A DNA stretch of 64,000 nt from Cetobacterium somerae (lineage in GTDB: Bacteria; Fusobacteriota; Fusobacteriia; Fusobacteriales; Fusobacteriaceae), in the NCBI RefSeq assembly GCF_022430525.1, contig NZ_CP092520.1:496001-560000 (forward strand), written 5' to 3'. A model generated the notes under the pieces. That model was not told the origin of the DNA. It ran no database searches and saw nothing but the letters and a program-made list of their open reading frames with translations. The position numbers and the translations under genes were made by a program. Positions 1-64,000 of this stretch are shown in pieces. Position 1 is the first letter of the stretch; every line of letters begins with the position of its first letter.

Positions 1-509
1 CTACTCTTATAACAGTTTTATCTATTGGAAGTATTGGACTTATATTCTGGAAAAAACCAATTTTTTACTATTTAACCATTCCATTTTTTATCTTATTAGT
101 CTACCTTTTTAAAGATAGATTAATTGATAAAAAAAATTTCAAAAAAAAAGTTATTTATTTAAGTGGTTTTTTACTACTAATAGTTAATTGTAATTTAACA
201 TGGATTATCGAAAATGAAGTTCGTAACAAGAATAATTCTAATTTAGTTCCCTTAGAAATTTTGCAAAAGAATAATAAGCTATTTCATATATATTCAAATG
301 ATTTTACTATTGAAGATGTTTGGAGTGTAGGACAAGATATTCATTTCTTAGATGACAATACCATTCTTCCTGAAAAATTTTATATTTTATCTAAAAATTC
401 AAAATTTGATTTAGAAAATAATTATAATATAGAATATAAAGAAACTTATAGTCGATTTAAAGATGATGATGACTTAATATATATTTATAAAATTACTAAT
501 AATAAATGA
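1..509 (+). CDS. C-terminal part of a membrane protein, possibly a GT39/ArnT-like glycosyltransferase (5' end outside window)
   Basis: The reading frame is open from base 3 to the TGA at 507-509, so this is the end of a gene that starts before the window. A TTG at 261 is only an internal codon. The visible part has a hydrophobic helix (about codons 1-15), a second helix (about codons 20-36), a Lys/Asn-rich loop, a third hydrophobic stretch ending in LLLIVNCN, and then about 110 mostly polar residues without membrane segments. A run of helices followed by a soluble tail containing FYILSKN and a C-terminal tyrosine-rich strand resembles the end of ArnT/PMT-type (GT39) glycosyltransferases, but the catalytic N-terminus is not visible. 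The family call is a guess; that it is a partial integral membrane protein is secure. Confidence 0.6.
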   Translation, partial: TLITVLSIGSIGLIFWKKPIFYYLTIPFFILLVYLFKDRLIDKKNFKKKVIYLSGFLLLIVNCNLTWIIENEVRNKNNSNLVPLEILQKNNKLFHIYSNDFTIEDVWSVGQDIHFLDDNTILPEKFYILSKNSKFDLENNYNIEYKETYSRFKDDDDLIYIYKITNNK

Positions 510-513
510 TCTT

Positions 514-550
514 AATTCAAAGAGATAATACTATCTCTTTGAATTTTATT
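514..550. terminator. Bidirectional Rho-independent terminator
   Basis: A 13-bp perfect stem pairs 514-526 with 533-545 around a 6-base loop, with T-rich sequence on the right and A-rich sequence on the left. It lies between the convergent membrane-protein fragment and the methyltransferase gene and touches the latter's stop codon. Confidence 0.8.
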
Positions 551-1142
551 TTTCAGCTATAATTAATCTAACTACATCACTTAACATAATATTCTTACTT
601 GTAACTTTTGAAAATCCTGCTTCTCTAATAGTCTTTTCCGTTTCTCTTAATAAAGATGTTCCTAAAATTAATTTTGTAAAAATATTCAAAACTCTTAATC
701 CTATGTTAATTATAAAGTTCTTACTTTTCATGTGCTCTATAAAAACTGCTTTTCCACCTTTTTTCAAAACTCGATACACTTCATTTATTCCCTTCTTAGG
801 ATTAGGTATAGTACAAAAAACACAAGAAGAAAATACTGAATCAAATGTTTCATCTGAAAAGCTCATATTTTCAATATCCATTTCTAATAATTTTACATTC
901 TCTAATCCCAATAACTTTGCTTTTTTCTTTGCTATATTTAACATTCCAACAGAGAAATCTATACCTGTTACATCCGATTTTTTTTCATAATACTTTAAAC
1001 ATGCACCACTTCCTATTCCAATTTCAAGAATTTTACCTTTTAATATTTGAACAGCTTCTTTTTTTATTTCATTCATAGGCATTCTTTCTTCTAATTTATC
1101 AAAAATATTTGCAATTCTACTATATTTATCTTTAGTTTCCAT
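546..1142 (-). CDS. Class I SAM-dependent methyltransferase (Methyltransf_11/UbiE-like)
   Basis: A 198-residue cytoplasmic protein with the Rossmann-type SAM fold. Motif I is ILEIGIGSGACL (about residues 38-49), an acidic ribose-binding residue follows in VTGIDFS (about 58-64), motif II surrounds the LLEMDIE stretch, and VLKKGGKAVFIEHMKS is the usual post-motif region after helix D. The size and the IEHM sequence fit the UbiE / phospholipid-methyltransferase-like group. The substrate cannot be told from sequence; a small lipid or quinone-type acceptor is possible. The start is supported by TAGGAGAA about 6 bases upstream. It is divergent from the DUF523 gene at 1230. Confidence 0.8.
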   Translation of the reverse strand: METKDKYSRIANIFDKLEERMPMNEIKKEAVQILKGKILEIGIGSGACLKYYEKKSDVTGIDFSVGMLNIAKKKAKLLGLENVKLLEMDIENMSFSDETFDSVFSSCVFCTIPNPKKGINEVYRVLKKGGKAVFIEHMKSKNFIINIGLRVLNIFTKLILGTSLLRETEKTIREAGFSKVTSKNIMLSDVVRLIIAEK

Positions 1143-1229
1143 TTTAATTCTCCTATTTTTTATTTTTATTAAAGGAACTCTATTTCTTAATAGTATATAT
1201 TATCTAAACCCTATATACAAGGAGGCAAC

Positions 1230-2159
1230 ATGGAAAATCTTTTAAATAGAAAATTAAGATTGGGAATCGCAGCGTGTCAATTTGGTTCTAAAGTTAGATA
1301 TAACGGAAAAGGAATAGATTTGACTCAAGCTTTAGGAAGAGACCGTGGACAATTCATTTGGACTCCTGTTTGTCCTGAAATTATGAGTGGAATGGGAGTT
1401 CCTAGACCAAGTATTAAACTTTCAGGAGGAAATGGATTTGATTTTTGGAATGGAAAAGCAAATATAAAAAATAAAGAGGGAGAAAACCGAAATGAGATGG
1501 TTCGAAAAGGTGCTATCGCTTGTCTTGAAACTTTAGAAAGAGCAAATATTGATGCTTATATATTTATGGAGGGAAGTCCTTCTTGCGGAGTTTATAGAAC
1601 AAGTTTAAAAAATCAGCGTCTTGGAAATCCACCAGGAGTCTTTGGTGCATTACTTTTAGAAAGAAATATTTTTTTAATTAGTTCAATTGATTTACAAAGT
1701 CCTATCAGATGGTGGGATTGGAAAAGACGATTGGTTGCTTTTGTTTGGATTAAAGAGCAAAATATCAACTCAATTGACATTTTAAAAGAAATTTGGGACA
1801 AAGTTAAATATGTTTTATATGAATTACACGAAGAAGAAGCAACTAAAATAAGAGATCAAATAAGATTAATTACAAATGAAAATAAGGATGTACCTGATGA
1901 AACATTTACTTTTCTTAAAAACACTATTTTAGACCTTTTAAGAAAACCTGCCGAATTAGAAAATATAAAAAAATGCTTATGGACTAATTATGTTAACTTA
2001 AAAGAAAAAGAAAATATTGAAGTAAAAGAGATTTTCGAACCTCATATTTTAAGAAATATGACACATATAGCACAAGAACTCCTTGGAGTTGAAATTGAAG
2101 CTAGGAAAAAAAATATTTTATTTAGAAGCTCTCCAATCAATTATAAGCCTGATAGATAA
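1230..2159 (+). CDS. DUF523/TudS-type iron-sulfur protein with an unassigned C-terminal domain
   Basis: 309 residues. The N-terminal ~150 residues match DUF523, the family of thiouracil desulfidase TudS. Three spaced cysteines are visible: C16 in AACQFG, C48 in PVCPE and C119 in GSPSCG. In TudS, three such cysteines hold a [4Fe-4S] cluster that removes sulfur from thiopyrimidines. RYNGKG, PRP and the SPSCG signature also fit. Family members are often about 150 residues, or carry a C-terminal DUF1722 (YbgA) domain. Here the C-terminal ~155 residues begin with a Trp/Arg-rich patch (SPIRWWDWKRR) and continue as charged helices that I do not recognise as DUF1722. An AAGGAGG sequence precedes the ATG. 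A TudS-like desulfidase role is family knowledge; the activity of this fused form is unknown. Confidence 0.72.
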   Translation: MENLLNRKLRLGIAACQFGSKVRYNGKGIDLTQALGRDRGQFIWTPVCPEIMSGMGVPRPSIKLSGGNGFDFWNGKANIKNKEGENRNEMVRKGAIACLETLERANIDAYIFMEGSPSCGVYRTSLKNQRLGNPPGVFGALLLERNIFLISSIDLQSPIRWWDWKRRLVAFVWIKEQNINSIDILKEIWDKVKYVLYELHEEEATKIRDQIRLITNENKDVPDETFTFLKNTILDLLRKPAELENIKKCLWTNYVNLKEKENIEVKEIFEPHILRNMTHIAQELLGVEIEARKKNILFRSSPINYKPDR

Positions 2160-2190
2160 TTTATTTTTATAAATAATTTAAACAAAAAAA

Positions 2191-2228
2191 GAAAAAAGAC
2201 TGCGTCTACTCAGTCTTTTCTCTTTTTC
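2191..2228. terminator. Rho-independent terminator after the DUF523 gene
   Basis: A stem pairs 2193-2202 with 2211-2220 (AAAGACTG/CAGTCTTT core) and is followed by a T-rich run. A-rich sequence on the other side lets it also serve the convergent small exported-protein gene. Confidence 0.75.
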
Positions 2229-2259
2229 ACTTTATTATCCACACTTTATCTAAAATAGT

Positions 2260-2502
2260 TTATCTCATTTTATTTATAACAAAATTAACATTTTTTCCAC
2301 TTACCTCTGCAAGCTCTTCTTCATCAATAGGCATAATTTTTGATACATTATTCTCATAATTAAATATCTCTTGTGTCTTAGTGATTACAGAATTTTTTAA
2401 AGAAGATTGGTTATTCTCAGTTTCCTTACTTTTTAACCCTCTTGCATATATATTCATTGCTAACAACAATCCTACTATAATATATACAATTTTCTTACTC
2501 AT
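2260..2502 (-). CDS. Small exported protein of unknown function
   Basis: 80 residues. The N-terminus is a typical signal peptide or signal anchor (KK, then the hydrophobic run IVYIIVGLLLAMNIYA, with a plausible signal peptidase I site after YA-R at about residue 21). The mature part is short, polar and Asn/Ser/Glu-rich, ending in EEELAEVSGKNVNFVINKMR. There are no cysteines and no lipobox. The EELAEVSG segment looks like a double-glycine bacteriocin leader, but it sits at the C-terminus and lacks GG, so I do not call it a bacteriocin. The ribosome binding site (GGAGG, 6 bases upstream) supports a real gene. No neighbour suggests its role. Confidence 0.5.
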   Translation of the reverse strand: MSKKIVYIIVGLLLAMNIYARGLKSKETENNQSSLKNSVITKTQEIFNYENNVSKIMPIDEEELAEVSGKNVNFVINKMR

Positions 2503-2660
2503 TTTAATCTGCCTCCATATATTTCATATAATGTAAATATACAGCTTTTCATATAAAATGTCAATGTCATTATATAAATAATGAATGATACAACTATTTA
2601 TAAAATAAATAGTTTATATATTTTTTATTTATGTTTTGTTAAATCACATTTAATTTATTT

Positions 2661-2942
2661 TTAGTACTGTTTAAGTATTTTTTCTACATCTTCATAGCGA
2701 ACTTTTCCTTTCAATAAAACCTCTTCCATTTTCTCATCTTTTAGCTTATATACACTATTGCAAGAGTTACAAGCTATTATATATTTCTTTTTTAAAGTAA
2801 TTATCGGTATAAAAAAAATTTCAAAAACTCTTCTCAATGCGAATAATTGAACCTTTTCTGATAAACATCCTGTACACTCAAAATCAACTTCTCTTAATTT
2901 TTCTTCTGAATCTTTTAAACCGAATATCCCAACAAATATCAT
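2661..2942 (-). CDS. Small zinc-ribbon family protein at the end of the cobalamin operon
   Basis: 93 residues from the chosen ATG. Two Cys pairs, CTGC and CNSC, about 37 residues apart form a four-Cys zinc-ribbon arrangement (zinc_ribbon_15-like), with a hydrophobic FFIPIITLKKKY segment between them. An ATG 21 bases upstream also keeps the frame open, but the AAGGGGG sequence sits between the two ATGs, so the second (2942) is the likely start. It follows cbiJ directly and is probably on the same transcript. Nothing in the family links it to B12 synthesis. Confidence 0.62.
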   Translation of the reverse strand: MIFVGIFGLKDSEEKLREVDFECTGCLSEKVQLFALRRVFEIFFIPIITLKKKYIIACNSCNSVYKLKDEKMEEVLLKGKVRYEDVEKILKQY

Positions 2943-2963
2943 TTCATTTCCCCCTTCAAGCAT

Positions 2964-3704
2964 TTAAATAATATATTTTATAAGTTTTTCTATATGAGAA
3001 AATACAACTGGATATTCTACATTAGGTCTAGATAACATTATAGATATAGCTCCAATATCTTTTGCGCTCTCTATTTTTTCTCTTTCCCCACCAGTATTCC
3101 CACCTTTTTTACTTACAATATATTTTATATTAAGTTGCCTCATCATTGCAACATTTAATTCTTTAGAAAATGGCCCTTGCATAGCTATAATATTTTTAGG
3201 CAGAACTCCTAAATCTTCAGCTTTTTTTATCATCTCCCATTTAGGAAGTATTCTAAAATATATATTTGATTTATTTTTTATATTTTCAAATTTATGAAGA
3301 TTATTACTTCCTAAGGTTACTAAAATATTTCCTTCTAAACTTTCTAAATATTCTATCATAAACTCTAGCTCAGAAAATTCTATAACTCCATCTTCAGAAA
3401 CTAAGTTCTCTCTTTCAAACCTTATATAATCAATCTCTTTTACTCTTGAACATTCAATGGCATTTCTAGAAACTTCTTCTGCATACGGATGAGATAAATC
3501 AATAATTTTATTGATACTATTTTCTTCTATAAATTTATTCATCCCTTCTAAATCTAATCTTTTACAAAATACCTTTATATCTTCTATATTTTCAAGTAAT
3601 TTTCCACCATACTCTGTTGCTGTTGTTACAACTAACTTTTCTTTAAAAGGAAAGGACTCTATAAAATCTCTAGAGTCCTTTGTTCCACCTATAACCCAAA
3701 TCAT
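2964..3704 (-). CDS. cbiJ: Precorrin-6A / cobalt-precorrin-6A reductase (CbiJ/CobK)
   Basis: 246 residues. It reduces the macrocycle of (cobalt-)precorrin-6A to -6B with NAD(P)H. The N-terminal MIWVIGGTKDSRDF matches the family's glycine-rich GGT(x)S/D start. IDLSHPYAEEVSRNA (about 67-81) is the conserved D(A/L)(T/S)HP(Y/F)A motif, and a second GSNNLHKF/RILP segment follows near 133-155. It is the last biosynthetic gene of the operon and overlaps cbiH by four bases (ATGA-type), which suggests translational coupling. Length and motifs are typical. Confidence 0.9.
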   Translation of the reverse strand: MIWVIGGTKDSRDFIESFPFKEKLVVTTATEYGGKLLENIEDIKVFCKRLDLEGMNKFIEENSINKIIDLSHPYAEEVSRNAIECSRVKEIDYIRFERENLVSEDGVIEFSELEFMIEYLESLEGNILVTLGSNNLHKFENIKNKSNIYFRILPKWEMIKKAEDLGVLPKNIIAMQGPFSKELNVAMMRQLNIKYIVSKKGGNTGGEREKIESAKDIGAISIMLSRPNVEYPVVFSHIEKLIKYII

Positions 3705-4432
3705 ATATGATATCCTCTTGGAGTTATCATTCTATCATTAGAAACATATGTCTTTGAGTTTCCTATTATAACAACTGTAAACATGTCTATTTCATGATTT
3801 AAGAAGTCTTCTAAGTTTGTTAAAGTATAATTCTCATCTTCTCTTCCAACATGTCTTAATAGCGCAACTGGAGTCTCTGGTGCTTTATGTTTTAACATTA
3901 ATTCTCTTGCTTCAACTATTTGAGTTGTTCTTCCCTTACTTTTCGGGTTATAAAGAGATATAATAAAGTCTCCTTCTGCAGCCTTATCAATTCTTTTTGT
4001 TATTACATCCCAATCAGTTAATAAATCACTTAAACTTATTGTTGCATGATCATGCATTAGTGGTGCTCCCACAACTGCTGCTCCAGCTACTGATGATGTT
4101 ACTCCAGGAACAACCTCAACTTCATATCCCTCTTTTTGAGCTATTTCTATCATAATTCCAGCCATTCCATAAATTCCTGCATCTCCACTACTGATTAGCG
4201 CTACATCTTTTCCAGACTTAGCAATCTCTAATACTTGCTCACATCTAGCAACCTCTTTTTTCATTCCTGATACATAAAACTCTTTTTCTGCGAACTCATC
4301 TTTCACCAAATCTGTATAAGTTATATATCCTGCAATTACATCTACATTTTTTAAAACTCGATACGCTCTTACTGTTATATCATCCATATTTCCAGGACCA
4401 ATTCCTACAACATATATTTTACCTTTTTTCAT
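3701..4432 (-). CDS. cbiH: Precorrin-3B / cobalt-factor III C17-methyltransferase (CbiH/CobJ)
   Basis: About 243 residues. It uses SAM to methylate C17 and drive ring contraction in corrin synthesis. The tetrapyrrole methylase signature YVVGIGPGNMDDITVRA is at the N-terminus, followed by SSGDAGIYGMAG and the PGVTSSVAGAAVVGAPLMHD segment typical of CbiH. An upstream ATG extends the frame by six codons, but AGGAGAG lies between the two, favouring the start at 4432. That start falls inside the end of cbiG, so the two genes overlap by 14 bases. Confidence 0.92.
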   Translation of the reverse strand: MKKGKIYVVGIGPGNMDDITVRAYRVLKNVDVIAGYITYTDLVKDEFAEKEFYVSGMKKEVARCEQVLEIAKSGKDVALISSGDAGIYGMAGIMIEIAQKEGYEVEVVPGVTSSVAGAAVVGAPLMHDHATISLSDLLTDWDVITKRIDKAAEGDFIISLYNPKSKGRTTQIVEARELMLKHKAPETPVALLRHVGREDENYTLTNLEDFLNHEIDMFTVVIIGNSKTYVSNDRMITPRGYHI

Positions 4433-5405
4433 AAATAAATCTCTCCTCATAAATGGAAATTGTCATTCCATCTTTTTTTGCTTTTATCTCTATAAATTTC
4501 CCATCTTTACTTGATGTTAAATATGCACATGGCTCTGAAACAGCTTTTACACCTATCTCTTTTTTTACAAATTCAGATCCATGAAACATATCTTCTACTG
4601 TTAATATCTCTTCTCTACTAACAATTTTCAACTCTTTTCCAAGCTCTCTAGCAGTTTCAATAATTCCTTTTTCATCTGCTTTTAAATCTACTGTTGCAAA
4701 ATGCTTTATGCTTTTAAGTGAAAGATTATGTTTTTTTAATGTTTCTATTAAAAATTCATAAACTTTTTCTTTTTCAATTCCTCTTCTTGAACCTATTCCT
4801 ATAACTAAATTTTCAGGATATAAATGTACAATTTCTAAATTTTCTTTATTAGAAATAACCATAACACCTTCTGGATTTTCATTGCATATATTTTTAGGAA
4901 GACTTAATTCAACGTTTTTTCCATCTACTATTAATGATGTAACCTTTTTAGCAGCTTCTAATGATTTTAAATTACACTTTAATTTCTGAGACAAAGTATC
5001 TACTGCAATTTTTCCAGTCACATCTGAACTAGTTGTTATGATTGGAACTAATCCAAATATTTCATGAAGATTTTGAGTTAAATCATTTGCCCCTCCTAAA
5101 TGTCCAGAGAGAAGAGAAATTACAAAATTCATTCCTTCATCTATTACAACTACTGCTGGATCAACATCTTTAGATTTTATTAAAGAGGCAATTTTACGAA
5201 TAACAATTCCTGTTGCCATTATAAAAATATGTCCATCGTATTTATTGAAAGCTTCATTTAACTCTTCAGTAAAGTTTTCTATCTGAATAGTATTATCTAT
5301 TTTAAATTTTGAAAGAGTAAATACATCTACCCCTTCAATTTTATTTTTAATCTCTACTCCATTTAGACCTGCTCCTCTTGTTACAGCCCAAACTGCTAAT
5401 TTCAT
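4419..5405 (-). CDS. cbiG: Cobalt-precorrin-5A hydrolase (CbiG)
   Basis: 328 residues. CbiG opens the delta-lactone ring of cobalt-precorrin-5A, releasing acetaldehyde; its presence marks the anaerobic, cobalt-early route. The N-terminal region has WAVTRGAGLNG, the central CbiG core carries MATGIVIRKIA (about 63-73) and LSGHLGGAND (about 99-108), and the C-terminal domain carries the GIGSRRG segment. Domain order (CbiG_N, mid, C) and length are normal. The start ATG overlaps the cbiF stop by one base. Confidence 0.93.
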   Translation of the reverse strand: MKLAVWAVTRGAGLNGVEIKNKIEGVDVFTLSKFKIDNTIQIENFTEELNEAFNKYDGHIFIMATGIVIRKIASLIKSKDVDPAVVVIDEGMNFVISLLSGHLGGANDLTQNLHEIFGLVPIITTSSDVTGKIAVDTLSQKLKCNLKSLEAAKKVTSLIVDGKNVELSLPKNICNENPEGVMVISNKENLEIVHLYPENLVIGIGSRRGIEKEKVYEFLIETLKKHNLSLKSIKHFATVDLKADEKGIIETARELGKELKIVSREEILTVEDMFHGSEFVKKEIGVKAVSEPCAYLTSSKDGKFIEIKAKKDGMTISIYEERFIYEKR

Positions 5406-6166
5406 TACTTCTCTATTCCTTTTCTAAATTCATGTGTAAAATGCTTATCATATAATAAAGATTTTTCATATTTATCTCCTAAAAAATCTCCAACTAAAAT
5501 TTGAGCTGTTTTAGTTATATTCGCTTCTTTTACTTTTTCTTCAATTGTTTCTAAAGTTCCTAAAACAATCTTTTGATCTTCCCAAGTAGCTCTTTGAACA
5601 ACAGCTATTGGAGTAGTCATTGGATAATGTGTTGCCAATCTTTTTACAACATCACCTATCATATGTACCGATAAGAAAATAGCCATTGAAGCTCTATGAG
5701 AAGCTAAAGATTCTAAACTTTCTTTTTCTGGAACTGGTGTTCTTCCTTCCAATCTTGTACAAATTACAGTTTGAGAAATACTTGGTAAAGTAAATTCTTT
5801 TTTTACTGCTGCAGCAGATGCTAAAAACGAACTTACTCCTGGAATCACTTCATACTCTATTCCGTACTCATCTAACATATCCATCTGTTCTCTATGTGCT
5901 CCAAATATTGCTGGATCTCCTGTATGAACCCTGGCAACTTTTTTTCCTGCTTTTATCGCTTTAACAGTTACATCTATAACTTCTTCTAAAGTCATTGAAG
6001 CTGAATTATGAATCTCTGCTCCCTCTTTATGACATTCTATAACTTGTCTTGGAACTAAAGAGCCTGCATAAATTATTACATCCGCTTCTTTTACTAACCT
6101 TTGCCCTTTTACTGTAATTAACTCTGGATCCCCTGGTCCTGCCCCTATGAAATAAACTTTTTCCAT
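5405..6166 (-). CDS. cbiF: Precorrin-4 / cobalt-precorrin-4 C11-methyltransferase (CbiF/CobM)
   Basis: 253 residues, a tetrapyrrole methylase that adds the C11 methyl group from SAM. Visible motifs are VYFIGAGPGDPELITVKGQ at the N-terminus, VIIYAGSLVP (about 34-43, characteristic of CbiF/CobM), HTGDPAIFGAHREQM, and PGVSSFLASAAAVKKEFTLP. It overlaps the end of cbiL by 22 bases, consistent with tight co-translation. Confidence 0.93.
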   Translation of the reverse strand: MEKVYFIGAGPGDPELITVKGQRLVKEADVIIYAGSLVPRQVIECHKEGAEIHNSASMTLEEVIDVTVKAIKAGKKVARVHTGDPAIFGAHREQMDMLDEYGIEYEVIPGVSSFLASAAAVKKEFTLPSISQTVICTRLEGRTPVPEKESLESLASHRASMAIFLSVHMIGDVVKRLATHYPMTTPIAVVQRATWEDQKIVLGTLETIEEKVKEANITKTAQILVGDFLGDKYEKSLLYDKHFTHEFRKGIEK

Positions 6167-6870
6167 TGATTGATACCACCTTTTTTTAGTATTAATGTTG
6201 TAAAGTAAGGAATATCTTCCTCTTCCATTTTTGTTAAATCAAAATTTATCTCCTGTGTTTCTTTTCCACAGTTTGAAACCATTATTATATTTTCTAGATT
6301 TCCTGTAGCTTCTAGTCCAGCTCTAAGTTTGTCAAAATTTCTAGATACTTTCATAAATACGATATTATCTGCTGAGTTAATTTCACCGATAATATCAGTT
6401 TCTCCATTTAGTGATACAACTTTCAAAGATTCTTCTCCCATAACTAAAGGTAGGTTAAATCTCGAAGACATATCTGAAAATGATGATATTCCAGGAATTG
6501 TTTCTACAGGTATCATCCCATCTAAGTACTCAAGAATATAAACATATGTACTATATGTCATTGGATCTCCAATTGTTAAAAATCCAACTTTTTTTCCTGC
6601 TTTTAGATGCTCAACTATCATATCTGCATTTCTTTTTCTAAATTCTTTTCTAGCTTCTACACTTTTTAACATTGGAAACTCAACAAACAAAGTTTCTGCT
6701 CCCTCTTTTAAATACTCTCTAGCTATTTCGTATGCTGTACTTCCCTCAGCTTTTTTAGCCTCTGGTAAAACTACTACATCTAGCTCTTTAAAAGCTCTTA
6801 TAGCCTTTAGCGTTAACATTTCAGGATCTCCTACTCCCACTCCTATTCCATAAAACTTTGCTGTTGACAT
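6145..6870 (-). CDS. cbiL: Precorrin-2 / cobalt-factor II C20-methyltransferase (CbiL/CobI)
   Basis: 241 residues, the SAM-dependent methylase acting first on the dedicated corrin branch. FYGIGVGVGDPEMLTLKA is the N-terminal methylase signature with the GVGxGDPE variation seen in CbiL. The LTIGDPMTYSTY segment (about 101-112) and PGISSFSDMSSRFNLPL are also typical. The start overlaps the stop of cbiT by one base. Confidence 0.93.
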   Translation of the reverse strand: MSTAKFYGIGVGVGDPEMLTLKAIRAFKELDVVVLPEAKKAEGSTAYEIAREYLKEGAETLFVEFPMLKSVEARKEFRKRNADMIVEHLKAGKKVGFLTIGDPMTYSTYVYILEYLDGMIPVETIPGISSFSDMSSRFNLPLVMGEESLKVVSLNGETDIIGEINSADNIVFMKVSRNFDKLRAGLEATGNLENIIMVSNCGKETQEINFDLTKMEEEDIPYFTTLILKKGGINQWKKFIS

Positions 6871-7454
6871 TACTTTGTTTCCTCCTTATCTGCTGTTATT
6901 ATATATATTGGATTTTCTCCATACATCATTGTGTACGGACCTATACTCTTTCCTCTAGATACAACAACATTTACAACTTCTATATTTTTAAAATTTAAAT
7001 CTTTTAAAAGCTTTGTAGCATCTGCTAAAGTTTCTAAAGTTATCGCATTTATGACTACTCTAGAATTGTCTTTTGAATACTTAAGAAAATGTTCAAGTAT
7101 ATTTCTCATTGAACCTGTCGATCCACCTATAAACATCCTATCATATTGAATAGTCGGTATTGCTTCAGGAGCTCTTCCCACAATTACTTCTATATTATCT
7201 AATTTAAATCTATTTATATTTTCTTTTAAGGTCTCTATACCTTTTTCTTCCTTTTCAATAGCAAAAACATTTCCATTTCTTAAATATGTTGCAGCTTCTA
7301 TTCCTATACTTCCAGTTCCGGCACCAACATCTACTAAAATAGAATCATCTTGCAATTGTAATTTCGCTATAGAAATTGCTCTAATCTCTTGTTTTGTCAT
7401 AGGTAGTTCTTTTTGAACGAACTCTTTATCATAAATATGTCCCATTATTTTCAA
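6870..7454 (-). CDS. cbiT: Cobalt-precorrin-6B C15-methyltransferase, decarboxylating (CbiT)
   Basis: 194 residues. CbiT methylates C15 and decarboxylates the C12 acetate. The SAM motif DVGAGTGSIGIEAA (about 38-51), preceded by MTKQEIRAISIAKL, is the classic CbiT signature; MFIGGSTGS follows at about 106-114. It corresponds to the C-terminal half of fused CobL; here CbiE is separate. The frame begins with TTG at 7454, but an ATG three codons in (7445) is better spaced from AGAAAGG and may be the true start. It overlaps cbiE by four bases. Confidence 0.92.
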   Translation of the reverse strand: MKIMGHIYDKEFVQKELPMTKQEIRAISIAKLQLQDDSILVDVGAGTGSIGIEAATYLRNGNVFAIEKEEKGIETLKENINRFKLDNIEVIVGRAPEAIPTIQYDRMFIGGSTGSMRNILEHFLKYSKDNSRVVINAITLETLADATKLLKDLNFKNIEVVNVVVSRGKSIGPYTMMYGENPIYIITADKEETK

Positions 7455-8080
7455 ACCTTTCTTATAATTGTTACATTCATTTCATATTTTTTATTATACT
7501 TTTTATAATCACATACTAAAAACCTTGTAATAACTTCATCTTTATACGAAAGTCTCTCTCCAATAATTATTTCAGCATTTAAAATATTATTTTTAACAAG
7601 TGTTTTACTTATTTCAATTGGATTATTTTTTTCATCAGTTAGAAGTACTACTCCGCTTTTACTATTTTTAAATATTTCTACATAATCATTTTCTCTTCCA
7701 TGAACACTACAAAGTTGATAATGTTCCCAAGTCATCTCTATCCTAGAAAATAGATACTGAAAAGAAGATATTCCTGGAATAACATTAAACTTTTGTTCAG
7801 AAAAACTCTTTTTTAAATATGTAAGTAAACTATAATAACCTGTATCTCCCGAAACAATAAAGACTATATTTTTATCTAGATTTCTTAAAACAAACTCCTT
7901 CATTTCATCTAATTTTTTCATAATATAGATATATTGATTATTTAAAAGGGAGTCAATCTCTTCTAACTGCCTCTCTCCACCTATAACAACTTCAGAATTT
8001 TTTATTTTATCTATTCCTGCCTTTGTCATATAATCTAGATTTCCTGGTCCAAGTCCCACCACCGATATCTCTTTACTCAC
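7451..8080 (-). CDS. cbiE: Cobalt-precorrin-7 C5-methyltransferase (CbiE)
   Basis: 209 residues, a tetrapyrrole methylase. ISVVGLGPGNLDYMTKAG is the N-terminal signature, VSGDTGYYSLLTYL (about 76-89) and PGISSFQYLFSRI follow. VVIGGERQLEE (about 31-41) is typical of CbiE / CobL N-terminal domains. It sits between cbiD (8-base overlap) and cbiT, the usual CbiE-CbiT pairing that makes up CobL elsewhere. Confidence 0.92.
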   Translation of the reverse strand: MSKEISVVGLGPGNLDYMTKAGIDKIKNSEVVIGGERQLEEIDSLLNNQYIYIMKKLDEMKEFVLRNLDKNIVFIVSGDTGYYSLLTYLKKSFSEQKFNVIPGISSFQYLFSRIEMTWEHYQLCSVHGRENDYVEIFKNSKSGVVLLTDEKNNPIEISKTLVKNNILNAEIIIGERLSYKDEVITRFLVCDYKKYNKKYEMNVTIIRKV

Positions 8081-9197
8081 TTTTTAACTCCTCTATCATT
8101 TCATAAAATCCATCACTATATCCTAATATATCTCCACTATAATTAAAAAGAATTGATTGAAATTCTATATTATCTCTTGAAAATTCAGCTGATCTTTTAG
8201 CTACTTTATTAGCAATTAAATTAAATAAACTTTCTTTTTTTACTATATATTCTGTAGCTTCTTCGGCTGTATTTGCTTCTAAAACTTTCAAAATATTCTC
8301 TCTAGGTTCATCTATTAAAATAGCATTTGCTGCAATTATTTCCAAACGAGCATCAGCAACTCTGCTATGAGTGTTAAAAATTCCACCTGCTACTTTAATA
8401 GCTTTTCCTATATGTCCAATTAATACTATTTTTTTAAATCCTAATTTTACTGCACTATCAATCATAAATCCGATATAGTTACTTGTTACAACCATCTGCT
8501 CAATATCTATATTATTATCTATACAAAATTGTTTCCCATGATTTCCAAAAGCAAATACTACCCATTCTCTAGCACTATTCTCTTTTAAAACTTTTAATTC
8601 AGCAAACATAGATTTAGTAAGTGCATCCTCACTCATAGGTTTAACTATTCCAGTAGACCCCAAAATAGATATCCCACCTAGTATTCCCAACTTCCCATTA
8701 AAAGTTTTCAAAGCTTTTTCTCTTCCCTTTGGAACATATATAGTTACTATTACTTTTAATCCATACTCTTCAAGAAGTGGGTTTAAAGTTTTTACTATCA
8801 TCTCTTGTGGTCCTGGATTTATAGCTGATTTTCCAGGTGTTACTTTAAGCCCTTTTTTTGTTACTAATCCTACGCCTCTTCCACCTACTATCAACATATT
8901 ATCAAAATTATGAGCTCTTTCTATCTTGGGTAATTTTTTTACAATTTTTACTTTAGCACAAATTTCTATTCCGTTTGTAACATCAGGGTCATCTCCTGCA
9001 TCTTTTAAAACAACACCTCTAGCCCAATTGATTCCTCTTTTTTTTGAATGTATTGGTATATCTAAAGTTACTCCATTTAATGTAGTTATCTCAACTTTTT
9101 CTCCCAAATCTTTTCCTATCAAAAGATTTAGTGCAACAAATGCCGCTACACACGCACATGTTCCAGTTGTATATCCCGCTCTTAATTCTTTATCCAT
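8073..9197 (-). CDS. cbiD: Cobalt-precorrin-5B C1-methyltransferase (CbiD)
   Basis: 374 residues. CbiD methylates C1 with SAM in the anaerobic pathway. The N-terminal RAGYTTGTCACVAA is the family hallmark. DAGDDPDVTNG (about 67-77), GVGLVTKKGL with the PG-rich AINPGPQEM segment, and GGISILGSTGIVKPMSE also match. The stop and start codons overlap the neighbours by 8 bases and 1 base. Confidence 0.94.
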   Translation of the reverse strand: MDKELRAGYTTGTCACVAAFVALNLLIGKDLGEKVEITTLNGVTLDIPIHSKKRGINWARGVVLKDAGDDPDVTNGIEICAKVKIVKKLPKIERAHNFDNMLIVGGRGVGLVTKKGLKVTPGKSAINPGPQEMIVKTLNPLLEEYGLKVIVTIYVPKGREKALKTFNGKLGILGGISILGSTGIVKPMSEDALTKSMFAELKVLKENSAREWVVFAFGNHGKQFCIDNNIDIEQMVVTSNYIGFMIDSAVKLGFKKIVLIGHIGKAIKVAGGIFNTHSRVADARLEIIAANAILIDEPRENILKVLEANTAEEATEYIVKKESLFNLIANKVAKRSAEFSRDNIEFQSILFNYSGDILGYSDGFYEMIEELKSE

Positions 9198-9841
9198 TAA
9201 AATCCTTCTCTCTTATGCAACTGATATAAAATTCCATGAAGTATTGAAACAGCTACAGGACTTCCTCCTTTTCTACCTTTTACAATAATATATGGTATTC
9301 CACTTCCAGGTAGAATCTCTTTTGATTCAGCCGCTCCTACAAATCCTACAGGAACCCCAACTATTAAAGCGGGTTTTTGAACCTCACCAGAATCAATAAG
9401 TTCTTTCAATCTAAATAGAGCTGTTGGTGCATTTCCAATTAGATATATATCTGTATTAGGATCTTTCGCTGCGTGTTCTATTCCTACTATTGATCTAGTC
9501 ACTCCTCTTTCTTTAGCTTCAGCTGCTACATCTTTATCTGAAACTAAAGAATAAGCTGAGTATCCATATTTATCTAAAGTAATTTTACTTAAACCATTAG
9601 CTATCATGTTAGTATCACAATATATTTTACCACCTTTTTTTAAGGCTTCTAAACATGACTCAACTGCTCCTTCTGAAATCTCTAATAGGTCTGCATATTC
9701 AAAATCAGCTGTTGTATGTATAACTCTTTTTACTATTGGTAAATGAGTTGAAGAAAACTCTTTTGCCTTTTCTCCCATCTCTTCCTCTATTATTTCAAAA
9801 CTTCTTATTTCAATATCTTGTGGTCTTTTTATATATGACAT
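9197..9841 (-). CDS. cbiC: Cobalt-precorrin-8 / precorrin-8X methylmutase (CbiC/CobH)
   Basis: 214 residues. CbiC moves a methyl group from C11 to C12 to give cobyrinate. The catalytic histidine is in VIHTTADFEYADLL (about H42). DTNMIANGL and the C-terminal GVPVGFVGAAESKE segment are conserved. It overlaps cbiA by 13 bases. Length fits the family (about 210). Confidence 0.93.
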   Translation of the reverse strand: MSYIKRPQDIEIRSFEIIEEEMGEKAKEFSSTHLPIVKRVIHTTADFEYADLLEISEGAVESCLEALKKGGKIYCDTNMIANGLSKITLDKYGYSAYSLVSDKDVAAEAKERGVTRSIVGIEHAAKDPNTDIYLIGNAPTALFRLKELIDSGEVQKPALIVGVPVGFVGAAESKEILPGSGIPYIIVKGRKGGSPVAVSILHGILYQLHKREGF

Positions 9842-11157
9842 TTCTTTGCTCCTTCTAACATCTGCTTTAATATATCTAAGTTTTTAAAAAAATGTAAATG
9901 TGGATAACCTGCTATAAGATTTTTATTTTTATAACCACATAGCCACTCTCTACCATCACTTTTTCTAAGTTTAAATACTCTTTCATCACTACCCATTTCA
10001 TCTATAGTTGAATAATGAAATTCATGAGCTTTTCCATTTAACTCACCAAAAGCTACATCTACATATCCAAATCTGCTAATAAAAAGTCTTCCAGTCATTC
10101 TTACACTACAATCAATTAATTGTGCCATAGAATAACTTTTCTCCTCCAAGGTTTTTATTCCTTGGCTAAGATACATAAATCCTCCACATTCTCCATAAAT
10201 ATGTCCTCCAGACTCATGAAATTCTTTTAAAGAGTTTAAAAACTCCTTATTATTCGATAAATCTTCTAAATAATTTTCTGGATATCCTCCACCAAAATAT
10301 AGTAAATCAACCTGAGGTATTTTTTTATCTTTTATAGGTGAAAACTCTACAAGTTCTATTCCCATTCTTTGTAAAAGTTCTAAATTATCCTCGTAGTAAA
10401 ATGAAAATGCTTTGTCTTTAGCTACTCCTACTTTTAATCCTACATATAGATTCTCTATATCTTTAAAAATATCTACATTTTTTTCTGATTTTTGTAGATT
10501 AGCTATCTCTTCTATCTTTTTTAAATCAATAGTTTTTTTTATCTCTTCTTTTAAAATCTCTTTTTTTTCTTTTAAATCCTCAACTTCATCTGCTTGAAGT
10601 AATCCTAAGTGTCTACTACTAATTCCTAAATTTTCATCTTTTTTTAAATATCCTAGACATGATATTCCTGTATAATTTTCTATAGCATCTTTTAACATTT
10701 CATAGAGTTTTTCACTATTTACTTTATTTATTATAACTCCAGCTATATTAACTCTTGGATCTAAATTTTTATATCCTAAGACTTCTGCTGCAATACTTGT
10801 ACTTTTTCCTGCTGCATCTACTACTAAGATAACTGGTAAATTTAAAACTCTAGATAAATGAGCTGTACTATAATTATCTAAAGAATTTCCTAAACCATCA
10901 TAAAGCCCCATAACACCTTCAACAATAGATATTTCTTTACTATGCTTTTCAAAACTATACTTTACGCCCTCTTCTCCCATTAAAAACAAATCTAAATTAT
11001 AACTTTTATTTCCCGTTATAAATTTATGAAAACTGGGGTCTATATAATCAGGCCCTACTTTAAATGGAGCCACATCTTCAAAAGTAGCCATTAGTCCCAT
11101 AGATACTGTAGTTTTTCCTATTCCACTTCTTGTTCCTGCTAAAACAAACCCTTTCAT
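9829..11157 (-). CDS. cbiA: Cobyrinate a,c-diamide synthase (CbiA)
   Basis: 442 residues. It amidates the a- and c-carboxylates of cobyrinate using glutamine and ATP. The N-terminal P-loop domain shows AGTRSGIGKTTVSMGL and VGPDYIDPSFH (about 34-44). The C-terminal class I glutamine amidotransferase domain shows YFGGGYPENY (about 291-300) and the nucleophile region GECGGFMYLS (C about 325). Ends with a YPHLHFF segment holding the amidotransferase His. One-base overlap with cobD. Confidence 0.93.
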   Translation of the reverse strand: MKGFVLAGTRSGIGKTTVSMGLMATFEDVAPFKVGPDYIDPSFHKFITGNKSYNLDLFLMGEEGVKYSFEKHSKEISIVEGVMGLYDGLGNSLDNYSTAHLSRVLNLPVILVVDAAGKSTSIAAEVLGYKNLDPRVNIAGVIINKVNSEKLYEMLKDAIENYTGISCLGYLKKDENLGISSRHLGLLQADEVEDLKEKKEILKEEIKKTIDLKKIEEIANLQKSEKNVDIFKDIENLYVGLKVGVAKDKAFSFYYEDNLELLQRMGIELVEFSPIKDKKIPQVDLLYFGGGYPENYLEDLSNNKEFLNSLKEFHESGGHIYGECGGFMYLSQGIKTLEEKSYSMAQLIDCSVRMTGRLFISRFGYVDVAFGELNGKAHEFHYSTIDEMGSDERVFKLRKSDGREWLCGYKNKNLIAGYPHLHFFKNLDILKQMLEGAKKCHI

Positions 11158-12209
11158 TATTTCAGCACTCTCCTTAAAGCCTCTAAAACTTGCTCATTTT
11201 TCTTTCTATCTTTTATTGCTAATCTTATATAACTTTCATCTAAAAACATAAAGTTGGAAGCATCTCTTACTAAAACGCCATTCTCTATCATTTTTTTTCT
11301 GAAACTTTTAGCATTATCGTTTAATAACTTTACTAATATAAAGTTAGTTTCTGTTGGAGTTACTTCTATATTATCTATTTTACATAACTCTTCATAAAAC
11401 CATAATTTTTCTTTTTTTATCCAATTTTCTGTTTCATGTATATATAAAGTATCTAAAAGCATGGTTTTTCCTGCTATTTCAGCTACTCCATTAACACTCC
11501 AAGGTTCTCTGATATTTTTTATTTCATTTAATATTGCTTCGTCATAAGTTAATCCATATCCTAATCTAACTCCTGGAAGTGCAAAAAACTTAGTTAGAGC
11601 TCTTAAAATGAATACATTTTTATGTTTTAACAAAAATGCAGTTTTATCTTTCCAATTATCAACAAACTCTATAAAAGCTTCATCTATAAATAATTTTTTA
11701 TTTTTTCTTTCTAAAAAATCAGCTAGTTTTTTTATTTTTTCAAGATTCTGAAATTTTCCTGTTGGATTATTTGGATTACACATAACGACAACATCTTCAT
11801 CTGTTATAAAGTCTAATAACATATTTTCATTTAAAGAAAAATCTTTGCTCAACGGAAAAAATTTAACATCTCTTCCTGCAGCTCTAGCAGCTCTTTCATA
11901 CTCTGCGAAAGTTGGTGCAATTATTAAAACCTTTTTAGCTTTTACTGCCTTCATATATAGAAATAGAACCTCTGTAGCACCATTTCCTACAACTACATTA
12001 TCTATATGACAATTATTGTAATTTCCAATAGCTGTCCTTAACTCCACGTAGTCTATATCTGGATATTTTTCTAAAGTTTCAAAATTTTCTATAACTGCCT
12101 TTTTAAAACTACTTGGAACTCCTAAGGGATTTATATTAGAACTATAATCTAAAACTTCTATCCCATTATCTCTTTTTAGTTTATATATATTTCCACCATG
12201 TAAATCCAT
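11157..12209 (-). CDS. cobD: L-threonine-O-3-phosphate decarboxylase (CobD)
   Basis: 350 residues, a PLP fold-type I enzyme close to histidinol-phosphate aminotransferase. The N-terminus (HGGNIYKL...LDYSSNINPLG) is the CobD signature rather than HisC. MCNPNNPTGKF, the DEAFIEF segment and the PLP-lysine region RALTKFFALPGVRLGYG are visible. It supplies (R)-1-aminopropan-2-ol phosphate for the nucleotide loop, used by the next enzyme, CbiB. The genomic position inside the cbi operon supports CobD over HisC. Confidence 0.9.
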   Translation of the reverse strand: MDLHGGNIYKLKRDNGIEVLDYSSNINPLGVPSSFKKAVIENFETLEKYPDIDYVELRTAIGNYNNCHIDNVVVGNGATEVLFLYMKAVKAKKVLIIAPTFAEYERAARAAGRDVKFFPLSKDFSLNENMLLDFITDEDVVVMCNPNNPTGKFQNLEKIKKLADFLERKNKKLFIDEAFIEFVDNWKDKTAFLLKHKNVFILRALTKFFALPGVRLGYGLTYDEAILNEIKNIREPWSVNGVAEIAGKTMLLDTLYIHETENWIKKEKLWFYEELCKIDNIEVTPTETNFILVKLLNDNAKSFRKKMIENGVLVRDASNFMFLDESYIRLAIKDRKKNEQVLEALRRVLK

Positions 12210-12230
12210 ATTACTTCACTTCCTATTATC

Positions 12231-13178
12231 TTATACTAGTTTAATAAATGCTGTAAACAAAACTATTCCTACAAAAGATGTCATAAACATTATCTTATAA
12301 CATTTTTTTATATCTTCACATTGAAACTCTTTTAATTTATCTCCTATTGTAGGTTTTTCAAAATATTTTCCAAAATATTTTGTTTTACCACCAAATTGAA
12401 CCCCTATAGCTCCTGCAAAAACTGCCTCTGGATGCCCTGAATTTGGACTTGAATGATTTTTTCTATCTCTAAAAAATATTTTTAATGGCTTTTTTATTCC
12501 CATTCCTAATAAAAATGTTGCAATTGGAATTATTATTAGACCAGATAATCTCGCTGGAATAAAATTAAAGAAATCATCTACTTTTGCTGAAACCATCCCA
12601 AAATCTATATATTTATCATTTTTATATCCAACCATTGAATCAAGAGTATTTACTGCTTTATATCCCATTGCTAAAGGCAATGCCATTGAAACTCCATCAA
12701 TTAATATAAAGCTTCCTAAAAATGCATAAAACATAGGTGCTATAATTCCATCAACACTATTTTCGGCTATAGTCTCCATTGTACTTCTTACAACTTGTAC
12801 TTCATCCATCTCACCTGTATCTCTACTAACTAAATAAGAAAGCTCTTTTTGTGCTTTTTGTAAATCTCCACTTTTTAAAATTTTATAAACTTTAATCCCT
12901 TCAGCACCTAAACTTTTCGTTGCCAAAGTTGTGTATAGAAAGAAAATTTCTAAAAATTCAGATATTCTAGCTATATAATATGACAACACTACTGTTGAAA
13001 GTATTACTATAAAAGCTAATACTCCTCCCCATACTTTTTTATTTTTTAATGAATAAATCTTATTTTCAATAAACGTTATATATTTTCCTATAAATCTAAC
13101 TGGATGTGGAAACCAATATGGATCCCCTAAAATTAAATCTAACAAATAAGCTATCCATATTTTTAAAATGATGCTCAT
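12231..13178 (-). CDS. cbiB: Adenosylcobinamide-phosphate synthase (CbiB), membrane protein
   Basis: 315 residues with several membrane helices. It attaches aminopropanol phosphate to adenosylcobyric acid. The N-terminus reads DLILGDPYWFPHPVRFIG, the diagnostic (G)DP-x-x-xPHPV motif. SRDTGEMDEVQVVRSTMETIAENSVDGIIAPMFY-like sequence (positions about 118-150: key residues ETIAENxxDG) and NHSSPNSGHPEAVFAGA follow. In B12 nomenclature of aerobes this is CobD, a different protein from the decarboxylase next door. Confidence 0.93.
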   Translation of the reverse strand: MSIILKIWIAYLLDLILGDPYWFPHPVRFIGKYITFIENKIYSLKNKKVWGGVLAFIVILSTVVLSYYIARISEFLEIFFLYTTLATKSLGAEGIKVYKILKSGDLQKAQKELSYLVSRDTGEMDEVQVVRSTMETIAENSVDGIIAPMFYAFLGSFILIDGVSMALPLAMGYKAVNTLDSMVGYKNDKYIDFGMVSAKVDDFFNFIPARLSGLIIIPIATFLLGMGIKKPLKIFFRDRKNHSSPNSGHPEAVFAGAIGVQFGGKTKYFGKYFEKPTIGDKLKEFQCEDIKKCYKIMFMTSFVGIVLFTAFIKLV

Positions 13179-14662
13179 TAGTTCTCCTCCAAAATCTTAT
13201 AAATAGCTTCCATATCCACATTTTCTCTGAATATTTTTTCTAACTTATCTAACTCTTGAAGTCTATATTCATCAAATGTCATTGTGCTATTTTTCTTTTC
13301 CAATCCTTTCTTCTCTCTTATATTGTTTAAAATAAAATCAGTAAACTCTCTATTATCAAAAATTCCATGTAAATATGTTCCAAAAATATTATCTTTTACT
13401 GTGGCTACTAATCGATTATCTAAAGTTATAGATTTTTCTTTCCCCTCTGTTACTCCTTGGTGAATCTCATAACCTTTAACTTGAATATCTCCTAATCCTT
13501 TTAATAACCCTGTTTCTCCTTTTAATAATCCTGTATACTGTGTTGTTACCTTCTCTTTTTCCATTGTAGTTTCTATGTCTAAAAGTCCTAGTCCTGGAAG
13601 TTCTTTTATATCTCCCTCTATTCCATATGGATCTAACACTTTTTCCCCTAAAATTTGAAATCCTCCACATATCCCAATAATAGGAGTTCCTTTTCTAGAA
13701 ATTTTTATAATCTCTTGTGCAATTCCTTTCTCTTTTATATCTTTTAAATCATCTATTGTATTTTTAGATCCAGGTATAATTATCAGGTCTTCATTTCCTA
13801 ATTCATGAAATGATGTTACATAATTAACATTTACATCCTTATTTGCTAGTAAAGCATCAATGTCTGTAAAATTCGATATATGTTTTAATTTTATAACCGA
13901 AACTGTTATATCTGCCGTTTTTGATTTAATTTTATTAAATTTTTCTGTTACCCCATCCTCATCCTCTATGTCTAGTTCAAAGTATGGCATAACTCCTAAA
14001 ATTGGAACTCCTGTCAGTTCCTCTATTTTTTCTAATCCTGGTTTTAATATATCAACATTTCCTCTAAACTTATTTATAATTACACCTTTTACTCTAGCTC
14101 TCTCTTCTGGTTCCATAAGAGATATCGTTCCATAAATTGATGCAAAAACTCCACCTCTATCAATATCTGCAACTAAAATAACAGGAGCATCAACCATTTC
14201 AGCTAATCCCATGTTTACTATATCGTCTTGCTTTATATTTAATTCTACAGGGCTTCCTGCTCCCTCTATAACACATATTTGATTTTCATCTTTAATCGTA
14301 TTATAAGCTTGAATTATATCTTTTTTTAACTTTGATTTATAGTCTCCGTATTCAAGTCCTCCCATATTTCCAATAGATTTTCCATTGACAATCACTTGAA
14401 TCCTTCTATCCCCTGTGGGTTTTAATAAAATAGGATTCATTGTATAGTGAGCTTCTATCTCACATGCCATCGCCTGAAGAGCTTGTGCTCGTCCCATCTC
14501 ATGTCCATCTTTTGTTATATAAGAGTTCAGTGCCATATTTTGAGATTTAAAAGGTGAAACTGTGTATCCATCTTTAAAAAATGCTCTACATAAGCCTGTA
14601 ACTGTTATACTCTTCCCTGCTCCTGAAGACGTCCCAACAACCATTATGTTCTTATGTTTCAT
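13178..14662 (-). CDS. cbiP: Cobyric acid synthase (CbiP/CobQ)
   Basis: 494 residues. It amidates the b, d, e and g carboxylates of adenosylcobyrinate diamide. VVGTSSGAGKSITVTGLCR is the P-loop, PFKSQNMALNSYITKDGHEMGRAQ (key PFKxQNMxxNS and GxEMGRAQ) is diagnostic, and the amidotransferase nucleophile lies in GICGGFQILG with a GTYLHGIFD motif near the end. First gene of the cobalamin operon; AGGAGAAA precedes the ATG, which is about 140 bases downstream of the riboswitch. Confidence 0.95.
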   Translation of the reverse strand: MKHKNIMVVGTSSGAGKSITVTGLCRAFFKDGYTVSPFKSQNMALNSYITKDGHEMGRAQALQAMACEIEAHYTMNPILLKPTGDRRIQVIVNGKSIGNMGGLEYGDYKSKLKKDIIQAYNTIKDENQICVIEGAGSPVELNIKQDDIVNMGLAEMVDAPVILVADIDRGGVFASIYGTISLMEPEERARVKGVIINKFRGNVDILKPGLEKIEELTGVPILGVMPYFELDIEDEDGVTEKFNKIKSKTADITVSVIKLKHISNFTDIDALLANKDVNVNYVTSFHELGNEDLIIIPGSKNTIDDLKDIKEKGIAQEIIKISRKGTPIIGICGGFQILGEKVLDPYGIEGDIKELPGLGLLDIETTMEKEKVTTQYTGLLKGETGLLKGLGDIQVKGYEIHQGVTEGKEKSITLDNRLVATVKDNIFGTYLHGIFDNREFTDFILNNIREKKGLEKKNSTMTFDEYRLQELDKLEKIFRENVDMEAIYKILEEN

Positions 14663-14802
14663 AATATCATTTCTCCTAAATTGTGAAGTTTAGCGGAAAT
14701 ATAAAAAATGCGAAAATGAATAGAATATTGCTAATTAGAATTGAAATTGACAGTTCTAAATACAAATCTGTTCACCGCAGACTTTATATTTTCTTTTATA
14801 TT

Positions 14803-14935
14803 CATGGCAGATATCCTGACTCAGATTCATCCTACTCTTAGGCCTTCCCATAAAAACTACAGTGGCTTAGTCTAATTTCGTCCTCCTTACAGTGGCGGGA
14901 CCGTGTGAGATTTTCACTCAACTTTCCTTTTAATC
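14803..14935 (-). promoter_or_regulatory. Cobalamin riboswitch of the cob operon
   Basis: On the minus strand this leader carries the B12-box-like GAGTCAGGATATCTGCC (14805-14821 region), the conserved AAGCCACTG (about 14857-14866) and the CCCGCCACTGTAAGGAGGACG-type core with its G-C-rich stem (key segments GCCACTGT and GGACGA, about 14876-14899). These are hallmarks of the AdoCbl-type aptamer. It lies between the consensus promoter and cbiP, so B12 should lower expression of the whole operon. I could not identify the expression platform with confidence; a short TCTG/CAGA hairpin follows at 14767-14781. Confidence 0.93.
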
Positions 14936-14973
14936 AAATTATTGAACCATAAATAATATACATATTTATCATA

Positions 14974-15002
14974 ATTATACATAATGATTATGCACAAGTC
15001 AA
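14974..15002 (-). promoter_or_regulatory. Sigma70-type promoter of the cob operon with a palindrome in the spacer
   Basis: On the minus strand TTGACT (14997-15002) is separated by exactly 17 bases from TATAAT (14974-14979). The spacer contains CATAATCATTATG, a perfect 6-1-6 inverted repeat (14981-14993), placed like a repressor operator. Confidence 0.75.
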
Positions 15003-15171
15003 CCCTTTTTAAAAGTTTATGTTTAAAAATTAAACTACATATGCATAGTATTTTATAGAAATAAATCCAAACAAAATATTTTTGATAAAACTATAATAAT
15101 AAAAAAGAAAATTAAATTTTATTCGTAGATTAAATGTGACATATTAATTTTTTATAAGGGAGTGATTAAAT

Positions 15172-16707
15172 ATGAACGATGTTAAAACAAATAAACAACC
15201 TCTTATTATAGAGGACAAAATTATTAATGTTCCTCCTATGTTTGCAGAGATTTTTGCATTAAATCCTAAAAATCTTAAAAAATGGCTAGTTGGAGCAAAA
15301 AATTCAAATAAGTCTTACGAAGATCTTAAAGTAAAAGATATTTTAAATACAAAAGTTAATGCTGCTGTCAATGATGAAGCATTCCTTTTAGATGTAACGT
15401 TTGGAAATACAACACATAAATTATATTTAAAAAAACCTCAAACAAATAAAGGATTAGATTTTATATTAACAGAAGGTGATAAATTTAAAATCGAAACAAA
15501 TTTACATCTTACTGAGATAAATGATAAAAAATGTAATATACATCTTGAAACAACTTTATTAGAAAGTAAACATAGCTTTCACCCTATAACATCTTTTGAA
15601 TTAAAATACTTTTTTAGAAAAAGTTTATCAAACTTCATAGAAGAGTGTGAAAAAAGTTATAGCACTTTTGAAAGCGAAGAAAAAACTGTCGAAGCTGAAG
15701 TTTTAAATTTTTATCAAGGTAATATCACTGCTTTCAATTCTTTGATTGAACCATTAAAAAATGATTTAGGAGAAGACTCTTACCTAGATATCCAAAAAAA
15801 ATTAAAAACTTTAGGCATGAATACATCTGATCAAGTTAGTAAAATATTTACAAATTTAGTAAATATCATTCCTACTGAAGATTTATCTTTAATTAATGAT
15901 AAAGTAATTCAATTTATTAAAGAGCACATATTTATTTTAAAAGGTATCACTAAAAAAAATAATGCCGAAAATTTAAAAGATATAAATACAGTTACTAAAT
16001 TGCAATTAGATAATATAAATTTTATTGTTCCTCAAATATTAAAAGACATAGATTCTAATAAAATTGTTGAAATTGAAAACCAACTAAATACTCTTCTTTC
16101 ATCTATTGTTAAAGAAGTTGAAGGCATCCTTGAAGAAATTAAAAATAAAATTCCTCCACAACACTTTAAAGATTTTGAAGTTGGATTTATAAATATTCTT
16201 AAAACTGATGTAGATTCTGCACAATCTTTATTTGATAAAATTATTTCTGGAAATGCAAAGTTTACAGATTCAGAAACTAAAATTTTAAATGGATTAAAAG
16301 AATCTATTAATAAGGTAGAGACTACTGTTAATAATAGAGATAACCAAGCTTATATTTCTGTTTTAAATATGATTGAAAAATCTTTAGAACAACTTGAACA
16401 AGATATGAAAACTATTAGTTCAAATATAACAGCTGAGAAAATAGAGTCTACAAAAACTCTAATAAAATCTACAACTGATACTTCATACAAATCTTTAACA
16501 AGCTTCTTATCTAATATGACTCCTGAAAATTTAGCAAACAACAAAGAAGTTGTTAATCAAAAAATAGAAGAAATTTTAGAAAGATACGTTAAAGCTATCA
16601 AAATAATCTCTCCTTCGATACCTGATGAAAAACTTTCTATTATGAGAGAAAAAGTTAAAAATATACTTACTAAAGAATACGAATCTTTCTGTATTATAAA
16701 TAAATAA
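15172..16707 (+). CDS. Large protein of unknown function, helical / coiled-coil C-terminus
   Basis: 511 residues, not recognised. No signal peptide, membrane segment or cysteine-rich motif is visible. The N-terminal ~150 residues alternate strand-like segments (FLLDVTFGNTTHKLYLKKP, FILTEGDKFKIETNLHL) and could be a small beta-rich or START/SRPBCC-like domain. The remaining ~350 residues are Lys/Glu/Asn/Ile-rich, predicted helical, with recurring blocks of the kind '(I/L)xxIVPxILKDI', 'KIxEIxNxLNTLLSSIVKEVE', suggesting a bundle or coiled coil. AAGGGAGTG precedes the ATG. It is a single-gene unit between the divergent cob operon and the pocR terminator. A structural or scaffold role is possible but unsupported. 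Confidence 0.6.
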   Translation: MNDVKTNKQPLIIEDKIINVPPMFAEIFALNPKNLKKWLVGAKNSNKSYEDLKVKDILNTKVNAAVNDEAFLLDVTFGNTTHKLYLKKPQTNKGLDFILTEGDKFKIETNLHLTEINDKKCNIHLETTLLESKHSFHPITSFELKYFFRKSLSNFIEECEKSYSTFESEEKTVEAEVLNFYQGNITAFNSLIEPLKNDLGEDSYLDIQKKLKTLGMNTSDQVSKIFTNLVNIIPTEDLSLINDKVIQFIKEHIFILKGITKKNNAENLKDINTVTKLQLDNINFIVPQILKDIDSNKIVEIENQLNTLLSSIVKEVEGILEEIKNKIPPQHFKDFEVGFINILKTDVDSAQSLFDKIISGNAKFTDSETKILNGLKESINKVETTVNNRDNQAYISVLNMIEKSLEQLEQDMKTISSNITAEKIESTKTLIKSTTDTSYKSLTSFLSNMTPENLANNKEVVNQKIEEILERYVKAIKIISPSIPDEKLSIMREKVKNILTKEYESFCIINK

Positions 16708-16722
16708 ATAAATAAAAGTATC

Positions 16723-16755
16723 AAAAAATGCAGCTCAATTATAGCTGCATTTTTT
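16723..16755. terminator. Bidirectional terminator between the 511-residue gene and pocR
   Basis: A perfect stem pairs 16723-16735 (AAAAAATGCAGCT) with 16743-16755 around a 7-base loop, with A and T tracts on either side, separating two convergent genes. Confidence 0.9.
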
Positions 16756-16756
16756 A

Positions 16757-17638
16757 TTATTTTTGAAAAAGATCTCTATATTCTTTAGGACAAATTCTTT
16801 CATATTTTTTAAAAACTTTTGTAAAATAGCTACTATCTTCAATTCCTATTTCATTTGATATTTCTGATAAAGACTTACTCGTAATCTCTAAAAAATGTTT
16901 AGCCTTCTCAATTTTTTTTATAAGAATATATTCTTTAAAAGTTTTTCCTGTTTCTCGTTTAAAAACTCTACTAAATTGAGAAATACTTAAATTACATAAT
17001 CCTGCTACATCTTCTAAATGAATATTTTCTTTAATATTTTCATTTATATAAGTTACTGCTGAAGAGATTTGAGAATGGCTATATTCTACTCTCTCCTCTT
17101 TTATATTATTTTCAATAATATGATTATACCATTTCTTACTTTTAATACAGTCACTTATATAAACTGATGTATAATGTAAAATACTTGCAATACTCTGGAG
17201 TTCATTATATTTCACTTTTTTTAGAAAGCCATAATTTTCAACAATTTTTTTTATATTAAACTCTTTTCCTACATTTTCAACTAATATATCCTCTAATTCA
17301 AACGTTTCTTCATCTTCTAAAAGTATTTGACCAACTAAAAATGCTCCTATTAATTCACTTTGATAAATAATAGGGATTATCATATCTACTAATCCAGCAT
17401 GGCATCTATAAATATATGGTTTTAATGATAAAAATGCTTTACTTAAAGCTTTTACATCACATTTTTCACAAAACGAACTAAGCTCTTTATTTTTTCTAAA
17501 AATCTTACAAAACTCTGAGTAGTTACTTTTTTCCGTTAAATAATTGCCTTCATCATCTACAATTACTACAGCCATTTTAGTCATATCTACTATCTCTTCC
17601 TGAATTTTTAATAGTTCTTTTTTATATTTATGAAGCAT
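16757..17638 (-). CDS. pocR: PocR-domain AraC-family transcriptional regulator
   Basis: 293 residues. The N-terminal ~160 residues form a PocR-type sensory domain with conserved cysteines C57, C60 and C79 (FCEKCD, RCHAG) and the IIPIIYQSELIGAFLVGQ stretch. The C-terminal ~100 residues are a double helix-turn-helix AraC domain (CNLSISQFSRVFKRETGKTFKEYI, then SNEIGIEDSSYFTKVFKK). In Salmonella, PocR activates the cob and pdu operons in response to propanediol. Here it is the last gene of the dehydratase operon, 20 bases after the reactivase small subunit, so positive autoregulation is plausible. The true inducer here (glycerol or 1,2-propanediol) is not evident. Confidence 0.85.
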   Translation of the reverse strand: MLHKYKKELLKIQEEIVDMTKMAVVIVDDEGNYLTEKSNYSEFCKIFRKNKELSSFCEKCDVKALSKAFLSLKPYIYRCHAGLVDMIIPIIYQSELIGAFLVGQILLEDEETFELEDILVENVGKEFNIKKIVENYGFLKKVKYNELQSIASILHYTSVYISDCIKSKKWYNHIIENNIKEERVEYSHSQISSAVTYINENIKENIHLEDVAGLCNLSISQFSRVFKRETGKTFKEYILIKKIEKAKHFLEITSKSLSEISNEIGIEDSSYFTKVFKKYERICPKEYRDLFQK

Positions 17639-17658
17639 ACCTCACACCTTTCGTTTTA

Positions 17659-17985
17659 TCATAATTTTTTTAAGGGCAATCCTTTTAATAGTCTCGCTGC
17701 ATTTTGACCAAAAATTCTTAAATTTCTTTTAGAGCTTTCAATACTTTCTCTTAGTATATATTTTTTTGTATATTTCTTTTGATTCAAAAGTATCTCTCCA
17801 TCTGAATTAATACCTATTCCTATCTCAAATCTTCCATTTACATAAGACTCTTTATCTATCTTTTCATCTTCTAAAAACTTTAAAATATAAGGAACTCCCT
17901 CTTCTTCTATTCCAAAAAATATCTCCTCTATATCAATCACATTTATAATATTTGAACATACTATGTCTATTCCATTTTTTAGCAT
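17659..17985 (-). CDS. Glycerol/diol dehydratase reactivase, small subunit (DhaG/PduH-like)
   Basis: 108 residues. It partners with the large reactivase to exchange damaged cobalamin from inactivated dehydratase. The FFGIEEEGVPYIL segment (about 23-35) matches the GxEEEGIP motif of DdrB/PduH, and the C-terminal NAARLLKGLP resembles the GxNAARLVKGxPF end. It overlaps the large subunit gene by seven bases. Slightly shorter than enterobacterial counterparts (about 116-125). Confidence 0.85.
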   Translation of the reverse strand: MLKNGIDIVCSNIINVIDIEEIFFGIEEEGVPYILKFLEDEKIDKESYVNGRFEIGIGINSDGEILLNQKKYTKKYILRESIESSKRNLRIFGQNAARLLKGLPLKKL

Positions 17986-19799
17986 TCTCTATCACCTAAA
18001 ACCAATCCTGTTGCCACTGCATTTCTAGGTCCTTCTGTTCCCCTTATATTTCCACAACCAGCAACCACACCATATTTAGAAAGAGCCTCTGTTATCATCT
18101 CTGGTATTTCAAAGTCAAGAGCTGAACCGCCAACAATTATTACAAATTCAAAATCTCTAATATTTTTAGTTAACGATATTTTTCTTAAAGCTCTTTTAGA
18201 ATTTGTTACAAAAACTCTTTTTTTACTCTCTCTTCTAATTTCTCTAATTCTCTCCATAGTGTTTTGAATATCGATTGGAATAAGCTCTCCATTTTTTACC
18301 AACACATTTTTTGCATACAAATTTGGCGACAATGGATCATTAAAAAATTGTACGCTTCCATCTTCATATCTTATATGAAAGAAAGACTCTACTTTTGCTA
18401 ATGGATATTTTTTTATATCTTCAGCTAAATTAAAATTTTCAATTCCAAGTTCTTTTTGAATCAATAAAGTTACCATATTTCCTGCCCCAGCTAAATGTGT
18501 ATGAGATTTTCTTCCAATTTTGTCAATACTACAAGCATCTGTAGATCCTGCTCCAATATCAATTATTGCCAATGGTTTTCCTGTTCCAGGAGTAGTTAAA
18601 GCTCCTTTTATAGCCATATCTGCTTCAACTCCACCAACTTCAACTTCAATACCTAATTCACTCTTTATCAATTTTGCCAAATTTTCCATTTGATTTTTCT
18701 CAGTTCCTACCATTACTGCTAAACCTACAGCATTTTCAAGCATAAACTCTCCAGCTAAGCCACCTTTTATTCTTTGAGGAACAAAAGTGTCAACTGCTAA
18801 TAAATCTTTTATTTTTATATCCTGTATACTCTCACCTGTAAATTTACTCATAGTATTTTTTACATTTCTCAGCATTCCACCTACGTTTGTTCCATCTTCA
18901 CCAAAAATATCTTGTACATTTAAAGTAGATATTTTATCCATGATTTTTTGAGCGCCCTCTTGTATACCTACTTCTTCAGTCGTTTTACAACCTTTTATAT
19001 AGATATTTCCAGCTGGAATAATTTTTTCTTTAACATCTCCTTGAGGAGTTTTTATTACAACACCCGATCTATTTCCTATAAGAGCTTTTGATAAGGGAAC
19101 CACTTTTTTAGTTTCTTCTGAATTTAAATTAAAAATTGTTGCTATTCCATATGGATTTGAAATTTTCTCAATAACTTTTCCTTTTTCAGCTACTTCAACA
19201 CAGCATTTAACACCTAAAGGTATTTTTTCAACCAACTGAACTTCATCAACTATCGGAATTTTTATTAATAATCTATTATTTACAAGAACTCCATCATCTC
19301 TTTGTAAAATAGCGCCTTTGACTTTTACACCTCTATTCATTTCACAATTTAAAATTTTTGCTATTTCTAAAAAATTTTTATCTTTAGCTGCTATAACAAT
19401 ATACTCTTCATCTAACGAAGTAAAATTTAGTTCTTTTAGGTTATCTATATTAATTGTTAAACCTATTCCTATTCCACAACCTCCTGGGGTATCTGGATTA
19501 TGCCCAATCATAGTGGATTCTGTTATTATTGTTTCTGTTATTGTTTCCATTGAAACATCACCAATTACTGGTGTAGCTTCATTTATTCTAATCAAATTTA
19601 AATCTTCTAATTTTAAATCTAATTTTTCTAATAATAAGAAAATTGCTTTTTTTATTCCTTCTATATTTTCTTCAGTTCCCTTTAAACCCGTAGTTTTATA
19701 AAGAGAACTATCTAAAAACTCGACTTTAGAATTACTAACTTTGGCTAAAGCTACTTCAGTAGTAGCATTTCCTATATCAATACCCGCAATAATTTTCAT
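17979..19799 (-). CDS. Glycerol/diol dehydratase reactivase, large subunit (DhaF/DdrA/PduG-like)
   Basis: 606 residues, ATP-dependent chaperone-like factor of the actin/Hsp70-like fold. The N-terminal IAGIDIGNATTEVALAKV is the phosphate-1-type ATPase motif; LAIIDIGAGSTDAC (about 408-421) is the second phosphate motif. The length (DdrA is about 610) and the conserved HNPDTPGGCGIG, RGGLAGEFMLENAVGL-like segments fit. It releases damaged adenosylcobalamin from glycerol dehydratase. It directly follows the three dehydratase subunits, as in Klebsiella and Citrobacter. Confidence 0.92.
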   Translation of the reverse strand: MKIIAGIDIGNATTEVALAKVSNSKVEFLDSSLYKTTGLKGTEENIEGIKKAIFLLLEKLDLKLEDLNLIRINEATPVIGDVSMETITETIITESTMIGHNPDTPGGCGIGIGLTINIDNLKELNFTSLDEEYIVIAAKDKNFLEIAKILNCEMNRGVKVKGAILQRDDGVLVNNRLLIKIPIVDEVQLVEKIPLGVKCCVEVAEKGKVIEKISNPYGIATIFNLNSEETKKVVPLSKALIGNRSGVVIKTPQGDVKEKIIPAGNIYIKGCKTTEEVGIQEGAQKIMDKISTLNVQDIFGEDGTNVGGMLRNVKNTMSKFTGESIQDIKIKDLLAVDTFVPQRIKGGLAGEFMLENAVGLAVMVGTEKNQMENLAKLIKSELGIEVEVGGVEADMAIKGALTTPGTGKPLAIIDIGAGSTDACSIDKIGRKSHTHLAGAGNMVTLLIQKELGIENFNLAEDIKKYPLAKVESFFHIRYEDGSVQFFNDPLSPNLYAKNVLVKNGELIPIDIQNTMERIREIRRESKKRVFVTNSKRALRKISLTKNIRDFEFVIIVGGSALDFEIPEMITEALSKYGVVAGCGNIRGTEGPRNAVATGLVLGDREC

Positions 19800-19812
19800 A
19801 ATTAAATTGCTC

Positions 19813-20235
19813 CTAATCTTTTCTTAACTTTCCTCTTTTTTCATAAATTTCTGCAGCTTCTCTAACAAAATTTGCATTTACAATTGCACCATATTTATTT
19901 TCTAATTCATCAGCTATAGCTAAAAGCTCCTCTTTAGACGATCTATTTGGTCTTAAAGCATTATAAATTTCTAATATTCTTTCGTCTGAAATTTTTACTA
20001 ATTCACTGGCTCTTTGAAAATTTCTTTTTATCGTTGGTTGCCCTGCTGTTTCAGCTACTTCTCCTTGAAGATTAAGTGTTTCTGAAGAGATTCTAATATC
20101 TTGAGCTTTAACATTTTCATCTAAAACGTTTTCTAAAGTGATATCATCTAACGTTTTTCCAGTTGGAGTTTTTAACCACTCTTTTCTCTTCTCTCCTAAA
20201 GGATAATCTAATTCGATATTAATTTTTTTGTTCAT
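19813..20235 (-). CDS. Glycerol/diol dehydratase, small subunit (DhaB3/GldC-like)
   Basis: 140 residues. YPLGEKRKEWLKTPTGKTLDDITLENV near the N-terminus and RASELVKISDERILEIYNALRPNRSS in the middle are hallmarks of the gamma subunit. Klebsiella GldC is 141 residues, whereas PduE is about 173 with an extra N-terminus; the match in length favours the non-encapsulated glycerol-dehydratase form. Sits 11 bases after the medium subunit gene. Confidence 0.9.
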   Translation of the reverse strand: MNKKINIELDYPLGEKRKEWLKTPTGKTLDDITLENVLDENVKAQDIRISSETLNLQGEVAETAGQPTIKRNFQRASELVKISDERILEIYNALRPNRSSKEELLAIADELENKYGAIVNANFVREAAEIYEKRGKLRKD

Positions 20236-20246
20236 CTTTCATCTCC

Positions 20247-20795
20247 TTATTCAAAAGTATATTCTAACTCTTCAGGTTTCTCGTTCTCTTTTACATGTTT
20301 TGTTTCTTTTATATGTAATAACGCTGCTTTTGCTTGATATTTTGGTCTTACCATTTGGTCACTTATAACAGGTACTGGATTTGGCGATTCCCCTTTAGCA
20401 TATTTAGCTGCATTTTTACCTATCAATCTAAAAATTTCTGGTGTTAAAAGAGGGGCTTGGGGAAATAATTCTAGATTATTTAACGGAAGTAAATCCTTTT
20501 GATGTATAACCGTTGTTCCTTTAGATTGTATTCCTATCCCTATTCCAGATCCACTTAATTTAGCTGCATCATTTGCTATAAAACAAACATCTGATGTTCT
20601 GTTTATACGTACTACTCTAGCTATCAATCCTTCTTCTTCTATTCCTGCAATTAACTCCATTAAAACTACATCATGAGGAATATCTGTTATTGTTTTATGT
20701 TGATATTTTTTAAAAGCTGGAGCTAGTCCTATAACTACCTCTTCTATTCTATCACCTTTTTTTGCAATTCCAACCTCTTTTATTTTTATTTCCAT
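20247..20795 (-). CDS. Glycerol/diol dehydratase, medium subunit (DhaB2/GldB-like)
   Basis: 182 residues. [35 protein letters not shown] (key IxAGIEEEGxxxRVVRxxxTSDV) and [23 protein letters not shown] are the family core that contacts adenosylcobalamin. PduD proteins of microcompartments carry a longer N-terminus used for encapsulation (total about 224); this protein lacks it, consistent with a free cytosolic enzyme and with the absence of shell genes. Confidence 0.92.
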
Positions 20796-20804
20796 TTTTT
20801 CCTC

Positions 20805-22469
20805 CTATTCAATACTCTCTGGCTTTATTGCTGTTGGAATATTAGAAATTTCATTCCATCTCTCTTCACTAATTCTGTAACCACTTCCTGGTCCCATATA
20901 ATCATTCTTATCATTTATTGCACTTACAATTTTAAAGTCTTTATTTAAAATTGCTGAAGTTTGAAGATAATCTCCTGAAACTCTTTGTTTTAACATATTT
21001 AACACATTTTCAGCAACATCTTTAAATCCACTTTTGCTTAAAGCTTTTACTAAATCTAAACCTGTTATTCCTCTTTTCAAAAGTTCTTCAGCCCCTTTTA
21101 AATCTTGAACAACATCTCTAACTGGCATATCTTTACTACCATGAGCATAAGTTGCTGCGTACACTTCTTCATCTGTTATTTCTGGTAAATCTAATTCTTT
21201 AAATAATCCTTGAATTGCTTTTGCTGCTTTATTTCTTATTTTTATTACTTCATCTTCAGAAACTGGTCTCAAACCACCATCAACTTTCAAATCTCTTTGT
21301 AAAATATTGTAGTCATCAAAATCCTCAGCATCAAAATTTGATCCTGCAAACATATTATCATAGTTTGGTACTGCACTGTACCCAGAAAATATAAAGTCTG
21401 TTCCTGGTAACATCTGCATTAGAGTTCTTGCCGTTCTTCTTATATCAGAGTGAGAAAAAGTTTGATCATTAGCTGAAGCACATTCTAAATCTAAAAGCAT
21501 TGCTATTAAGTTCTCTCCTAAAACTGCTCTTATACCTCCTGGTAAAGCTCCTGGCATTCCTATGCAACTTACTGCACCATTTTGTAATCCTTGAACACCT
21601 GCTCCTCTTGTTATATAAATACATCTTGTCTCTAAGTACAGCATAGATTTCCCCTCTGAGTACCCCATTAAAGCTTCTGATCCTGTACCTGAAGTGAATC
21701 TCATTTTTAATCCTCTTGAAGCATAAGCCGATGCTAAAAATGCCTTAGACCATGGCGTATCATCTCCATCAGTAAATACTTGCTCTGTTCCATAAACTGA
21801 AACTGTCTCTGCATAGCTTGTAAATCCTTTCATTCCAAGTTCTAGCTCTGTTGCTTCCTCAACTGAACATTGAGTTAGTACTCCACCTCTTCCCACTTGA
21901 GAACCAACAAAAATTGCAATAGCATTAAATGGTGCATATCTTACAATTCCCACTGTTGTTTCTTGTTCATCAAAACCTCTTATTGCAGCTTCTGCTGCAT
22001 CTGCTGCAATTTGAACTGGATTATCTCTTAAATTTGTTACATGACATTGATTCGAAGGAGTTTTTCTAGCTCTCATTTTTTGAACAGCCATCATCATTTC
22101 TACAACGTTTAAATGACTAATAACTTCTACCATCTTTGCCGGTGTTATTCCTGTTGTTATTTTTAAAATATCTTCTTTTTTTACATTTATATCAACCAAT
22201 TTTTTCGCTATTTCAAGCGTTGATAACTTCATAGCTTCCTCAGCATAGCTTAAATCAATTGCATAATCAGCTATAAAAAGATCAATCATATCAAAATCTT
22301 CTCTTTTTTTACCATCTAATTCAATTATTTTTCCATCTTTAATTGCAAGACTTGATTTAGGATCTAAAGGACTATCCATAGCTATTAATCCTTCTTCCTT
22401 CCACTCACCTATAAACCCATCTTTATTTACTGCACGTTCACTTAAAACCTCAAAACGTTTTGATCTCAT
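20805..22469 (-). CDS. dhaB: Glycerol/diol dehydratase, large catalytic subunit (DhaB1/GldA-like)
   Basis: 554 residues, the TIM-barrel alpha subunit that uses adenosylcobalamin radicals to dehydrate glycerol to 3-hydroxypropionaldehyde (or 1,2-propanediol to propanal). MRSKRFEVLSERAVNKDGFIGEW, KMRARKTPSNQCHVTN (key MRARRTPxNQxHVTN), RFTSGTGSEALMGYSEGKSMLYLE and GMPGALPGGIRAVLGENL are strongly conserved. The length equals that of known enzymes (554-555). Substrate preference is inferred from the linked dhaT, not from active-site residues. Symbol used loosely for the family. Confidence 0.93.
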   Translation of the reverse strand: MRSKRFEVLSERAVNKDGFIGEWKEEGLIAMDSPLDPKSSLAIKDGKIIELDGKKREDFDMIDLFIADYAIDLSYAEEAMKLSTLEIAKKLVDINVKKEDILKITTGITPAKMVEVISHLNVVEMMMAVQKMRARKTPSNQCHVTNLRDNPVQIAADAAEAAIRGFDEQETTVGIVRYAPFNAIAIFVGSQVGRGGVLTQCSVEEATELELGMKGFTSYAETVSVYGTEQVFTDGDDTPWSKAFLASAYASRGLKMRFTSGTGSEALMGYSEGKSMLYLETRCIYITRGAGVQGLQNGAVSCIGMPGALPGGIRAVLGENLIAMLLDLECASANDQTFSHSDIRRTARTLMQMLPGTDFIFSGYSAVPNYDNMFAGSNFDAEDFDDYNILQRDLKVDGGLRPVSEDEVIKIRNKAAKAIQGLFKELDLPEITDEEVYAATYAHGSKDMPVRDVVQDLKGAEELLKRGITGLDLVKALSKSGFKDVAENVLNMLKQRVSGDYLQTSAILNKDFKIVSAINDKNDYMGPGSGYRISEERWNEISNIPTAIKPESIE

Positions 22470-22484
22470 CGTTCCTCCTATAAA

Positions 22485-22901
22485 TTATAAAGAATTTAAT
22501 GCTGCTTTTGCTATCTCCATGTCCTCTTCTACAGTTCCACCGCTTACTCCAACGGCTCCTACAATTTCATCATTTATAATAATTGGGAATCCTCCACCAA
22601 AAGTTATTATTCTAGAGTTATTTGTCAAATTTAAACCATATAGACTTTGCCCTGGTAAAACTACTTCACTAAGCTCATTTGTACCACTCTTTAATGCCCA
22701 TGCTGTAAAAGCCTTATTAATTGCTATATCAACACTTGTTACAAAAGCTTCATCCATTCTTTCTAAATACAATAAATTACCACCATTATCTACTACTGAA
22801 AACACAACTGGGACTTTTATTTCTATTGCTTTTTTTAATGCTGCTTTACCCATTTTTTTTGAAGCTTCTAAAGTAATTTGATTAAAACTCTTAATAATCA
22901 T
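22485..22901 (-). CDS. GlcG/HbpS (DUF336, PduO C-terminal-like) protein, possible heme binder
   Basis: 138 residues. The sequence KKAIEIKVPVVFSVVDNGGNLLYLERMDEA and the glycine-rich GGGFPIIINDEIVGAVGVSGGTVEEDMEIAKAAL stretch (key GGxP and GAIGVSGG) define the HbpS/GlcG fold, the same domain as the C-terminal half of PduO. PduO's C-domain binds heme, whereas its N-domain is the adenosyltransferase, which is absent here. First gene of the dehydratase operon, 15 bases before dhaB1. It may protect or reactivate B12 enzymes or sense heme; this is inference. Confidence 0.82.
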   Translation of the reverse strand: MIIKSFNQITLEASKKMGKAALKKAIEIKVPVVFSVVDNGGNLLYLERMDEAFVTSVDIAINKAFTAWALKSGTNELSEVVLPGQSLYGLNLTNNSRIITFGGGFPIIINDEIVGAVGVSGGTVEEDMEIAKAALNSL

Positions 22902-23131
22902 AACTTTTCCTCCCTATACTTTTTATTTTTTTGTTCGTATATCGAATATTAACAACTTTTTCTATATACTTCAAGGTAATAATCAATCTTAGATTTGTAC
23001 TTTTTTGTCATTTTTTATATTTTTGATTTTTTTTTACCATTTTTAGGTATTTTTTTACCTTGTTTACATTCTATTTTTTTGTTACTCTTAAATTGAAACA
23101 AGAATTACTTTATTTCGGGAGGAGATTATTA
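22902..23131. promoter_or_regulatory. Divergent control region between the dehydratase operon and dhaT
   Basis: This 230-base, very T-rich region must hold both promoters. An inverted AGGTA/TACCT pair (AGGTATTTTTTTACCT, 23044-23059) and a further AAGGTAAT at 22973-22980 may be activator half-sites, for example for the linked PocR. I cannot assign -35/-10 boxes with confidence. Confidence 0.35.
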
Positions 23132-24289
23132 ATGAGATTTTATGATTATTTAATGCCTAGTGTTAACTTTTTTGGCCCTGGATGCCTTAGTGTAGTTGGG
23201 GATAGAGCTCAAATACTTAATGGAAAAAAAGCTTTAATCGTTACTGATAAATTTTTACACTCTTTAAAAGATGGAGCTGTAGAAAAAACTATAAAGTATT
23301 TAAACGAAGCTGGAATAGAAAGTGTTGTATTTGACAATGTTGAGCCTAATCCTAAAGATACAAATGTGTATGAAGGTGCAGATATGTATAAAAAAGAAGG
23401 GTGTGACATGATAATAACTGTAGGTGGAGGTTCTCCTCATGACTGCGGTAAAGGTATCGGAATAGCTGTTACACATCCTGGTGATATTTGTGACTACGCT
23501 GGAATTGAGACTCTTATAAATCCACTTCCTCCTATTATAGCTATTAACACAACTGCTGGAACTGCTTCTGAAGTTACTAGACATGCTGTTATTACTAATA
23601 CTAAAACTAAAGTTAAATTTGTTATTGTAAGTTGGAGAAATCTGCCTCAAGTTTCTATCAATGACCCACTACTTATGGTTGGAAAACCCGCTGGTTTAAC
23701 TGCTGCAACAGGTATGGACGCTCTTACTCATGCTATTGAAGCTTATGTTTCTAAAGATGCCAATCCTGTTACAGATGCTGCTGCTATTCAAGCAATAAAA
23801 TTAATTTCACAAAATTTAAGACAAGCTGTTGCTAATGGTGAAAACTTGAAAGCTAGAGAAAATATGGCCTATGGATCGCTTTTAGCAGGTATGGCTTTTA
23901 ATAATGGAAACTTAGGATATGTTCATGCTATGGCTCATCAATTAGGTGGACTTTATGATATGCCACATGGTGTTGCTAACGCTATGTTACTTCCTCATGT
24001 TTGTCGTTACAATATGATTGCTAATCCTGAAAAGTTTGCTGATATAGCTGAATTTATGGGAGAGAAAACAGATGGACTTTCTGTTATTGAAGCTGCTGAA
24101 AAATCAATTGAAGCTATTTTTAGACTTTCAGGAGATGTTGGAATTCCTAAAAGTTTAAAAGAAGCTGGAGTTAAAGAGGAAGATATTGAACTTATGTCTA
24201 GCAATGCTTTAAAAGATGGAAATGCATTTAGTAATCCAAGAAAAGGTAATGAGAGAGATATTGCAAATATTTTTAAAAGTGCTATGTAA
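23132..24289 (+). CDS. dhaT: 1,3-Propanediol dehydrogenase (DhaT-like iron-dependent alcohol dehydrogenase)
   Basis: 385 residues from the ATG at 23132, which follows GGGAGGAG by 8 bases; the frame is open 24 codons further upstream but that extension is T-rich spacer. It reduces 3-hydroxypropionaldehyde to 1,3-propanediol with NADH. FGPGCLSVVG, the NAD-binding ITVGGGSPHDCGKGIG (about 97-112), INTTAGTASEVTR, and metal ligands in GMDALTHAIEAY and VHAMAHQLGGLYDMPHGVANA place it in the type III Fe-ADH family. The length matches DhaT (387). Divergent from the glycerol dehydratase operon, which supports the substrate. Other Fe-ADHs (ethanol, lactaldehyde) are close relatives. Confidence 0.88.
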   Translation: MRFYDYLMPSVNFFGPGCLSVVGDRAQILNGKKALIVTDKFLHSLKDGAVEKTIKYLNEAGIESVVFDNVEPNPKDTNVYEGADMYKKEGCDMIITVGGGSPHDCGKGIGIAVTHPGDICDYAGIETLINPLPPIIAINTTAGTASEVTRHAVITNTKTKVKFVIVSWRNLPQVSINDPLLMVGKPAGLTAATGMDALTHAIEAYVSKDANPVTDAAAIQAIKLISQNLRQAVANGENLKARENMAYGSLLAGMAFNNGNLGYVHAMAHQLGGLYDMPHGVANAMLLPHVCRYNMIANPEKFADIAEFMGEKTDGLSVIEAAEKSIEAIFRLSGDVGIPKSLKEAGVKEEDIELMSSNALKDGNAFSNPRKGNERDIANIFKSAM

Positions 24290-24294
24290 TAAAT

Positions 24295-24322
24295 AAAAGA
24301 CCTCCAATGGGAGGTCTTTTTT
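24295..24322. terminator. Bidirectional terminator after dhaT
   Basis: A stem pairs 24295-24305 (AAAAGACCTCC) with 24310-24320, followed by T-rich sequence, between convergent dhaT and the lipoprotein gene. Confidence 0.9.
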
Positions 24323-24677
24323 AATATGATGAACTATACGGTTGACTATAATAAGGTTTATTATATTGTTGATTTGTATTATACTGAGGTTGATTATATT
24401 GTGGTTGGCTATATTGCGGTTGATTATTATAATATGGTTGCTGGTTTGTATCTTTTATAGCCTGAGTTTGATCTTGAACTGAACCAACTAATGCACCTGC
24501 TGCTGCACCTATACCTGCTCCTAAAAGAGTTGCTCCAGTATCTCCACCTATCGCTTGTCCTAAAAGAGCTCCTGCTCCTGCTCCAACTGTTGTTGAACCA
24601 ATTGTATTTGATCCAACATTAGAACATCCTGATAAAAGTACTACAGATAAAACTGATAATATTAGATATTTTTTCAT
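24321..24677 (-). CDS. Glycine-zipper lipoprotein with Gln/Tyr-rich tail
   Basis: 118 residues. MKKYLILSVLSVVLLSGCSN is a lipoprotein signal with lipobox LSGC (Cys18). Residues about 30-66 are a glycine-zipper (GAGAGALLGQAIGGDTGATLLGAG, then GAAAGALVGS), typical of small outer-membrane or periplasm-facing lipoproteins. The last ~45 residues are low complexity, with repeated QPQY/QPY units. The specific function is unknown. It lies 33 bases after the UGA-containing gene on the same strand and may share its transcript. Confidence 0.8.
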   Translation of the reverse strand: MKKYLILSVLSVVLLSGCSNVGSNTIGSTTVGAGAGALLGQAIGGDTGATLLGAGIGAAAGALVGSVQDQTQAIKDTNQQPYYNNQPQYSQPQYNQPQYNTNQQYNKPYYSQPYSSSY

Positions 24678-24710
24678 ATTAACTCCTTTCTTATATAACT
24701 TTTCATAATT

Positions 24711-25007
24711 TTAAAACGTTTCTACATCTATTACCATTGGAAAAAAAGGTATTTTTAACACTTTAAAAATTTTATAATTTTTATTTTGTGGAACACTCTC
24801 ATCTATATAAATATTGACTCCACTAAAAATTATTTTTCTATTTTTACCAAGATTTTTATTTTGTGCCTCCGTTAACAGTTCAACCTGAACACTAAAAATA
24901 ACAGGACATCACTTACTACCTTTTGTACTTTCTAAATACAACTTTATATCTTTGATGTTTTTCTTTTCTAAATAGTTTAAAACTTCTTGAGTAATTTCTA
25001 TCTTCAT
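24711..25007 (-). CDS. HesB-like selenoprotein with in-frame UGA (selenocysteine)
   Basis: Reading UGA as selenocysteine gives one 98-residue frame from the ATG at 25007 to the TAA at 24711-24713. The UGA is codon 33 (24909-24911) in the context KGSK-U-CPVIFSV. The protein starts MKIEITQEVLNYLEKK, like the HesB/IscA fold, and Sec lies where IscA proteins have their first cluster-binding cysteine (GGCSG). The C-terminal CxC of true IscA is missing. A family of HesB-like selenoproteins with this arrangement is established. A hairpin 3' of the UGA fits a bacterial SECIS. GAGG stands 8 bases before the ATG, inside the end of the preceding small gene. Conventional gene calling would miss or split it. 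A role in iron-sulfur or redox chemistry is only inferred. Confidence 0.85.
24871..24906 (-). promoter_or_regulatory. Predicted bacterial SECIS element
   Basis: In the mRNA (minus strand), directly downstream of the UGA, CTGTTA (about 24900-24905) can pair with TAACGG (about 24869-24874), enclosing an upper stem GTTC/GAAC (24887-24890 with 24878-24881) with the apical loop AGGTT (24882-24886). A short stem with GGU in the loop about 20 bases after UGA is the geometry recognised by SelB, similar to the AGGUCU loop of E. coli fdhF. Confidence 0.72.
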
Positions 25008-25010
25008 TAA

Positions 25011-25172
25011 TTATTCCTCTACAATAATAGTTCTATTTATCATAAACTTTATAAGAGAGAATAAAAAGAATGGAGAGGCTAATCCAAAAGTTATTACAAC
25101 TAAAACTGTCCATCCTAGTAAAAATAATAAACTATCTGCAAATCCTACATCACATCTTAATCTTCTTGCCAT
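25011..25172 (-). CDS. 53-residue membrane protein upstream of the HesB-like selenoprotein
   Basis: A short frame from ATG (25172) to TAA (25011-25013). The ATG is preceded by GAGGTGAAG, a good ribosome binding site. The product begins MARRLRCDVGFADSLLFLLG and has one or two hydrophobic segments (LLFLLGWTVLVVITFGLA, then PFFLFSLIKFMI) and a polar end. The pattern G-W-T-x-L-x-x-x-T-x-G, then P-F, then a Lys-containing helix resembles small DUF6693/DUF898-type membrane proteins; this is tentative. Only three bases separate it from the selenoprotein start, whose ribosome binding site lies in its last codons, so the two are probably translationally coupled. Confidence 0.68.
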   Translation of the reverse strand: MARRLRCDVGFADSLLFLLGWTVLVVITFGLASPFFLFSLIKFMINRTIIVEE

Positions 25173-25207
25173 TTTTTCTTCACCTCTTTTATTTATTTTA
25201 TTCTATA

Positions 25208-25236
25208 ATAATATATTTTTTCTTTTAATTTTACAA
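25208..25236 (-). promoter_or_regulatory. Predicted promoter of the small-membrane-protein/selenoprotein unit
   Basis: On the minus strand TTGTAA (25231-25236), a 17-base spacer and TATTAT (25208-25213), about 36 bases before the 53-residue gene. Confidence 0.5.
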
Positions 25237-25265
25237 GATTTTTTCTAAACATCTCTTTGATTTTA

Positions 25266-25294
25266 TAGACATTAAATAATTAATATTGTATAAT
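25266..25294 (+). promoter_or_regulatory. Predicted promoter of the flavin reductase-like gene
   Basis: TAGACA (25266-25271), 17-base spacer, TATAAT (25289-25294), 38 bases before the ATG at 25333. Confidence 0.55.
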
Positions 25295-25332
25295 AAAAAG
25301 ATAAAATAAAAGAAAAGTAAGGAGTTATAATA

Positions 25333-26010
25333 ATGACAAAAGAACTATTTAAAGGAAGTGTAGTTTTAAATCCTGTTCCTGCTGTAGTTATAACATCTAG
25401 AAATAAAGATGGTGTTAATAACGCATTTACCGTTGCATGGACGGGTACTATCTGTACTAATCCTCCTATGCTTTCTATCTCTATTAGACCTGAGAGATTA
25501 TCATATGAATATATTAAAGAAACAATGGAGTTTACAGTTAACTTACCAAATACTTTCCAAGTAAGAGAAACTGACTATTGTGGTGTTATTTCTGGAAGAG
25601 ATGTTGATAAAATTAAACATCTAGGGCTTACTGCTAAACCTGGAGAACATGTTAACTCTCCGTATTTAGAGGAGTTTCCTATCAATATCGAATGTAAAGT
25701 TAAGCAAATTATTCCACTAGGAACACATGATTTATTTTTAGCTGAAGTTGTTGGTTCACATATCAATAAAAATATCATTGATGAAAAAGGCAAAATTCAT
25801 TTTGAATGGGCTAATCTAATTAATTATTGTCATGGTGAATATTTTCCAATGTCAAAAAAACCTATTGGTCAATTTGGATTCTCTGTTGCTAAAAATCCTT
25901 TACTAATAGAAAAATATAAGCATATAAAATCTTATACAGAATATAGAGATGAAAAAAACAATAAAAAACCTAAAAAAAAGGTTAAAAGTAAGGTTAAAAA
26001 GAAAAAATAA
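25333..26010 (+). CDS. Flavin reductase-like FMN-binding split-barrel protein with Lys-rich tail
   Basis: 225 residues. The core (about 5-190) fits the flavin reductase-like / FMN-binding split barrel family: VLNPVPAVVITS, the FTVAWTGTICTNPPMLSISIRP segment (FMN phosphate contact region), and FTVNLPN with TDYCGVISGRDVDKI. It may bind FMN and act as a small-molecule or flavin reductase; no specific substrate is apparent. The last ~18 residues are almost all lysine (KKPKKKVKSKVKKKK), an unusual basic tail that might bind RNA, DNA or membranes. AAGGAG precedes the ATG. Confidence 0.82.
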   Translation: MTKELFKGSVVLNPVPAVVITSRNKDGVNNAFTVAWTGTICTNPPMLSISIRPERLSYEYIKETMEFTVNLPNTFQVRETDYCGVISGRDVDKIKHLGLTAKPGEHVNSPYLEEFPINIECKVKQIIPLGTHDLFLAEVVGSHINKNIIDEKGKIHFEWANLINYCHGEYFPMSKKPIGQFGFSVAKNPLLIEKYKHIKSYTEYRDEKNNKKPKKKVKSKVKKKK

Positions 26011-26021
26011 AATACAATATA

Positions 26022-26059
26022 AAAGAGCAGATGGGCAGCTTATAACCCATCTGCTCTTT
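26022..26059 (+). terminator. Strong hairpin between flavin reductase gene and MATE gene
   Basis: A 14-bp perfect stem pairs 26022-26035 (AAAGAGCAGATGGG) with 26046-26059, ending in CTTTAATTT. The T-tract is short, so it may be a partial terminator allowing read-through into the MATE gene 21 bases later. Confidence 0.7.
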
Positions 26060-26080
26060 AATTTACAAAAGGAGTGTCGC

Positions 26081-27436
26081 ATGTTTCAAAAATTTAAATT
26101 CGAAAAAAGTTTTATTAAAATGTTAATGTCTTTAGCTATTCCTATTATTTTACAAAGTTTGATTACTGCATCATTAAATCTTCTTGATAATATCATGGTT
26201 GGAAAGCTTGGAGAAAGTGAAATCGCTGCAGTTGGTTTATCAAATCAATTTTATATGATTTTCTTCTATTCAGTAGCTGGTGTAGGAATGGGAGCCTCTA
26301 TTTTCATGTCTCAACTTTGGGGTAAAAAAGATGTCAAAAAAATACATGAATTTTTAGATCTCTCTCTTTTAATCTCACTTGGAGTTTCAATATTTTTTGC
26401 TGCAATTGCTTTAATTTTTCCAGCGAATATAATTCATATTTTTTTAAATGATCCAACTGTTACGTCTCTAGGAGTTAGTTATTTAAGAATAGTTGCTGTG
26501 AGTTATATTCTATCATCTATAACTCTAGCTTATTCAATGGCTTTAAGAAGTACTGCTCAAACTAAACTCCCTATGTACGGAAGTATTGTTGGAATTGCTT
26601 TTAATGGTCTTTTAAATTATTTATTTATATTTGGTAAATTCGGTGCTCCTAAGATGGGAGTTGCTGGTGCTGCTTTAGGAACAACTATCTCTAGAACTAT
26701 GGAACTAGGGTTTCTTTTATTCATGATTTATAATTATAATAATGTAATTGCAACAAAATTCCACGGTTTAAAAGAACTTTCTATAAAAAAATTAAAAGAA
26801 TTCTTTAAAATTGCATCTCCAGTTATTTTTAACGATATTATGTGGATTTTAGGAATTTCAACTTATTCTATTGCTTATGCTAAACTTGGAGTTAACGCAA
26901 CTGCAACTATGCAAATTGCAATTACTGTTAACAATATGTTTAATATCTTTGGTATAGGTATTGGAGCTGCTTCTGCTATAATAATTGGTAATAAAATTGG
27001 AGCTGGCTTAAAAGATGAGGCGTACTCTCTTTCAATAAAGATATCTCAATTTGGAGTTTTATTAGGAGTAGCTATCGGAATTATTTTCTACTTTATCTCT
27101 CCTCTTTTTGTTGGAGTCTTTAAAATAACTCCTGAAACAGCTAAAAATGTAATTACTGTTTTAAAAATAATGGCATTCTTTATTCCTGCAAGATTTTATG
27201 CTATTATACAAGTAATAGGTACTTTAAGAGGTGGTGGAGATGTTGTTTATGCAATTGCAACTGAAATGATTGGAATTTGGATTATAGGAATTCCTATGGC
27301 CTTTGCTGCTATTCACTTCATCCCGGGATTATCTATAACAACATTATACTTTATAATCTGTTTAGAAGAACTTGTTAAATGTGCCATAACATACCCACGT
27401 GTTATGTCATATAAATGGATTAGAAGTTTAGTTTAA
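26081..27436 (+). CDS. MATE family multidrug/toxin efflux transporter
   Basis: 451 residues from the ATG at 26081, chosen because AAGGAGTG stands 7 bases upstream; the frame is open further upstream only through the preceding gene's basic tail and the hairpin. About 12 membrane helices in two MatE repeats. Each repeat opens with a typical segment: LAIPIILQSLITASLNLLDNIMVGKLGE (key P, D, VG) and IASPVIFNDIMWILGIS. Na+ or H+ driven export of cationic compounds is family knowledge; substrate unknown. Confidence 0.85.
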   Translation: MFQKFKFEKSFIKMLMSLAIPIILQSLITASLNLLDNIMVGKLGESEIAAVGLSNQFYMIFFYSVAGVGMGASIFMSQLWGKKDVKKIHEFLDLSLLISLGVSIFFAAIALIFPANIIHIFLNDPTVTSLGVSYLRIVAVSYILSSITLAYSMALRSTAQTKLPMYGSIVGIAFNGLLNYLFIFGKFGAPKMGVAGAALGTTISRTMELGFLLFMIYNYNNVIATKFHGLKELSIKKLKEFFKIASPVIFNDIMWILGISTYSIAYAKLGVNATATMQIAITVNNMFNIFGIGIGAASAIIIGNKIGAGLKDEAYSLSIKISQFGVLLGVAIGIIFYFISPLFVGVFKITPETAKNVITVLKIMAFFIPARFYAIIQVIGTLRGGGDVVYAIATEMIGIWIIGIPMAFAAIHFIPGLSITTLYFIICLEELVKCAITYPRVMSYKWIRSLV

Positions 27437-27449
27437 TTTAGGAGGATTT

Positions 27450-28370
27450 ATGATATCTTTAATTATTTTACTTGTCGGAGTTATTTTTTTGGTTTTAGGA
27501 GCAAATTCTCTTGTTGATGGAGCTTCTGTTATAGCTAAAAGATTCAATATTCCTAATATTGTTATTGGACTTACCATCGTAGCTTTTGGAACTTCTGCTC
27601 CTGAACTTGTTGTAAATGTCATTTCTGCATTAAATGGCAAAAGTGCTATCACATTAGGAAATGTTATAGGAAGTAATGTTATTAATATTCTTGTTATTTT
27701 AGGTATTACAGCTATTATCTACCCTTTAACAGTTGCGAGAAACACTGTTAAATTTGAAATACCTATAGCACTTTTTGCTTCAATTTTAACATATGTTTTA
27801 GCTAAAAATGGAGTCTTAAGTAAAATTGATGGATTTATATTATTAGGATTTTTTATATTATTTCTTATGTATAATGCCTATTTAACAGTTATGAATAGAG
27901 AAGAGAGCGAATTAGAAGTAAAAAATTATACCTTACCTATAGCTACTGGTGTAACGATACTTGGCTTTATTCTTTTAGTTTTTGGAGGAAAATTTATTGT
28001 TGACTCTGCTGTTGATCTGGCTAGAAACTTTGGAATTTCTGAAAGAGTTATTTCTGTAACAGTTGTTTCTTTAGGAACATCTTTACCAGAGTTAGCAACT
28101 TCTGTTGTTGCTGCATTTAAGAAAAATACTGATATTGCAATAGGAAATGTTGTAGGTTCTAACATCTTTAATACATTTTTTATTCTAGGGATATCTGCTG
28201 TTATTACCCCTATCGATGTTCCTACTACTGCATTTATTGATTTAATTTTAAATATAGTTGCTTCAATTCTTCTTTTAGCATTTGTTTTAAGAAACTATAG
28301 ATTAAATAGAATTCACGGTCTTCTATTTTTAACAGTATACTCAACTTATTTATACTCTCTTTTTAAATAG
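27450..28370 (+). CDS. Calcium/sodium antiporter (CaCA family, YrbG-like)
   Basis: 306 residues with about 10 membrane helices. The two inverted alpha-repeats are clear: VAFGTSAPELVVNV followed by GNVIGSNVINI, and VSLGTSLPELATSV followed by GNVVGSNIFNT. These GTS-PE and GN-GSN motifs form the cation site of Na+/Ca2+ exchangers. ORF begins at an ATG behind TAGGAGG. Probably co-transcribed with the next gene. Confidence 0.9.
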   Translation: MISLIILLVGVIFLVLGANSLVDGASVIAKRFNIPNIVIGLTIVAFGTSAPELVVNVISALNGKSAITLGNVIGSNVINILVILGITAIIYPLTVARNTVKFEIPIALFASILTYVLAKNGVLSKIDGFILLGFFILFLMYNAYLTVMNREESELEVKNYTLPIATGVTILGFILLVFGGKFIVDSAVDLARNFGISERVISVTVVSLGTSLPELATSVVAAFKKNTDIAIGNVVGSNIFNTFFILGISAVITPIDVPTTAFIDLILNIVASILLLAFVLRNYRLNRIHGLLFLTVYSTYLYSLFK

Positions 28371-28393
28371 GAGTTAAAAAGGAGGAGATTAAA

Positions 28394-29266
28394 ATTAAAA
28401 TAATCTACAATAATGATAAGCCTGCTATAGGAATTGTTCAAATTATACATGGTATGAGTGAATACTCTAAAAGATATTTGAGCTTTACAGATTTTTTAAA
28501 TAAAAATAGATATATAGTTGTTTTATCTGATCATAGAGGACATGGAGAAGAGGCTCTTAAAAATGGAACCTTAGGACTTTTTAGTAGTTCTTTTGATATT
28601 TTAGTTTTTGATCAAGTTAATATAAGTAAAAATTTAAAAGAGCAGTTCCCTAATCTCCCTTTTTATATTTTAGGACATAGTATGGGATCCTTTATAGCTC
28701 AGAAACATATGAAAGTATATTCTAAAGAAAAATTTAATTATATTTTTATGGGTAGTTGTTATGAAAGAAAATTCATGACTTTTATTGGTAAAGCTCTTTT
28801 TAAATCTATATCTCTTTTAACAGATAATCCTAAAAAAATTTTTAATAATATCATTTTTCTAGGAACTAATTCAAAAATTAAAGATAAAGATAAAAACAGC
28901 TCATCTTGGTTAAGTAGAGATCCAAAAGTTGTAAAAGAATTTTTAGATAATCCTCATTGTGGATTTAGTTATACTCCAAAATTTTATTATAATTTTTTAG
29001 ATTTTTTATCTAAACTTTATAATAAAGATAGCTTTAATTTTGTTAATAGAACAACTCCTATTTTAATTATTTCAGGTGAGGATGATCCTATTGGACTTTA
29101 TGGTTTAGGGGTTAAATCTCTTTATAATTTTTATTTAAATTTAGGTTTTAGCAAACTTTCTTTAAAATTATATAAAGATTGCAGACATGAAATTTTAAAT
29201 GAACTTAATAAAAATCAAGTATATGACGATATACTACTCTGGATGAAAAAAGAAGGAAAAGTTTAA
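28394..29266 (+). CDS. Alpha/beta hydrolase (monoacylglycerol lipase/lysophospholipase-like), probable AUU start
   Basis: 291 residues if started at ATT 28394. No ATG, GTG or TTG lies between the in-frame stop at 28364 and the ATG at 28454, yet the conserved N-terminal strand and oxyanion motif (GIVQIIHGMSEYSKRY, residues about 13-28) span that ATG. AAGGAGGAG (28379-28387) is spaced 6-8 bases from the ATT. The nucleophile motif GHSMGS is present, with the acid in SGEDDPIGLYG and the His in CRHEILNE near the end, as in MGL-type serine hydrolases. Acts on lipid esters by family analogy. Starting at 28454 would cut off the first strand and HG of the oxyanion motif. Confidence 0.8.
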   Translation: MKIIYNNDKPAIGIVQIIHGMSEYSKRYLSFTDFLNKNRYIVVLSDHRGHGEEALKNGTLGLFSSSFDILVFDQVNISKNLKEQFPNLPFYILGHSMGSFIAQKHMKVYSKEKFNYIFMGSCYERKFMTFIGKALFKSISLLTDNPKKIFNNIIFLGTNSKIKDKDKNSSSWLSRDPKVVKEFLDNPHCGFSYTPKFYYNFLDFLSKLYNKDSFNFVNRTTPILIISGEDDPIGLYGLGVKSLYNFYLNLGFSKLSLKLYKDCRHEILNELNKNQVYDDILLWMKKEGKV

Positions 29267-29281
29267 CTTTTCCTTCTTTTG
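29246..29281. terminator. Bidirectional terminator after the alpha/beta hydrolase
   Basis: A long stem pairs AAAAGAAGGAAAAGTT (29247-29262) with AACTTTTCCTTCTTTT (29265-29280); it contains the stop codon of the hydrolase. Confidence 0.8.
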
Positions 29282-29935
29282 TTATTTTAATACTTTTCCT
29301 TTTAAAAATTTAAACTCTGATATTAAACTTCTATGCTCTAATTTTTTTATGTCTTGACTATTAAGCTTAAAAAAATACTGAATTAAAGGCCCTACACATA
29401 GTGAAGAAACTACTGTTCCTACTCCTATTGTTCCTCCTAAAATATATCCAAGACCTAAAACAACAATTTCTATACAAGTTTTTATTTTCCATAAGGGATG
29501 ACTTGATTTTTTAGTTAAAATTACCATTAATCCGTCTCTTGGACCACATCCAAGACCTGTAGATATATAAACATAACAACCATAGCTAAATATAAGTATT
29601 CCTATTATTAAAATTAATATTTTTTTTAATAATATATCTCCTTTAGGTATTATATCTAAATAGATATACATATCTATAAATACTCCTACTAATAAAAAAT
29701 TTATTACAGTTCCGCTTCCAATCGGTTGCTTTAAAAAAATACTAAATAAAACAACGAAAGCTCCTACTAAAAGATTCGCTTCTCCTAGTGTTATTCCAAT
29801 AGTTCTATTCAACCCTTGATTTAAAACATCCCACGGTGATAATCCTAAATTTGAATTTAAAATAGTTACAACTCCCAATGCACACAATAATAATCCTAAC
29901 ATTAACTTCAAATACCTTAACATCTCTTGCTTCAT
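29282..29935 (-). CDS. YczE/YitT-like membrane protein
   Basis: 217 residues with about five membrane helices. The motif NSNLGLSPWDVLNQGLNRTIGITLGEA (key G-x-x-PWDVLxxGL) and TGLGCGPRDGLMV (key GxGxRDGLM) in the two halves are those of the YczE/YyaS family, whose biochemical function is unknown. An upstream ATG adds five codons, but AAAGGAAAG lies right before the second ATG (29935), which I prefer. Confidence 0.75.
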   Translation of the reverse strand: MKQEMLRYLKLMLGLLLCALGVVTILNSNLGLSPWDVLNQGLNRTIGITLGEANLLVGAFVVLFSIFLKQPIGSGTVINFLLVGVFIDMYIYLDIIPKGDILLKKILILIIGILIFSYGCYVYISTGLGCGPRDGLMVILTKKSSHPLWKIKTCIEIVVLGLGYILGGTIGVGTVVSSLCVGPLIQYFFKLNSQDIKKLEHRSLISEFKFLKGKVLK

Positions 29936-30034
29936 AGTCTTTCCTTTCATAATTTTGCTTGAAATATTATATCACTTTTCTAAAAAAAATAAAATTTTAT
30001 TTGATTTTTTTTTTATTTGATGTAAAATGTTCTT

Positions 30035-30120
30035 GCTAGGGGTGCCGTTTTGGCTGAGAGACTTTGAAAAAAGTTAACCCTTCGAACCTGATTTGGTTAA
30101 AACCAACGTAGGGAAGCTAT
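30035..30120 (+). promoter_or_regulatory. TPP riboswitch (thi box)
   Basis: The sequence contains AGGGGTGCC, GGCTGAGAGA, ACCCTTCGAACCTGAT and GTAGGGAAGCT in the right order and spacing, the conserved core of thiamin pyrophosphate aptamers. It precedes a terminator hairpin and the thiazole operon, so TPP should switch the operon off by premature termination. Confidence 0.95.
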
Positions 30121-30150
30121 TTTATCAAGTTATTATTATATAACTGATTA

Positions 30151-30186
30151 AAAGGCTATACTCTATTGGGTATAGCTTTTTTTTAT
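30151..30186 (+). terminator. Riboswitch-controlled intrinsic terminator of the thi operon
   Basis: GCTATAC (30155-30161) pairs with GTATAGC (30170-30176), followed by eight or more T residues, 30 bases after the TPP aptamer. Confidence 0.85.
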
Positions 30187-30225
30187 AAAATAGCCACCTT
30201 AACAATAAAAAGGAGGTAATTTATT

Positions 30226-30423
30226 TTGAATTTTAAATTTAATGGCGAATCCCTATCTATCGATTCTACTAGCACAATTAGAGACTTTATTCATTCTTTA
30301 AATTTAAATACTGACAGTCTCATTATTTTACTCAATAACAACATTATAAAAAAAGAACAACTTGATATTACTATTGAAGAAGGATATTCAATTGAAGTCT
30401 TAAATTTTGTATGTGGAGGTTAA
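30226..30423 (+). CDS. thiS: Sulfur carrier protein ThiS
   Basis: 65 residues, ubiquitin-like. It ends in CGG, the diglycine tail that ThiF adenylates and that carries the thiocarboxylate sulfur to thiazole synthase. Starts with TTG (30226) behind AAAAGGAGG, spaced 9 bases. [23 protein letters not shown] is the conserved C-terminal strand region. Confidence 0.92.
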
Positions 30424-30425
30424 TT

Positions 30426-31193
30426 ATGGATAAATTATTTATAGGTGGAATAGAATTTAATAATCGTCTTATTACAGGTAGTGGAAAATTTTCAAAATAT
30501 TCATTAATCAATGAAATGTTAAATAAATGCGGCAGTGAAATGATTACGGTCGCACTAAGAAGAGTTGATGTCACTGGAAAAAGTGAAAATATTTTAGAAT
30601 ATATTCCACAAAACATCAAACTTCTTCCTAACACAAGTGGAGCAAGAAATGCTGAAGAAGCTATTAAAATTGCAAGAATTGCTAGAGAAGCTGGTTGTGG
30701 TGATTTTATAAAAATTGAAATTATAAGTGATATGAAATACTTGATGCCAGATAATGAAGAAACTATAAAAGCTACTGAAGTACTTGCTAAAGAAGGATTT
30801 ATTGTTATGCCATATATCAATCCAGATTTAATTGTCGCTAAAAAATTAGAAGTTGCTGGAGCAGCAGCTATTATGCCACTTGGTGCTCCTATTGGATCAA
30901 ATAAAGGACTTCTAACAAAGCCAATGATTGAAATTCTTGTTGAAAATTGTACTCTTCCTATTATTGTTGATGCTGGAATTGGAAAACCCTCTCACGCATG
31001 TGAAGCTATGGAAATGGGGTGCAGTGCCGTTTTAGTCGATACTGCTATTGCAACTAGTGGTGATCCTGTAAAAATGTCCATAGCTTTTAATAAAGCTGTT
31101 CAAGCTGGACGAGAAGCTTACCTAGCTAAGTGTGGTAAAATTAATAATAGCGCTATTGCTTCTTCTCCTCTTACTGGATTTTTAAGGGATTAG
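30426..31193 (+). CDS. thiG: Thiazole synthase ThiG
   Basis: 255 residues from the ATG at 30426 (GGAGG at the end of thiS is 5 bases upstream; an earlier ATG in the thiS end lacks such a site). It condenses deoxyxylulose-5-phosphate, dehydroglycine and ThiS-thiocarboxylate into the thiazole. [24 protein letters not shown], and [31 protein letters not shown]-type sequence (key D-A-G-I-G, S-D/H) are the family core. TIM barrel. Confidence 0.94.
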
Positions 31194-31202
31194 TGAGAAC
31201 TT

Positions 31203-32312
31203 ATGGATAAATTTTTACAACATTATAAATCTTTTAATTATGAAATTTTTTTTGAAAAATTAAGCACCTCTGATATAGAAAATATTATTAAAAATAGTGG
31301 AGATAAAATTCTTGAAGACTTAGAATTTTTAGCTTTGCTTTCTCCAAAAGCTTCAAACTTATTGGAAAAAATGGCTTTAAAAGCTAATACTATAACTGAG
31401 CAATATTTTGGTAAAGAAATTCATATCTATGCACCTTTATATATTTCAAATATTTGTGATAATGAATGCAGTTACTGTGGCTTTAAACATTCAAATCCAA
31501 TTAAAAGGCGTCATTTAACTCTTGAAGAAATTGAAAAAGAAGCTATTTTTATCTCTGAAACTCTTGGAATTCATAGCATTATTTTATTAACTGGAGAAAG
31601 CTCTATAAATTCTATAGAGTATTTAAAAAATTCGATTAAAATTTTAAAAAAATATTTTTCTACTGTTATAATTGAAGTCCAACCTCTTTCACAAGAAGAA
31701 TATAACATTCTATATGAAGTTGGACTCGATGGTGTCACTGTTTATCAAGAGTGTTACCATAAAGAGACATACTCTAAATATCATCTAAAAGGAAATAAAA
31801 CAGATTATAGCTACAGATTAGAAACTCCTAAAAGAGCAGCTCTAGCCAATTTAAGATCCATTAATATTGGCACTCTATTTGGACTTGGAAACCCTGTTGA
31901 AGAAGCATTTTTAGCGGGTATGCATCTAAAATATTTAATAAATAATTTCTTAGGCTCTCAATTTTCTATATCTCTTCCTAGGATCAAAGAAGCTTATAGA
32001 AATATTAAACCTGAAAATATTGTAAACGATAAGGAATTTGTACAGTTTATCTTAGCTTATCGTTTGGCTTTTCCTATGGTTGGAATAAATATTTCAACTA
32101 GAGAAGGACAAAATTTTAGAGATAATTTACTACCTTTAGGAGTCACTAAATATTCTGCTGGTTCCGTTACAGAAGTAGGAGGATACTCTCTTTCAAATAA
32201 CTCAGAACCTCAGTTTGAAACAGATGACCATAGAAGCGTACAAGAGATTGTTTCTATGCTAAAAACTAAGGGATATCAACCTATTTTTAAAGATTGGGAA
32301 GGTAGTTTATGA
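31203..32312 (+). CDS. thiH: Radical SAM dehydroglycine synthase ThiH
   Basis: 369 residues. It splits tyrosine to dehydroglycine and p-cresol for thiazole synthesis in anaerobes. The [4Fe-4S] motif CDNECSYCGF (CxxxCxxC, about residues 85-92) and the later SAM-related GLGNPVEEAFLAGMHLKYL and SLPRIK segments fit ThiH. Using ThiH rather than ThiO fits an anaerobe. Its TGA overlaps the thiF ATG. Confidence 0.93.
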   Translation: MDKFLQHYKSFNYEIFFEKLSTSDIENIIKNSGDKILEDLEFLALLSPKASNLLEKMALKANTITEQYFGKEIHIYAPLYISNICDNECSYCGFKHSNPIKRRHLTLEEIEKEAIFISETLGIHSIILLTGESSINSIEYLKNSIKILKKYFSTVIIEVQPLSQEEYNILYEVGLDGVTVYQECYHKETYSKYHLKGNKTDYSYRLETPKRAALANLRSINIGTLFGLGNPVEEAFLAGMHLKYLINNFLGSQFSISLPRIKEAYRNIKPENIVNDKEFVQFILAYRLAFPMVGINISTREGQNFRDNLLPLGVTKYSAGSVTEVGGYSLSNNSEPQFETDDHRSVQEIVSMLKTKGYQPIFKDWEGSL

Positions 32313-32854
32313 TTAAAATAGGTATTGCTGGTTGCGGTGGTATAGGTTCAAATGTAGCTATGAACCTAGTTAGAGCAGGTATTAAAAATTTTATTTTAGT
32401 CGATTTCGATAAAATTGAAGAAACTAATTTAAATAGACAATTTTATTTTGAAAATCAAATAGGATTATACAAAGCTCCTACATTGATAAAAAATCTAAAA
32501 TCTATTAATGAAAATTTAAACATTGATTTTTTCGTAGAAAAAATTGATAAAAATAATATCTTAGATTTTTTTTCAGACTGTGATATCATTATTGAAGCTT
32601 TTGATAAAAAAGAATTTAAAACTCTTTTAATTGAAAACTACTCGACTAAATATATTATATCTGCAAATGGTATCGGTGGAAGAGATTTAAAAAATATAAA
32701 AAATTTAACATTTAATAAACTAACTGTGATTGGGGATTTTTATAGTGATATAAAAATTTATCAAACATATTCGACTAAAGTTATGTTTATTGCGTGTCTT
32801 ATGGCAAATAAAGTTTTAGATATAATAGGAGGATTTTCCGATGAAAAAATTTGA
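32309..32854 (+). CDS. thiF: ThiS adenylyltransferase ThiF
   Basis: 181 residues, an E1-like ThiF/MoeB family protein. IGIAGCGGIGSNVAMNLVRAGI is the nucleotide-binding GxGxxG, DFDKIEETNLNRQFYF (key D, NLNRQ) binds ATP/Mg, and DIIIEAFDKKEFK and ANGIGG follow. It is shorter than MoeB (about 250) and lacks the zinc-binding cysteine pairs at the C-terminus, as in compact ThiF proteins of anaerobes. Overlaps thiH by four bases and thiE by 14. Confidence 0.88.
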   Translation: MIKIGIAGCGGIGSNVAMNLVRAGIKNFILVDFDKIEETNLNRQFYFENQIGLYKAPTLIKNLKSINENLNIDFFVEKIDKNNILDFFSDCDIIIEAFDKKEFKTLLIENYSTKYIISANGIGGRDLKNIKNLTFNKLTVIGDFYSDIKIYQTYSTKVMFIACLMANKVLDIIGGFSDEKI

Positions 32855-33485
32855 TTTACCCATTGGAGTTTATGCAATAACAGATTCTAAATCTGGAAAA
32901 AATAAAAAATTTTTAGAATATTGTGAAGACCTTTTAAAAGGCGGAGCTAAAATCATACAATACAGAGAAAAAAAGAGAGATTTAAAACTTCTTTTAGAAG
33001 AAGCTAAAGCTTTAAGAAAGTTGACACTAAAATATAATGCAACTTTTATAGTTAACGACTATCTTGATATTGCTCTTTTATCGGAAGCTGATGGAATTCA
33101 TATTGGACAAGACGATCTTCCTATAAAAGACGTTAGAAAAATTTTAGGTGAAAATAAAATTATTGGAATTTCTACTCACAATCCTCAAGAAGCACAACAA
33201 GCCATTATAGATGGGGCTGATTATATTGGAGTAGGACCAATTTTTTATACAGAAACTAAAGAGGATGTATGTGCTCTAGTTACTTTAGAATATTTGGATT
33301 TTGTTAACAAAAATATTAAATTACCTTATGTTGCAATTGGTGGAATCAAAGAAAATAATATAGATAAAGTTCTTGCTCTAGGAGCAAAGTCTATTTGTCT
33401 TGTTTCTGAATTAGTTGGTGCAGAAAACACTCTTGAAACTACTAAAAGAATTAACAATATGATTATACATTGGCATAAAAATTAA
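32841..33485 (+). CDS. thiE: Thiamin phosphate synthase ThiE
   Basis: 214 residues, TIM-barrel enzyme joining HMP-pyrophosphate to thiazole phosphate. KIIQYREKKRD (key QxRxK), VNDYLDIALLSEADGIHIGQDDLP, GISTHNPQEA and YIGVGPIFYTETKED are signature segments. VAIGGI follows near the C-terminus. AGGAGGATTTTCCG precedes the ATG within the end of thiF. Completes the thiSGHFE unit; no thiC, thiD or thiM is here. Confidence 0.93.
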   Translation: MKKFDLPIGVYAITDSKSGKNKKFLEYCEDLLKGGAKIIQYREKKRDLKLLLEEAKALRKLTLKYNATFIVNDYLDIALLSEADGIHIGQDDLPIKDVRKILGENKIIGISTHNPQEAQQAIIDGADYIGVGPIFYTETKEDVCALVTLEYLDFVNKNIKLPYVAIGGIKENNIDKVLALGAKSICLVSELVGAENTLETTKRINNMIIHWHKN

Positions 33486-33488
33486 TAA

Positions 33489-33522
33489 AAAAAACCTCTA
33501 AGTAAAATTAGAGGTTTTTTTA
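33489..33522. terminator. Bidirectional terminator after thiE
   Basis: AAAAAACCTCTA (33489-33500) pairs with TAGAGGTTTTTT (33509-33520); convergent genes end here. Confidence 0.9.
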
Positions 33523-34200
33523 CAGACCTAATACAATTCTATTATTCATTAAATTACATTTATCTTCAAGTTCTTTTAGTTTCAATTTACTAGTGTAAAT
33601 AAAATCTTTATTTTTAAAAACTATAACTTCTTCTTTATAATCTAAAACTTCTATCAGTTGGATATTAATTATAGTTCCTCTATCTAATTTATAAAAAATA
33701 TTTGTATGAATAATTTTTTCCTCTACTTCAGAGAAATTTTTCTTTATATCAAAAATTTCTGAATTTGTTAAATGAAATTCTGTTCTCCTTGAAACACTTG
33801 AATATGTGATATAATTTACTTCTGAAAAATTGTATATACCTCTTTTAAAACTGTCAAAAAGATAAAAAGAGTTTATTTTACTCTCTTTTTTCTCTAACTG
33901 CTGTATACACTCTTCTAGCTCAAAAATATCTTTCCTAATTAAACAATCATTTACTAAGTTACTTAAAAATAATTTTCGCATCTCCCTAGTTTCATTTTCT
34001 CCAACTAATGCAATTACTTTTAAATTTCTTTTTTTATATTCAATTAATTTTTCATCTATATTTTCTGTTTTTGAGTCAATTATAATAACATCAACATTTT
34101 GAATTTCATCGCTATTTTTTCTTAAGTCAATACATTTATAAGGAATAACTTCATTTAAAATTATTTTCAAATTATTATCTACATCTATCCCTAATATCAT
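33520..34200 (-). CDS. LytTR-domain response regulator-like transcription factor
   Basis: 226 residues. The N-terminal ~105 residues look like a receiver domain: MILGIDVDNNLK, then VDVIIIDSK (candidate phospho-acceptor D42), ALVGENE and a CLIRKD segment where a KP motif is usual. The C-terminal ~100 residues fit LytTR DNA-binding domains (VNYITYSSVSRRTEFHLTNSEIFDIKKNFSEVEEKI, then FYKLDRGTIINIQLIEVL). It likely binds DNA as a dimer. It starts directly next to the stop of the 7TM gene upstream, so the two form an operon and probably a signalling pair. The receiver is diverged, so phosphorylation is uncertain. Confidence 0.75.
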   Translation of the reverse strand: MILGIDVDNNLKIILNEVIPYKCIDLRKNSDEIQNVDVIIIDSKTENIDEKLIEYKKRNLKVIALVGENETREMRKLFLSNLVNDCLIRKDIFELEECIQQLEKKESKINSFYLFDSFKRGIYNFSEVNYITYSSVSRRTEFHLTNSEIFDIKKNFSEVEEKIIHTNIFYKLDRGTIINIQLIEVLDYKEEVIVFKNKDFIYTSKLKLKELEDKCNLMNNRIVLGL

Positions 34201-35751
34201 TTAAATCAACTCCTCATATAAAGAGTCTAATCTAATTTTACTGACTATACTTCCTATTTTATTAGAAAGGTCTAATAAAAAATTTTGTTCTTCTATTGTT
34301 AGAGGCGTATCTCCTTCTTCAACAAAAATTAAAGCAATATATTTATTCTCGTTAAATTCAATTCTGTAAGCTGAACTATACTCTTCTAGTTTTATCATAT
34401 CTTTTGAAATAACAATTTCATTATCATCACCTTCTGTAATAAATTCTTTATACTCTTCTGGATCAAAAAGTATTTTTACTTTTACATCTACTAATGTTAC
34501 ATTTTTTAAAATTTCTTTTTGTAGAAGTTTTTCAAAGGTTTTTACATCTCTAACTAAACATAGCCTATTATATATTTTATCAACCGCTTCATTTTTATAT
34601 TTCATTATACCTTCAATAATATTCGTATAAAAATCTAAAATAATTATGGTTCCTAAAATTACAGCTGGCTCTGTTAAAGTTTTAAAATAGAAAAGAGATA
34701 TATAGCTCAAGGTTACACCTATAGAATATCTTATAGCTCTCATTACATTTTCTGTATATATCTTAAAAATATAAAAAACAAGACACCAATAAATATAACA
34801 AATCTCCATTAATTCTATAAAGTAATATAAATTTCTCTCTTTTGGAAACAGTTCTCTGAAAAATTCTAAAACAAAATATGTTATTCCTATGGCAATCCAA
34901 CTAAAAGATATTTTTTTTCGAACTTTTCTTCTTTGAATAAAAAATTGAAACAGTGTAATTATAAAAATTATTCTAGTTAAATCTATTACCCTTCTAGCTG
35001 TTCTAATAATATTTAAAAAGACTGGTGATTCTTCTAATAAATATACATAAAACTGTGGCGAATACAATATTAATAGAGTTACTATATTATAAAAATAAAT
35101 TATACCTAAACAACTCCAAATAAAAATTCTAAATTTTTTAAATTTTTTAGATAAAATATTTTCTAAAAAATAAAATATTAATAAAAATAAAAGCACTCGT
35201 GTTATTGTGTATTCAGCCATAATTAGATAGTTATTTTGAAATCCTATCCGTAAACTAAATAACATCTTTCCTATTAAAAGAAAAAATATAACTTTTAAAC
35301 TATTTCCTTTAGGAATTCTATGTCTACTATTTAAATATATAAAAATATTAAAACCTATTAAACATGCTGTTAAAAAATTCAAAAAAACTTCTTGAATTTT
35401 AGAAAATTTTACTCCCTCTAAATTTAAATATATTTTTTCCCAATTTTTTTGCTTCTTTAAAATGTATTCATCTGAATCATCTCTGTATTTTCCCTTTAAA
35501 AGATATTCGCCATTTGGAACATTATAAAATAAACTACCATTTAAAAAATTACGTTGTTCTATTTTCTCTTTTAAAATATTTCCATCAATAGGAGATAGCG
35601 TATATTCTCCTATATTTCTCTCTAACACTTCAAAATTCTTTATCTTAGGAACTACGTATATAAAATCCTTTTTTACTTTTGATAATTCCAATAACTTAAA
35701 AGAAAACAAAGCTGTTATTAAAAAAATGAAAATAAGACTTTTTCTATGCAT
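34201..35751 (-). CDS. 7TM sensor-like membrane protein with C-terminal GAF-like domain and no kinase domain
   Basis: 516 residues. An N-terminal hydrophobic segment (about 7-20), an exported region of about 95 residues, then roughly seven or eight membrane helices (about 118-370; e.g. IQEVFLNFLTACLIGFNIFIYL, IAIGITYFVLEFF, IYWCLVFYIFKIY). The cytosolic end (about 385-516) resembles a GAF-type domain: VDKIYNRLCLVRDVKTFEKLLQKEIL and LTIEEQNFLLDLSNKIG. In histidine kinases such a module precedes DHp and ATPase domains, but the protein stops here: no H-box, N-box or G-box is visible. Linked to a LytTR regulator. It may signal by direct contact or be served by a kinase elsewhere. Confidence 0.65.
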   Translation of the reverse strand: MHRKSLIFIFLITALFSFKLLELSKVKKDFIYVVPKIKNFEVLERNIGEYTLSPIDGNILKEKIEQRNFLNGSLFYNVPNGEYLLKGKYRDDSDEYILKKQKNWEKIYLNLEGVKFSKIQEVFLNFLTACLIGFNIFIYLNSRHRIPKGNSLKVIFFLLIGKMLFSLRIGFQNNYLIMAEYTITRVLLFLLIFYFLENILSKKFKKFRIFIWSCLGIIYFYNIVTLLILYSPQFYVYLLEESPVFLNIIRTARRVIDLTRIIFIITLFQFFIQRRKVRKKISFSWIAIGITYFVLEFFRELFPKERNLYYFIELMEICYIYWCLVFYIFKIYTENVMRAIRYSIGVTLSYISLFYFKTLTEPAVILGTIIILDFYTNIIEGIMKYKNEAVDKIYNRLCLVRDVKTFEKLLQKEILKNVTLVDVKVKILFDPEEYKEFITEGDDNEIVISKDMIKLEEYSSAYRIEFNENKYIALIFVEEGDTPLTIEEQNFLLDLSNKIGSIVSKIRLDSLYEELI

Positions 35752-35820
35752 TTTCTCTCCTTTATTTTAATTATATTTTTTTCATTATACCTTTTCTTAT
35801 AAAAGATATACAAGAAAAAT

Positions 35821-35867
35821 ATACCCCAACCTATTTCTTTTCTAAAAGAAAATTTCGATTGGGGTAT
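35821..35867. terminator. Terminator of the TraT-like lipoprotein gene
   Basis: ATACCCCAA (35821-35829) pairs with TTGGGGTAT (35859-35867), with an inner TTTCTTTT/AAAAGAAA stem and A- or T-rich flanks. Confidence 0.8.
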
Positions 35868-35870
35868 TTT

Positions 35871-36581
35871 TTAAAAGATATTAGAAATTGAGTTTATAAG
35901 TTCTCCTTCTAATAATGGAGTCGCTTCTTCAAATTTTAAATTAACCTTATTTGCTGTACTAACTACACGTGTTTGATATTTATTCATATTTCCTGAATCT
36001 ACAGATGTTGTTGCCGCAACTCCTCTAGTTCCTTGCTTTATAAGATTTACATTATCTATAACTACTTTTTTACTTGTTCTTTCACTAATTACTATATCTG
36101 TTATCATTACATAATACACGTCTTCAACTAAAGCATCTGCAGCTGTAGCTACAACTCCACCTACTAAACCTAATCCTATTGCACTATTTACAGAACCAGT
36201 ATTATACGCTCCTAGTGCTCCTCCTACTCCTGCACCTACTAAACCTGCTTCTGCTGGATTACTATTTCTTAAATCCTCTTTATTTAATTTTAAGATATTA
36301 GCTTGTAACCAATAGTTTGATTTTTTAGGGTTATTTGTTATCTTATATCCTTTTGAAATTAATAAACTTTTTATACTATTTTCAATATTTAATGTTTTTG
36401 GAGTTGTATTCTTAACTTGAACAAAAATTGTTTTATCTCCTACATACTCTGGATTTAGCCAAATCGTTTCTGACATTTGAGTTTGTACTTCTAAATTTCT
36501 CTTTTTTACTATCGTATTTACACTACTACATCCCGTTAATAACATAAAAGTAGATATAATTATTAGTATTATTCTTTTCAT
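35871..36581 (-). CDS. TraT-like outer-membrane lipoprotein (complement-resistance / surface-exclusion family)
   Basis: 236 residues. Signal peptide with lipobox LLTGC (Cys18). The sequence SETIWLNP, then VQVKNTTPKTLNIENSIKSLLISKGYKITNNPKKSNYWLQANIL matches TraT's N-terminal half, and the glycine-rich hydrophobic stretch AGLVGAGVGGALGAYNTGSVNSAIGLGLVGGVV (key positions about 107-140) matches TraT's characteristic membrane-associated segment. Length is close to TraT (about 244). Chromosomal TraT homologs occur outside plasmids; there are no conjugation genes here, so exclusion function is not implied. Confidence 0.85.
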   Translation of the reverse strand: MKRIILIIISTFMLLTGCSSVNTIVKKRNLEVQTQMSETIWLNPEYVGDKTIFVQVKNTTPKTLNIENSIKSLLISKGYKITNNPKKSNYWLQANILKLNKEDLRNSNPAEAGLVGAGVGGALGAYNTGSVNSAIGLGLVGGVVATAADALVEDVYYVMITDIVISERTSKKVVIDNVNLIKQGTRGVAATTSVDSGNMNKYQTRVVSTANKVNLKFEEATPLLEGELINSISNIF

Positions 36582-36803
36582 TAAATCCTCCTAATTTTCA
36601 TCTGTTTTTATTTTATTATATCTAATAAATTTTATATTAAGATAGAATCTACATGAATACCCATATTTTTTTACATAAAATATTTATTTTAATGTATAAA
36701 ATTTAATATTCAAAGTATATTTTTTCAATATTTATGTAAAAAATTATCATTTTGTAGTTTTTTGTATTAAAATTATAACTAACAATATAAAGGTGGTGAA
36801 TAA

Positions 36804-37613
36804 ATGTATATTACATTAAGAAAAAATAAAAAAATAAAAGTAAATATTTTAGGAGAAGGAGATCCAATTATTTTTATCCACTCATATCTTTGGGATAGTA
36901 ATATGTGGGAGCCTCAACTAAAAGAACTTTCAAAAAGCTTCAAGTGTATCTCTATAGATTTATGGGGGCATGGTGAATCTGACTTTTTAAATAAAGAGGA
37001 TACTTGTTCTCTTAAAGAACTTACTGAAGATATAATTAATATAGCAGACCAATTAAATATAAAACAATTCGATTATATTGGTTTATCTGTAGGTGCTATG
37101 TTAGGTACTTATTTAGCATTAAATTATAATAATCGAATTAAAAAATTAGTTTTAATGGATGGATATTCTGGAGATGAGCCTATTTCAACACAAGAAAAAT
37201 ATATAAATTTATTAAATACTATTGAACATTTAAAGTATATTCCAGAAGAACTTGCAAATATAATTACCCCAATGTTTTTTAGTAAAAATGAAGGGAATTC
37301 TAAAGGAATTTTTTATAGAAATTTTAAAAATGAACTTATGAATAAAAAAGAGAAAAATATTGATACTATTGTTAAATTAGGAAGAGAAATTTTTCAAAGA
37401 GAAAATCTTCTAAATGAAATGAAAAATATTAAAAATCCAACCTTATTTTTAGTTGGAGATGAAGATATCCCTAGACCAGCATATGAAAGTCTTGAAATGC
37501 ATAAGCTAGTTAAAAACTCAAAACTAACTATTATTCCAAATGCTGGACATATATCTAATTTAGAAAATCCTGCATTTGTAAATAGTGAAATAATAAAATT
37601 TTTGAATAAATAA
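36804..37613 (+). CDS. Alpha/beta hydrolase
   Basis: 269 residues. IIFIHSYLWDSNMWEPQ (oxyanion HS/HG region), DLWGHGESD, then the nucleophile elbow GLSVGAMLG (Ser in G-x-S-x-G), acid region LFLVGDEDIPRP and PNAGHISNLENP with the catalytic His near the C-terminus. Resembles the 3-oxoadipate enol-lactonase / haloperoxidase-like group, which act on small esters or lactones; substrate unknown. AAAGGTGGTG precedes the ATG. Monocistronic, between TraT and the tRNA cluster. Confidence 0.85.
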   Translation: MYITLRKNKKIKVNILGEGDPIIFIHSYLWDSNMWEPQLKELSKSFKCISIDLWGHGESDFLNKEDTCSLKELTEDIINIADQLNIKQFDYIGLSVGAMLGTYLALNYNNRIKKLVLMDGYSGDEPISTQEKYINLLNTIEHLKYIPEELANIITPMFFSKNEGNSKGIFYRNFKNELMNKKEKNIDTIVKLGREIFQRENLLNEMKNIKNPTLFLVGDEDIPRPAYESLEMHKLVKNSKLTIIPNAGHISNLENPAFVNSEIIKFLNK

Positions 37614-37614
37614 T

Positions 37615-37645
37615 AAAAAAAGCACAGAGTAATCTGTGCTTAAAA
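37615..37645. terminator. Terminator between the hydrolase gene and the tRNA operon
   Basis: AGCACAG (37621-37627) pairs with CTGTGCT (37634-37640). On the minus strand it is followed by seven T residues, so it mainly ends the tRNA operon; it can also serve the hydrolase. Confidence 0.85.
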
Positions 37646-37653
37646 TTTCAAAA

Positions 37654-37730
37654 TGGTGCCTAGAAAAGGATTCGAACCTTCGACCGCCCGGGTATGAACC
37701 GGGTGCTCTAGCCAACTGAGCTATCTAGGC
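37654..37730 (-). tRNA. tRNA-Met (CAT)
   Basis: Cloverleaf with acceptor GCCTAGA/TCTAGGC, anticodon stem CCCGG/CCGGG with loop TTCATAC, T-loop TTCGAAT, and encoded CCA. 77 bases including CCA. Could be elongator Met or a CAU-Ile isoacceptor; elongator Met favoured. Confidence 0.9.
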
Positions 37731-37733
37731 AAA

Positions 37734-37808
37734 TGGCTGGGGTGGCTGGATTCGAACCAACGCATGACGGAGTCAAAGTCCGTTGCCTTACCGCTTGGCG
37801 ACACCCCA
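37734..37808 (-). tRNA. tRNA-Gln (TTG)
   Basis: Acceptor TGGGGTG/CACCCCA with unpaired G before the encoded CCA, anticodon loop CTTTGAC giving TTG. 75 bases. Confidence 0.93.
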
Positions 37809-37811
37809 AAG

Positions 37812-37887
37812 TGGTGCGTCATACTGGGCTCGAACCAGTGACAACACGATTAAAAGTCGTGTGCTCTACCATCTGAGCTAATGACGC
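37812..37887 (-). tRNA. tRNA-Lys (TTT)
   Basis: Acceptor GCGTCAT paired at both ends, anticodon loop CTTTTAA giving TTT, encoded CCA. 76 bases. Confidence 0.93.
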
Positions 37888-37896
37888 ATTTTTTTA

Positions 37897-37972
37897 TGGA
37901 GCGGGAGACGAGGGTCGAACTCGCGACATTCAGCTTGGAAGGCTGACGCTCTACCAACTGAGCTACTCCCGC
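37897..37972 (-). tRNA. tRNA-Gly (TCC)
   Basis: Acceptor GCGGGAG, anticodon loop CTTCCAA giving TCC, T-loop region GTTCGACCC and encoded CCA. 76 bases. Confidence 0.93.
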
Positions 37973-37988
37973 ATTTTTATAAATTTTA

Positions 37989-38065
37989 TGGGGTGACCGA
38001 CGGGATTCGAACCCGCGACAACCAGATCCACAAACTGGCGCTCTACCAACTGAACTACGGCCACC
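37989..38065 (-). tRNA. tRNA-His (GTG)
   Basis: Anticodon loop TTGTGGA giving GTG. Acceptor GTGGCCG/CGGTCAC with an extra G at the -1 position facing C73, the identity mark of tRNA-His. Encoded CCA. 77 bases with G-1. Confidence 0.93.
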
Positions 38066-38071
38066 ATAAAA

Positions 38072-38159
38072 TGGTGCCTGGGGCCGGAATCGAACCGGCA
38101 CGCTATCAGATAGCTCAGGATTTTAAGTCCTGTGCGTCTACCTATTCCGCCACCCAGGC
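38072..38159 (-). tRNA. tRNA-Leu (TAA), copy 1
   Basis: Class II tRNA with long variable arm, acceptor GCCTGGG, anticodon loop CTTAAAA giving TAA, encoded CCA, 88 bases. First gene of the six-tRNA operon. Identical in sequence to the copy at 46857-46944. Confidence 0.94.
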
Positions 38160-38191
38160 GTTGATTTCTCGCTTTCGCTTTCAACAAAATA

Positions 38192-38220
38192 ATAGTACCA
38201 TTTTTTTCAACAAAAGTCAA
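38192..38220 (-). promoter_or_regulatory. Promoter of the six-tRNA operon
   Basis: On the minus strand TTGACT (38215-38220), 17-base spacer, TACTAT (38192-38197), about 33 bases before mature tRNA-Leu. Confidence 0.75.
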
Positions 38221-38311
38221 CAAGTTTTTTATTTTTTTATAAAAAAAATTTTATTGCAACTTTTTTCAACTTATGATACCATTGAATGACTCTATATTTA
38301 GGAGAATTAAA

Positions 38312-38460
38312 AAGAAACTAAGCGCCAGAACTTTTTAAGTTGACGAGGACTGGAATCATCGAACATTCGGCGGGTATTCCAGAGGTGACTACAACCTTAG
38401 ACCTTCTACAAATCTAAAGGGTGACTTTTAGGACAAAGGAAAGTAAGTAGTGATTCTTCT
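38312..38460 (+). ncRNA. glmS ribozyme (glucosamine-6-phosphate-sensing riboswitch)
   Basis: The 5' core AGCGCCAGAACT (38321-38332), then GTTGACGAGGA (38339-38349), CATTCGGCGGGTATTCC and the A/G-rich end AGGACAAAGGAAAGTAAGTA are the conserved elements of the glmS ribozyme. Self-cleavage is expected between A38321 and G38322, 186 bases before the glmS start. It lets glucosamine-6-phosphate destabilise the glmS mRNA. Boundaries on the 3' side are approximate. Confidence 0.93.
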
Positions 38461-38507
38461 TAAATATAAAGAACATTGAAAATTAAATATTTTAAGGAGG
38501 ATTTTTT

Positions 38508-40328
38508 ATGTGTGGAATTGTTGGTTACATAGGAAAAGGAGATGCTAAAAGTGTTGTTTTACAAGGGTTAGAAAAACTTGAGTACAGAGGATACGACTCA
38601 GCTGGTATCGCAATTATAAAGGATTCTAAAATTATAGTTGAAAAGAAAAAAGGTAAACTAAAAAATTTAGAAACTCACCTAGAGGGAATGGATTTAGACT
38701 CTCATATTGGAATCGGTCATACAAGATGGGCTACTCATGGTGAGCCATCTGATAGAAATTCTCATCCTCACTTTAGTGAAGATATGTCTATTGCAGTAGT
38801 TCATAATGGAATTATTGAAAACTATTCAATATTAAAAAATGAACTTATTGAGAAAGGTTATAGATTCAATTCTGATACAGATACTGAAGTAGTTGCGCAT
38901 CTTATTCATTCTCTTTATAAAGGAAACCTTTTTAATGCTGTTACAGAAGCTATAAAACAACTTAGAGGAAGTTATGCTCTTGGAATTCTTCATAAAGATT
39001 TTCCAGATGAAATTATCTGTGCAAGAAAGGATAGTCCACTTGTAATCGGAGTTGGAAAAAATGAAAACATTATCGCATCTGATGTCCCTGCACTTCTAAA
39101 ATATACTAAGAATGTGTATTTTTTAGAAGATGGAGATATCGCTAGATTAACTGCTGACTCTATTGAAATCTTTGACAAAACTTTAAATTCTGTAAGAAGA
39201 GAAATTAAAGTCATTGAATGGGACTACGAACAGGCTACTAAAGGTGGTTTCCCTCATTTTATGATTAAAGAAATTTTCGAACAGCCAAAATCTATCGAAG
39301 AAACTTTGAATAGAAGAGTTCACAATGGAATCATTGACTTCTCTGATGTTTTATCTGATGATGAAATCAATAAATTTGATATGATTCATATTGTTGCTTG
39401 TGGAACTGCGTATCATGCTGGATTACAAGGCCAATATGCTTTAAGAGAAATTTCTAGAATTAACTCTTTAGTTGAAATTGCATCTGAATATAGATATATG
39501 AATCCTTTTGTTAACGAAAACACCTTAGCTATTTTTGTAAGCCAATCTGGTGAAACCTTAGATACACTTGCTGCTTTAAAAGAAGCAAAATCTAGAGGTG
39601 CAAAAACATTAGCTATTACTAACGTTGTTGGTTCAACTATTTCAAGAGAAGCTCATAATACAATTTATACTATGGCTGGCCCTGAAATTGCAGTTGCTTC
39701 TACTAAAGCTTATACAACACAAGTGACTATTTTTCAATTATTAGCTATATATTTAGCTGAGAAAAAAGGAAGATTAGCTAAAGAAAAAGCAGAAAAGTTA
39801 ATATCTTCTTTATATAGTATTCCAGAAAAAATCAAAACTACTTTAGATAATACCGAAATTATCAAAAGTGTTGCAAACTTCATGAAAGATAAGCATAATG
39901 GTTTTTATATTGGAAGAGGTGTGGATTTTGCTACAGCTCTAGAAGGATCATTAAAAATGAAAGAGATTACATATATTCATACTGAAGCCTTTCCTGCTGG
40001 AGAGTTAAAGCACGGTTCAATAGCTTTAATAGAACCGGGAACACCCGTTGTAGTTATTGGAATGCAGTCAAATCTTTTAGAAAAAACAATATCAAATATA
40101 AAAGAGCTTAAAGCTAGAGGTGCACATATTATAACTATTGCAAGAAAATCTTGTGAAGAAGCTATTAATGTTTCTGATGAGTTTATCGGCGTAGAAGATA
40201 TTGAAGATGTTTTCTCTGTTTTATTAGCTATTATTCCATTACAACTTTTATCATACTTCACATCAGTAGATAAAGGTATCGATGTAGATAAACCTAGAAA
40301 TCTAGCAAAATCAGTAACTGTTGAATAA
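38508..40328 (+). CDS. glmS: Glutamine-fructose-6-phosphate aminotransferase (isomerizing)
   Basis: 606 residues. It makes glucosamine-6-phosphate for cell-wall and LPS sugars. The processed N-terminus MCGIVGYIG supplies the Cys1 nucleophile of the class II glutaminase domain; GHTRWATHG, HNGIIENY and GSYALG follow. Two SIS domains follow: ACGTAYHAG, SQSGETLDT and STKAYTTQ. It ends KPRNLAKSVTVE, the conserved C-terminal tail. AAGGAGG is 8 bases upstream. Controlled by the glmS ribozyme in its leader. Confidence 0.97.
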   Translation: MCGIVGYIGKGDAKSVVLQGLEKLEYRGYDSAGIAIIKDSKIIVEKKKGKLKNLETHLEGMDLDSHIGIGHTRWATHGEPSDRNSHPHFSEDMSIAVVHNGIIENYSILKNELIEKGYRFNSDTDTEVVAHLIHSLYKGNLFNAVTEAIKQLRGSYALGILHKDFPDEIICARKDSPLVIGVGKNENIIASDVPALLKYTKNVYFLEDGDIARLTADSIEIFDKTLNSVRREIKVIEWDYEQATKGGFPHFMIKEIFEQPKSIEETLNRRVHNGIIDFSDVLSDDEINKFDMIHIVACGTAYHAGLQGQYALREISRINSLVEIASEYRYMNPFVNENTLAIFVSQSGETLDTLAALKEAKSRGAKTLAITNVVGSTISREAHNTIYTMAGPEIAVASTKAYTTQVTIFQLLAIYLAEKKGRLAKEKAEKLISSLYSIPEKIKTTLDNTEIIKSVANFMKDKHNGFYIGRGVDFATALEGSLKMKEITYIHTEAFPAGELKHGSIALIEPGTPVVVIGMQSNLLEKTISNIKELKARGAHIITIARKSCEEAINVSDEFIGVEDIEDVFSVLLAIIPLQLLSYFTSVDKGIDVDKPRNLAKSVTVE

Positions 40329-40331
40329 TTC

Positions 40332-40362
40332 AAAAAGAGCCTATCGGCTCTTTTTTTTATAC
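40332..40362 (+). terminator. glmS terminator
   Basis: AAAAAGAGCC (40332-40341) pairs with GGCTCTTTTT (40346-40355), followed by further T residues. Confidence 0.93.
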
Positions 40363-40422
40363 TTATTAAGTAGAATTTAACATTTTTTCATGTTATAATA
40401 TTTTTACTTTAGGAGGTTATAT

Positions 40423-41277
40423 ATGAATGATAGATTAAAAGGTACAATTTGGATGTGTATCTCTGCTTTAGGGATGGCACTAATGGGAGCTACAGTTAAA
40501 TTTATTGGTAGCGATATCTCGACTTTTGAAAAACTTTTTTTTAGAAATCTTATTGGTGTAGTTATGTTACTTTTTACAATGAGAGGACAAAATATAAATA
40601 TTTGGGGAAGTAGTAATAAAAGTAGATTATTTATGGTTTACAGATGTGTTATCGGGTTAACTGGTGCAGTTTTATATTTTTATTGTATAAACAAACTTTA
40701 TTTAGCTGATTCAGCTTTATTAAATAAACTTTCACCATTCTTTGTAACTATTTTTGCTACATTATTTCTAAAAGAAAAACTTGAAAGGCATCAAATCCCA
40801 ATTTTAATCGTTGTATTATTTGGAGCTCTTCTTGTTATCAAACCTAAATTTAGTTTTGAAATGCTTCCAGCTCTAGCAGGATTCTTGTCAGCTATTTTTG
40901 CTGGTGGTGCCTATACTTTAGTTAGATATCTTAGAACTATGGAAGAACCATCAACTTTAGTTTTATGGTTTTCAGCTTTTTCTATGGTTGGAATGATTCC
41001 ACCTATGTTAATCCAAGGGTTCGTTATTCCTAGTGGGGTTCAATTATTTTATCTTATTTTAACTGGTATTTTCGCAACTGTTGGACAAATCGGTTTAGCA
41101 TACGCTTATAAATATGCTTTAGCTAGTGAAGTTTCTATATACCAGTACTTAAGTATTATATTTTCAGCTATAATCGGTTTTATTTTTTGGAAAGAAATTC
41201 CAGATACTTTAAGTCTGATTGGTGGATTAATAATTATTGGAGCAGCTATTTTTAACTACAGATTATCAAAAAAGTGA
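40423..41277 (+). CDS. DMT-superfamily EamA-type transporter
   Basis: 284 residues with about ten membrane helices in two EamA repeats (e.g. TIWMCISALGMALMGATVKF and AGFLSAIFAGGAYTLVRYLR). The segment PFFVTIFATLFLKEKLERHQIPILIVVLFGALLVIKP is a typical EamA repeat end. Family members export metabolites or amino acids; no specific substrate is apparent. TAGGAGG 6 bases upstream of ATG. Confidence 0.87.
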   Translation: MNDRLKGTIWMCISALGMALMGATVKFIGSDISTFEKLFFRNLIGVVMLLFTMRGQNINIWGSSNKSRLFMVYRCVIGLTGAVLYFYCINKLYLADSALLNKLSPFFVTIFATLFLKEKLERHQIPILIVVLFGALLVIKPKFSFEMLPALAGFLSAIFAGGAYTLVRYLRTMEEPSTLVLWFSAFSMVGMIPPMLIQGFVIPSGVQLFYLILTGIFATVGQIGLAYAYKYALASEVSIYQYLSIIFSAIIGFIFWKEIPDTLSLIGGLIIIGAAIFNYRLSKK

Positions 41278-41299
41278 TTGCGATAGCAATCACTTTTTT
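41270..41299. terminator. Bidirectional terminator between the DMT transporter and YkgJ-like genes
   Basis: AAAAGTGATTGC (41270-41281) pairs perfectly with GCAATCACTTTT (41286-41297) around a GATA loop; the stem contains the transporter's stop codon. Confidence 0.92.
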
Positions 41300-41829
41300 A
41301 TCTCTTCTATCACACTGTTTAACTTAACATTTTGTTTATTTTTATATTTCTTATACTCTTCTATCACCTTATCATCTATAAAATAATATCTTTCATCATT
41401 TAGCTGATAACTTTTTAAAGGATATTTTTCTATTCTAACATCTTTTTTTTCTATTCTTATAACTGTTGAACAACCCTTTTTACAAGGTTCTAAAGGAGAG
41501 CAAGTTTTAAAACAATCATCTTTTTCATAGATTTTATATGATATATATCTACAACATATCGGCCTTAATTTATATATCAAACATTTTCCTAGTTCTTTAT
41601 CGTGAAAATAGCAAATATTTTCCTCTAATTTATTTTTTAATATTTTTTCTCTTATCTCATTATTTTTCTTTAAAAACTCTATTATCTCTTTCTTTTCATC
41701 TAAAGATATTAATGAATAATCCCAATTACAGCAACCACATGAATTAGAAGTTTGATTACATAACCTTTCCCCATTCAACTGCACTATTTTATTTTTTGCA
41801 TCTTCCAATATTTCTCTTAATATTTTCAT
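41290..41829 (-). CDS. YkgJ-family cysteine-cluster (putative metal-binding) protein
   Basis: 179 residues. The CxxCxxC-type cluster begins SNSCGCCNWDYSL (about 28-40), with CYFHDKELGKCLIYKLRPICCRYI (about 73-96) and a further C-rich segment CFKTCSPLEPCKKGCS. This pattern is that of the YkgJ/CxxCxxCC family (Zn or Fe-S binding, enzymatic role unknown). It starts 12 bases after the TonB receptor stop on the same strand, so it is probably under the same B12 riboswitch. Confidence 0.75.
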   Translation of the reverse strand: MKILREILEDAKNKIVQLNGERLCNQTSNSCGCCNWDYSLISLDEKKEIIEFLKKNNEIREKILKNKLEENICYFHDKELGKCLIYKLRPICCRYISYKIYEKDDCFKTCSPLEPCKKGCSTVIRIEKKDVRIEKYPLKSYQLNDERYYFIDDKVIEEYKKYKNKQNVKLNSVIEEIKK

Positions 41830-41841
41830 ATTTTCTTCCTT

Positions 41842-43932
41842 TTAAAATTTATATAGAGCTCCTACAGTAAAAGTCCTTCCAGGAGCAGGTAAGTGCTGTT
41901 GAACTACATATGTAGAATCTCCAGAAAAATCTCCCCAAGCTCCAACGTATCTATCATATTTTTTATCAAACAAATTGTCTACTCTAGCAGTTAAAGTAAG
42001 CCCATTTTCAAATTGATAACTAGTAGATAAATCTACTGTTATATATGAGTCTACTTTCTCATCATATTTTTCAAGTGAACTTTCATCTCCACTCTCTGGT
42101 AATGTTCCAACCTTATATTTTAGTGCATCCAAAACAGTATAAGAACCATGGTAAAGAGCATCTACACTAGCCGAGAATTTAGGCGTAAAGTTATAAGTTG
42201 TTCCTGCAGTAACCTTCCAATTAGGAACGCTTGGAATCGGTTCACCTTTTGTAGGTCCATCTTTTAATTCATGGTGAATATATGAAATTCCTGTTCTAAG
42301 AGTAAGATTTCCTATGTAATGCTCTGCAACTATATCCGTACCATATTTATCAACTTTACCTAAATTTCCAGTTATACTCTTATCCCAATCTTCAATATTT
42401 GTAGGGATTTTAGAATACATATAATTGTCAATTTTATTATAATATACAGATGCTGAAAGATAAGTGTTTCCAACAAAATCTTTTATACCTATTTCTATAT
42501 TATCACTTGTTTGTGATTTTCTATTGTATTCATAAACTCCTTGTAAAATAGGCTCATAGCTTCCCATTTCAGTGGCACTTGGGGTTCTAAATCCTCGTGT
42601 ATAATTTATATATGTCGATCCTGTATCTGAATATAAATAGTTTATTGCAAATTCTAATCCTGTATTATTAAACTTTTTACTTTCCATGTCATAATATTTA
42701 GAAGGGTCATTAACATCCTTTAACTTTTGTAAATAATAATCATAATCAGTATATTCTTTTCTTATTCCTTGAATAAATTGAAATTTATTGTATTCTATCT
42801 TATTCATTAAAAAGATTCCGTAAGCTTCTTTTTTAGCTTCTCTTCCATCTTTATAAGTTTTTAAATTTGCCATAGAATCCTTTTCTCTATGATGTGAGTA
42901 GTCTGCTCCAAAAATAAGATAATTATTTTCTAAATATTTATATTTTAATTGAGATTTAACATATTCTTTTCTTTCTTTATATCTATTACTGTTATAAAAA
43001 CCTCCTGAATAAGGAGAATAATCGTTATGTAAATAATTAATATAAGTTACAGATTCTAAACTATCTGAAACTTCTGCTCTATATTTTAAGTAAAAATCAT
43101 TTAATTCATATTTACTTTTTGAAAATTTTGATGCATATTTAATATTTTCATCAAATATATATTGAGGTATTGTTCCTCCTAAGTGAGTCTCAGATTTTGC
43201 ATGACTATATTTAAACTCTATATCACCATTATCTAAAAGATATTTTCCTGTATAGTCAAAAGAGTATTTATCAACTTTTTCTTTAGTTCCATCAGATAAT
43301 TTTCTTCCTGATCCGTGAGAATTATACTTACTAAATGAAATCTCATTTAGAAAATTATTACCAATTTTAGTTCCATAGGTTATATTTTCTGAAAATAACC
43401 CGTGACTTCCAGCATTAAAATTTATAGAACCGTAGTTTTGTCTATCCTCAACTGTTTTTGTAGTAATATTAATGATACCTCCAACAGAACCATCACCATA
43501 TAAAACTGCTCCACCACTTGGAATAACTTCAATTCTTTCAATTCTTTCAACAGGAATTTGAGAAAGATTATAGCTATCAGAACTTCCTAAACCTGTTCTA
43601 TTTATAGGAACACCATCTATTGTAACAATAATATTTTTATTAGCGTACATTGGGTTTTGTCCTCTTAAATCAAATCTTATTTCACCACCCGCATATTCTC
43701 TAGCAAATAACCCAGGCACGTCTCTTAAAACTTGAACTAAATTTGTTGAACCGCTTTTTTCAATTTCCTCTGCTGTTATAATAGAAATATTTGTGGGAGT
43801 ATCTCTAACTGTTGTTTCAAAGTTTTGAGTTGTAATAACTGTATCTTCTAATTTTACAAAGCTTTTGTTTTCTCCACCTTTTGCTATACCAGATACAATA
43901 AGTAAAGATAGTAATAATAATTTTTTGTTCAT
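41842..43932 (-). CDS. TonB-dependent outer-membrane receptor, probably for cobalamin/corrinoids (BtuB-like)
   Basis: About 696 residues. Start chosen at 43932 (GGAGGG 4 bases upstream; a TTG four codons earlier overlaps that site). Signal peptide to about residue 19; a TonB-box-like DTVITTQN follows. The plug domain has DTPTNISIITAEEIEKSGSTNLVQVLRDVPGLF, a GDGSVGG-x-INITTK motif, and IERIEVIPSG. The C-terminal 22-strand barrel ends with GRTFTVGALYKF, whose terminal Phe suits Bam recognition. The substrate call rests on the B12 riboswitch in its leader, not on the barrel sequence. Confidence 0.88.
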   Translation of the reverse strand: MNKKLLLLSLLIVSGIAKGGENKSFVKLEDTVITTQNFETTVRDTPTNISIITAEEIEKSGSTNLVQVLRDVPGLFAREYAGGEIRFDLRGQNPMYANKNIIVTIDGVPINRTGLGSSDSYNLSQIPVERIERIEVIPSGGAVLYGDGSVGGIINITTKTVEDRQNYGSINFNAGSHGLFSENITYGTKIGNNFLNEISFSKYNSHGSGRKLSDGTKEKVDKYSFDYTGKYLLDNGDIEFKYSHAKSETHLGGTIPQYIFDENIKYASKFSKSKYELNDFYLKYRAEVSDSLESVTYINYLHNDYSPYSGGFYNSNRYKERKEYVKSQLKYKYLENNYLIFGADYSHHREKDSMANLKTYKDGREAKKEAYGIFLMNKIEYNKFQFIQGIRKEYTDYDYYLQKLKDVNDPSKYYDMESKKFNNTGLEFAINYLYSDTGSTYINYTRGFRTPSATEMGSYEPILQGVYEYNRKSQTSDNIEIGIKDFVGNTYLSASVYYNKIDNYMYSKIPTNIEDWDKSITGNLGKVDKYGTDIVAEHYIGNLTLRTGISYIHHELKDGPTKGEPIPSVPNWKVTAGTTYNFTPKFSASVDALYHGSYTVLDALKYKVGTLPESGDESSLEKYDEKVDSYITVDLSTSYQFENGLTLTARVDNLFDKKYDRYVGAWGDFSGDSTYVVQQHLPAPGRTFTVGALYKF

Positions 43933-43967
43933 ATTTCCCTCCAATTACTCTTTTAAAATAAAAAAAT

Positions 43968-44010
43968 CTAATAAAAAACCAAAGACTTCTTAAACTTTAG
44001 CTTTTATTAG
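43968..44010 (-). terminator. Terminator hairpin in the leader of the TonB receptor gene (riboswitch expression platform)
   Basis: On the minus strand CTAATAAAAGCTAAAG pairs with CTTTGGTTTTTTATTAG (outer stem 9 bp between 44002-44010 and 43968-43976, then a CTAAAG/CTTTGG extension), followed by a run of T residues. Placed between the B12 aptamer and the start codon. Confidence 0.6.
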
Positions 44011-44100
44011 AAATTAGGAGTTTTTATTTAATTACAAAAAATCATGTCATAAAATATACTCTTATTTCTTATTTTTCCCCCATGAAAAATAAAAAACTAA

Positions 44101-44258
44101 ATTTTAAATAAGTCTCCTGACTCAGTTTCATCCTACTCCTAATCCTTCCCAGATTTTATAATCCAGTGGTTCTATCAGTTTCGTCCACAATACAGTAGCT
44201 TGGGGCTGCGTGGGATTCTCACCCATCTTCCTTTATTAAGCCTTTTGGCATTTAAAAT
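44101..44258 (-). promoter_or_regulatory. Cobalamin riboswitch of the TonB receptor gene
   Basis: On the minus strand the leader contains the B12 box GAGTCAGGAGACT (44111-44123), AACCACTGG (about 44162-44170), CTACTGTATTGTGGACGAAAC-type core (key CTGT and GGACGAAA, 44180-44200), and GGGTGAGAATCCCACGCAGC (44205-44224). TTTAAAT/ATTTAAA can close the P1 helix. Second B12 riboswitch in this window. Confidence 0.92.
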
Positions 44259-44267
44259 ACTTTTATA

Positions 44268-44296
44268 ATATAATACTTTAAATTTATTTTGTCAAT
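44268..44296 (-). promoter_or_regulatory. Promoter of the B12-regulated TonB receptor unit
   Basis: On the minus strand a perfect TTGACA (44291-44296) is followed after 17-18 bases by TATATT/TTATAT, immediately upstream of the aptamer. Confidence 0.7.
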
Positions 44297-44359
44297 TATT
44301 TGAATACAACATTTATTATTTGAATATATTTTTTTATTTTGACTTCTTTTTTATATTAT

Positions 44360-44390
44360 AAAAAAAAGAAGTAGAACATCTACTTCTTCT
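44360..44390 (-). terminator. Terminator of the NlpC/P60 gene
   Basis: AGAAGTAGA (44367-44375) pairs with TCTACTTCT (44379-44387); on the minus strand eight T residues follow. Confidence 0.88.
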
Positions 44391-44394
44391 CTAA

Positions 44395-44865
44395 TTATAA
44401 TACTTTTCTAACTTGCCAAAAATGATTGTTCCAATAACTATCCATCTCAGAAATTACAACACCCTTTGATGTTGAGGCATGCATAAATTTATTATTACCT
44501 AAATAAACTCCAACATGATGGGTTTTTCTCCATCCAATTTTAAAAAATACTAAATCGCCAACCTCCCAATAATTAGTTTTTTTTATTTTCTCTCCCTCTT
44601 GGGCCATATTTTTAGTTGTTCTTGGCAATTTTTTTGAAAACTTTTCTTTATAAAGATGCTGCATTAAGGCTGAACAATCCACCCCGCTTTTAGTTGTACC
44701 TCCTAGCCTATATCTAGTCCCTTTCCAACTTTTATAAAAAGCGGTTATTTTAGCAGTTCTTTCATTTCTTTCTCTTTCACTAATCCTAGCTGATGAACAT
44801 CCTGTGAATATAATTAAAACGAACAAAAGTAATATTTTCAAAAGAAATCTATTATTTTTTAACAA
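44395..44865 (-). CDS. NlpC/P60 family lipoprotein, cell-wall endopeptidase (Spr/MepS-like)
   Basis: 156 residues. Signal peptide with lipobox FTGC (Cys at about 23). The catalytic Cys lies in SGVDCSALMQHLY (about C66), the His in HHVGVYLGNNKFMHAS, as in NlpC/P60 DL-endopeptidases. RYRLGGTTKSG precedes the Cys as usual. Probably outer-membrane anchored and cuts peptidoglycan cross-link peptides. Starts with TTG inside the end of the META-domain gene (14-base overlap). Confidence 0.88.
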   Translation of the reverse strand: MLKNNRFLLKILLLFVLIIFTGCSSARISERERNERTAKITAFYKSWKGTRYRLGGTTKSGVDCSALMQHLYKEKFSKKLPRTTKNMAQEGEKIKKTNYWEVGDLVFFKIGWRKTHHVGVYLGNNKFMHASTSKGVVISEMDSYWNNHFWQVRKVL

Positions 44866-45238
44866 AATTTAATTTTACTCCTGAATTTGTAAGTAGTATA
44901 ATTCCATCTTTTGTTACCTCAATCTCTTTTGAATCTTTAAGATTTTTTAAATACTCTTGCTCTTGTATCATTAAATTTTCAGGTCCCATCATTCTAGTAG
45001 ATCCAGGCTCTTGAATCGAAATTTTATTTCCTTCCAATGTATAGTTTGCAAAATATCTGTTAACACTTGAAGTTCCAGAAACCTTATCTTTCTCAAAATT
45101 AATATCAATTTCACTTTCTGGAAGAACACCTTGAAGAATATATGTATTCCCTATAATTTGAGAACTTATATCCTCTTTTTTTCCAAAACATCCTACAAAT
45201 AACATAGTTGCAATTAAAAATAATAGTAGCTTCTTCAT
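44852..45238 (-). CDS. META/HslJ-like lipoprotein
   Basis: 128 residues. MKKLLLFLIATMLFVGCFGK is a lipoprotein signal (lipobox FVGC). The remainder is a small beta-rich domain (INFEKDKVSGTSSVNRYFANYTLEGNKISI, then MMGPENLMIQEQEYLKNL) in the pattern of META/HslJ domains (G-x-S-x-x-N-x-Y, then MA/MGP...). The role is unknown; HslJ is linked to outer-membrane stress. Co-directional and overlapping with the NlpC gene. Confidence 0.72.
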   Translation of the reverse strand: MKKLLLFLIATMLFVGCFGKKEDISSQIIGNTYILQGVLPESEIDINFEKDKVSGTSSVNRYFANYTLEGNKISIQEPGSTRMMGPENLMIQEQEYLKNLKDSKEIEVTKDGIILLTNSGVKLNFVKK

Positions 45239-45286
45239 TTTTTCACCTCTTCTTTATTATTATTTCCTATTCTAACATGTCCAGCT

Positions 45287-46558
45287 TTAATTCTCCATAT
45301 AAAATTTTAAATTTATTTTATCTATTATTTCATTATTTTTATTTAATATATCATATGTTATTTCTTGACCTTGTTCAAATTTTTCCAACTCATCAATGGA
45401 AACAAAAACTTTTCCATTCTCAACTTTAATTTTCATATTTTCAATCAATATTACTCTAGAATTTCCTAAATTATCTATAACCTCTTCAATATTATTAAGT
45501 TTTATTTTCAAGTTTTTATAGTTTTTATTTATGCTATTTGAAGATTCGACTTCATAATATTTATTATTTTTTTCTGAATCACCTATCTGTATTTTATCCT
45601 GACTATTATAATTTTTAGTTATTCCTATGATTTTAAAAATCTTCTTTTCACCACTTAAAATAACTATTTTATCTATCAACGTATTTTTTTTATTTTTATA
45701 AGCTATACTCAAAATATCTCCTGAAATTTTGTAAGTCTTATTATAATTTAAATCTTTTGGTAGCTCTAATCCTATGAAAATTTCCTTTGAATTTTTAAAT
45801 ATATTACCATAATCTAACTCCTCAAGAAAAATCCCTGGATATTTTTCTATCAAAGGGACAACTTTAATAGTATTTCTATAATAGTTCGTATCTTGATTAT
45901 CTCCCTCTATTACTCCTTCTGGCTTTAAAATCAATCTTAATCCATCTAATTTATTTTCACTTTTTGTTATTTCCAAATTATAATCATTTAATTGTATTTT
46001 TTTAACTATCAAATATTTTTTTCCATACTCTTGTTTTTTCAAAATTGGATTTTTATAATCAAAATCTAAATATATATCCGAATTGAAATTAGGCATTTCT
46101 ATCTTCAGAACCTGTGTCTCGATTTTGTCAGGATATTTATATTCTATTTCCAATTCATATTCTTTTTCTTTTAAATCCCATTCATAAATCATCAATTCCA
46201 TTTTTTGTCTATTTAAACTTTTCCATTTTAACTCTATAATCAAGCCATCTAAATCTATTTTCTCCATTTGAAAAGCATATTTATCCCAAATAACACTTTT
46301 TTCTTTTATTATTTCTCCACCTTTTTTAATGATAACTTTCTCTAAATTTTTATTTATTTTCAAATTTTTTCCTAAAATATCTACAGTTGAAAAATATCCA
46401 ATTGTATTTGGATAGGTTGGAATTGGAATATCAGAAAGAACCAAGTAATGCCCCTTTCCTAATAACGGTTCATTAGATTTATATTTTAAAGTTACTACAT
46501 TTTTTGCTGCCATTATATTTGTATAAATCAAAAGCAATAGTATTAATATATTTTTCAT
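45287..46558 (-). CDS. Exported protein of unknown function
   Basis: 423 residues. A signal peptide (MKNILILLLLIYTNIMAAKN; cleavage likely after MAA) is followed by a long beta-rich, Lys/Ile/Asn-rich sequence with no cysteines and no recognisable domain. Repeated strand patterns such as VVTLKYKSNEPLLGKG, KVIIKKGGEIIKEKSV and KIKVENGKVFVSI suggest stacked beta-sandwich or pilus-like modules. The size and form are those of periplasmic or surface proteins. It lies upstream of META and NlpC genes on the same strand with a 48-base gap and may share their transcript. No function assigned. Confidence 0.6.
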   Translation of the reverse strand: MKNILILLLLIYTNIMAAKNVVTLKYKSNEPLLGKGHYLVLSDIPIPTYPNTIGYFSTVDILGKNLKINKNLEKVIIKKGGEIIKEKSVIWDKYAFQMEKIDLDGLIIELKWKSLNRQKMELMIYEWDLKEKEYELEIEYKYPDKIETQVLKIEMPNFNSDIYLDFDYKNPILKKQEYGKKYLIVKKIQLNDYNLEITKSENKLDGLRLILKPEGVIEGDNQDTNYYRNTIKVVPLIEKYPGIFLEELDYGNIFKNSKEIFIGLELPKDLNYNKTYKISGDILSIAYKNKKNTLIDKIVILSGEKKIFKIIGITKNYNSQDKIQIGDSEKNNKYYEVESSNSINKNYKNLKIKLNNIEEVIDNLGNSRVILIENMKIKVENGKVFVSIDELEKFEQGQEITYDILNKNNEIIDKINLKFYMEN

Positions 46559-46642
46559 ATTTCCCCCAAATATTTTTTCTATATATACTTCTATTAAATT
46601 ATACTATATTTTTTTTATTAAAAAAAGAAATGTTGCAAAAAA

Positions 46643-46672
46643 TAAAAAAACTCCTTCTATAAGGAGTTAATA
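46643..46672 (-). terminator. Terminator of the second tRNA cluster
   Basis: ACTCCTT (46650-46656) pairs with AAGGAGT (46661-46667); on the minus strand a T-run follows. Confidence 0.85.
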
Positions 46673-46680
46673 ACTTTTTA

Positions 46681-46756
<76 letters not shown>

Positions 46757-46764
46757 TTATAAAA

Positions 46765-46849
46765 TGGTGGTGAGAGAAGGATTCGAACCTTCGAAGGCAG
46801 AGCCGTCAGATTTACAGTCTGATCCCTTTGGCCGCTCGGGAACCTCACC
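46765..46849 (-). tRNA. tRNA-Tyr (GTA)
   Basis: Class II tRNA with long variable arm, acceptor GGTGAGG, anticodon loop CTGTAAA giving GTA, encoded CCA, 85 bases. Confidence 0.93.
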
Positions 46850-46856
46850 ACTTGTA

Positions 46857-46944
46857 TGGTGCCTGGGGCCGGAATCGAACCGGCACGCTATCAGATAGCT
46901 CAGGATTTTAAGTCCTGTGCGTCTACCTATTCCGCCACCCAGGC
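46857..46944 (-). tRNA. tRNA-Leu (TAA), copy 2
   Basis: Identical to the gene at 38072-38159 over all 88 bases; also first in its operon and preceded by a near-identical leader. Confidence 0.94.
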
Positions 46945-46971
46945 GTGATTGCTTTCGCTTTCAACAAGATA

Positions 46972-47000
46972 ATAATACCACAATTTAAAGTTTGTGTCAA
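46972..47000 (-). promoter_or_regulatory. Promoter of the three-tRNA operon
   Basis: On the minus strand a perfect TTGACA (46995-47000), 17-base spacer, TATTAT (46972-46977), about 28 bases before mature tRNA-Leu. Confidence 0.78.
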
Positions 47001-47100
47001 TAACTTTTTTTATTTTTTTTAACAATGTCTGTGTTGCTTTTTAGAAACTTTAATGCTACTATTAGATATGTTTTAAATTTTTATAATTATAGGAGATTTT

Positions 47101-47874
47101 ATGCCAAAAAAACAACTAATTACCGAACATCGTGTTCTTCAACTAGCAACTTTCGCCGGAAAAATAGTTCTTACTAGCGGAGGTGAAGTTTATAGAGTCG
47201 AGGATATTATCGCTCGAATCGGTCAACATTTTAATTTGAAAATTGACTGCTTTGCTACATTAACATGTATCATTGTTTCTGGAAAAAATATTGATGATGA
47301 AGTTGTTTCTTTAGTAGAAAGAATCAGTTCTCGATCTACAAATTTAGATAAAATTCATCAAGTTCATAAATTAATAAATGAAATCGAAAAATACTCTTTT
47401 TCAGAATTAAAAAAATCTTTAGAAGATATTAATAAAATATCACCCTATGGTTTTGGTATGAACTTCATTGCCTCTGCATTAGGAGCAGCAAGCTTTGTTG
47501 TTTCTTTTAAAGGAGGACCAAACGATTTTGCTGCTGCTTTTGTCGCTGGATGTGGTGTTGCTTTATTTTCTTATATTATTTCAGGATTACAACTAAATAG
47601 CTTCTTTATAAATTTAATTTCTGGAGCAATTTGTGCCTTTGTTTCTAATTTATTTTATGTTAACGGAATAATTACAACACCATCTATTAGTATAATCTCT
47701 TCTTTAATGCTATTAGTTCCTGGAGTTGCTTTTATAAACTCTATCAGAGATATTATAGCAGGAGATTTAGTTTCTGGTACGTCAAGAGCTATGGAAGTTC
47801 TTATGATTGGTGGAGCTATAGCTATTGGTGCTGGATTAGTTACAAAACTTTTTTTTAATTTTGGAGGATTTTAA
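47101..47874 (+). CDS. Threonine/serine exporter large subunit (ThrE/YjjP-like)
   Basis: 257 residues. A cytosolic N-terminal ~115 residues (LATFAGKIVLTSGGEVYRVEDIIARIG, the YjjP signature with the conserved G-GEVxRVE) is followed by five membrane helices from about residue 120. The YjjP-YjjB split form corresponds to fused ThrE transporters; in enterobacteria YjjPB exports succinate, in actinobacteria ThrE exports threonine. AGGAG precedes the ATG. Translationally coupled to the next gene (one-base overlap). Confidence 0.87.
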   Translation: MPKKQLITEHRVLQLATFAGKIVLTSGGEVYRVEDIIARIGQHFNLKIDCFATLTCIIVSGKNIDDEVVSLVERISSRSTNLDKIHQVHKLINEIEKYSFSELKKSLEDINKISPYGFGMNFIASALGAASFVVSFKGGPNDFAAAFVAGCGVALFSYIISGLQLNSFFINLISGAICAFVSNLFYVNGIITTPSISIISSLMLLVPGVAFINSIRDIIAGDLVSGTSRAMEVLMIGGAIAIGAGLVTKLFFNFGGF

Positions 47875-48302
47875 TGTTTTTTATAGAAGTTATCTTTGCT
47901 TTTTTTATTACAGTTAGTTTTGCTATTCTTTTTAATGTTAGAGGCAAACTTATTATTTATTCAGGAATCGGTGGCGCTATAAGCTGGCTTTTTTATTTAC
48001 TTTTTACAAAAGAAGGTTATTCTTACTCTACATGCTATCTTTTAGCAACAGCCATCACTGCTTTTTATTCTGAAATTATGGCAAAAAAACTACAAACTAC
48101 AGTTCCTACACTACTTATAGCAGCTCTAATTCCTATGGCTCCTGGTGGTGGAGTTTATTACACTATGCTATATCTAATTCAAAATAAATACCAAGATTCT
48201 ATGCTAAAAGGTATGGAAACTTCAATAATTGCTGGTTCTATGGCTCTTGGAATAATTTTAGTAACTACATTTTTTAGAATTTTCCATCTTACAAAAAAAT
48301 AA
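47874..48302 (+). CDS. Threonine/serine exporter small subunit (ThrE_2/YjjB-like)
   Basis: 142 residues with about four membrane helices. The segment PTLLIAALIPMAPGGGVYYTMLYL (key P-x-x-PGGxxY) is the YjjB signature. It completes the two-part exporter with the preceding gene. Its last 45 bases overlap, on the opposite strand, the end of the MocR gene. Confidence 0.87.
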   Translation: MFFIEVIFAFFITVSFAILFNVRGKLIIYSGIGGAISWLFYLLFTKEGYSYSTCYLLATAITAFYSEIMAKKLQTTVPTLLIAALIPMAPGGGVYYTMLYLIQNKYQDSMLKGMETSIIAGSMALGIILVTTFFRIFHLTKK

Positions 48303-49703
48303 AATTTTTTCTAGTATCTCCAATCCTTTTTCTATTTCAAATAGGGTTGGAGATATGAAACTTAATCTTATTTTACAAACATCTCTCTTATCCTTATAAA
48401 ATAAAGCTCCTGGTAAAAGAGCAACACCTTCTTCTTTACACTTTAAATAAAATTTTTCACCATCCACATTATTAGCAAGTTTAACCCAAATAAAAAAACC
48501 ACCGTCTGGTTTGTGCATAACATTTAACCCTTGAATTTTATCTAAAAGTTCCAAACATCGTTTCTGTTTCTCACCAAATTCTCTTCTCAAAAAAGATAAG
48601 TGTTCATATAATTTATTTCTAACTATAAACTTTTCTAAAATTTTTTGGTTTATTCCTGAGGTTGTCGTATCTAATCCATATTTTATTAAAAGAACTCTTT
48701 GCATAAGGTTTTCTGGTACTGTCATTATTGCTAATCCAATTCCTGGCATAAGTATCTTTGAATATGTTTTTATATAAATAACTTTTTCTTGTCCTAACTT
48801 ATCCAAACTTTTTAAAGTTTTAGGTTTTTCTTTTGTGTAGTAAAAATCTGAAAAACTATCATCCTCAACTATATAAAACCCATATTTTTGAGCAAGTTGT
48901 AAAAGTTGTTTTCTCTTTTCCAAAGACCAAGTAACACCTGTAGGATTTTGAAAATTTATACATTCATATACGAAATCTATTTTTTCTTCTTTTAATATCT
49001 CTTCAAACTCTTTTAAATCCCAGCCATCTTCTTTAATATCTAAAGATTTTATATTGCACCAACCTTTAAATATATTTAAAGCATTTGGGTAAGTTGGATC
49101 TGATAATACAACTGTTGGTTTTGTCTCTTTTGAAAAAAGTTTTATAACAATATCTAAAGCTTGTTGAGTCCCTGATGTTATTTGTATATTTTCTTTTTTT
49201 ACAAAAATATCTTCTTTTTCAAACTCCTCTGAAAGTAAATATCTAAGACTATCTACTCCTTGTACATTTTGATATTGAAAAATCTCTCCTCCATACTCTT
49301 CAATAACTTCATTAAAAAAAATTTTATAATCTTCAACAGGAAAATACTTAGAGCTTGGAGTTCCATTTGAAAAATTTATTCTTTCTACTATTTGATTTTG
49401 TCCATACTTAAAACTTTCTATTAGAGGTATCTCTTTTTGTTCTATTTCAAATTCACAAACTTGTTCTACAAAACACCCTTTTCCAGAGATTTTTTTTATC
49501 AATCCTTTTTTTTCTAAAATATTATAACTTTGAATAACTGTATTTTGATTTATATCTAGTTTTATTGCAACTTGGCGAATCGACGGTAACTTTGTTCCCT
49601 CTTTAATATCTCCTGATAAAATCTGCTTTTTTAGACACTGATAAATCTGTAGGTATAAGCTTTCTTTTGAATTTTTATCTATATAAATATTAATTTTAGA
49701 CAT
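48258..49703 (-). CDS. MocR/GntR-type transcriptional regulator with aminotransferase domain
   Basis: About 481 residues from the ATG at 49703 (AGAGGG 5 bases upstream; a GTG two codons earlier touches that site). The N-terminal GntR winged helix (SLYLQIYQCLKKQILSGDIKEGTKLPSIRQVAIKLDINQNTVIQSYNILEKKGL, about residues 15-70) is fused to a fold-type I PLP domain: NFQNPTGV, DDSFSDF and the PLP-Lys region YIKTYSKILMPGIGL. MocR proteins sense PLP or an amino acid and control adjacent genes. It is divergent from the first MATE gene, a likely target. Confidence 0.87.
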   Translation of the reverse strand: MSKINIYIDKNSKESLYLQIYQCLKKQILSGDIKEGTKLPSIRQVAIKLDINQNTVIQSYNILEKKGLIKKISGKGCFVEQVCEFEIEQKEIPLIESFKYGQNQIVERINFSNGTPSSKYFPVEDYKIFFNEVIEEYGGEIFQYQNVQGVDSLRYLLSEEFEKEDIFVKKENIQITSGTQQALDIVIKLFSKETKPTVVLSDPTYPNALNIFKGWCNIKSLDIKEDGWDLKEFEEILKEEKIDFVYECINFQNPTGVTWSLEKRKQLLQLAQKYGFYIVEDDSFSDFYYTKEKPKTLKSLDKLGQEKVIYIKTYSKILMPGIGLAIMTVPENLMQRVLLIKYGLDTTTSGINQKILEKFIVRNKLYEHLSFLRREFGEKQKRCLELLDKIQGLNVMHKPDGGFFIWVKLANNVDGEKFYLKCKEEGVALLPGALFYKDKRDVCKIRLSFISPTLFEIEKGLEILEKILFFCKMENSKKCSY

Positions 49704-49795
49704 ATACACCCTCTTTATTTTATTTATCTAATTTTGAATATATAATACACCTATTTTCTTTAGATTCCAATTACTTATTTATATGTTAAAGAAAA

Positions 49796-49824
49796 TTGAT
49801 TTTCTTAATTTTTTAAGATATAAT
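49796..49824 (+). promoter_or_regulatory. Promoter of the tandem MATE genes with flanking inverted repeat
   Basis: TTGATT (49796-49801), 17-base spacer, TATAAT (49819-49824). Just upstream TTTTCTTTA (49754-49762) and TAAAGAAAA (49787-49795) form an inverted repeat that could bind the divergent MocR protein. Confidence 0.6.
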
Positions 49825-49861
49825 CATACTTATACTATATTTAAATAAACTGGGGGAATGA

Positions 49862-51271
49862 ATGAAAGAAAAACACAAAGAAATGGGAGAGCAGCCCATC
49901 GGTCAACTGCTTTTAAAATTTTCACTTCCTGCTATGATTGGAATGTTTGTAAATGCTTTATACAATATAGTAGACAGAATTTATATCGGAAATATACCTG
50001 AAATCGGTCCGGTTGCTATTGCAGGTGTTGGGGTTGTTTTTCCAATAATGATAATCTCTCTTGGTTTCTGTCTTCTAATTGGATTAGGTGGTGCCACTAA
50101 TATCTCCATTTCATTAGGAAGAAAACGAAAAGATTTAGCTGAAAAATTTTTAGGTAATGCTACTTCATTATCAATTATATTCGGTATTGTTTTAAGTTTT
50201 ATAATAATTTTTACAATGGATCTATACATTGGAAAATTAGGAACAAGCCCTGTCACGGAACCATTTGCCAGAGATTACTTAACAATTGTCGCTCTTGGTT
50301 TTCCTTTTTTAATGGTTGGATACGCTACTAATGCAGCCGTTAGATCTGACGGAAATCCTAAAATTTCTATGATTACTCTTTTACTTGGAGCAATCACAAA
50401 TATCATTTTAGATCCTATCTTTATCTTTGGATTGAATTTAGGAGTTAAAGGTGCTGCACTTGCAACTATTATTTCTCAAATTGTTTCTGCAATTTGGACT
50501 GTTGGTTACTTCACATCAAAATTTAGTGGGATTAAACTCCATTTAAAAAACTTACTTCTTGAATGGGAAAAAGTTAAAGAAATTTTTATTATTGGTGCTG
50601 GACCATTTGTTTTACAATTAGGTTCTAGTGCTGTAAACTTTATATTAAATAGTAGTCTTATGAAATATGGTGGGGATACTGCTGTTGGAGCAATGACAAT
50701 TGTTAATGCAGTAAACACTTTTATTCTTATGCCTATTTTTGGTATAAATCAAGGAGTTCAACCTATTCTTGGATTTAACTATGGAGCAAGATTTTTTCAC
50801 AGAGTTAGACAAGCCTTTATACTAGCTGTGAAAGGCGCTGTTACTATTTCTACTATTGGATTTTTAGCTATTCAATTTTTATCTAAATATTTTATAGTTA
50901 TCTTTACTAGCAATCCTGAACTTTTAGATGCTGCATCAAAAGGTCTTAAAATTTTTACTTTAATGTTTCCTTTTATAGGTTTCCAAATTATAGCAGCAGT
51001 TTATTTTCAAGCTATTGGAAAACCAAAAACTACTATGTTTTTAAGCTTATCAAGACAAGTTTTATTTTTAATCCCCATTGTTTTGATTTTTTCTAGAATC
51101 TGGGGAGTTCGTGGTATATGGATGGCCGTGCCATCTGCAGATATATTATCTGTTATTGTTACTTTTATTATGACAAAAAAAGAGATGAAAAATCTTAAAT
51201 TTTTAGAAAACGAAGAGGACTTGAGAAAAAATGTCAACGAAAATCAATCAACTAGAGAATCAACCAATTAA
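49862..51271 (+). CDS. MATE family efflux transporter (MepA-like)
   Basis: 469 residues, about 12 helices. MGEQPIGQLLLKFSLPAMIGMFVNALYNIVDRIYIGN is the MepA-type start; VLQLGSSAVNFILNSSLMKYGG opens the second repeat, and NQGVQPILGFNYGA is the family motif. The C-terminal ~25 residues are polar and Glu/Asn/Arg-rich. Begins behind a GGGGG run. First of two adjacent, overlapping MATE genes. Confidence 0.88.
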   Translation: MKEKHKEMGEQPIGQLLLKFSLPAMIGMFVNALYNIVDRIYIGNIPEIGPVAIAGVGVVFPIMIISLGFCLLIGLGGATNISISLGRKRKDLAEKFLGNATSLSIIFGIVLSFIIIFTMDLYIGKLGTSPVTEPFARDYLTIVALGFPFLMVGYATNAAVRSDGNPKISMITLLLGAITNIILDPIFIFGLNLGVKGAALATIISQIVSAIWTVGYFTSKFSGIKLHLKNLLLEWEKVKEIFIIGAGPFVLQLGSSAVNFILNSSLMKYGGDTAVGAMTIVNAVNTFILMPIFGINQGVQPILGFNYGARFFHRVRQAFILAVKGAVTISTIGFLAIQFLSKYFIVIFTSNPELLDAASKGLKIFTLMFPFIGFQIIAAVYFQAIGKPKTTMFLSLSRQVLFLIPIVLIFSRIWGVRGIWMAVPSADILSVIVTFIMTKKEMKNLKFLENEEDLRKNVNENQSTRESTN

Positions 51272-52571
51272 TAAACTATTTTATAAATTTGCTATCCCAG
51301 CTTCAATCGGGATGCTTGTTAACTCCCTTTATGTCGTTGCTGACGGAGTTTTTATATCAAGAGGTATCGGAAGTATTGGAATTGCCGCTGTTAATATTGG
51401 ATACCCTATAATTAACTTAACAGCTGCTCTAAGTCTTATGTTTGGAGCTGGAGGAGCTACTTTAATCTCTTTAAAAAGTGATGACCAAGATTTTAAAAAT
51501 AAAAGTTTTACATATACAATTATTTTAAATCTTATTTTTTATATTTTAATAGCTTCTGTTGTTTTCATGTTTCCTAATAAAATAATGAAATCTCTAGGAG
51601 CAACAGAACTTTTGCTTCCCATGGTTAAAGATTATATGTATCCATGTATTGTAGCTACTTTCTTTTTAATGTTATCGATATCTTTAAATGCTATTGTTAG
51701 AAATGATAATGCTCCTAGAAAAGCCATGAATTCACTTTTTATTGGAGCTATTACAAATATTGTTCTAGACTATATCTTCATATTTAAATTGAAAATGGGG
51801 ATTGAGGGTGGAGCTTATGCTACAGCTATTGGACAAGTTTTATCAGCAGTATATTTATGTATGCACTTTCCTAAATCAACTTTTAGATTATCTTTTGATA
51901 TAAAAGATATCCAGTGGAATTTAATGGGAAAAATTTGTTCTTTAGGATTTTCATCTTTTATTTTAGAATTTGCAGTTATGGTAATAACAATTCTTTTAAA
52001 TATAACTCTTTCTAGAACAGAAGGACAAATAGGAGTTGCCGCTTACGGAATAATCTCTTATTCATTTGTTATCTATAGAATGTTATTTACAGGTTTAGCC
52101 CAAGGAATCCAACCATTAGTTAGCTTTAACTATGGACGTCGAAATTATAGAAGAGTTCTAGAAATTTTTAGATATGCACATAAATTCTGTTTTATAGCCA
52201 CTACAATAGCTTTAATTTTAATAAAATTCTTTGCTTTAGATGTTGTTAAAGTTTTTACACACGAATCTCATCTATTTGAGTATACAGCTAAAGGTTTATT
52301 TTTATACTCTAGTGCCATTATTTTTGTAGGAGCTAACTTTATGAATATCTCTTACTTACAAGCTATGGACAAAGCTTTTTTAGCTAATATAATATCAGTT
52401 TGTAGAGGTGTGGTATTTATGGGAATCGGAATTGTTATTTTACCAAAACTTCTTGGAGTTGATGGAATCTGGTTAACACTTCCATTTGCAGATGTATTAA
52501 CATTTATTTTAACTCTTATAATCTTTAAAGTTCTAGGTATTAATAAAAATTTAAAAGCCTCAAGTATATAG
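51231..52571 (+). CDS. MATE family efflux transporter (MepA-like), second copy
   Basis: 446 residues, about 12 helices. INQLENQPINKLFYKFAIPASIGMLVNSLYVVADGVFISRG parallels the start of the preceding protein, and GLAQGIQPLVSFNYGRRN matches its NQGVQPILGFNYGAR. The two are diverged paralogues. The first 41 bases overlap the end of the upstream gene in another frame, implying translational coupling. The pair could act as separate pumps or, less usually, as partners. Confidence 0.87.
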   Translation: MSTKINQLENQPINKLFYKFAIPASIGMLVNSLYVVADGVFISRGIGSIGIAAVNIGYPIINLTAALSLMFGAGGATLISLKSDDQDFKNKSFTYTIILNLIFYILIASVVFMFPNKIMKSLGATELLLPMVKDYMYPCIVATFFLMLSISLNAIVRNDNAPRKAMNSLFIGAITNIVLDYIFIFKLKMGIEGGAYATAIGQVLSAVYLCMHFPKSTFRLSFDIKDIQWNLMGKICSLGFSSFILEFAVMVITILLNITLSRTEGQIGVAAYGIISYSFVIYRMLFTGLAQGIQPLVSFNYGRRNYRRVLEIFRYAHKFCFIATTIALILIKFFALDVVKVFTHESHLFEYTAKGLFLYSSAIIFVGANFMNISYLQAMDKAFLANIISVCRGVVFMGIGIVILPKLLGVDGIWLTLPFADVLTFILTLIIFKVLGINKNLKASSI

Positions 52572-52602
52572 AAAAACTCAGAGAATATCCTCTGAGTTTT
52601 TT
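52572..52602. terminator. Bidirectional terminator after the MATE pair
   Basis: AAAAACTCAGAG (52572-52583) pairs with CTCTGAGTTTTT (52590-52601). Confidence 0.92.
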
Positions 52603-52605
52603 ATT

Positions 52606-53244
52606 TTATCTTATAAAGTGAGTGTATTTTTTATTTTCTTTTTCTGGTGGAACAATTGTATCTTTTGTATAATCAACCATCTTTAAAAGCCAAGCCATAT
52701 TTTTTCCCAAAATTCTCATTATTTGTTTTCCTTCTTCATCTTGCTCAACTTCTCCAGGTCTTAATCCATGTATTACACTCCAATAATTTGTTGAAGGCAT
52801 CAACATTTCTGAATAATTTAAATAATTATTTAACTGATCAAATGTTGGAACTCCTCCTGATCTTCTTACTGCAACAACTGATGCACCAACTTTATGTCTA
52901 AAAAGTCCTCCATTAACTGATGCTACATAAAATGCTCTATCTAAAAAAGCTTTCATAGTAGCTCCTAAAGAAGCAAAATGAACTGGCGACCCCAATAAAA
53001 CACCATCTGCTTCTTTAATCTTTTGTATCCACTCATTTACAAAATTTTCTTCACTCATAACACACTTTTCATCTCTATTTTTAGCACATCCATTACAACC
53101 TATGCAACCTCTAATAGCTTTATTTCCTACATGAATTATCTCTAATTCAATCCCTTCTTTTTCTAACTCTTCTCCTACCATCCTTAATGCTAAATATGTA
53201 TTACCTTTTTCTCTCGGGCTTCCATTAAATGCAACAACCTTCAT
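52606..53244 (-). CDS. Flavodoxin-fold NAD(P)H-dependent FMN oxidoreductase with Cys cluster
   Basis: 212 residues. The N-terminal VVAFNGSPREKGNTYLAL is the FMN-phosphate loop of the NADPH-dependent FMN reductase / iron-sulfur flavoprotein group. A cysteine cluster RGCIGCNGCAKNRDEKC (C47, C50, C53 and C61) could hold an Fe-S cluster. GSPVHFASLGATMKAFLDRAFY is the flavin-contact loop. Function likely low-potential electron transfer or quinone/nitro reduction. Divergent from coaBC. Confidence 0.82.
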   Translation of the reverse strand: MKVVAFNGSPREKGNTYLALRMVGEELEKEGIELEIIHVGNKAIRGCIGCNGCAKNRDEKCVMSEENFVNEWIQKIKEADGVLLGSPVHFASLGATMKAFLDRAFYVASVNGGLFRHKVGASVVAVRRSGGVPTFDQLNNYLNYSEMLMPSTNYWSVIHGLRPGEVEQDEEGKQIMRILGKNMAWLLKMVDYTKDTIVPPEKENKKYTHFIR

Positions 53245-53362
53245 AAAAACCTCCTTAAATTTAATTATAATTTTAATTATATAACAAATTCTGTTTTTTT
53301 TCAGCTTAAAATAGTATAATATATAAAAAAGATTCTAATTTTCTTTACTTAGGAGGATAAAG

Positions 53363-54547
53363 ATGAAAAATATTTTAATTGGAGTTACTGGTGGAATTGC
53401 TGCTTATAAGTCTGCTAATATAATATCTATATTAAGAAAAAAAGGATATAACGTTAAAGTTATAATGACTGAAAGTGCCACTAAAATAATTACTCCTCAA
53501 ACTTTAGAAACTCTTTCTAGAAATAGAGTTATTACAGATATGTGGGAAAGAAATCATCAAATTGAAGTAGAACATATCTCTTTAGCAGAGTGGGCTGATG
53601 CTTTTTTAATTGCTCCAGCAACTTACAATATCGTAGGAAAAGTAGCTAATGGAATTGCTGATGATATGTTGTCTACTGTTATTTCAGCATGTAAAAAGCC
53701 TACATACTTTGCTTTAGCAATGAATGTAAATATGTATGAAAATCCAATATTAAAAGAAAATATACAGAAATTGGAAAAATTAGGTTATAAGTTCATAGAG
53801 TCTGACGAAGGTTTTTTAGCTTGTAATGTTAATGCTAAAGGAAGATTAAAAAACGAAAGTGAAATAGTTGAAATTATAGAGAAGGATTTAACAACTCCTA
53901 TTCCTAAATTGCTAAAAGGAAAAAAAGTTATCATTACAGCAGGTAGAACAGAAGAACCTTTAGATCCTATCAGATATTTTTCAAATAGATCTAGTGGACA
54001 AATGGGGTATTCTTTAGCTAAGGTTGCTGTTGATTTAGGAGCTGATGTAACTTTAGTTTCTGGACCTACAAATCTTGAAATTCCTCATGGACTAAAAGAA
54101 TTTATTAGAATAAGAAGTGCTGTTGATATGTTTGACGCTGTTATGGAAAGGTTCGATTCTCAAGACATTGGTATAGCTTGTGCTGCTGTTGCGGATTATA
54201 GACCTAAAAACTATTCTACTGAAAAAATAAAAAAAGCAGATGGAGAACTAACAATAGTATTGGAGAGAAATCCTGATATTTTATTAAATATGGGTGAAAA
54301 AAAGAAAAATCAAATTTTAGTTGGATTTGCAGCCGAAACTGAAAATATAATTGAAAATGCAAAGAAAAAACTAGTTAAGAAGAATTTAGATTTTATTGTT
54401 GCTAATAATGCTGAAAATATGCAAAAATCAACTAACAGCATACAGATTATAAAAAAATCTGGCGAAAATATTATTTATAAAGAACAACCAAAATCTGAAA
54501 TTGCAAAACATATTTTTAATGAAATTTTAAAAGAAGTCAAAATGTAA
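53363..54547 (+). CDS. coaBC: Bifunctional phosphopantothenoylcysteine decarboxylase / phosphopantothenate-cysteine ligase
   Basis: 394 residues, two steps of coenzyme A synthesis. The CoaC domain (1-180) shows GVTGGIAAYKS, the catalytic-His region EHISLAEWADAFLIAPAT, and AMNVNMYENP. The CoaB domain begins at KKVIITAGRTEEPLDPIRYFSNRSSGQMG, with AAVADYRP and the K-x-K segment (KIKKADGELTI). An oddity: the usual LACGxxGxGRM loop with the CoaC catalytic Cys reads LACNVNAKGRLK here, so flanking glycines are replaced though the Cys remains. AGGAGG precedes the ATG and a TATAAT box lies upstream. Confidence 0.94.
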   Translation: MKNILIGVTGGIAAYKSANIISILRKKGYNVKVIMTESATKIITPQTLETLSRNRVITDMWERNHQIEVEHISLAEWADAFLIAPATYNIVGKVANGIADDMLSTVISACKKPTYFALAMNVNMYENPILKENIQKLEKLGYKFIESDEGFLACNVNAKGRLKNESEIVEIIEKDLTTPIPKLLKGKKVIITAGRTEEPLDPIRYFSNRSSGQMGYSLAKVAVDLGADVTLVSGPTNLEIPHGLKEFIRIRSAVDMFDAVMERFDSQDIGIACAAVADYRPKNYSTEKIKKADGELTIVLERNPDILLNMGEKKKNQILVGFAAETENIIENAKKKLVKKNLDFIVANNAENMQKSTNSIQIIKKSGENIIYKEQPKSEIAKHIFNEILKEVKM

Positions 54548-54551
54548 TCAA

Positions 54552-54582
54552 AAAAACAGGTAAAAAATTACCTGTTTTTCAT
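54552..54582 (+). terminator. coaBC terminator
   Basis: AAAAACAGGTAA (54552-54563) pairs with TTACCTGTTTTT (54568-54579). Confidence 0.92.
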
Positions 54583-54672
54583 TTTCTAATAAATTTTTGT
54601 AGGAAGTTTTAAATATTTTAAGAACAATTATAAAGTAGTATTAATATAAATACAATATAAATCTATAAAATC

Positions 54673-54706
54673 CTACTAAATTAATTTTTATTTTTTAATT
54701 TAGTAG
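54673..54706 (+). promoter_or_regulatory. Inverted repeat in the leader of the efflux operon
   Basis: CTACTAAATTAA (54673-54684) and TTAATTTAGTAG (54695-54706) form a perfect 12-base inverted repeat with a T-rich loop, ending about 10 bases before AGGAGTGAG of the first efflux gene. It may be a repressor operator or an mRNA hairpin limiting translation. Confidence 0.5.
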
Positions 54707-54729
54707 ATTTTTATCAGGAGTGAGGGATT

Positions 54730-56160
54730 ATGAAATCTTATATTTTTTTTGTTATTTTGCCTTTTTTATTAACAGGTTGTTTTGGTACTCCTAAGGTTAC
54801 TGAAACTCCTATTAAAACATTAATTACAGAAAATAAACCACAAAATAGCAACATTTTTTTTAAGTCACAACAATGGTGGCTTAGCACAAATAATCAGCAA
54901 TTGATTTCTCTAATTGATGAGGTTTTAAAAACAAATAGTGAAATTAAAATAGCTAAACTAAACATTGAAAAAGCAATGTATACCTTAAATTCTACAAAAA
55001 ACTCTAATCTTTCTAGCATAGATTTAGGAGGAAGTTGGAATAGAAATCATGTTTTAACATCTCATGTAAAAACAGATCTTCCTATAAAAGATATAAAAAA
55101 TAGCGATACTATTGATATGGGATCTTTAGCTATTCAAGGTCAATATATCTTTGATATTTGGGGAAAATTTGATGCTTTACAAAATCAAGCTCAATATTCA
55201 AAATTAGCTACAGAACTTCAAAGTGAATGGAGCACTCTAACTCTTTCAACAACAGTTGCAAATCTCTATGGAAAATATATTTTACTAACAAAAGAGGAGA
55301 ATATACTAAACGAAAAACTAAATATTGCAAAAGAGGTTTTAAATTATCAAAATATTCTTTATAAAACTGGCCTTGGAAATAAAGAAAACATTTTAACTGC
55401 TGATAATAATGTTAACTCTTTAAATCAAAAAATTGCTGAGATTGCCACTCAAAAAATCACTTTAAAAAATAGCTTTTATTCTCTTGTTGGAAATGTAAAA
55501 TCTAAAAATATTGATGAAATTTTATCAAATATAGATTATAACACCCCTGAGTTTGACTACTTTTTAAATATTCCCCAATATATTGATTCAGATATAGTAG
55601 TTAATAGACCTGATGTAAAATATTATTTAGCTTTAATTAATTCACAGAAAGAAAATTTAAAGTCTTTAAAGGCTGATTTTTATCCTAGATTTTCTATTAC
55701 TGGAAAATATGAGTATCAAAATTTGAATATTCAAGATTTATTAAAAGCTCATAGTACATTATGGGAATTCGGACCAAGCTTATATTTGCCTTTATTTAAT
55801 AGGAATACACTCACTCAAAACTATAATATCGCCGGAGTTAATTTAAATATTTTTATAGAAAACTATAATAATAATTTAATTAAAGCCTACCAAGATATTA
55901 ATAATAATCTTAATGCTTTAAAAACATCAAAAACAAATAACGAATTAGAAGAAAAAAATTACAATAATGTAAAATCTACTTATAATGATAATGATACCTT
56001 ATATCAAATTGGTAGCATATCTAAACTTGAGTTATTAAATCAAAAAAATAATTTACTTGATACTAAATTAAGTTATATTGAAAATAACTTTACATTATAT
56101 ACAAATCAAATTAATTTAATCGGATCCCTTGGTGGTTACTATAAAAATGAGGTGAAATAA
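54730..56160 (+). CDS. Outer-membrane efflux lipoprotein (TolC/OprM-NodT family)
   Basis: 476 residues. MKSYIFFVILPFLLTGCFG is a lipoprotein signal (Cys at about 17). WWLSTNNQQLISLIDEVLKTNSEIKIAKLNIEKA matches the OprM-family start (FxDxxLxxLIxxAL...N). IVVNRPDVKYYLALINSQKENLKSLKADFYPRFSITG is the second-repeat hallmark (RPDxxxAe...a...aG.a.a..fP.i.l.g). Forms the outer-membrane duct for the EmrA/EmrB genes that follow. Confidence 0.88.
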   Translation: MKSYIFFVILPFLLTGCFGTPKVTETPIKTLITENKPQNSNIFFKSQQWWLSTNNQQLISLIDEVLKTNSEIKIAKLNIEKAMYTLNSTKNSNLSSIDLGGSWNRNHVLTSHVKTDLPIKDIKNSDTIDMGSLAIQGQYIFDIWGKFDALQNQAQYSKLATELQSEWSTLTLSTTVANLYGKYILLTKEENILNEKLNIAKEVLNYQNILYKTGLGNKENILTADNNVNSLNQKIAEIATQKITLKNSFYSLVGNVKSKNIDEILSNIDYNTPEFDYFLNIPQYIDSDIVVNRPDVKYYLALINSQKENLKSLKADFYPRFSITGKYEYQNLNIQDLLKAHSTLWEFGPSLYLPLFNRNTLTQNYNIAGVNLNIFIENYNNNLIKAYQDINNNLNALKTSKTNNELEEKNYNNVKSTYNDNDTLYQIGSISKLELLNQKNNLLDTKLSYIENNFTLYTNQINLIGSLGGYYKNEVK

Positions 56161-56161
56161 A

Positions 56162-57325
56162 TTGGAGAATCAAACTACAAATCAAAATATTGTGACGGAT
56201 GAAACTAAAACTAAAAATAGAAAAGATGCTAAAAAAAAGATGGGTATTTTTCTTTTAATTATACTTGCTATTGGAATTTTATATCTGCTTTATTATTTCT
56301 TTTTCTTAAAAGGATATGAGGAAACTGAAAATGCTTACATTCATGGAAACCAAGTTTCTATCACAACACAAGTAAGTGGTGTTATCAATGAAATTAACGT
56401 AGAGGATACTCAATCTATAGTCGTTGGTACCCCTGTTATAAAATTAGATACTATTGATTATGAAATTGCTTTAAAAAACGCTGAAACAAAATTAGCAGAT
56501 GCTGTCAGAAAATACTATACACTACAAAATAGTGTAAAACTTAGTGAAGATAGTGTTGCAATTGCTAAAGCTAACTTAACTCTTGCTGATAAAACATTAA
56601 AAAGACAAACTATATCTAGTAGTAGTGGCATAACAAGCAAAGAGAACTTTGATACAACTAATTTTAAATATATAGATAGTAAAAATAGTTATGAACAAAG
56701 TTTAACTAATTTAGAAAATAGTAAAATTCAAGCTTTTAGTAGCAATATATATTCTCATCCTCTTGTTGCTGCTGCTGTTGAAAATTTAAAAAATGCTTAT
56801 TATAATTTAGAAAAAACTAAAATTTTCTCTCCAATTTCTGGAACTATTGCTCAAAAGCAAGTTGAATTAGGACAACAAGTAAAAGCTGGACAAACACTTT
56901 TTACTGTTGTTGACTTAAATAAAACTTGGGTTAATGCAAACTTTAAAGAAACTCAACTTGGAGATATAAAACCTGGAAATTATGTTGAAATTGTTAGTGA
57001 TTTAAATGGTAAAACTTATAAAGGAGTTGTTTCTGGAATATCTGCTGGATCTGGTAGTGCTTTTGCTTTAATACCAACACAAAATGCTACTGGAAACTGG
57101 ATTAAAATTGTTCAGAGGGTTCCTGTTAGAATTGACTTTGATCATGAAAGTTTAGAGAAGAATGGAGTTTTACCAATTGGGACAAGCTTAACTGTCACAG
57201 TTAATACAAATAAAAATGTTGATATTCCAAATCAATTTAAAGAGCAAAAATCAGACCTTTATAAAATTGACGAAAATAAATTAAATGTATTAATTGAAAA
57301 AATAGTTAAAGATAATAGCTTTTAA
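56162..57325 (+). CDS. emrA: EmrA/HlyD-type membrane fusion protein
   Basis: 387 residues. Short cytosolic N-terminus, one membrane helix (about 28-49), then the periplasmic adaptor: ETENAYIHGNQVSITTQVSGVINEINV (first lipoyl half), a coiled-coil hairpin (about 90-215), KIFSPISGTIAQKQVELGQQVKAGQTLFTVVDLNKTWVNANFKET (second lipoyl half and barrel). Starts with TTG after GAGGTG, one base past the preceding stop. Links inner-membrane EmrB-like pump to the outer-membrane factor. Confidence 0.9.
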   Translation: MENQTTNQNIVTDETKTKNRKDAKKKMGIFLLIILAIGILYLLYYFFFLKGYEETENAYIHGNQVSITTQVSGVINEINVEDTQSIVVGTPVIKLDTIDYEIALKNAETKLADAVRKYYTLQNSVKLSEDSVAIAKANLTLADKTLKRQTISSSSGITSKENFDTTNFKYIDSKNSYEQSLTNLENSKIQAFSSNIYSHPLVAAAVENLKNAYYNLEKTKIFSPISGTIAQKQVELGQQVKAGQTLFTVVDLNKTWVNANFKETQLGDIKPGNYVEIVSDLNGKTYKGVVSGISAGSGSAFALIPTQNATGNWIKIVQRVPVRIDFDHESLEKNGVLPIGTSLTVTVNTNKNVDIPNQFKEQKSDLYKIDENKLNVLIEKIVKDNSF

Positions 57326-57339
57326 GGAGGTTCTATATC

Positions 57340-58818
57340 ATGAACTCATCAATTATTTTTGCTACAATTGCTCTAGCTATTGGTTCTTTTATGAACGTCC
57401 TCGATATGACCATTGTTAATGTTTCTCTAAGTCATATTGCGGGAGACTTTGCTGTAGCTCCTGATCAAGGTACATGGGTTATAACTTCTTACGCTGTAGC
57501 TGAAGCTATATTTTTACCTCTTATCGGGTGGTTAACTAAACGTTTAGGAATTATTAAACAGTATTTAGGTGCAACACTACTTTTTACTTTAGCTAGTATG
57601 CTTTGTGGTATTAGTCCCTCTTATAGTTTTCTTCTTACTATGAGAATTTTACAGGGTGTTGTCGGAGCTAGTATGATTCCTTTATCTCAAACACTTATGT
57701 TACAACTATATCCTAAAGAAAAAAAAGGAATAGCTTTAGGAATTTGGTCTATGACTATCGTTATAGCACCAGTTGTTGGTCCTGTTCTTGGAGGATGGGT
57801 TACTGATACAGCTTCTTGGAGATGGTGTTTTTATATCAACCTTCCTTTTGGTATCATATCTAGTTTAATCGTTTATTATATCTTTAAAAAAGATATTGCT
57901 AAAGAAAAAACTGTTAAAGAACCTGTTGATATCATTGGATTTATCTTTTTAGCTATTGGTGTTGGTTCTTTACAACTTATGTTAGATAAAGGAAACGATT
58001 TAGATTGGTTTTCTAATAATACTATTATTGGTCTTAGTATATCCGCTTTTGTTTTTTTAGTCCTCCTGGTCATTTGGGAATGGCATCACGAATCTCCTGT
58101 AGTCAACGTAAGATTATTTTTAAATAGAAATTTCTGTGTTGGATCTTTCTCTTTAATGTTTTCTGTCTTAGCTTACTTCAGTGGAGTCGTTGCTATACCT
58201 CTTTGGTTACAAAACTATATGGGTTATACTGCTTTTATTAGTGGAAAATCAACTTGTACTTTAGGTCTTGCTATCTTAATGGTAGCTCCAATATTAGGTA
58301 AAAAAATAGATCATTTAGATTCCAGAAAGGTTGCTGCCCTTGGATTTTTTCTATTAGGTATATCAACATTTTTAACATCTAATTATTCTCCACAAATAAC
58401 TCCAACTTATGTTGGATTAACCAGATTTTTCAATGGTTTTGGTGTTGGAATTTTCTTCATAGCTTTAAATACGTTAACTCTTTCAAATATTAGTAACGAA
58501 AACTTAGCTAGTGCATCTGGAATTTATAATTTTATGAGAAATATTGGAAGTAGTTTAGGAACCTCGTTAGTTATTCCTGCGTGGAATCATACAATGGCCT
58601 TTCATCATACTATGATGGCTTCTGGTATAACAACAGCAAACCCTAATATTAATACTGCTATAAGTACTTCTGCTCAATCACTAGCATTAATAAATCAGCA
58701 AGTTGTTGTTCAATCTTCGATTATGGGGATTAATGATGTTTTAATTGGAAGTGGAGTTATATCTCTTTTATTGATACCATTTCTTTTTCTCGCCAAATCA
58801 ACAAAACCAGTTACATAG
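57340..58818 (+). CDS. emrB: EmrB/QacA-type (DHA2) MFS drug efflux transporter
   Basis: 492 residues, 14 membrane helices. MNVLDMTIVNVSLSHIAGDF (motif D1, with LDxTIVNVAL), PDQGTWVITSYAVAEA, GWLTKRLG (motif A), and APVVGPVLGGWVTDTASWRWCFYINLP (motif C and DHA2 signature) are visible. The third gene of the tripartite drug-efflux operon, 14 bases after emrA behind AAGGAGG. Proton-driven; substrate range unknown. Confidence 0.93.
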   Translation: MNSSIIFATIALAIGSFMNVLDMTIVNVSLSHIAGDFAVAPDQGTWVITSYAVAEAIFLPLIGWLTKRLGIIKQYLGATLLFTLASMLCGISPSYSFLLTMRILQGVVGASMIPLSQTLMLQLYPKEKKGIALGIWSMTIVIAPVVGPVLGGWVTDTASWRWCFYINLPFGIISSLIVYYIFKKDIAKEKTVKEPVDIIGFIFLAIGVGSLQLMLDKGNDLDWFSNNTIIGLSISAFVFLVLLVIWEWHHESPVVNVRLFLNRNFCVGSFSLMFSVLAYFSGVVAIPLWLQNYMGYTAFISGKSTCTLGLAILMVAPILGKKIDHLDSRKVAALGFFLLGISTFLTSNYSPQITPTYVGLTRFFNGFGVGIFFIALNTLTLSNISNENLASASGIYNFMRNIGSSLGTSLVIPAWNHTMAFHHTMMASGITTANPNINTAISTSAQSLALINQQVVVQSSIMGINDVLIGSGVISLLLIPFLFLAKSTKPVT

Positions 58819-58826
58819 TTTGGAAT

Positions 58827-58863
58827 AAAAATTGCTTATTAATTATAGTAAGCAATTTTTTTA
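58827..58863 (+). terminator. Terminator of the efflux operon
   Basis: AAAAATTGCTTA (58827-58838) pairs with TAAGCAATTTTT (58849-58860), followed by more T residues. Confidence 0.88.
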
Positions 58864-58945
58864 TACAAAGATAAATTCCTGAAGCTCTTTTATATTAAGT
58901 TTTTATAATTGACCACTCTTCTGACTTAATAACAATTATATCTGC

Positions 58946-59746
58946 TCATATTTTATTTTTTTCTTTTAAAGAGTATCCCGAAAGATTATTTTTTATTTTC
59001 AGAATTTCTGAAACTATAGAAATTCCAATCTCTTTAGGGCTTCCTGAGGAAATATCAAGTCCTATTGGAGAATAAACTTTTTCTAATTCCACTACAGATA
59101 TCCCCTCTTTTTCAAGTTCATCAAAAGTTTTTTTCACTTTACTTCTACTCCCAATCATTCCTATATATTTAGCATCTCTTCCTAAAACACCTTTTAAAGC
59201 CACTTTATCTCCTAAATGTCCCCTTGAAACTATAACCACAAAAGAATACTTATCTAACTTTAAATATTTCGTTATTTCCTCTAGATTTCCAACTATATTT
59301 TTTGCATTTGGATATTTTTCTGAATTACAAAATTCTTCTCGATCATCAACCATTACTATTTCAAATCCTAAGTAATCTCCTAATTTATATAGTTCAGATC
59401 CTATATGACCTCCACCAATAATTATCAATTTTTCTTTTTTTTCGAAGACTTTTATAAAAGCCTTAACTTTTCCTCCACACGCCATATGTAGAGCAGCTTC
59501 CTCTATAAGATCGAACTCTAAACTTTTAGACTTATTTTCTTCTATTGCTTTTAATGCCTCTTTAATTAATTTAAACTCTAAGTTTCCGCCTCCTACTGTT
59601 CCACAAATTTCTCCAGTTTGAAAAACTCCCATAAGGTTCCCCTTTCTTCCAGGACTTGAACCATCAATTTCAATTAAAGTTACAAGGGCTACTCCCATAC
59701 CATTTTCTAGCTTCTTTGATATATTAAAAATAATATCTTTATCCAT
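58946..59746 (-). CDS. xdhC: XdhC/CoxI-family molybdenum hydroxylase maturation protein
   Basis: 266 residues. The N-terminal XdhC_CoxI domain shows GVALVTLIEIDGSSPGRKGNLMGV and GEICGTVGGGNLEF (key GSxPRxxG, GxxGGGxxE). The C-terminal Rossmann domain shows LIIIGGGHIGSELYKLGDYLGFEIVMVDDREEF. XdhC delivers or sulfurates the molybdenum cofactor for xanthine dehydrogenase; paralogues occur in selenium-dependent molybdenum hydroxylase clusters. It sits downstream of the purine permease and the molybdenum subunit. Confidence 0.88.
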   Translation of the reverse strand: MDKDIIFNISKKLENGMGVALVTLIEIDGSSPGRKGNLMGVFQTGEICGTVGGGNLEFKLIKEALKAIEENKSKSLEFDLIEEAALHMACGGKVKAFIKVFEKKEKLIIIGGGHIGSELYKLGDYLGFEIVMVDDREEFCNSEKYPNAKNIVGNLEEITKYLKLDKYSFVVIVSRGHLGDKVALKGVLGRDAKYIGMIGSRSKVKKTFDELEKEGISVVELEKVYSPIGLDISSGSPKEIGISIVSEILKIKNNLSGYSLKEKNKI

Positions 59747-59775
59747 ATTTTCTCCTTTAAAGTTATCATTTTATT

Positions 59776-61125
59776 CTAATAACGAGGTATAAATTTACCT
59801 ATTTTATTTAATTTTACTTCTTCTAAATTGGGACTATGAACTAACTCTCCTCTTAAAAAAACCATATCTATATCTGCTAATAACTTAAAGCCATCAAAAC
59901 AACTATAGTTAGCTTTAGAAAAAATCATTTTTGAATTTAGAACTAATTTTTTTTCTTTAAATATTACTAAATCGGCATCTTTTCCTATTTCTATACTTCC
60001 TTTTCTAGAACTCATTCCAAAAATTTCAGCTGGTTTTTTTGAGGTTAAATTTAAATATTTTTCAACACTTAACTTTCCTTTTAAAAATTCACTAAATAGT
60101 AATAAAACTCTTTCTTGAACACCTGGAATTCCATTTGGACATTTCCAAAATTCATTTATTCCATTTCTTTTTTGTTCTAAACTAAAAGAGCAATGATCTG
60201 TTGCTATAATATCGATATAATTTTTATCTATACCTTTCCACAAAGCTTTTATATCCTCTTCTTTTCTAAGAGGAGGTGAAAGAATATATTTCTCACCATC
60301 ATCTTCAAGATAATTTAACTCATTTAAATAAAGATATTGAGTACATGTTTCCACCCAAAACTTTCTTCCTCTTAATTTTGCTTGAATAATTTCATCTAAA
60401 GATTCTTTTGATGAGATATGAACAAAATATAATTTTTCAAACTCCACTGTTTCTGCCAATCTTATTAATCTTGAAACTGCTTCTGCTTCTGAGTAACTTG
60501 GGCGAGAATACGCGTGATATATTGCCTTTCCTTTTCTCTCTTCCATATATTTCTTTTTAAAAAAACTTATAATAGAATCATTTTCTGCATGAACTGCTAC
60601 AACCATATCAAGATTTTTAGCATATTGAAAAACTTTAATTATATCTTCATCTTCTTGTTTGAAAGCGTATGTTAAATATATTTTAAAACTATTTATTCCT
60701 CTTTTTTTTAGTTTCTCAAGTTCTTTAAAACTATTTTTATCTACCTCTTGAAAAACACCATGAAAAGAATAATCACAAAGTGAATTTTTTGCATAATCCA
60801 TATATTTATCTATCATATATTCTAAATTACACCCTTTTGGTCCAAACCCTGGATGATCTATTATTGTAGTAGTCCCTCCTGCTAGAGCAGCCATAGAACC
60901 ACTTTGAAAATCATCAGCCGATATAATCCCTACATCTATATTAAAATGAGTATGAACGTCTATTCCTCCAGGAACCACGTAAGCTCCTTTTAAATCTATA
61001 AAACTTCCATCTTCTTTTAAATTCTCTCCAATTTCTATTATTTTTTCTTTTTCTATTTTTATATCCACTTGTTCAATTTTATCTTTTATCAAAACTTTCC
61101 CATTTTTTAAAAGCATATTAGGCAT
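59776..61125 (-). CDS. Dihydropyrimidinase/hydantoinase-family amidohydrolase
   Basis: 449 residues. The metal site is intact: PGGIDVHTHFNID (HxH), the carbamylated lysine in SFKIYLTYAF, VAVHAEND, FVHISSKESL and IIATDHCSFS (Asp). It is a cyclic amidohydrolase that opens six- or five-membered imide rings (dihydropyrimidine, hydantoin). Similar genes (hydA/ygeZ) sit next to xanthine dehydrogenases in purine-degrading clusters. Behind AGGAGG at the ATG. Confidence 0.88.
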   Translation of the reverse strand: MPNMLLKNGKVLIKDKIEQVDIKIEKEKIIEIGENLKEDGSFIDLKGAYVVPGGIDVHTHFNIDVGIISADDFQSGSMAALAGGTTTIIDHPGFGPKGCNLEYMIDKYMDYAKNSLCDYSFHGVFQEVDKNSFKELEKLKKRGINSFKIYLTYAFKQEDEDIIKVFQYAKNLDMVVAVHAENDSIISFFKKKYMEERKGKAIYHAYSRPSYSEAEAVSRLIRLAETVEFEKLYFVHISSKESLDEIIQAKLRGRKFWVETCTQYLYLNELNYLEDDGEKYILSPPLRKEEDIKALWKGIDKNYIDIIATDHCSFSLEQKRNGINEFWKCPNGIPGVQERVLLLFSEFLKGKLSVEKYLNLTSKKPAEIFGMSSRKGSIEIGKDADLVIFKEKKLVLNSKMIFSKANYSCFDGFKLLADIDMVFLRGELVHSPNLEEVKLNKIGKFIPRY

Positions 61126-61211
61126 CCTCCTAAGTATTATTATTAAAAATTTTATAAAAAAAAGTCAATCTAGTTACTACTTTTTATAAATTTTTTAATT
61201 TTTTTAAATAA

Positions 61212-61229
61212 AGAGGAGAATTCTCCTCC
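61212..61229 (-). terminator. Hairpin after the purine permease gene
   Basis: GAGGAGAATTCTCCTC (61213-61228) is a perfect palindrome followed on the minus strand by TTTATTT; likely terminator, short stem. Confidence 0.6.
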
Positions 61230-61235
61230 CTATTT

Positions 61236-62603
61236 TTATATACCCTCTGTTTCTATTTCTATATTATCTTTTTCTACATCACTTTGCTTTTCAACTCCAT
61301 TAAATAACAAATTCATAGTAACTCCAACTAAAGTTCCAGTTGTTATTCCTGAAGATAAAATAGTAGATATAAAAGTAGGTAAATTTTGTAATAATTGTGG
61401 TCTCAATGTTACTGCTAATCCAGCACTTATAGATATTCCTACTATTAGCATGTTTCCATTATTAAATTCTACCTCTTGAAAAACTCCTATTCCTACAGCT
61501 GCTATTGTTCCAAACATAACTATTGCTGCTCCTCCTAAAACTGGCTGTGGCATTACAGAAACTAACGCTCCTATTTTTGGAATAAGTCCCATCACTATTA
61601 ATAACGCTCCTGATCCCATAACAACATATCTACTTGCTACTCCTGTTATAGAAACGACTCCTGTATTTTGACTAAATGTTGTCGTTGGTGTAGCATTGAA
61701 CAATGCTCCAACAAAACTCCCAACTCCTCCTAATAAAATTGATCCTGACAATCTTTTATTATCTTTCATATCAACTTCAGATACTTTCGCACATGCCAAA
61801 GTATCTCCAGTTGCCTCTACCATGGCAACTAAGTATGCTATAGCAAAAGGAAAAACGTACTCGATTTTAAAAGTCATTCCATACTTTAAGAGAGTTGGAA
61901 AATATATACTTTGAGTTTGAGTGAGAATTGAAAGATCTAATTTTCCCATAAAAAAAGCTAATAAATATCCTACAACTATCCCAAAAAAAATTGATCCTGA
62001 GGATAAAATTCCTTTTCCATATTGATTAAGACCAATTGTTATAAACATAACTGTCAATCCCAAAACTATATTTGTAATACTACCATAATCTTCTGCTCCG
62101 TGACCTCCTGCAAACCAATCTACAGCTACTCCTAAAATTGTAAGTCCTATTAAAGATACTACTATTCCTTGAACTATCGGAGGAAATATTCTTCTAATTT
62201 TTCCTGTAAATCCTCCTAAAAAAATTTGTACTAGCGATCCCAACATTGATGCTCCTAATATTGCTGCATAACCAGCTTCTGGTGATCCTCCTGCTATAGC
62301 AGATGCTGCTAATCCAATAGAAAGCCCCGGTCCAATAAATGTAAAATTTGATCCCATGACTTGAGGTAACCGACTTCCTAAAAATCCTACTCCTTTACTT
62401 TGAAAAATAGTAACTATTCCAGATACAATAAGTATATCTGCTATCATTTCTCCCGTCTGAATTTTATCAAATCCTAATGCTGATGCAAAAATAATTGGCA
62501 CTGTAACAATTCCACTAAATGAAGCGAATATATGTTGAAAGGAGAGCAATAGCCACTCTCCTATACTTTTAGGTTTTTCATCTACTCTCAATACTAAAGC
62601 CAT
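61236..62603 (-). CDS. NCS2-family nucleobase (xanthine/uric acid) permease
   Basis: 455 residues, about 14 helices. QHIFASFSGIVTVPIIFASALGF and FQSKGVGFLGSRLPQVMGSNFTFIGP are the NCS2 start; the signature region near residue 310 reads TTFSQNTGVVSITGVASRYVVMGSGALLI (key QNxGxxxxTGVxSR). Resembles xanthine/uric acid permeases (XanQ, PbuX, UapA). Co-directional with XdhC and xanthine dehydrogenase, so purine uptake for degradation is likely. AGGAGG before ATG. Confidence 0.9.
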   Translation of the reverse strand: MALVLRVDEKPKSIGEWLLLSFQHIFASFSGIVTVPIIFASALGFDKIQTGEMIADILIVSGIVTIFQSKGVGFLGSRLPQVMGSNFTFIGPGLSIGLAASAIAGGSPEAGYAAILGASMLGSLVQIFLGGFTGKIRRIFPPIVQGIVVSLIGLTILGVAVDWFAGGHGAEDYGSITNIVLGLTVMFITIGLNQYGKGILSSGSIFFGIVVGYLLAFFMGKLDLSILTQTQSIYFPTLLKYGMTFKIEYVFPFAIAYLVAMVEATGDTLACAKVSEVDMKDNKRLSGSILLGGVGSFVGALFNATPTTTFSQNTGVVSITGVASRYVVMGSGALLIVMGLIPKIGALVSVMPQPVLGGAAIVMFGTIAAVGIGVFQEVEFNNGNMLIVGISISAGLAVTLRPQLLQNLPTFISTILSSGITTGTLVGVTMNLLFNGVEKQSDVEKDNIEIETEGI

Positions 62604-62663
62604 TACTCCTCCTATTAAAATTTAAGTTTTTATGTAAGTATTTTGAGTATTAAGATAAATTAA

Positions 62664-64000
62664 TTAAATTTTTCCAAGTTCTTTTAATATTTTTTCTGGA
62701 GTGAATGGCCATTCTCTTATCCACACTCCTACCGCATCATGAATTGCAGTTGCTATAGCTGGAGATGCCCCATTTATTGATAACTCTCCTACTGATTTTC
62801 TAGGTCCATACTCCTCTTTATCTTCATAAGTTTCTACAAATTCTACTCTGAAATCTTTTGGTATATCTTTTATTTTAGCTACCTTATAATCCATAAAGTT
62901 TGCATTTAACATATGGCCATCTTTATCAAAAATCATCTCTTCATATAACGAATGACCAATTGACTGAATAACAGCTCCAAATATTTGTCCTTTTGCTAAA
63001 ACTGGATTCATAGGCACTCCACAATCATGAATTGCATAATATTTAGTTACATTAACCTCTCCAGTATTTGTATTAACTTCTACTTCACAAATATGAGTAG
63101 CATATGGAAATGCATGTAAGTGTGTTGTAAAGTTTGCATTTGCTATTAATTGTCCACAACCTTTACCACTCTGTGTTTTAAAAGCTAAATCAGCATAGCT
63201 CATCTCACTATTTTTTCCAACTATTTTCATTGGATAAACAAGTTTTAAATCTTCTTTTGGTTCATTCATATAGAACGAAGCTGACTCTAACATCTTATTT
63301 TCCATTTCTTTACTGGCATTTAAAACTGCTCCTATAGAAAAGTGTGTTCCTGATGATGCATATGCTCCCACATCAAAAGGAGTATTATCTGTATCGGCAG
63401 CTATTATATGTATTTTATCCATGTCTAACTTTAGATGCTCTGACACAGCCTGCACAGCTATTGTATTCATCCCTGTTCCTAAATCTGTACCTCCCATATG
63501 CACTATAAATGTTCCATCGTTTAATTGCTTTATAATCGCATTTCCAGTATCAACATTTGGAATTCCTGACTTTTGTTGAACTATAGCAACTCCTTGCCCC
63601 ACTTTTATATGAGGTTTTTCACTTTCTTTTTTATTTCTCCAATCTATCATTTTTGCAGCTTTCTCAATAGTATCTATCAATCCACAACTCTCAATAATTT
63701 CAGCACTTCCTTTTCCAACTTCAGCCATTTGAGCTAAAAGTTCCATTGCATCCCCTGATCTAACAGTATTTTTTCTTAGGATATCTAAATAATCTACACC
63801 AATCTCTTTCGCTAACTCAGCTATACATGTCATTAATGCATAGGTTCCTTGCGGTGCTCCATAACCTCTATAAGCTCCAGCATTAGGAAGGTTAGAGTAG
63901 AATATATCTATATCAAATTTTATATTTTCTACGTTAAATAAAGGCAGTGGTACTGCACAACTATTTTTTGATACAGTCATACAATGATTTCCAAAAGCTC
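62664..64000 (-). CDS. Xanthine dehydrogenase-family molybdopterin-binding subunit (partial; N-terminus outside window)
   Basis: The frame is open to the right edge: upstream of the ATG at 63980 the codons read AFGNHC, part of the conserved GAxGxH segment, so the gene continues beyond 64000 and the ATG is internal. Visible motifs: YRGYGAPQGTYALM, MGGTDLGTGMNTIAVQ, SSGTHFSIGAVLNAS, and at the C-terminus DCGVPMNPVLAKGQIFGAVIQSIGHSLYEE and SVGELSINGASPAIATAIHDAVG with the catalytic Glu of GE. It holds the Mo site that hydroxylates purines. In selenium-dependent relatives the terminal sulfido ligand is replaced by selenium; sequence cannot decide this. Confidence 0.9.
   Translation of the reverse strand, partial: AFGNHCMTVSKNSCAVPLPLFNVENIKFDIDIFYSNLPNAGAYRGYGAPQGTYALMTCIAELAKEIGVDYLDILRKNTVRSGDAMELLAQMAEVGKGSAEIIESCGLIDTIEKAAKMIDWRNKKESEKPHIKVGQGVAIVQQKSGIPNVDTGNAIIKQLNDGTFIVHMGGTDLGTGMNTIAVQAVSEHLKLDMDKIHIIAADTDNTPFDVGAYASSGTHFSIGAVLNASKEMENKMLESASFYMNEPKEDLKLVYPMKIVGKNSEMSYADLAFKTQSGKGCGQLIANANFTTHLHAFPYATHICEVEVNTNTGEVNVTKYYAIHDCGVPMNPVLAKGQIFGAVIQSIGHSLYEEMIFDKDGHMLNANFMDYKVAKIKDIPKDFRVEFVETYEDKEEYGPRKSVGELSINGASPAIATAIHDAVGVWIREWPFTPEKILKELGKI

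Follow-up and report, generated by a model that had tools for sequence, protein, structure and literature searches.

The locus lies on the minus strand of the window, by which we mean the whole 64,000-nucleotide stretch of Cetobacterium somerae DNA that was analysed, where a predicted selenoprotein gene stands between genes for a small membrane protein and a lipoprotein (Table 1). Its ATG follows the upstream gene after 3 nt, and an intrinsic terminator probably closes the resulting three-gene operon. The frame extends from ATG to TAA with a single internal stop, a UGA at codon 33, directly followed by TGT; read through, its full product is MKIEITQEVLNYLEKKNIKDIKLYLESTKGSK-U-CPVIFSVQVELLTEAQNKNLGKNRKIIFSGVNIYIDESVPQNKNYKIFKVLKIPFFPMVIDVETF. 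Translation therefore confirms the first-pass annotation of this DNA, which had proposed one 98-codon gene provided that the UGA is translated, with Sec33 succeeded by Cys34. These are the only Sec and Cys residues of the protein, and since none follows residue 34, the C-terminal cysteines of IscA are indeed lacking, as had also been stated.

Table 1. Features of the operon and its surroundings (window coordinates).
Feature	Position	Strand	Description and basis
Predicted 98-residue selenoprotein gene	24711..25007	-	MKIEITQEVLNYLEKKNIKDIKLYLESTKGSK-U-CPVIF..., stop TAA; translation with TGA as U, orthologs, dN/dS
In-frame UGA, read as Sec33, Cys34 next	24909..24911	-	TGT (Cys) in relative G011
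Apical hairpin of putative SECIS element, GUUCA-GGU-UGAAC	24878..24890	-	Loop 24883-24885; fold; same place in 12 Sec-form genes
Likely ribosome-binding site, AGAGGA	25015..25020	-	Within 3' end of upstream gene; read from the sequence
Upstream gene, 53-residue membrane protein, DUF6693 family	25011..25172	-	Pfam PF20403, 49.4 bits
Downstream gene, glycine-zipper lipoprotein (YMGG-like)	24321..24677	-	Pfam PF13441, 32.5 bits
Intrinsic terminator	24295..24320	-	11-bp stem, T tail

The DUF6693 and lipoprotein neighbours give no functional clue; in other genera the gene has different, unrelated neighbours. Among named records, the nearest are an uncultured Cetobacterium MAG (92 %) and plasmid p1 of C. 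somerae (94 %), which keeps the gene order; the C. somerae copy of the gene is located on a 664-kb plasmid. Next to the operon (window 16757-24289) is a diol/glycerol dehydratase cluster that encodes large, medium and small subunits, a PduG-type reactivase and a PocR/AraC regulator, together with an iron-containing alcohol dehydrogenase.

Within the window, the UGA of this gene stands apart from all other in-frame TGAs. Both strands together hold 1981 TGAs of the stop type, of which 19 (1 %) are followed by a comparable hairpin and 43 are flanked on both sides by long open frames (20 or more open codons on the 5' side, 45 or more on the 3' side); only the TGA at 24909-24911 combines the two properties. 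Furthermore, the genome possesses the machinery for selenocysteine insertion, whose SelA, SelB, SelC and SelD the first-pass annotation had presumed: SelB (296.9 bits), a tRNA-Sec with anticodon UCA (68.6 bits), and SelA (571.6 bits), SelD (355.2 bits) and YedF (225.2 bits) in one 8-kb stretch. The selD gene itself (L017:9698-10730, minus strand, in the sel cluster of contig C1) is likewise interrupted by an in-frame UGA (CSIGG-U-ASKIG), 3' of which lies a hairpin with a GGA loop, and a standard ORF finder starts this gene late, at a GTG past the UGA. Given the machinery and the UGA of selD, recoding is to be expected in the Cetobacterium cell. Adjoining selD, a single 659-residue frame (L017:10772-12751, minus strand) fuses a 3-dehydroquinate synthase (AroB) to an exopolyphosphatase (Ppx/GppA) domain. 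A literature search on Cetobacterium selenoproteins returned nothing relevant.

The distribution of Sec and Cys forms among relatives provides further evidence. The gene is present in five of 12 Cetobacterium genomes, with TGA in G000, G002, G008 and G003 (66-95 % protein identity among these four) and TGT in G011, where the site reads KGSKCCPV; C. somerae p1 likewise has TGA at the same codon as G002, G008 and G003. SelB exceeds its family cutoff in 11 of the 12 genomes, the exception being G011, in which neither SelB nor tRNA-Sec was found. As this assembly is 82 % complete, both absences could be assembly gaps, though they are mutually consistent. A five-sequence profile found matches in 15 of 98 Fusobacteriota genomes, to which a family-model search added three members of group g14. 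Distant Sec forms with UGA at the aligned position occur in seven g14 genomes (G-U-C, mostly GG-U-CAG; loci L034-L037, L041, L048 and L052) and in one g4 genome (FG-U-AGC), while Cys forms occur in g8 (KGCC) and g6 (CSMC). In the three g14 loci that were read (L034, L035 and L037), the gene follows that of a Lon-like AAA+ protease, and the g14 Sec form may likewise be unannotated.

The choice between Sec and Cys largely tracks the machinery. Outside the genus, eight genomes have the Sec form; SelB is found in seven of them, and the eighth (G058) is 76 % complete. The Cys-form g6 genomes possess neither SelB nor tRNA-Sec. Against this pattern, the g8 genomes use Cys despite having the Sec machinery; SelB together with a Cys form is seen in G041, G042 and G043. 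The Sec33 column is the only invariant one besides the initiator (14 of 14 aligned sequences), and the weakly resolved tree requires about three Sec/Cys changes. Homologs thus carry Cys or Sec exactly at codon 33 and are not interrupted at random positions, an outcome that would have spoken against a selenoprotein. UGA readthrough is known in bacteria, and in principle the codon could be read independently of SelB, by the tRNA for Trp or a different near-cognate one. We regard such a reading as very improbable, since TGA terminates six open frames of at least 200 codons in the window, none of the homologs has TGG at the site (the alternatives being the Cys codons TGT and TGC), the machinery correlates with the Sec form and a SECIS-like hairpin is present.

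Alternatively, UGA33 could be a nonsense mutation in a decaying pseudogene. The patchiness of the gene within the genus and its product of only 32 residues under the standard code are compatible with such decay. Empty sites, with the DUF6693 and lipoprotein genes directly adjacent and the selenoprotein gene absent, are found in four of the 12 Cetobacterium genomes (L057-L060), which indicates gain or loss of the gene as one unit in these genomes. However, four Cetobacterium genomes and two other genus groups share the UGA, the frame has acquired no second stop, and selection at the protein level is evident on both sides of the UGA: dN/dS ranges between 0.18 and 0.39 before and between 0.33 and 0.43 after it in Cetobacterium pairs, and is below 1 on both sides in all g14 pairs. 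In addition, G000 and G003 differ in length by two codons 3' of the UGA, with the frame kept, which together with these ratios argues strongly against decay. The UGA therefore lies within a conserved coding frame, and the conserved codon and the downstream constraint already largely refute the pseudogene, to which we give scarcely any credence.

Downstream of the UGA, a hairpin with a 5-bp stem and a GGU loop begins its loop after 23 nt, so that its placement in the first-pass annotation (about 22 bases after the UGA, loop at 24882-24886) was correct to within 1-2 nt. These dimensions agree with the bacterial SECIS model, which specifies a loop of 3-9 nt, an upper stem of 4-16 bp, a spacing of 16-37 nt and a G within the first two loop positions (PMC13188914). 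The folding energy of segments holding the hairpin is ordinary (z -0.2 to -1.15), and an Rfam search returned sub-threshold matches near the terminator only and none on the hairpin. Since the energy is uninformative, the evidential weight of the hairpin rests on its position, its loop and its conservation. Across three genus groups, its start relative to the UGA is identical in 12 genes of the Sec form, and its outer pair is formed in all 12 (C-G in seven, G-C in four, A-U in one), the replacements amounting to only about two independent ones; in one Sec form, that of G003, the stem contains a mismatch. The GTT-CAG-GTT-GAA core encodes a conserved V-Q-V-E, and hairpin conservation could consequently reflect protein constraint in part. 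Changes of the outer pair, by contrast, alter the encoded residues (V..L, L..A, I..F), and for this pairing protein constraint alone is a poor explanation.

The Cys forms differ in what they retain of this element. Those of g8 have lost the hairpin, whereas that of G011 can still pair (AUUCA-AGU-UGAAU) with the first loop G replaced by A. The latter is reminiscent of the HesB-like Cys form with a remnant SECIS in Desulfitobacterium hafniense (PMC1794560 Fig. 4b), although that protein belongs to another subfamily and in G011 SelB and tRNA-Sec were not found either. The further Sec form of g4, in genome G027 (L040:1501-1800), has the hairpin AAUUCA-GGG-UGAAUU; it is strongly divergent and may represent a subfamily of its own.

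Taken together, the conserved UGA, the Sec/Cys exchange tracking the machinery, the hairpin and the selection at the protein level provide comparative support for Sec decoding, and we put the probability that UGA33 is decoded as selenocysteine at roughly 0.9. SelB charged with Sec-tRNA(Sec) would bind the GGU-loop hairpin and direct Sec into position 33, yielding a selenoprotein of about 11 kDa with a vicinal Sec33-Cys34 pair as its only Sec and Cys residues. Gene finders and current models overlook this gene or cut it short, and the first-pass forecast for standard annotation proved correct. For instance, in C. somerae NZ_CP143320.1 it is listed as VSU16_RS10555, a 51-residue hypothetical protein starting at an ATG 43 nt past the UGA; the window strain has GCA in its place, and the ORF list consequently retains only the 32-codon frame.

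Less straightforward is the family to which the protein belongs. The first-pass annotation had assigned it to the HesB-like selenoproteins, and such membership would account for its length of about 98 residues, its A-type-like N-terminal half, the position of Sec at the site of the first conserved Cys, and the missing C-terminal cysteines. Both groups are small, A-type-related, biochemically uncharacterised and equipped with a single Sec. However, the corresponding model, TIGR01911 (cutoff 66.35 bits), did not match the protein even at an E-value of 10, nor anything in its genome or in 98 Fusobacteriota genomes, while it found matches in six of 14 control genomes. Moreover, the protein has U33-C34-P35-V36 in place of the UxGP motif of HesB-like selenoproteins (PMC13188914 Table 1). 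TIGR01911 was therefore rejected as the family name, and we consider true membership improbable.

Two other models come closer, each below its cutoff. NF041239 (the "CC/Se motif family (seleno)protein"), whose first prediction came from Moorella thermoacetica, aligns with residues 1-80 at 20.2 bits (E 4.5e-4; cutoff 40) and with the Fusobacteriota relatives at 14.7-32.6 bits, all under 40 and with G011 unmatched. Among NCBIfam models it is the best, or the only informative, one for the relatives in Cetobacterium, g8, g14, g6 and g4, and its members are similar in size (about 91-98 residues) and likewise occur as Cys or Sec forms; their reviewed motif is CxxU, whereas in the Cetobacterium protein Sec comes first (U-C). 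Pfam PF01521, representing the A-type carriers IscA, SufA and ErpA (also TIGR00049), scores 25.9 bits (E 1.3e-5), marginally under the gathering cutoff of 26.3, with residues 1-70 aligned to Pfam positions 1-72 and Sec/Cys33 falling approximately at the Cys region of GGCSG. The C-terminal CGC, which supplies the CxC cluster ligands of A-type carriers, is missing. Members of g14 match IscA/SufA-type models weakly.

Kinship with the A-type proteins (HesB/IscA) is plausible, if weak. The placement of Sec33 at the first IscA cysteine holds as a rough correspondence. With hhalign, nothing significant was found against two typical A-type sequences, an approximate E. coli IscA and a second one that is the same, or almost the same, as the PDB entry for Haemophilus HI1723, though the template was very thin. 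A PDB sequence search found no relative, and an AlphaFold model (two sequences) reached a pLDDT of only 39, too low to be of use. Since TIGR01911 is unmatched and both NF041239 and PF01521 remain below their cutoffs, we call the protein A-type-like and place it in a new Fusobacteriota subfamily near NF041239; it would belong, at a distance, to the A-type (IscA/HesB-like) neighbourhood while lacking the C-terminal CxC.

What might such a protein do? One possibility is that it still functions as an A-type Fe-S carrier, with a cluster held by Sec33 and Cys34 of two subunits, in replacement of the A-type carriers missing from Fusobacteria. The PF01521 similarity over residues 1-70 would fit, as would the lack of any above-cutoff PF01521 protein in the 12 Cetobacterium genomes, which agrees with a report that Fusobacteria have no A-type carriers (PMC2682760). 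We nevertheless judge this unlikely, as both C-terminal cluster ligands are missing, the gene does not adjoin isc, suf or nif genes, and seven of the 12 Cetobacterium genomes have no detectable copy, so that it is not essential to the genus. With the three-cysteine Fe-S site of IscA unable to form, the selenol-thiol pair is the most likely chemistry: adjacent selenol and thiol groups with no third ligand suit a selenenylsulfide or a soft-metal site better than an IscA-type cluster. That the pair is redox-active (as a selenenylsulfide) or serves as a binding site for a soft metal or metalloid is a tentative proposal, to which we give slightly less than even odds. The sole experimental background found is from M. 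maripaludis, in which a mutant of the HesB-like selenoprotein, itself of unclear function, shows normal nitrogen fixation (PMC11097638).

Our best reading of the sequence data is, therefore, that these small A-type-like selenoproteins form a new subfamily in Fusobacteriota, very probably decoded by SelB and bearing what would be a Sec-Cys site for redox or soft-metal chemistry. In its wider form, the chances of which we see as evenly balanced, a subfamily overlooked by current models would have turned an A-type-like scaffold away from Fe-S handling and given it a centre of vicinal selenol and thiol, exchanging Sec for Cys in a lineage where the machinery is apparently gone. The gene adds a well-supported selenoprotein to a fish-gut genus. 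Furthermore, the natural Sec/Cys series, with UGA accompanied by the machinery and TGT where none was found, together with the compensatory changes in the hairpin, is well suited to tests of SelB recognition. Finally, if the A-type kinship is true, Cetobacterium would offer a simple system, devoid of other A-type carriers, in which the role of HesB-like selenoproteins could be probed.
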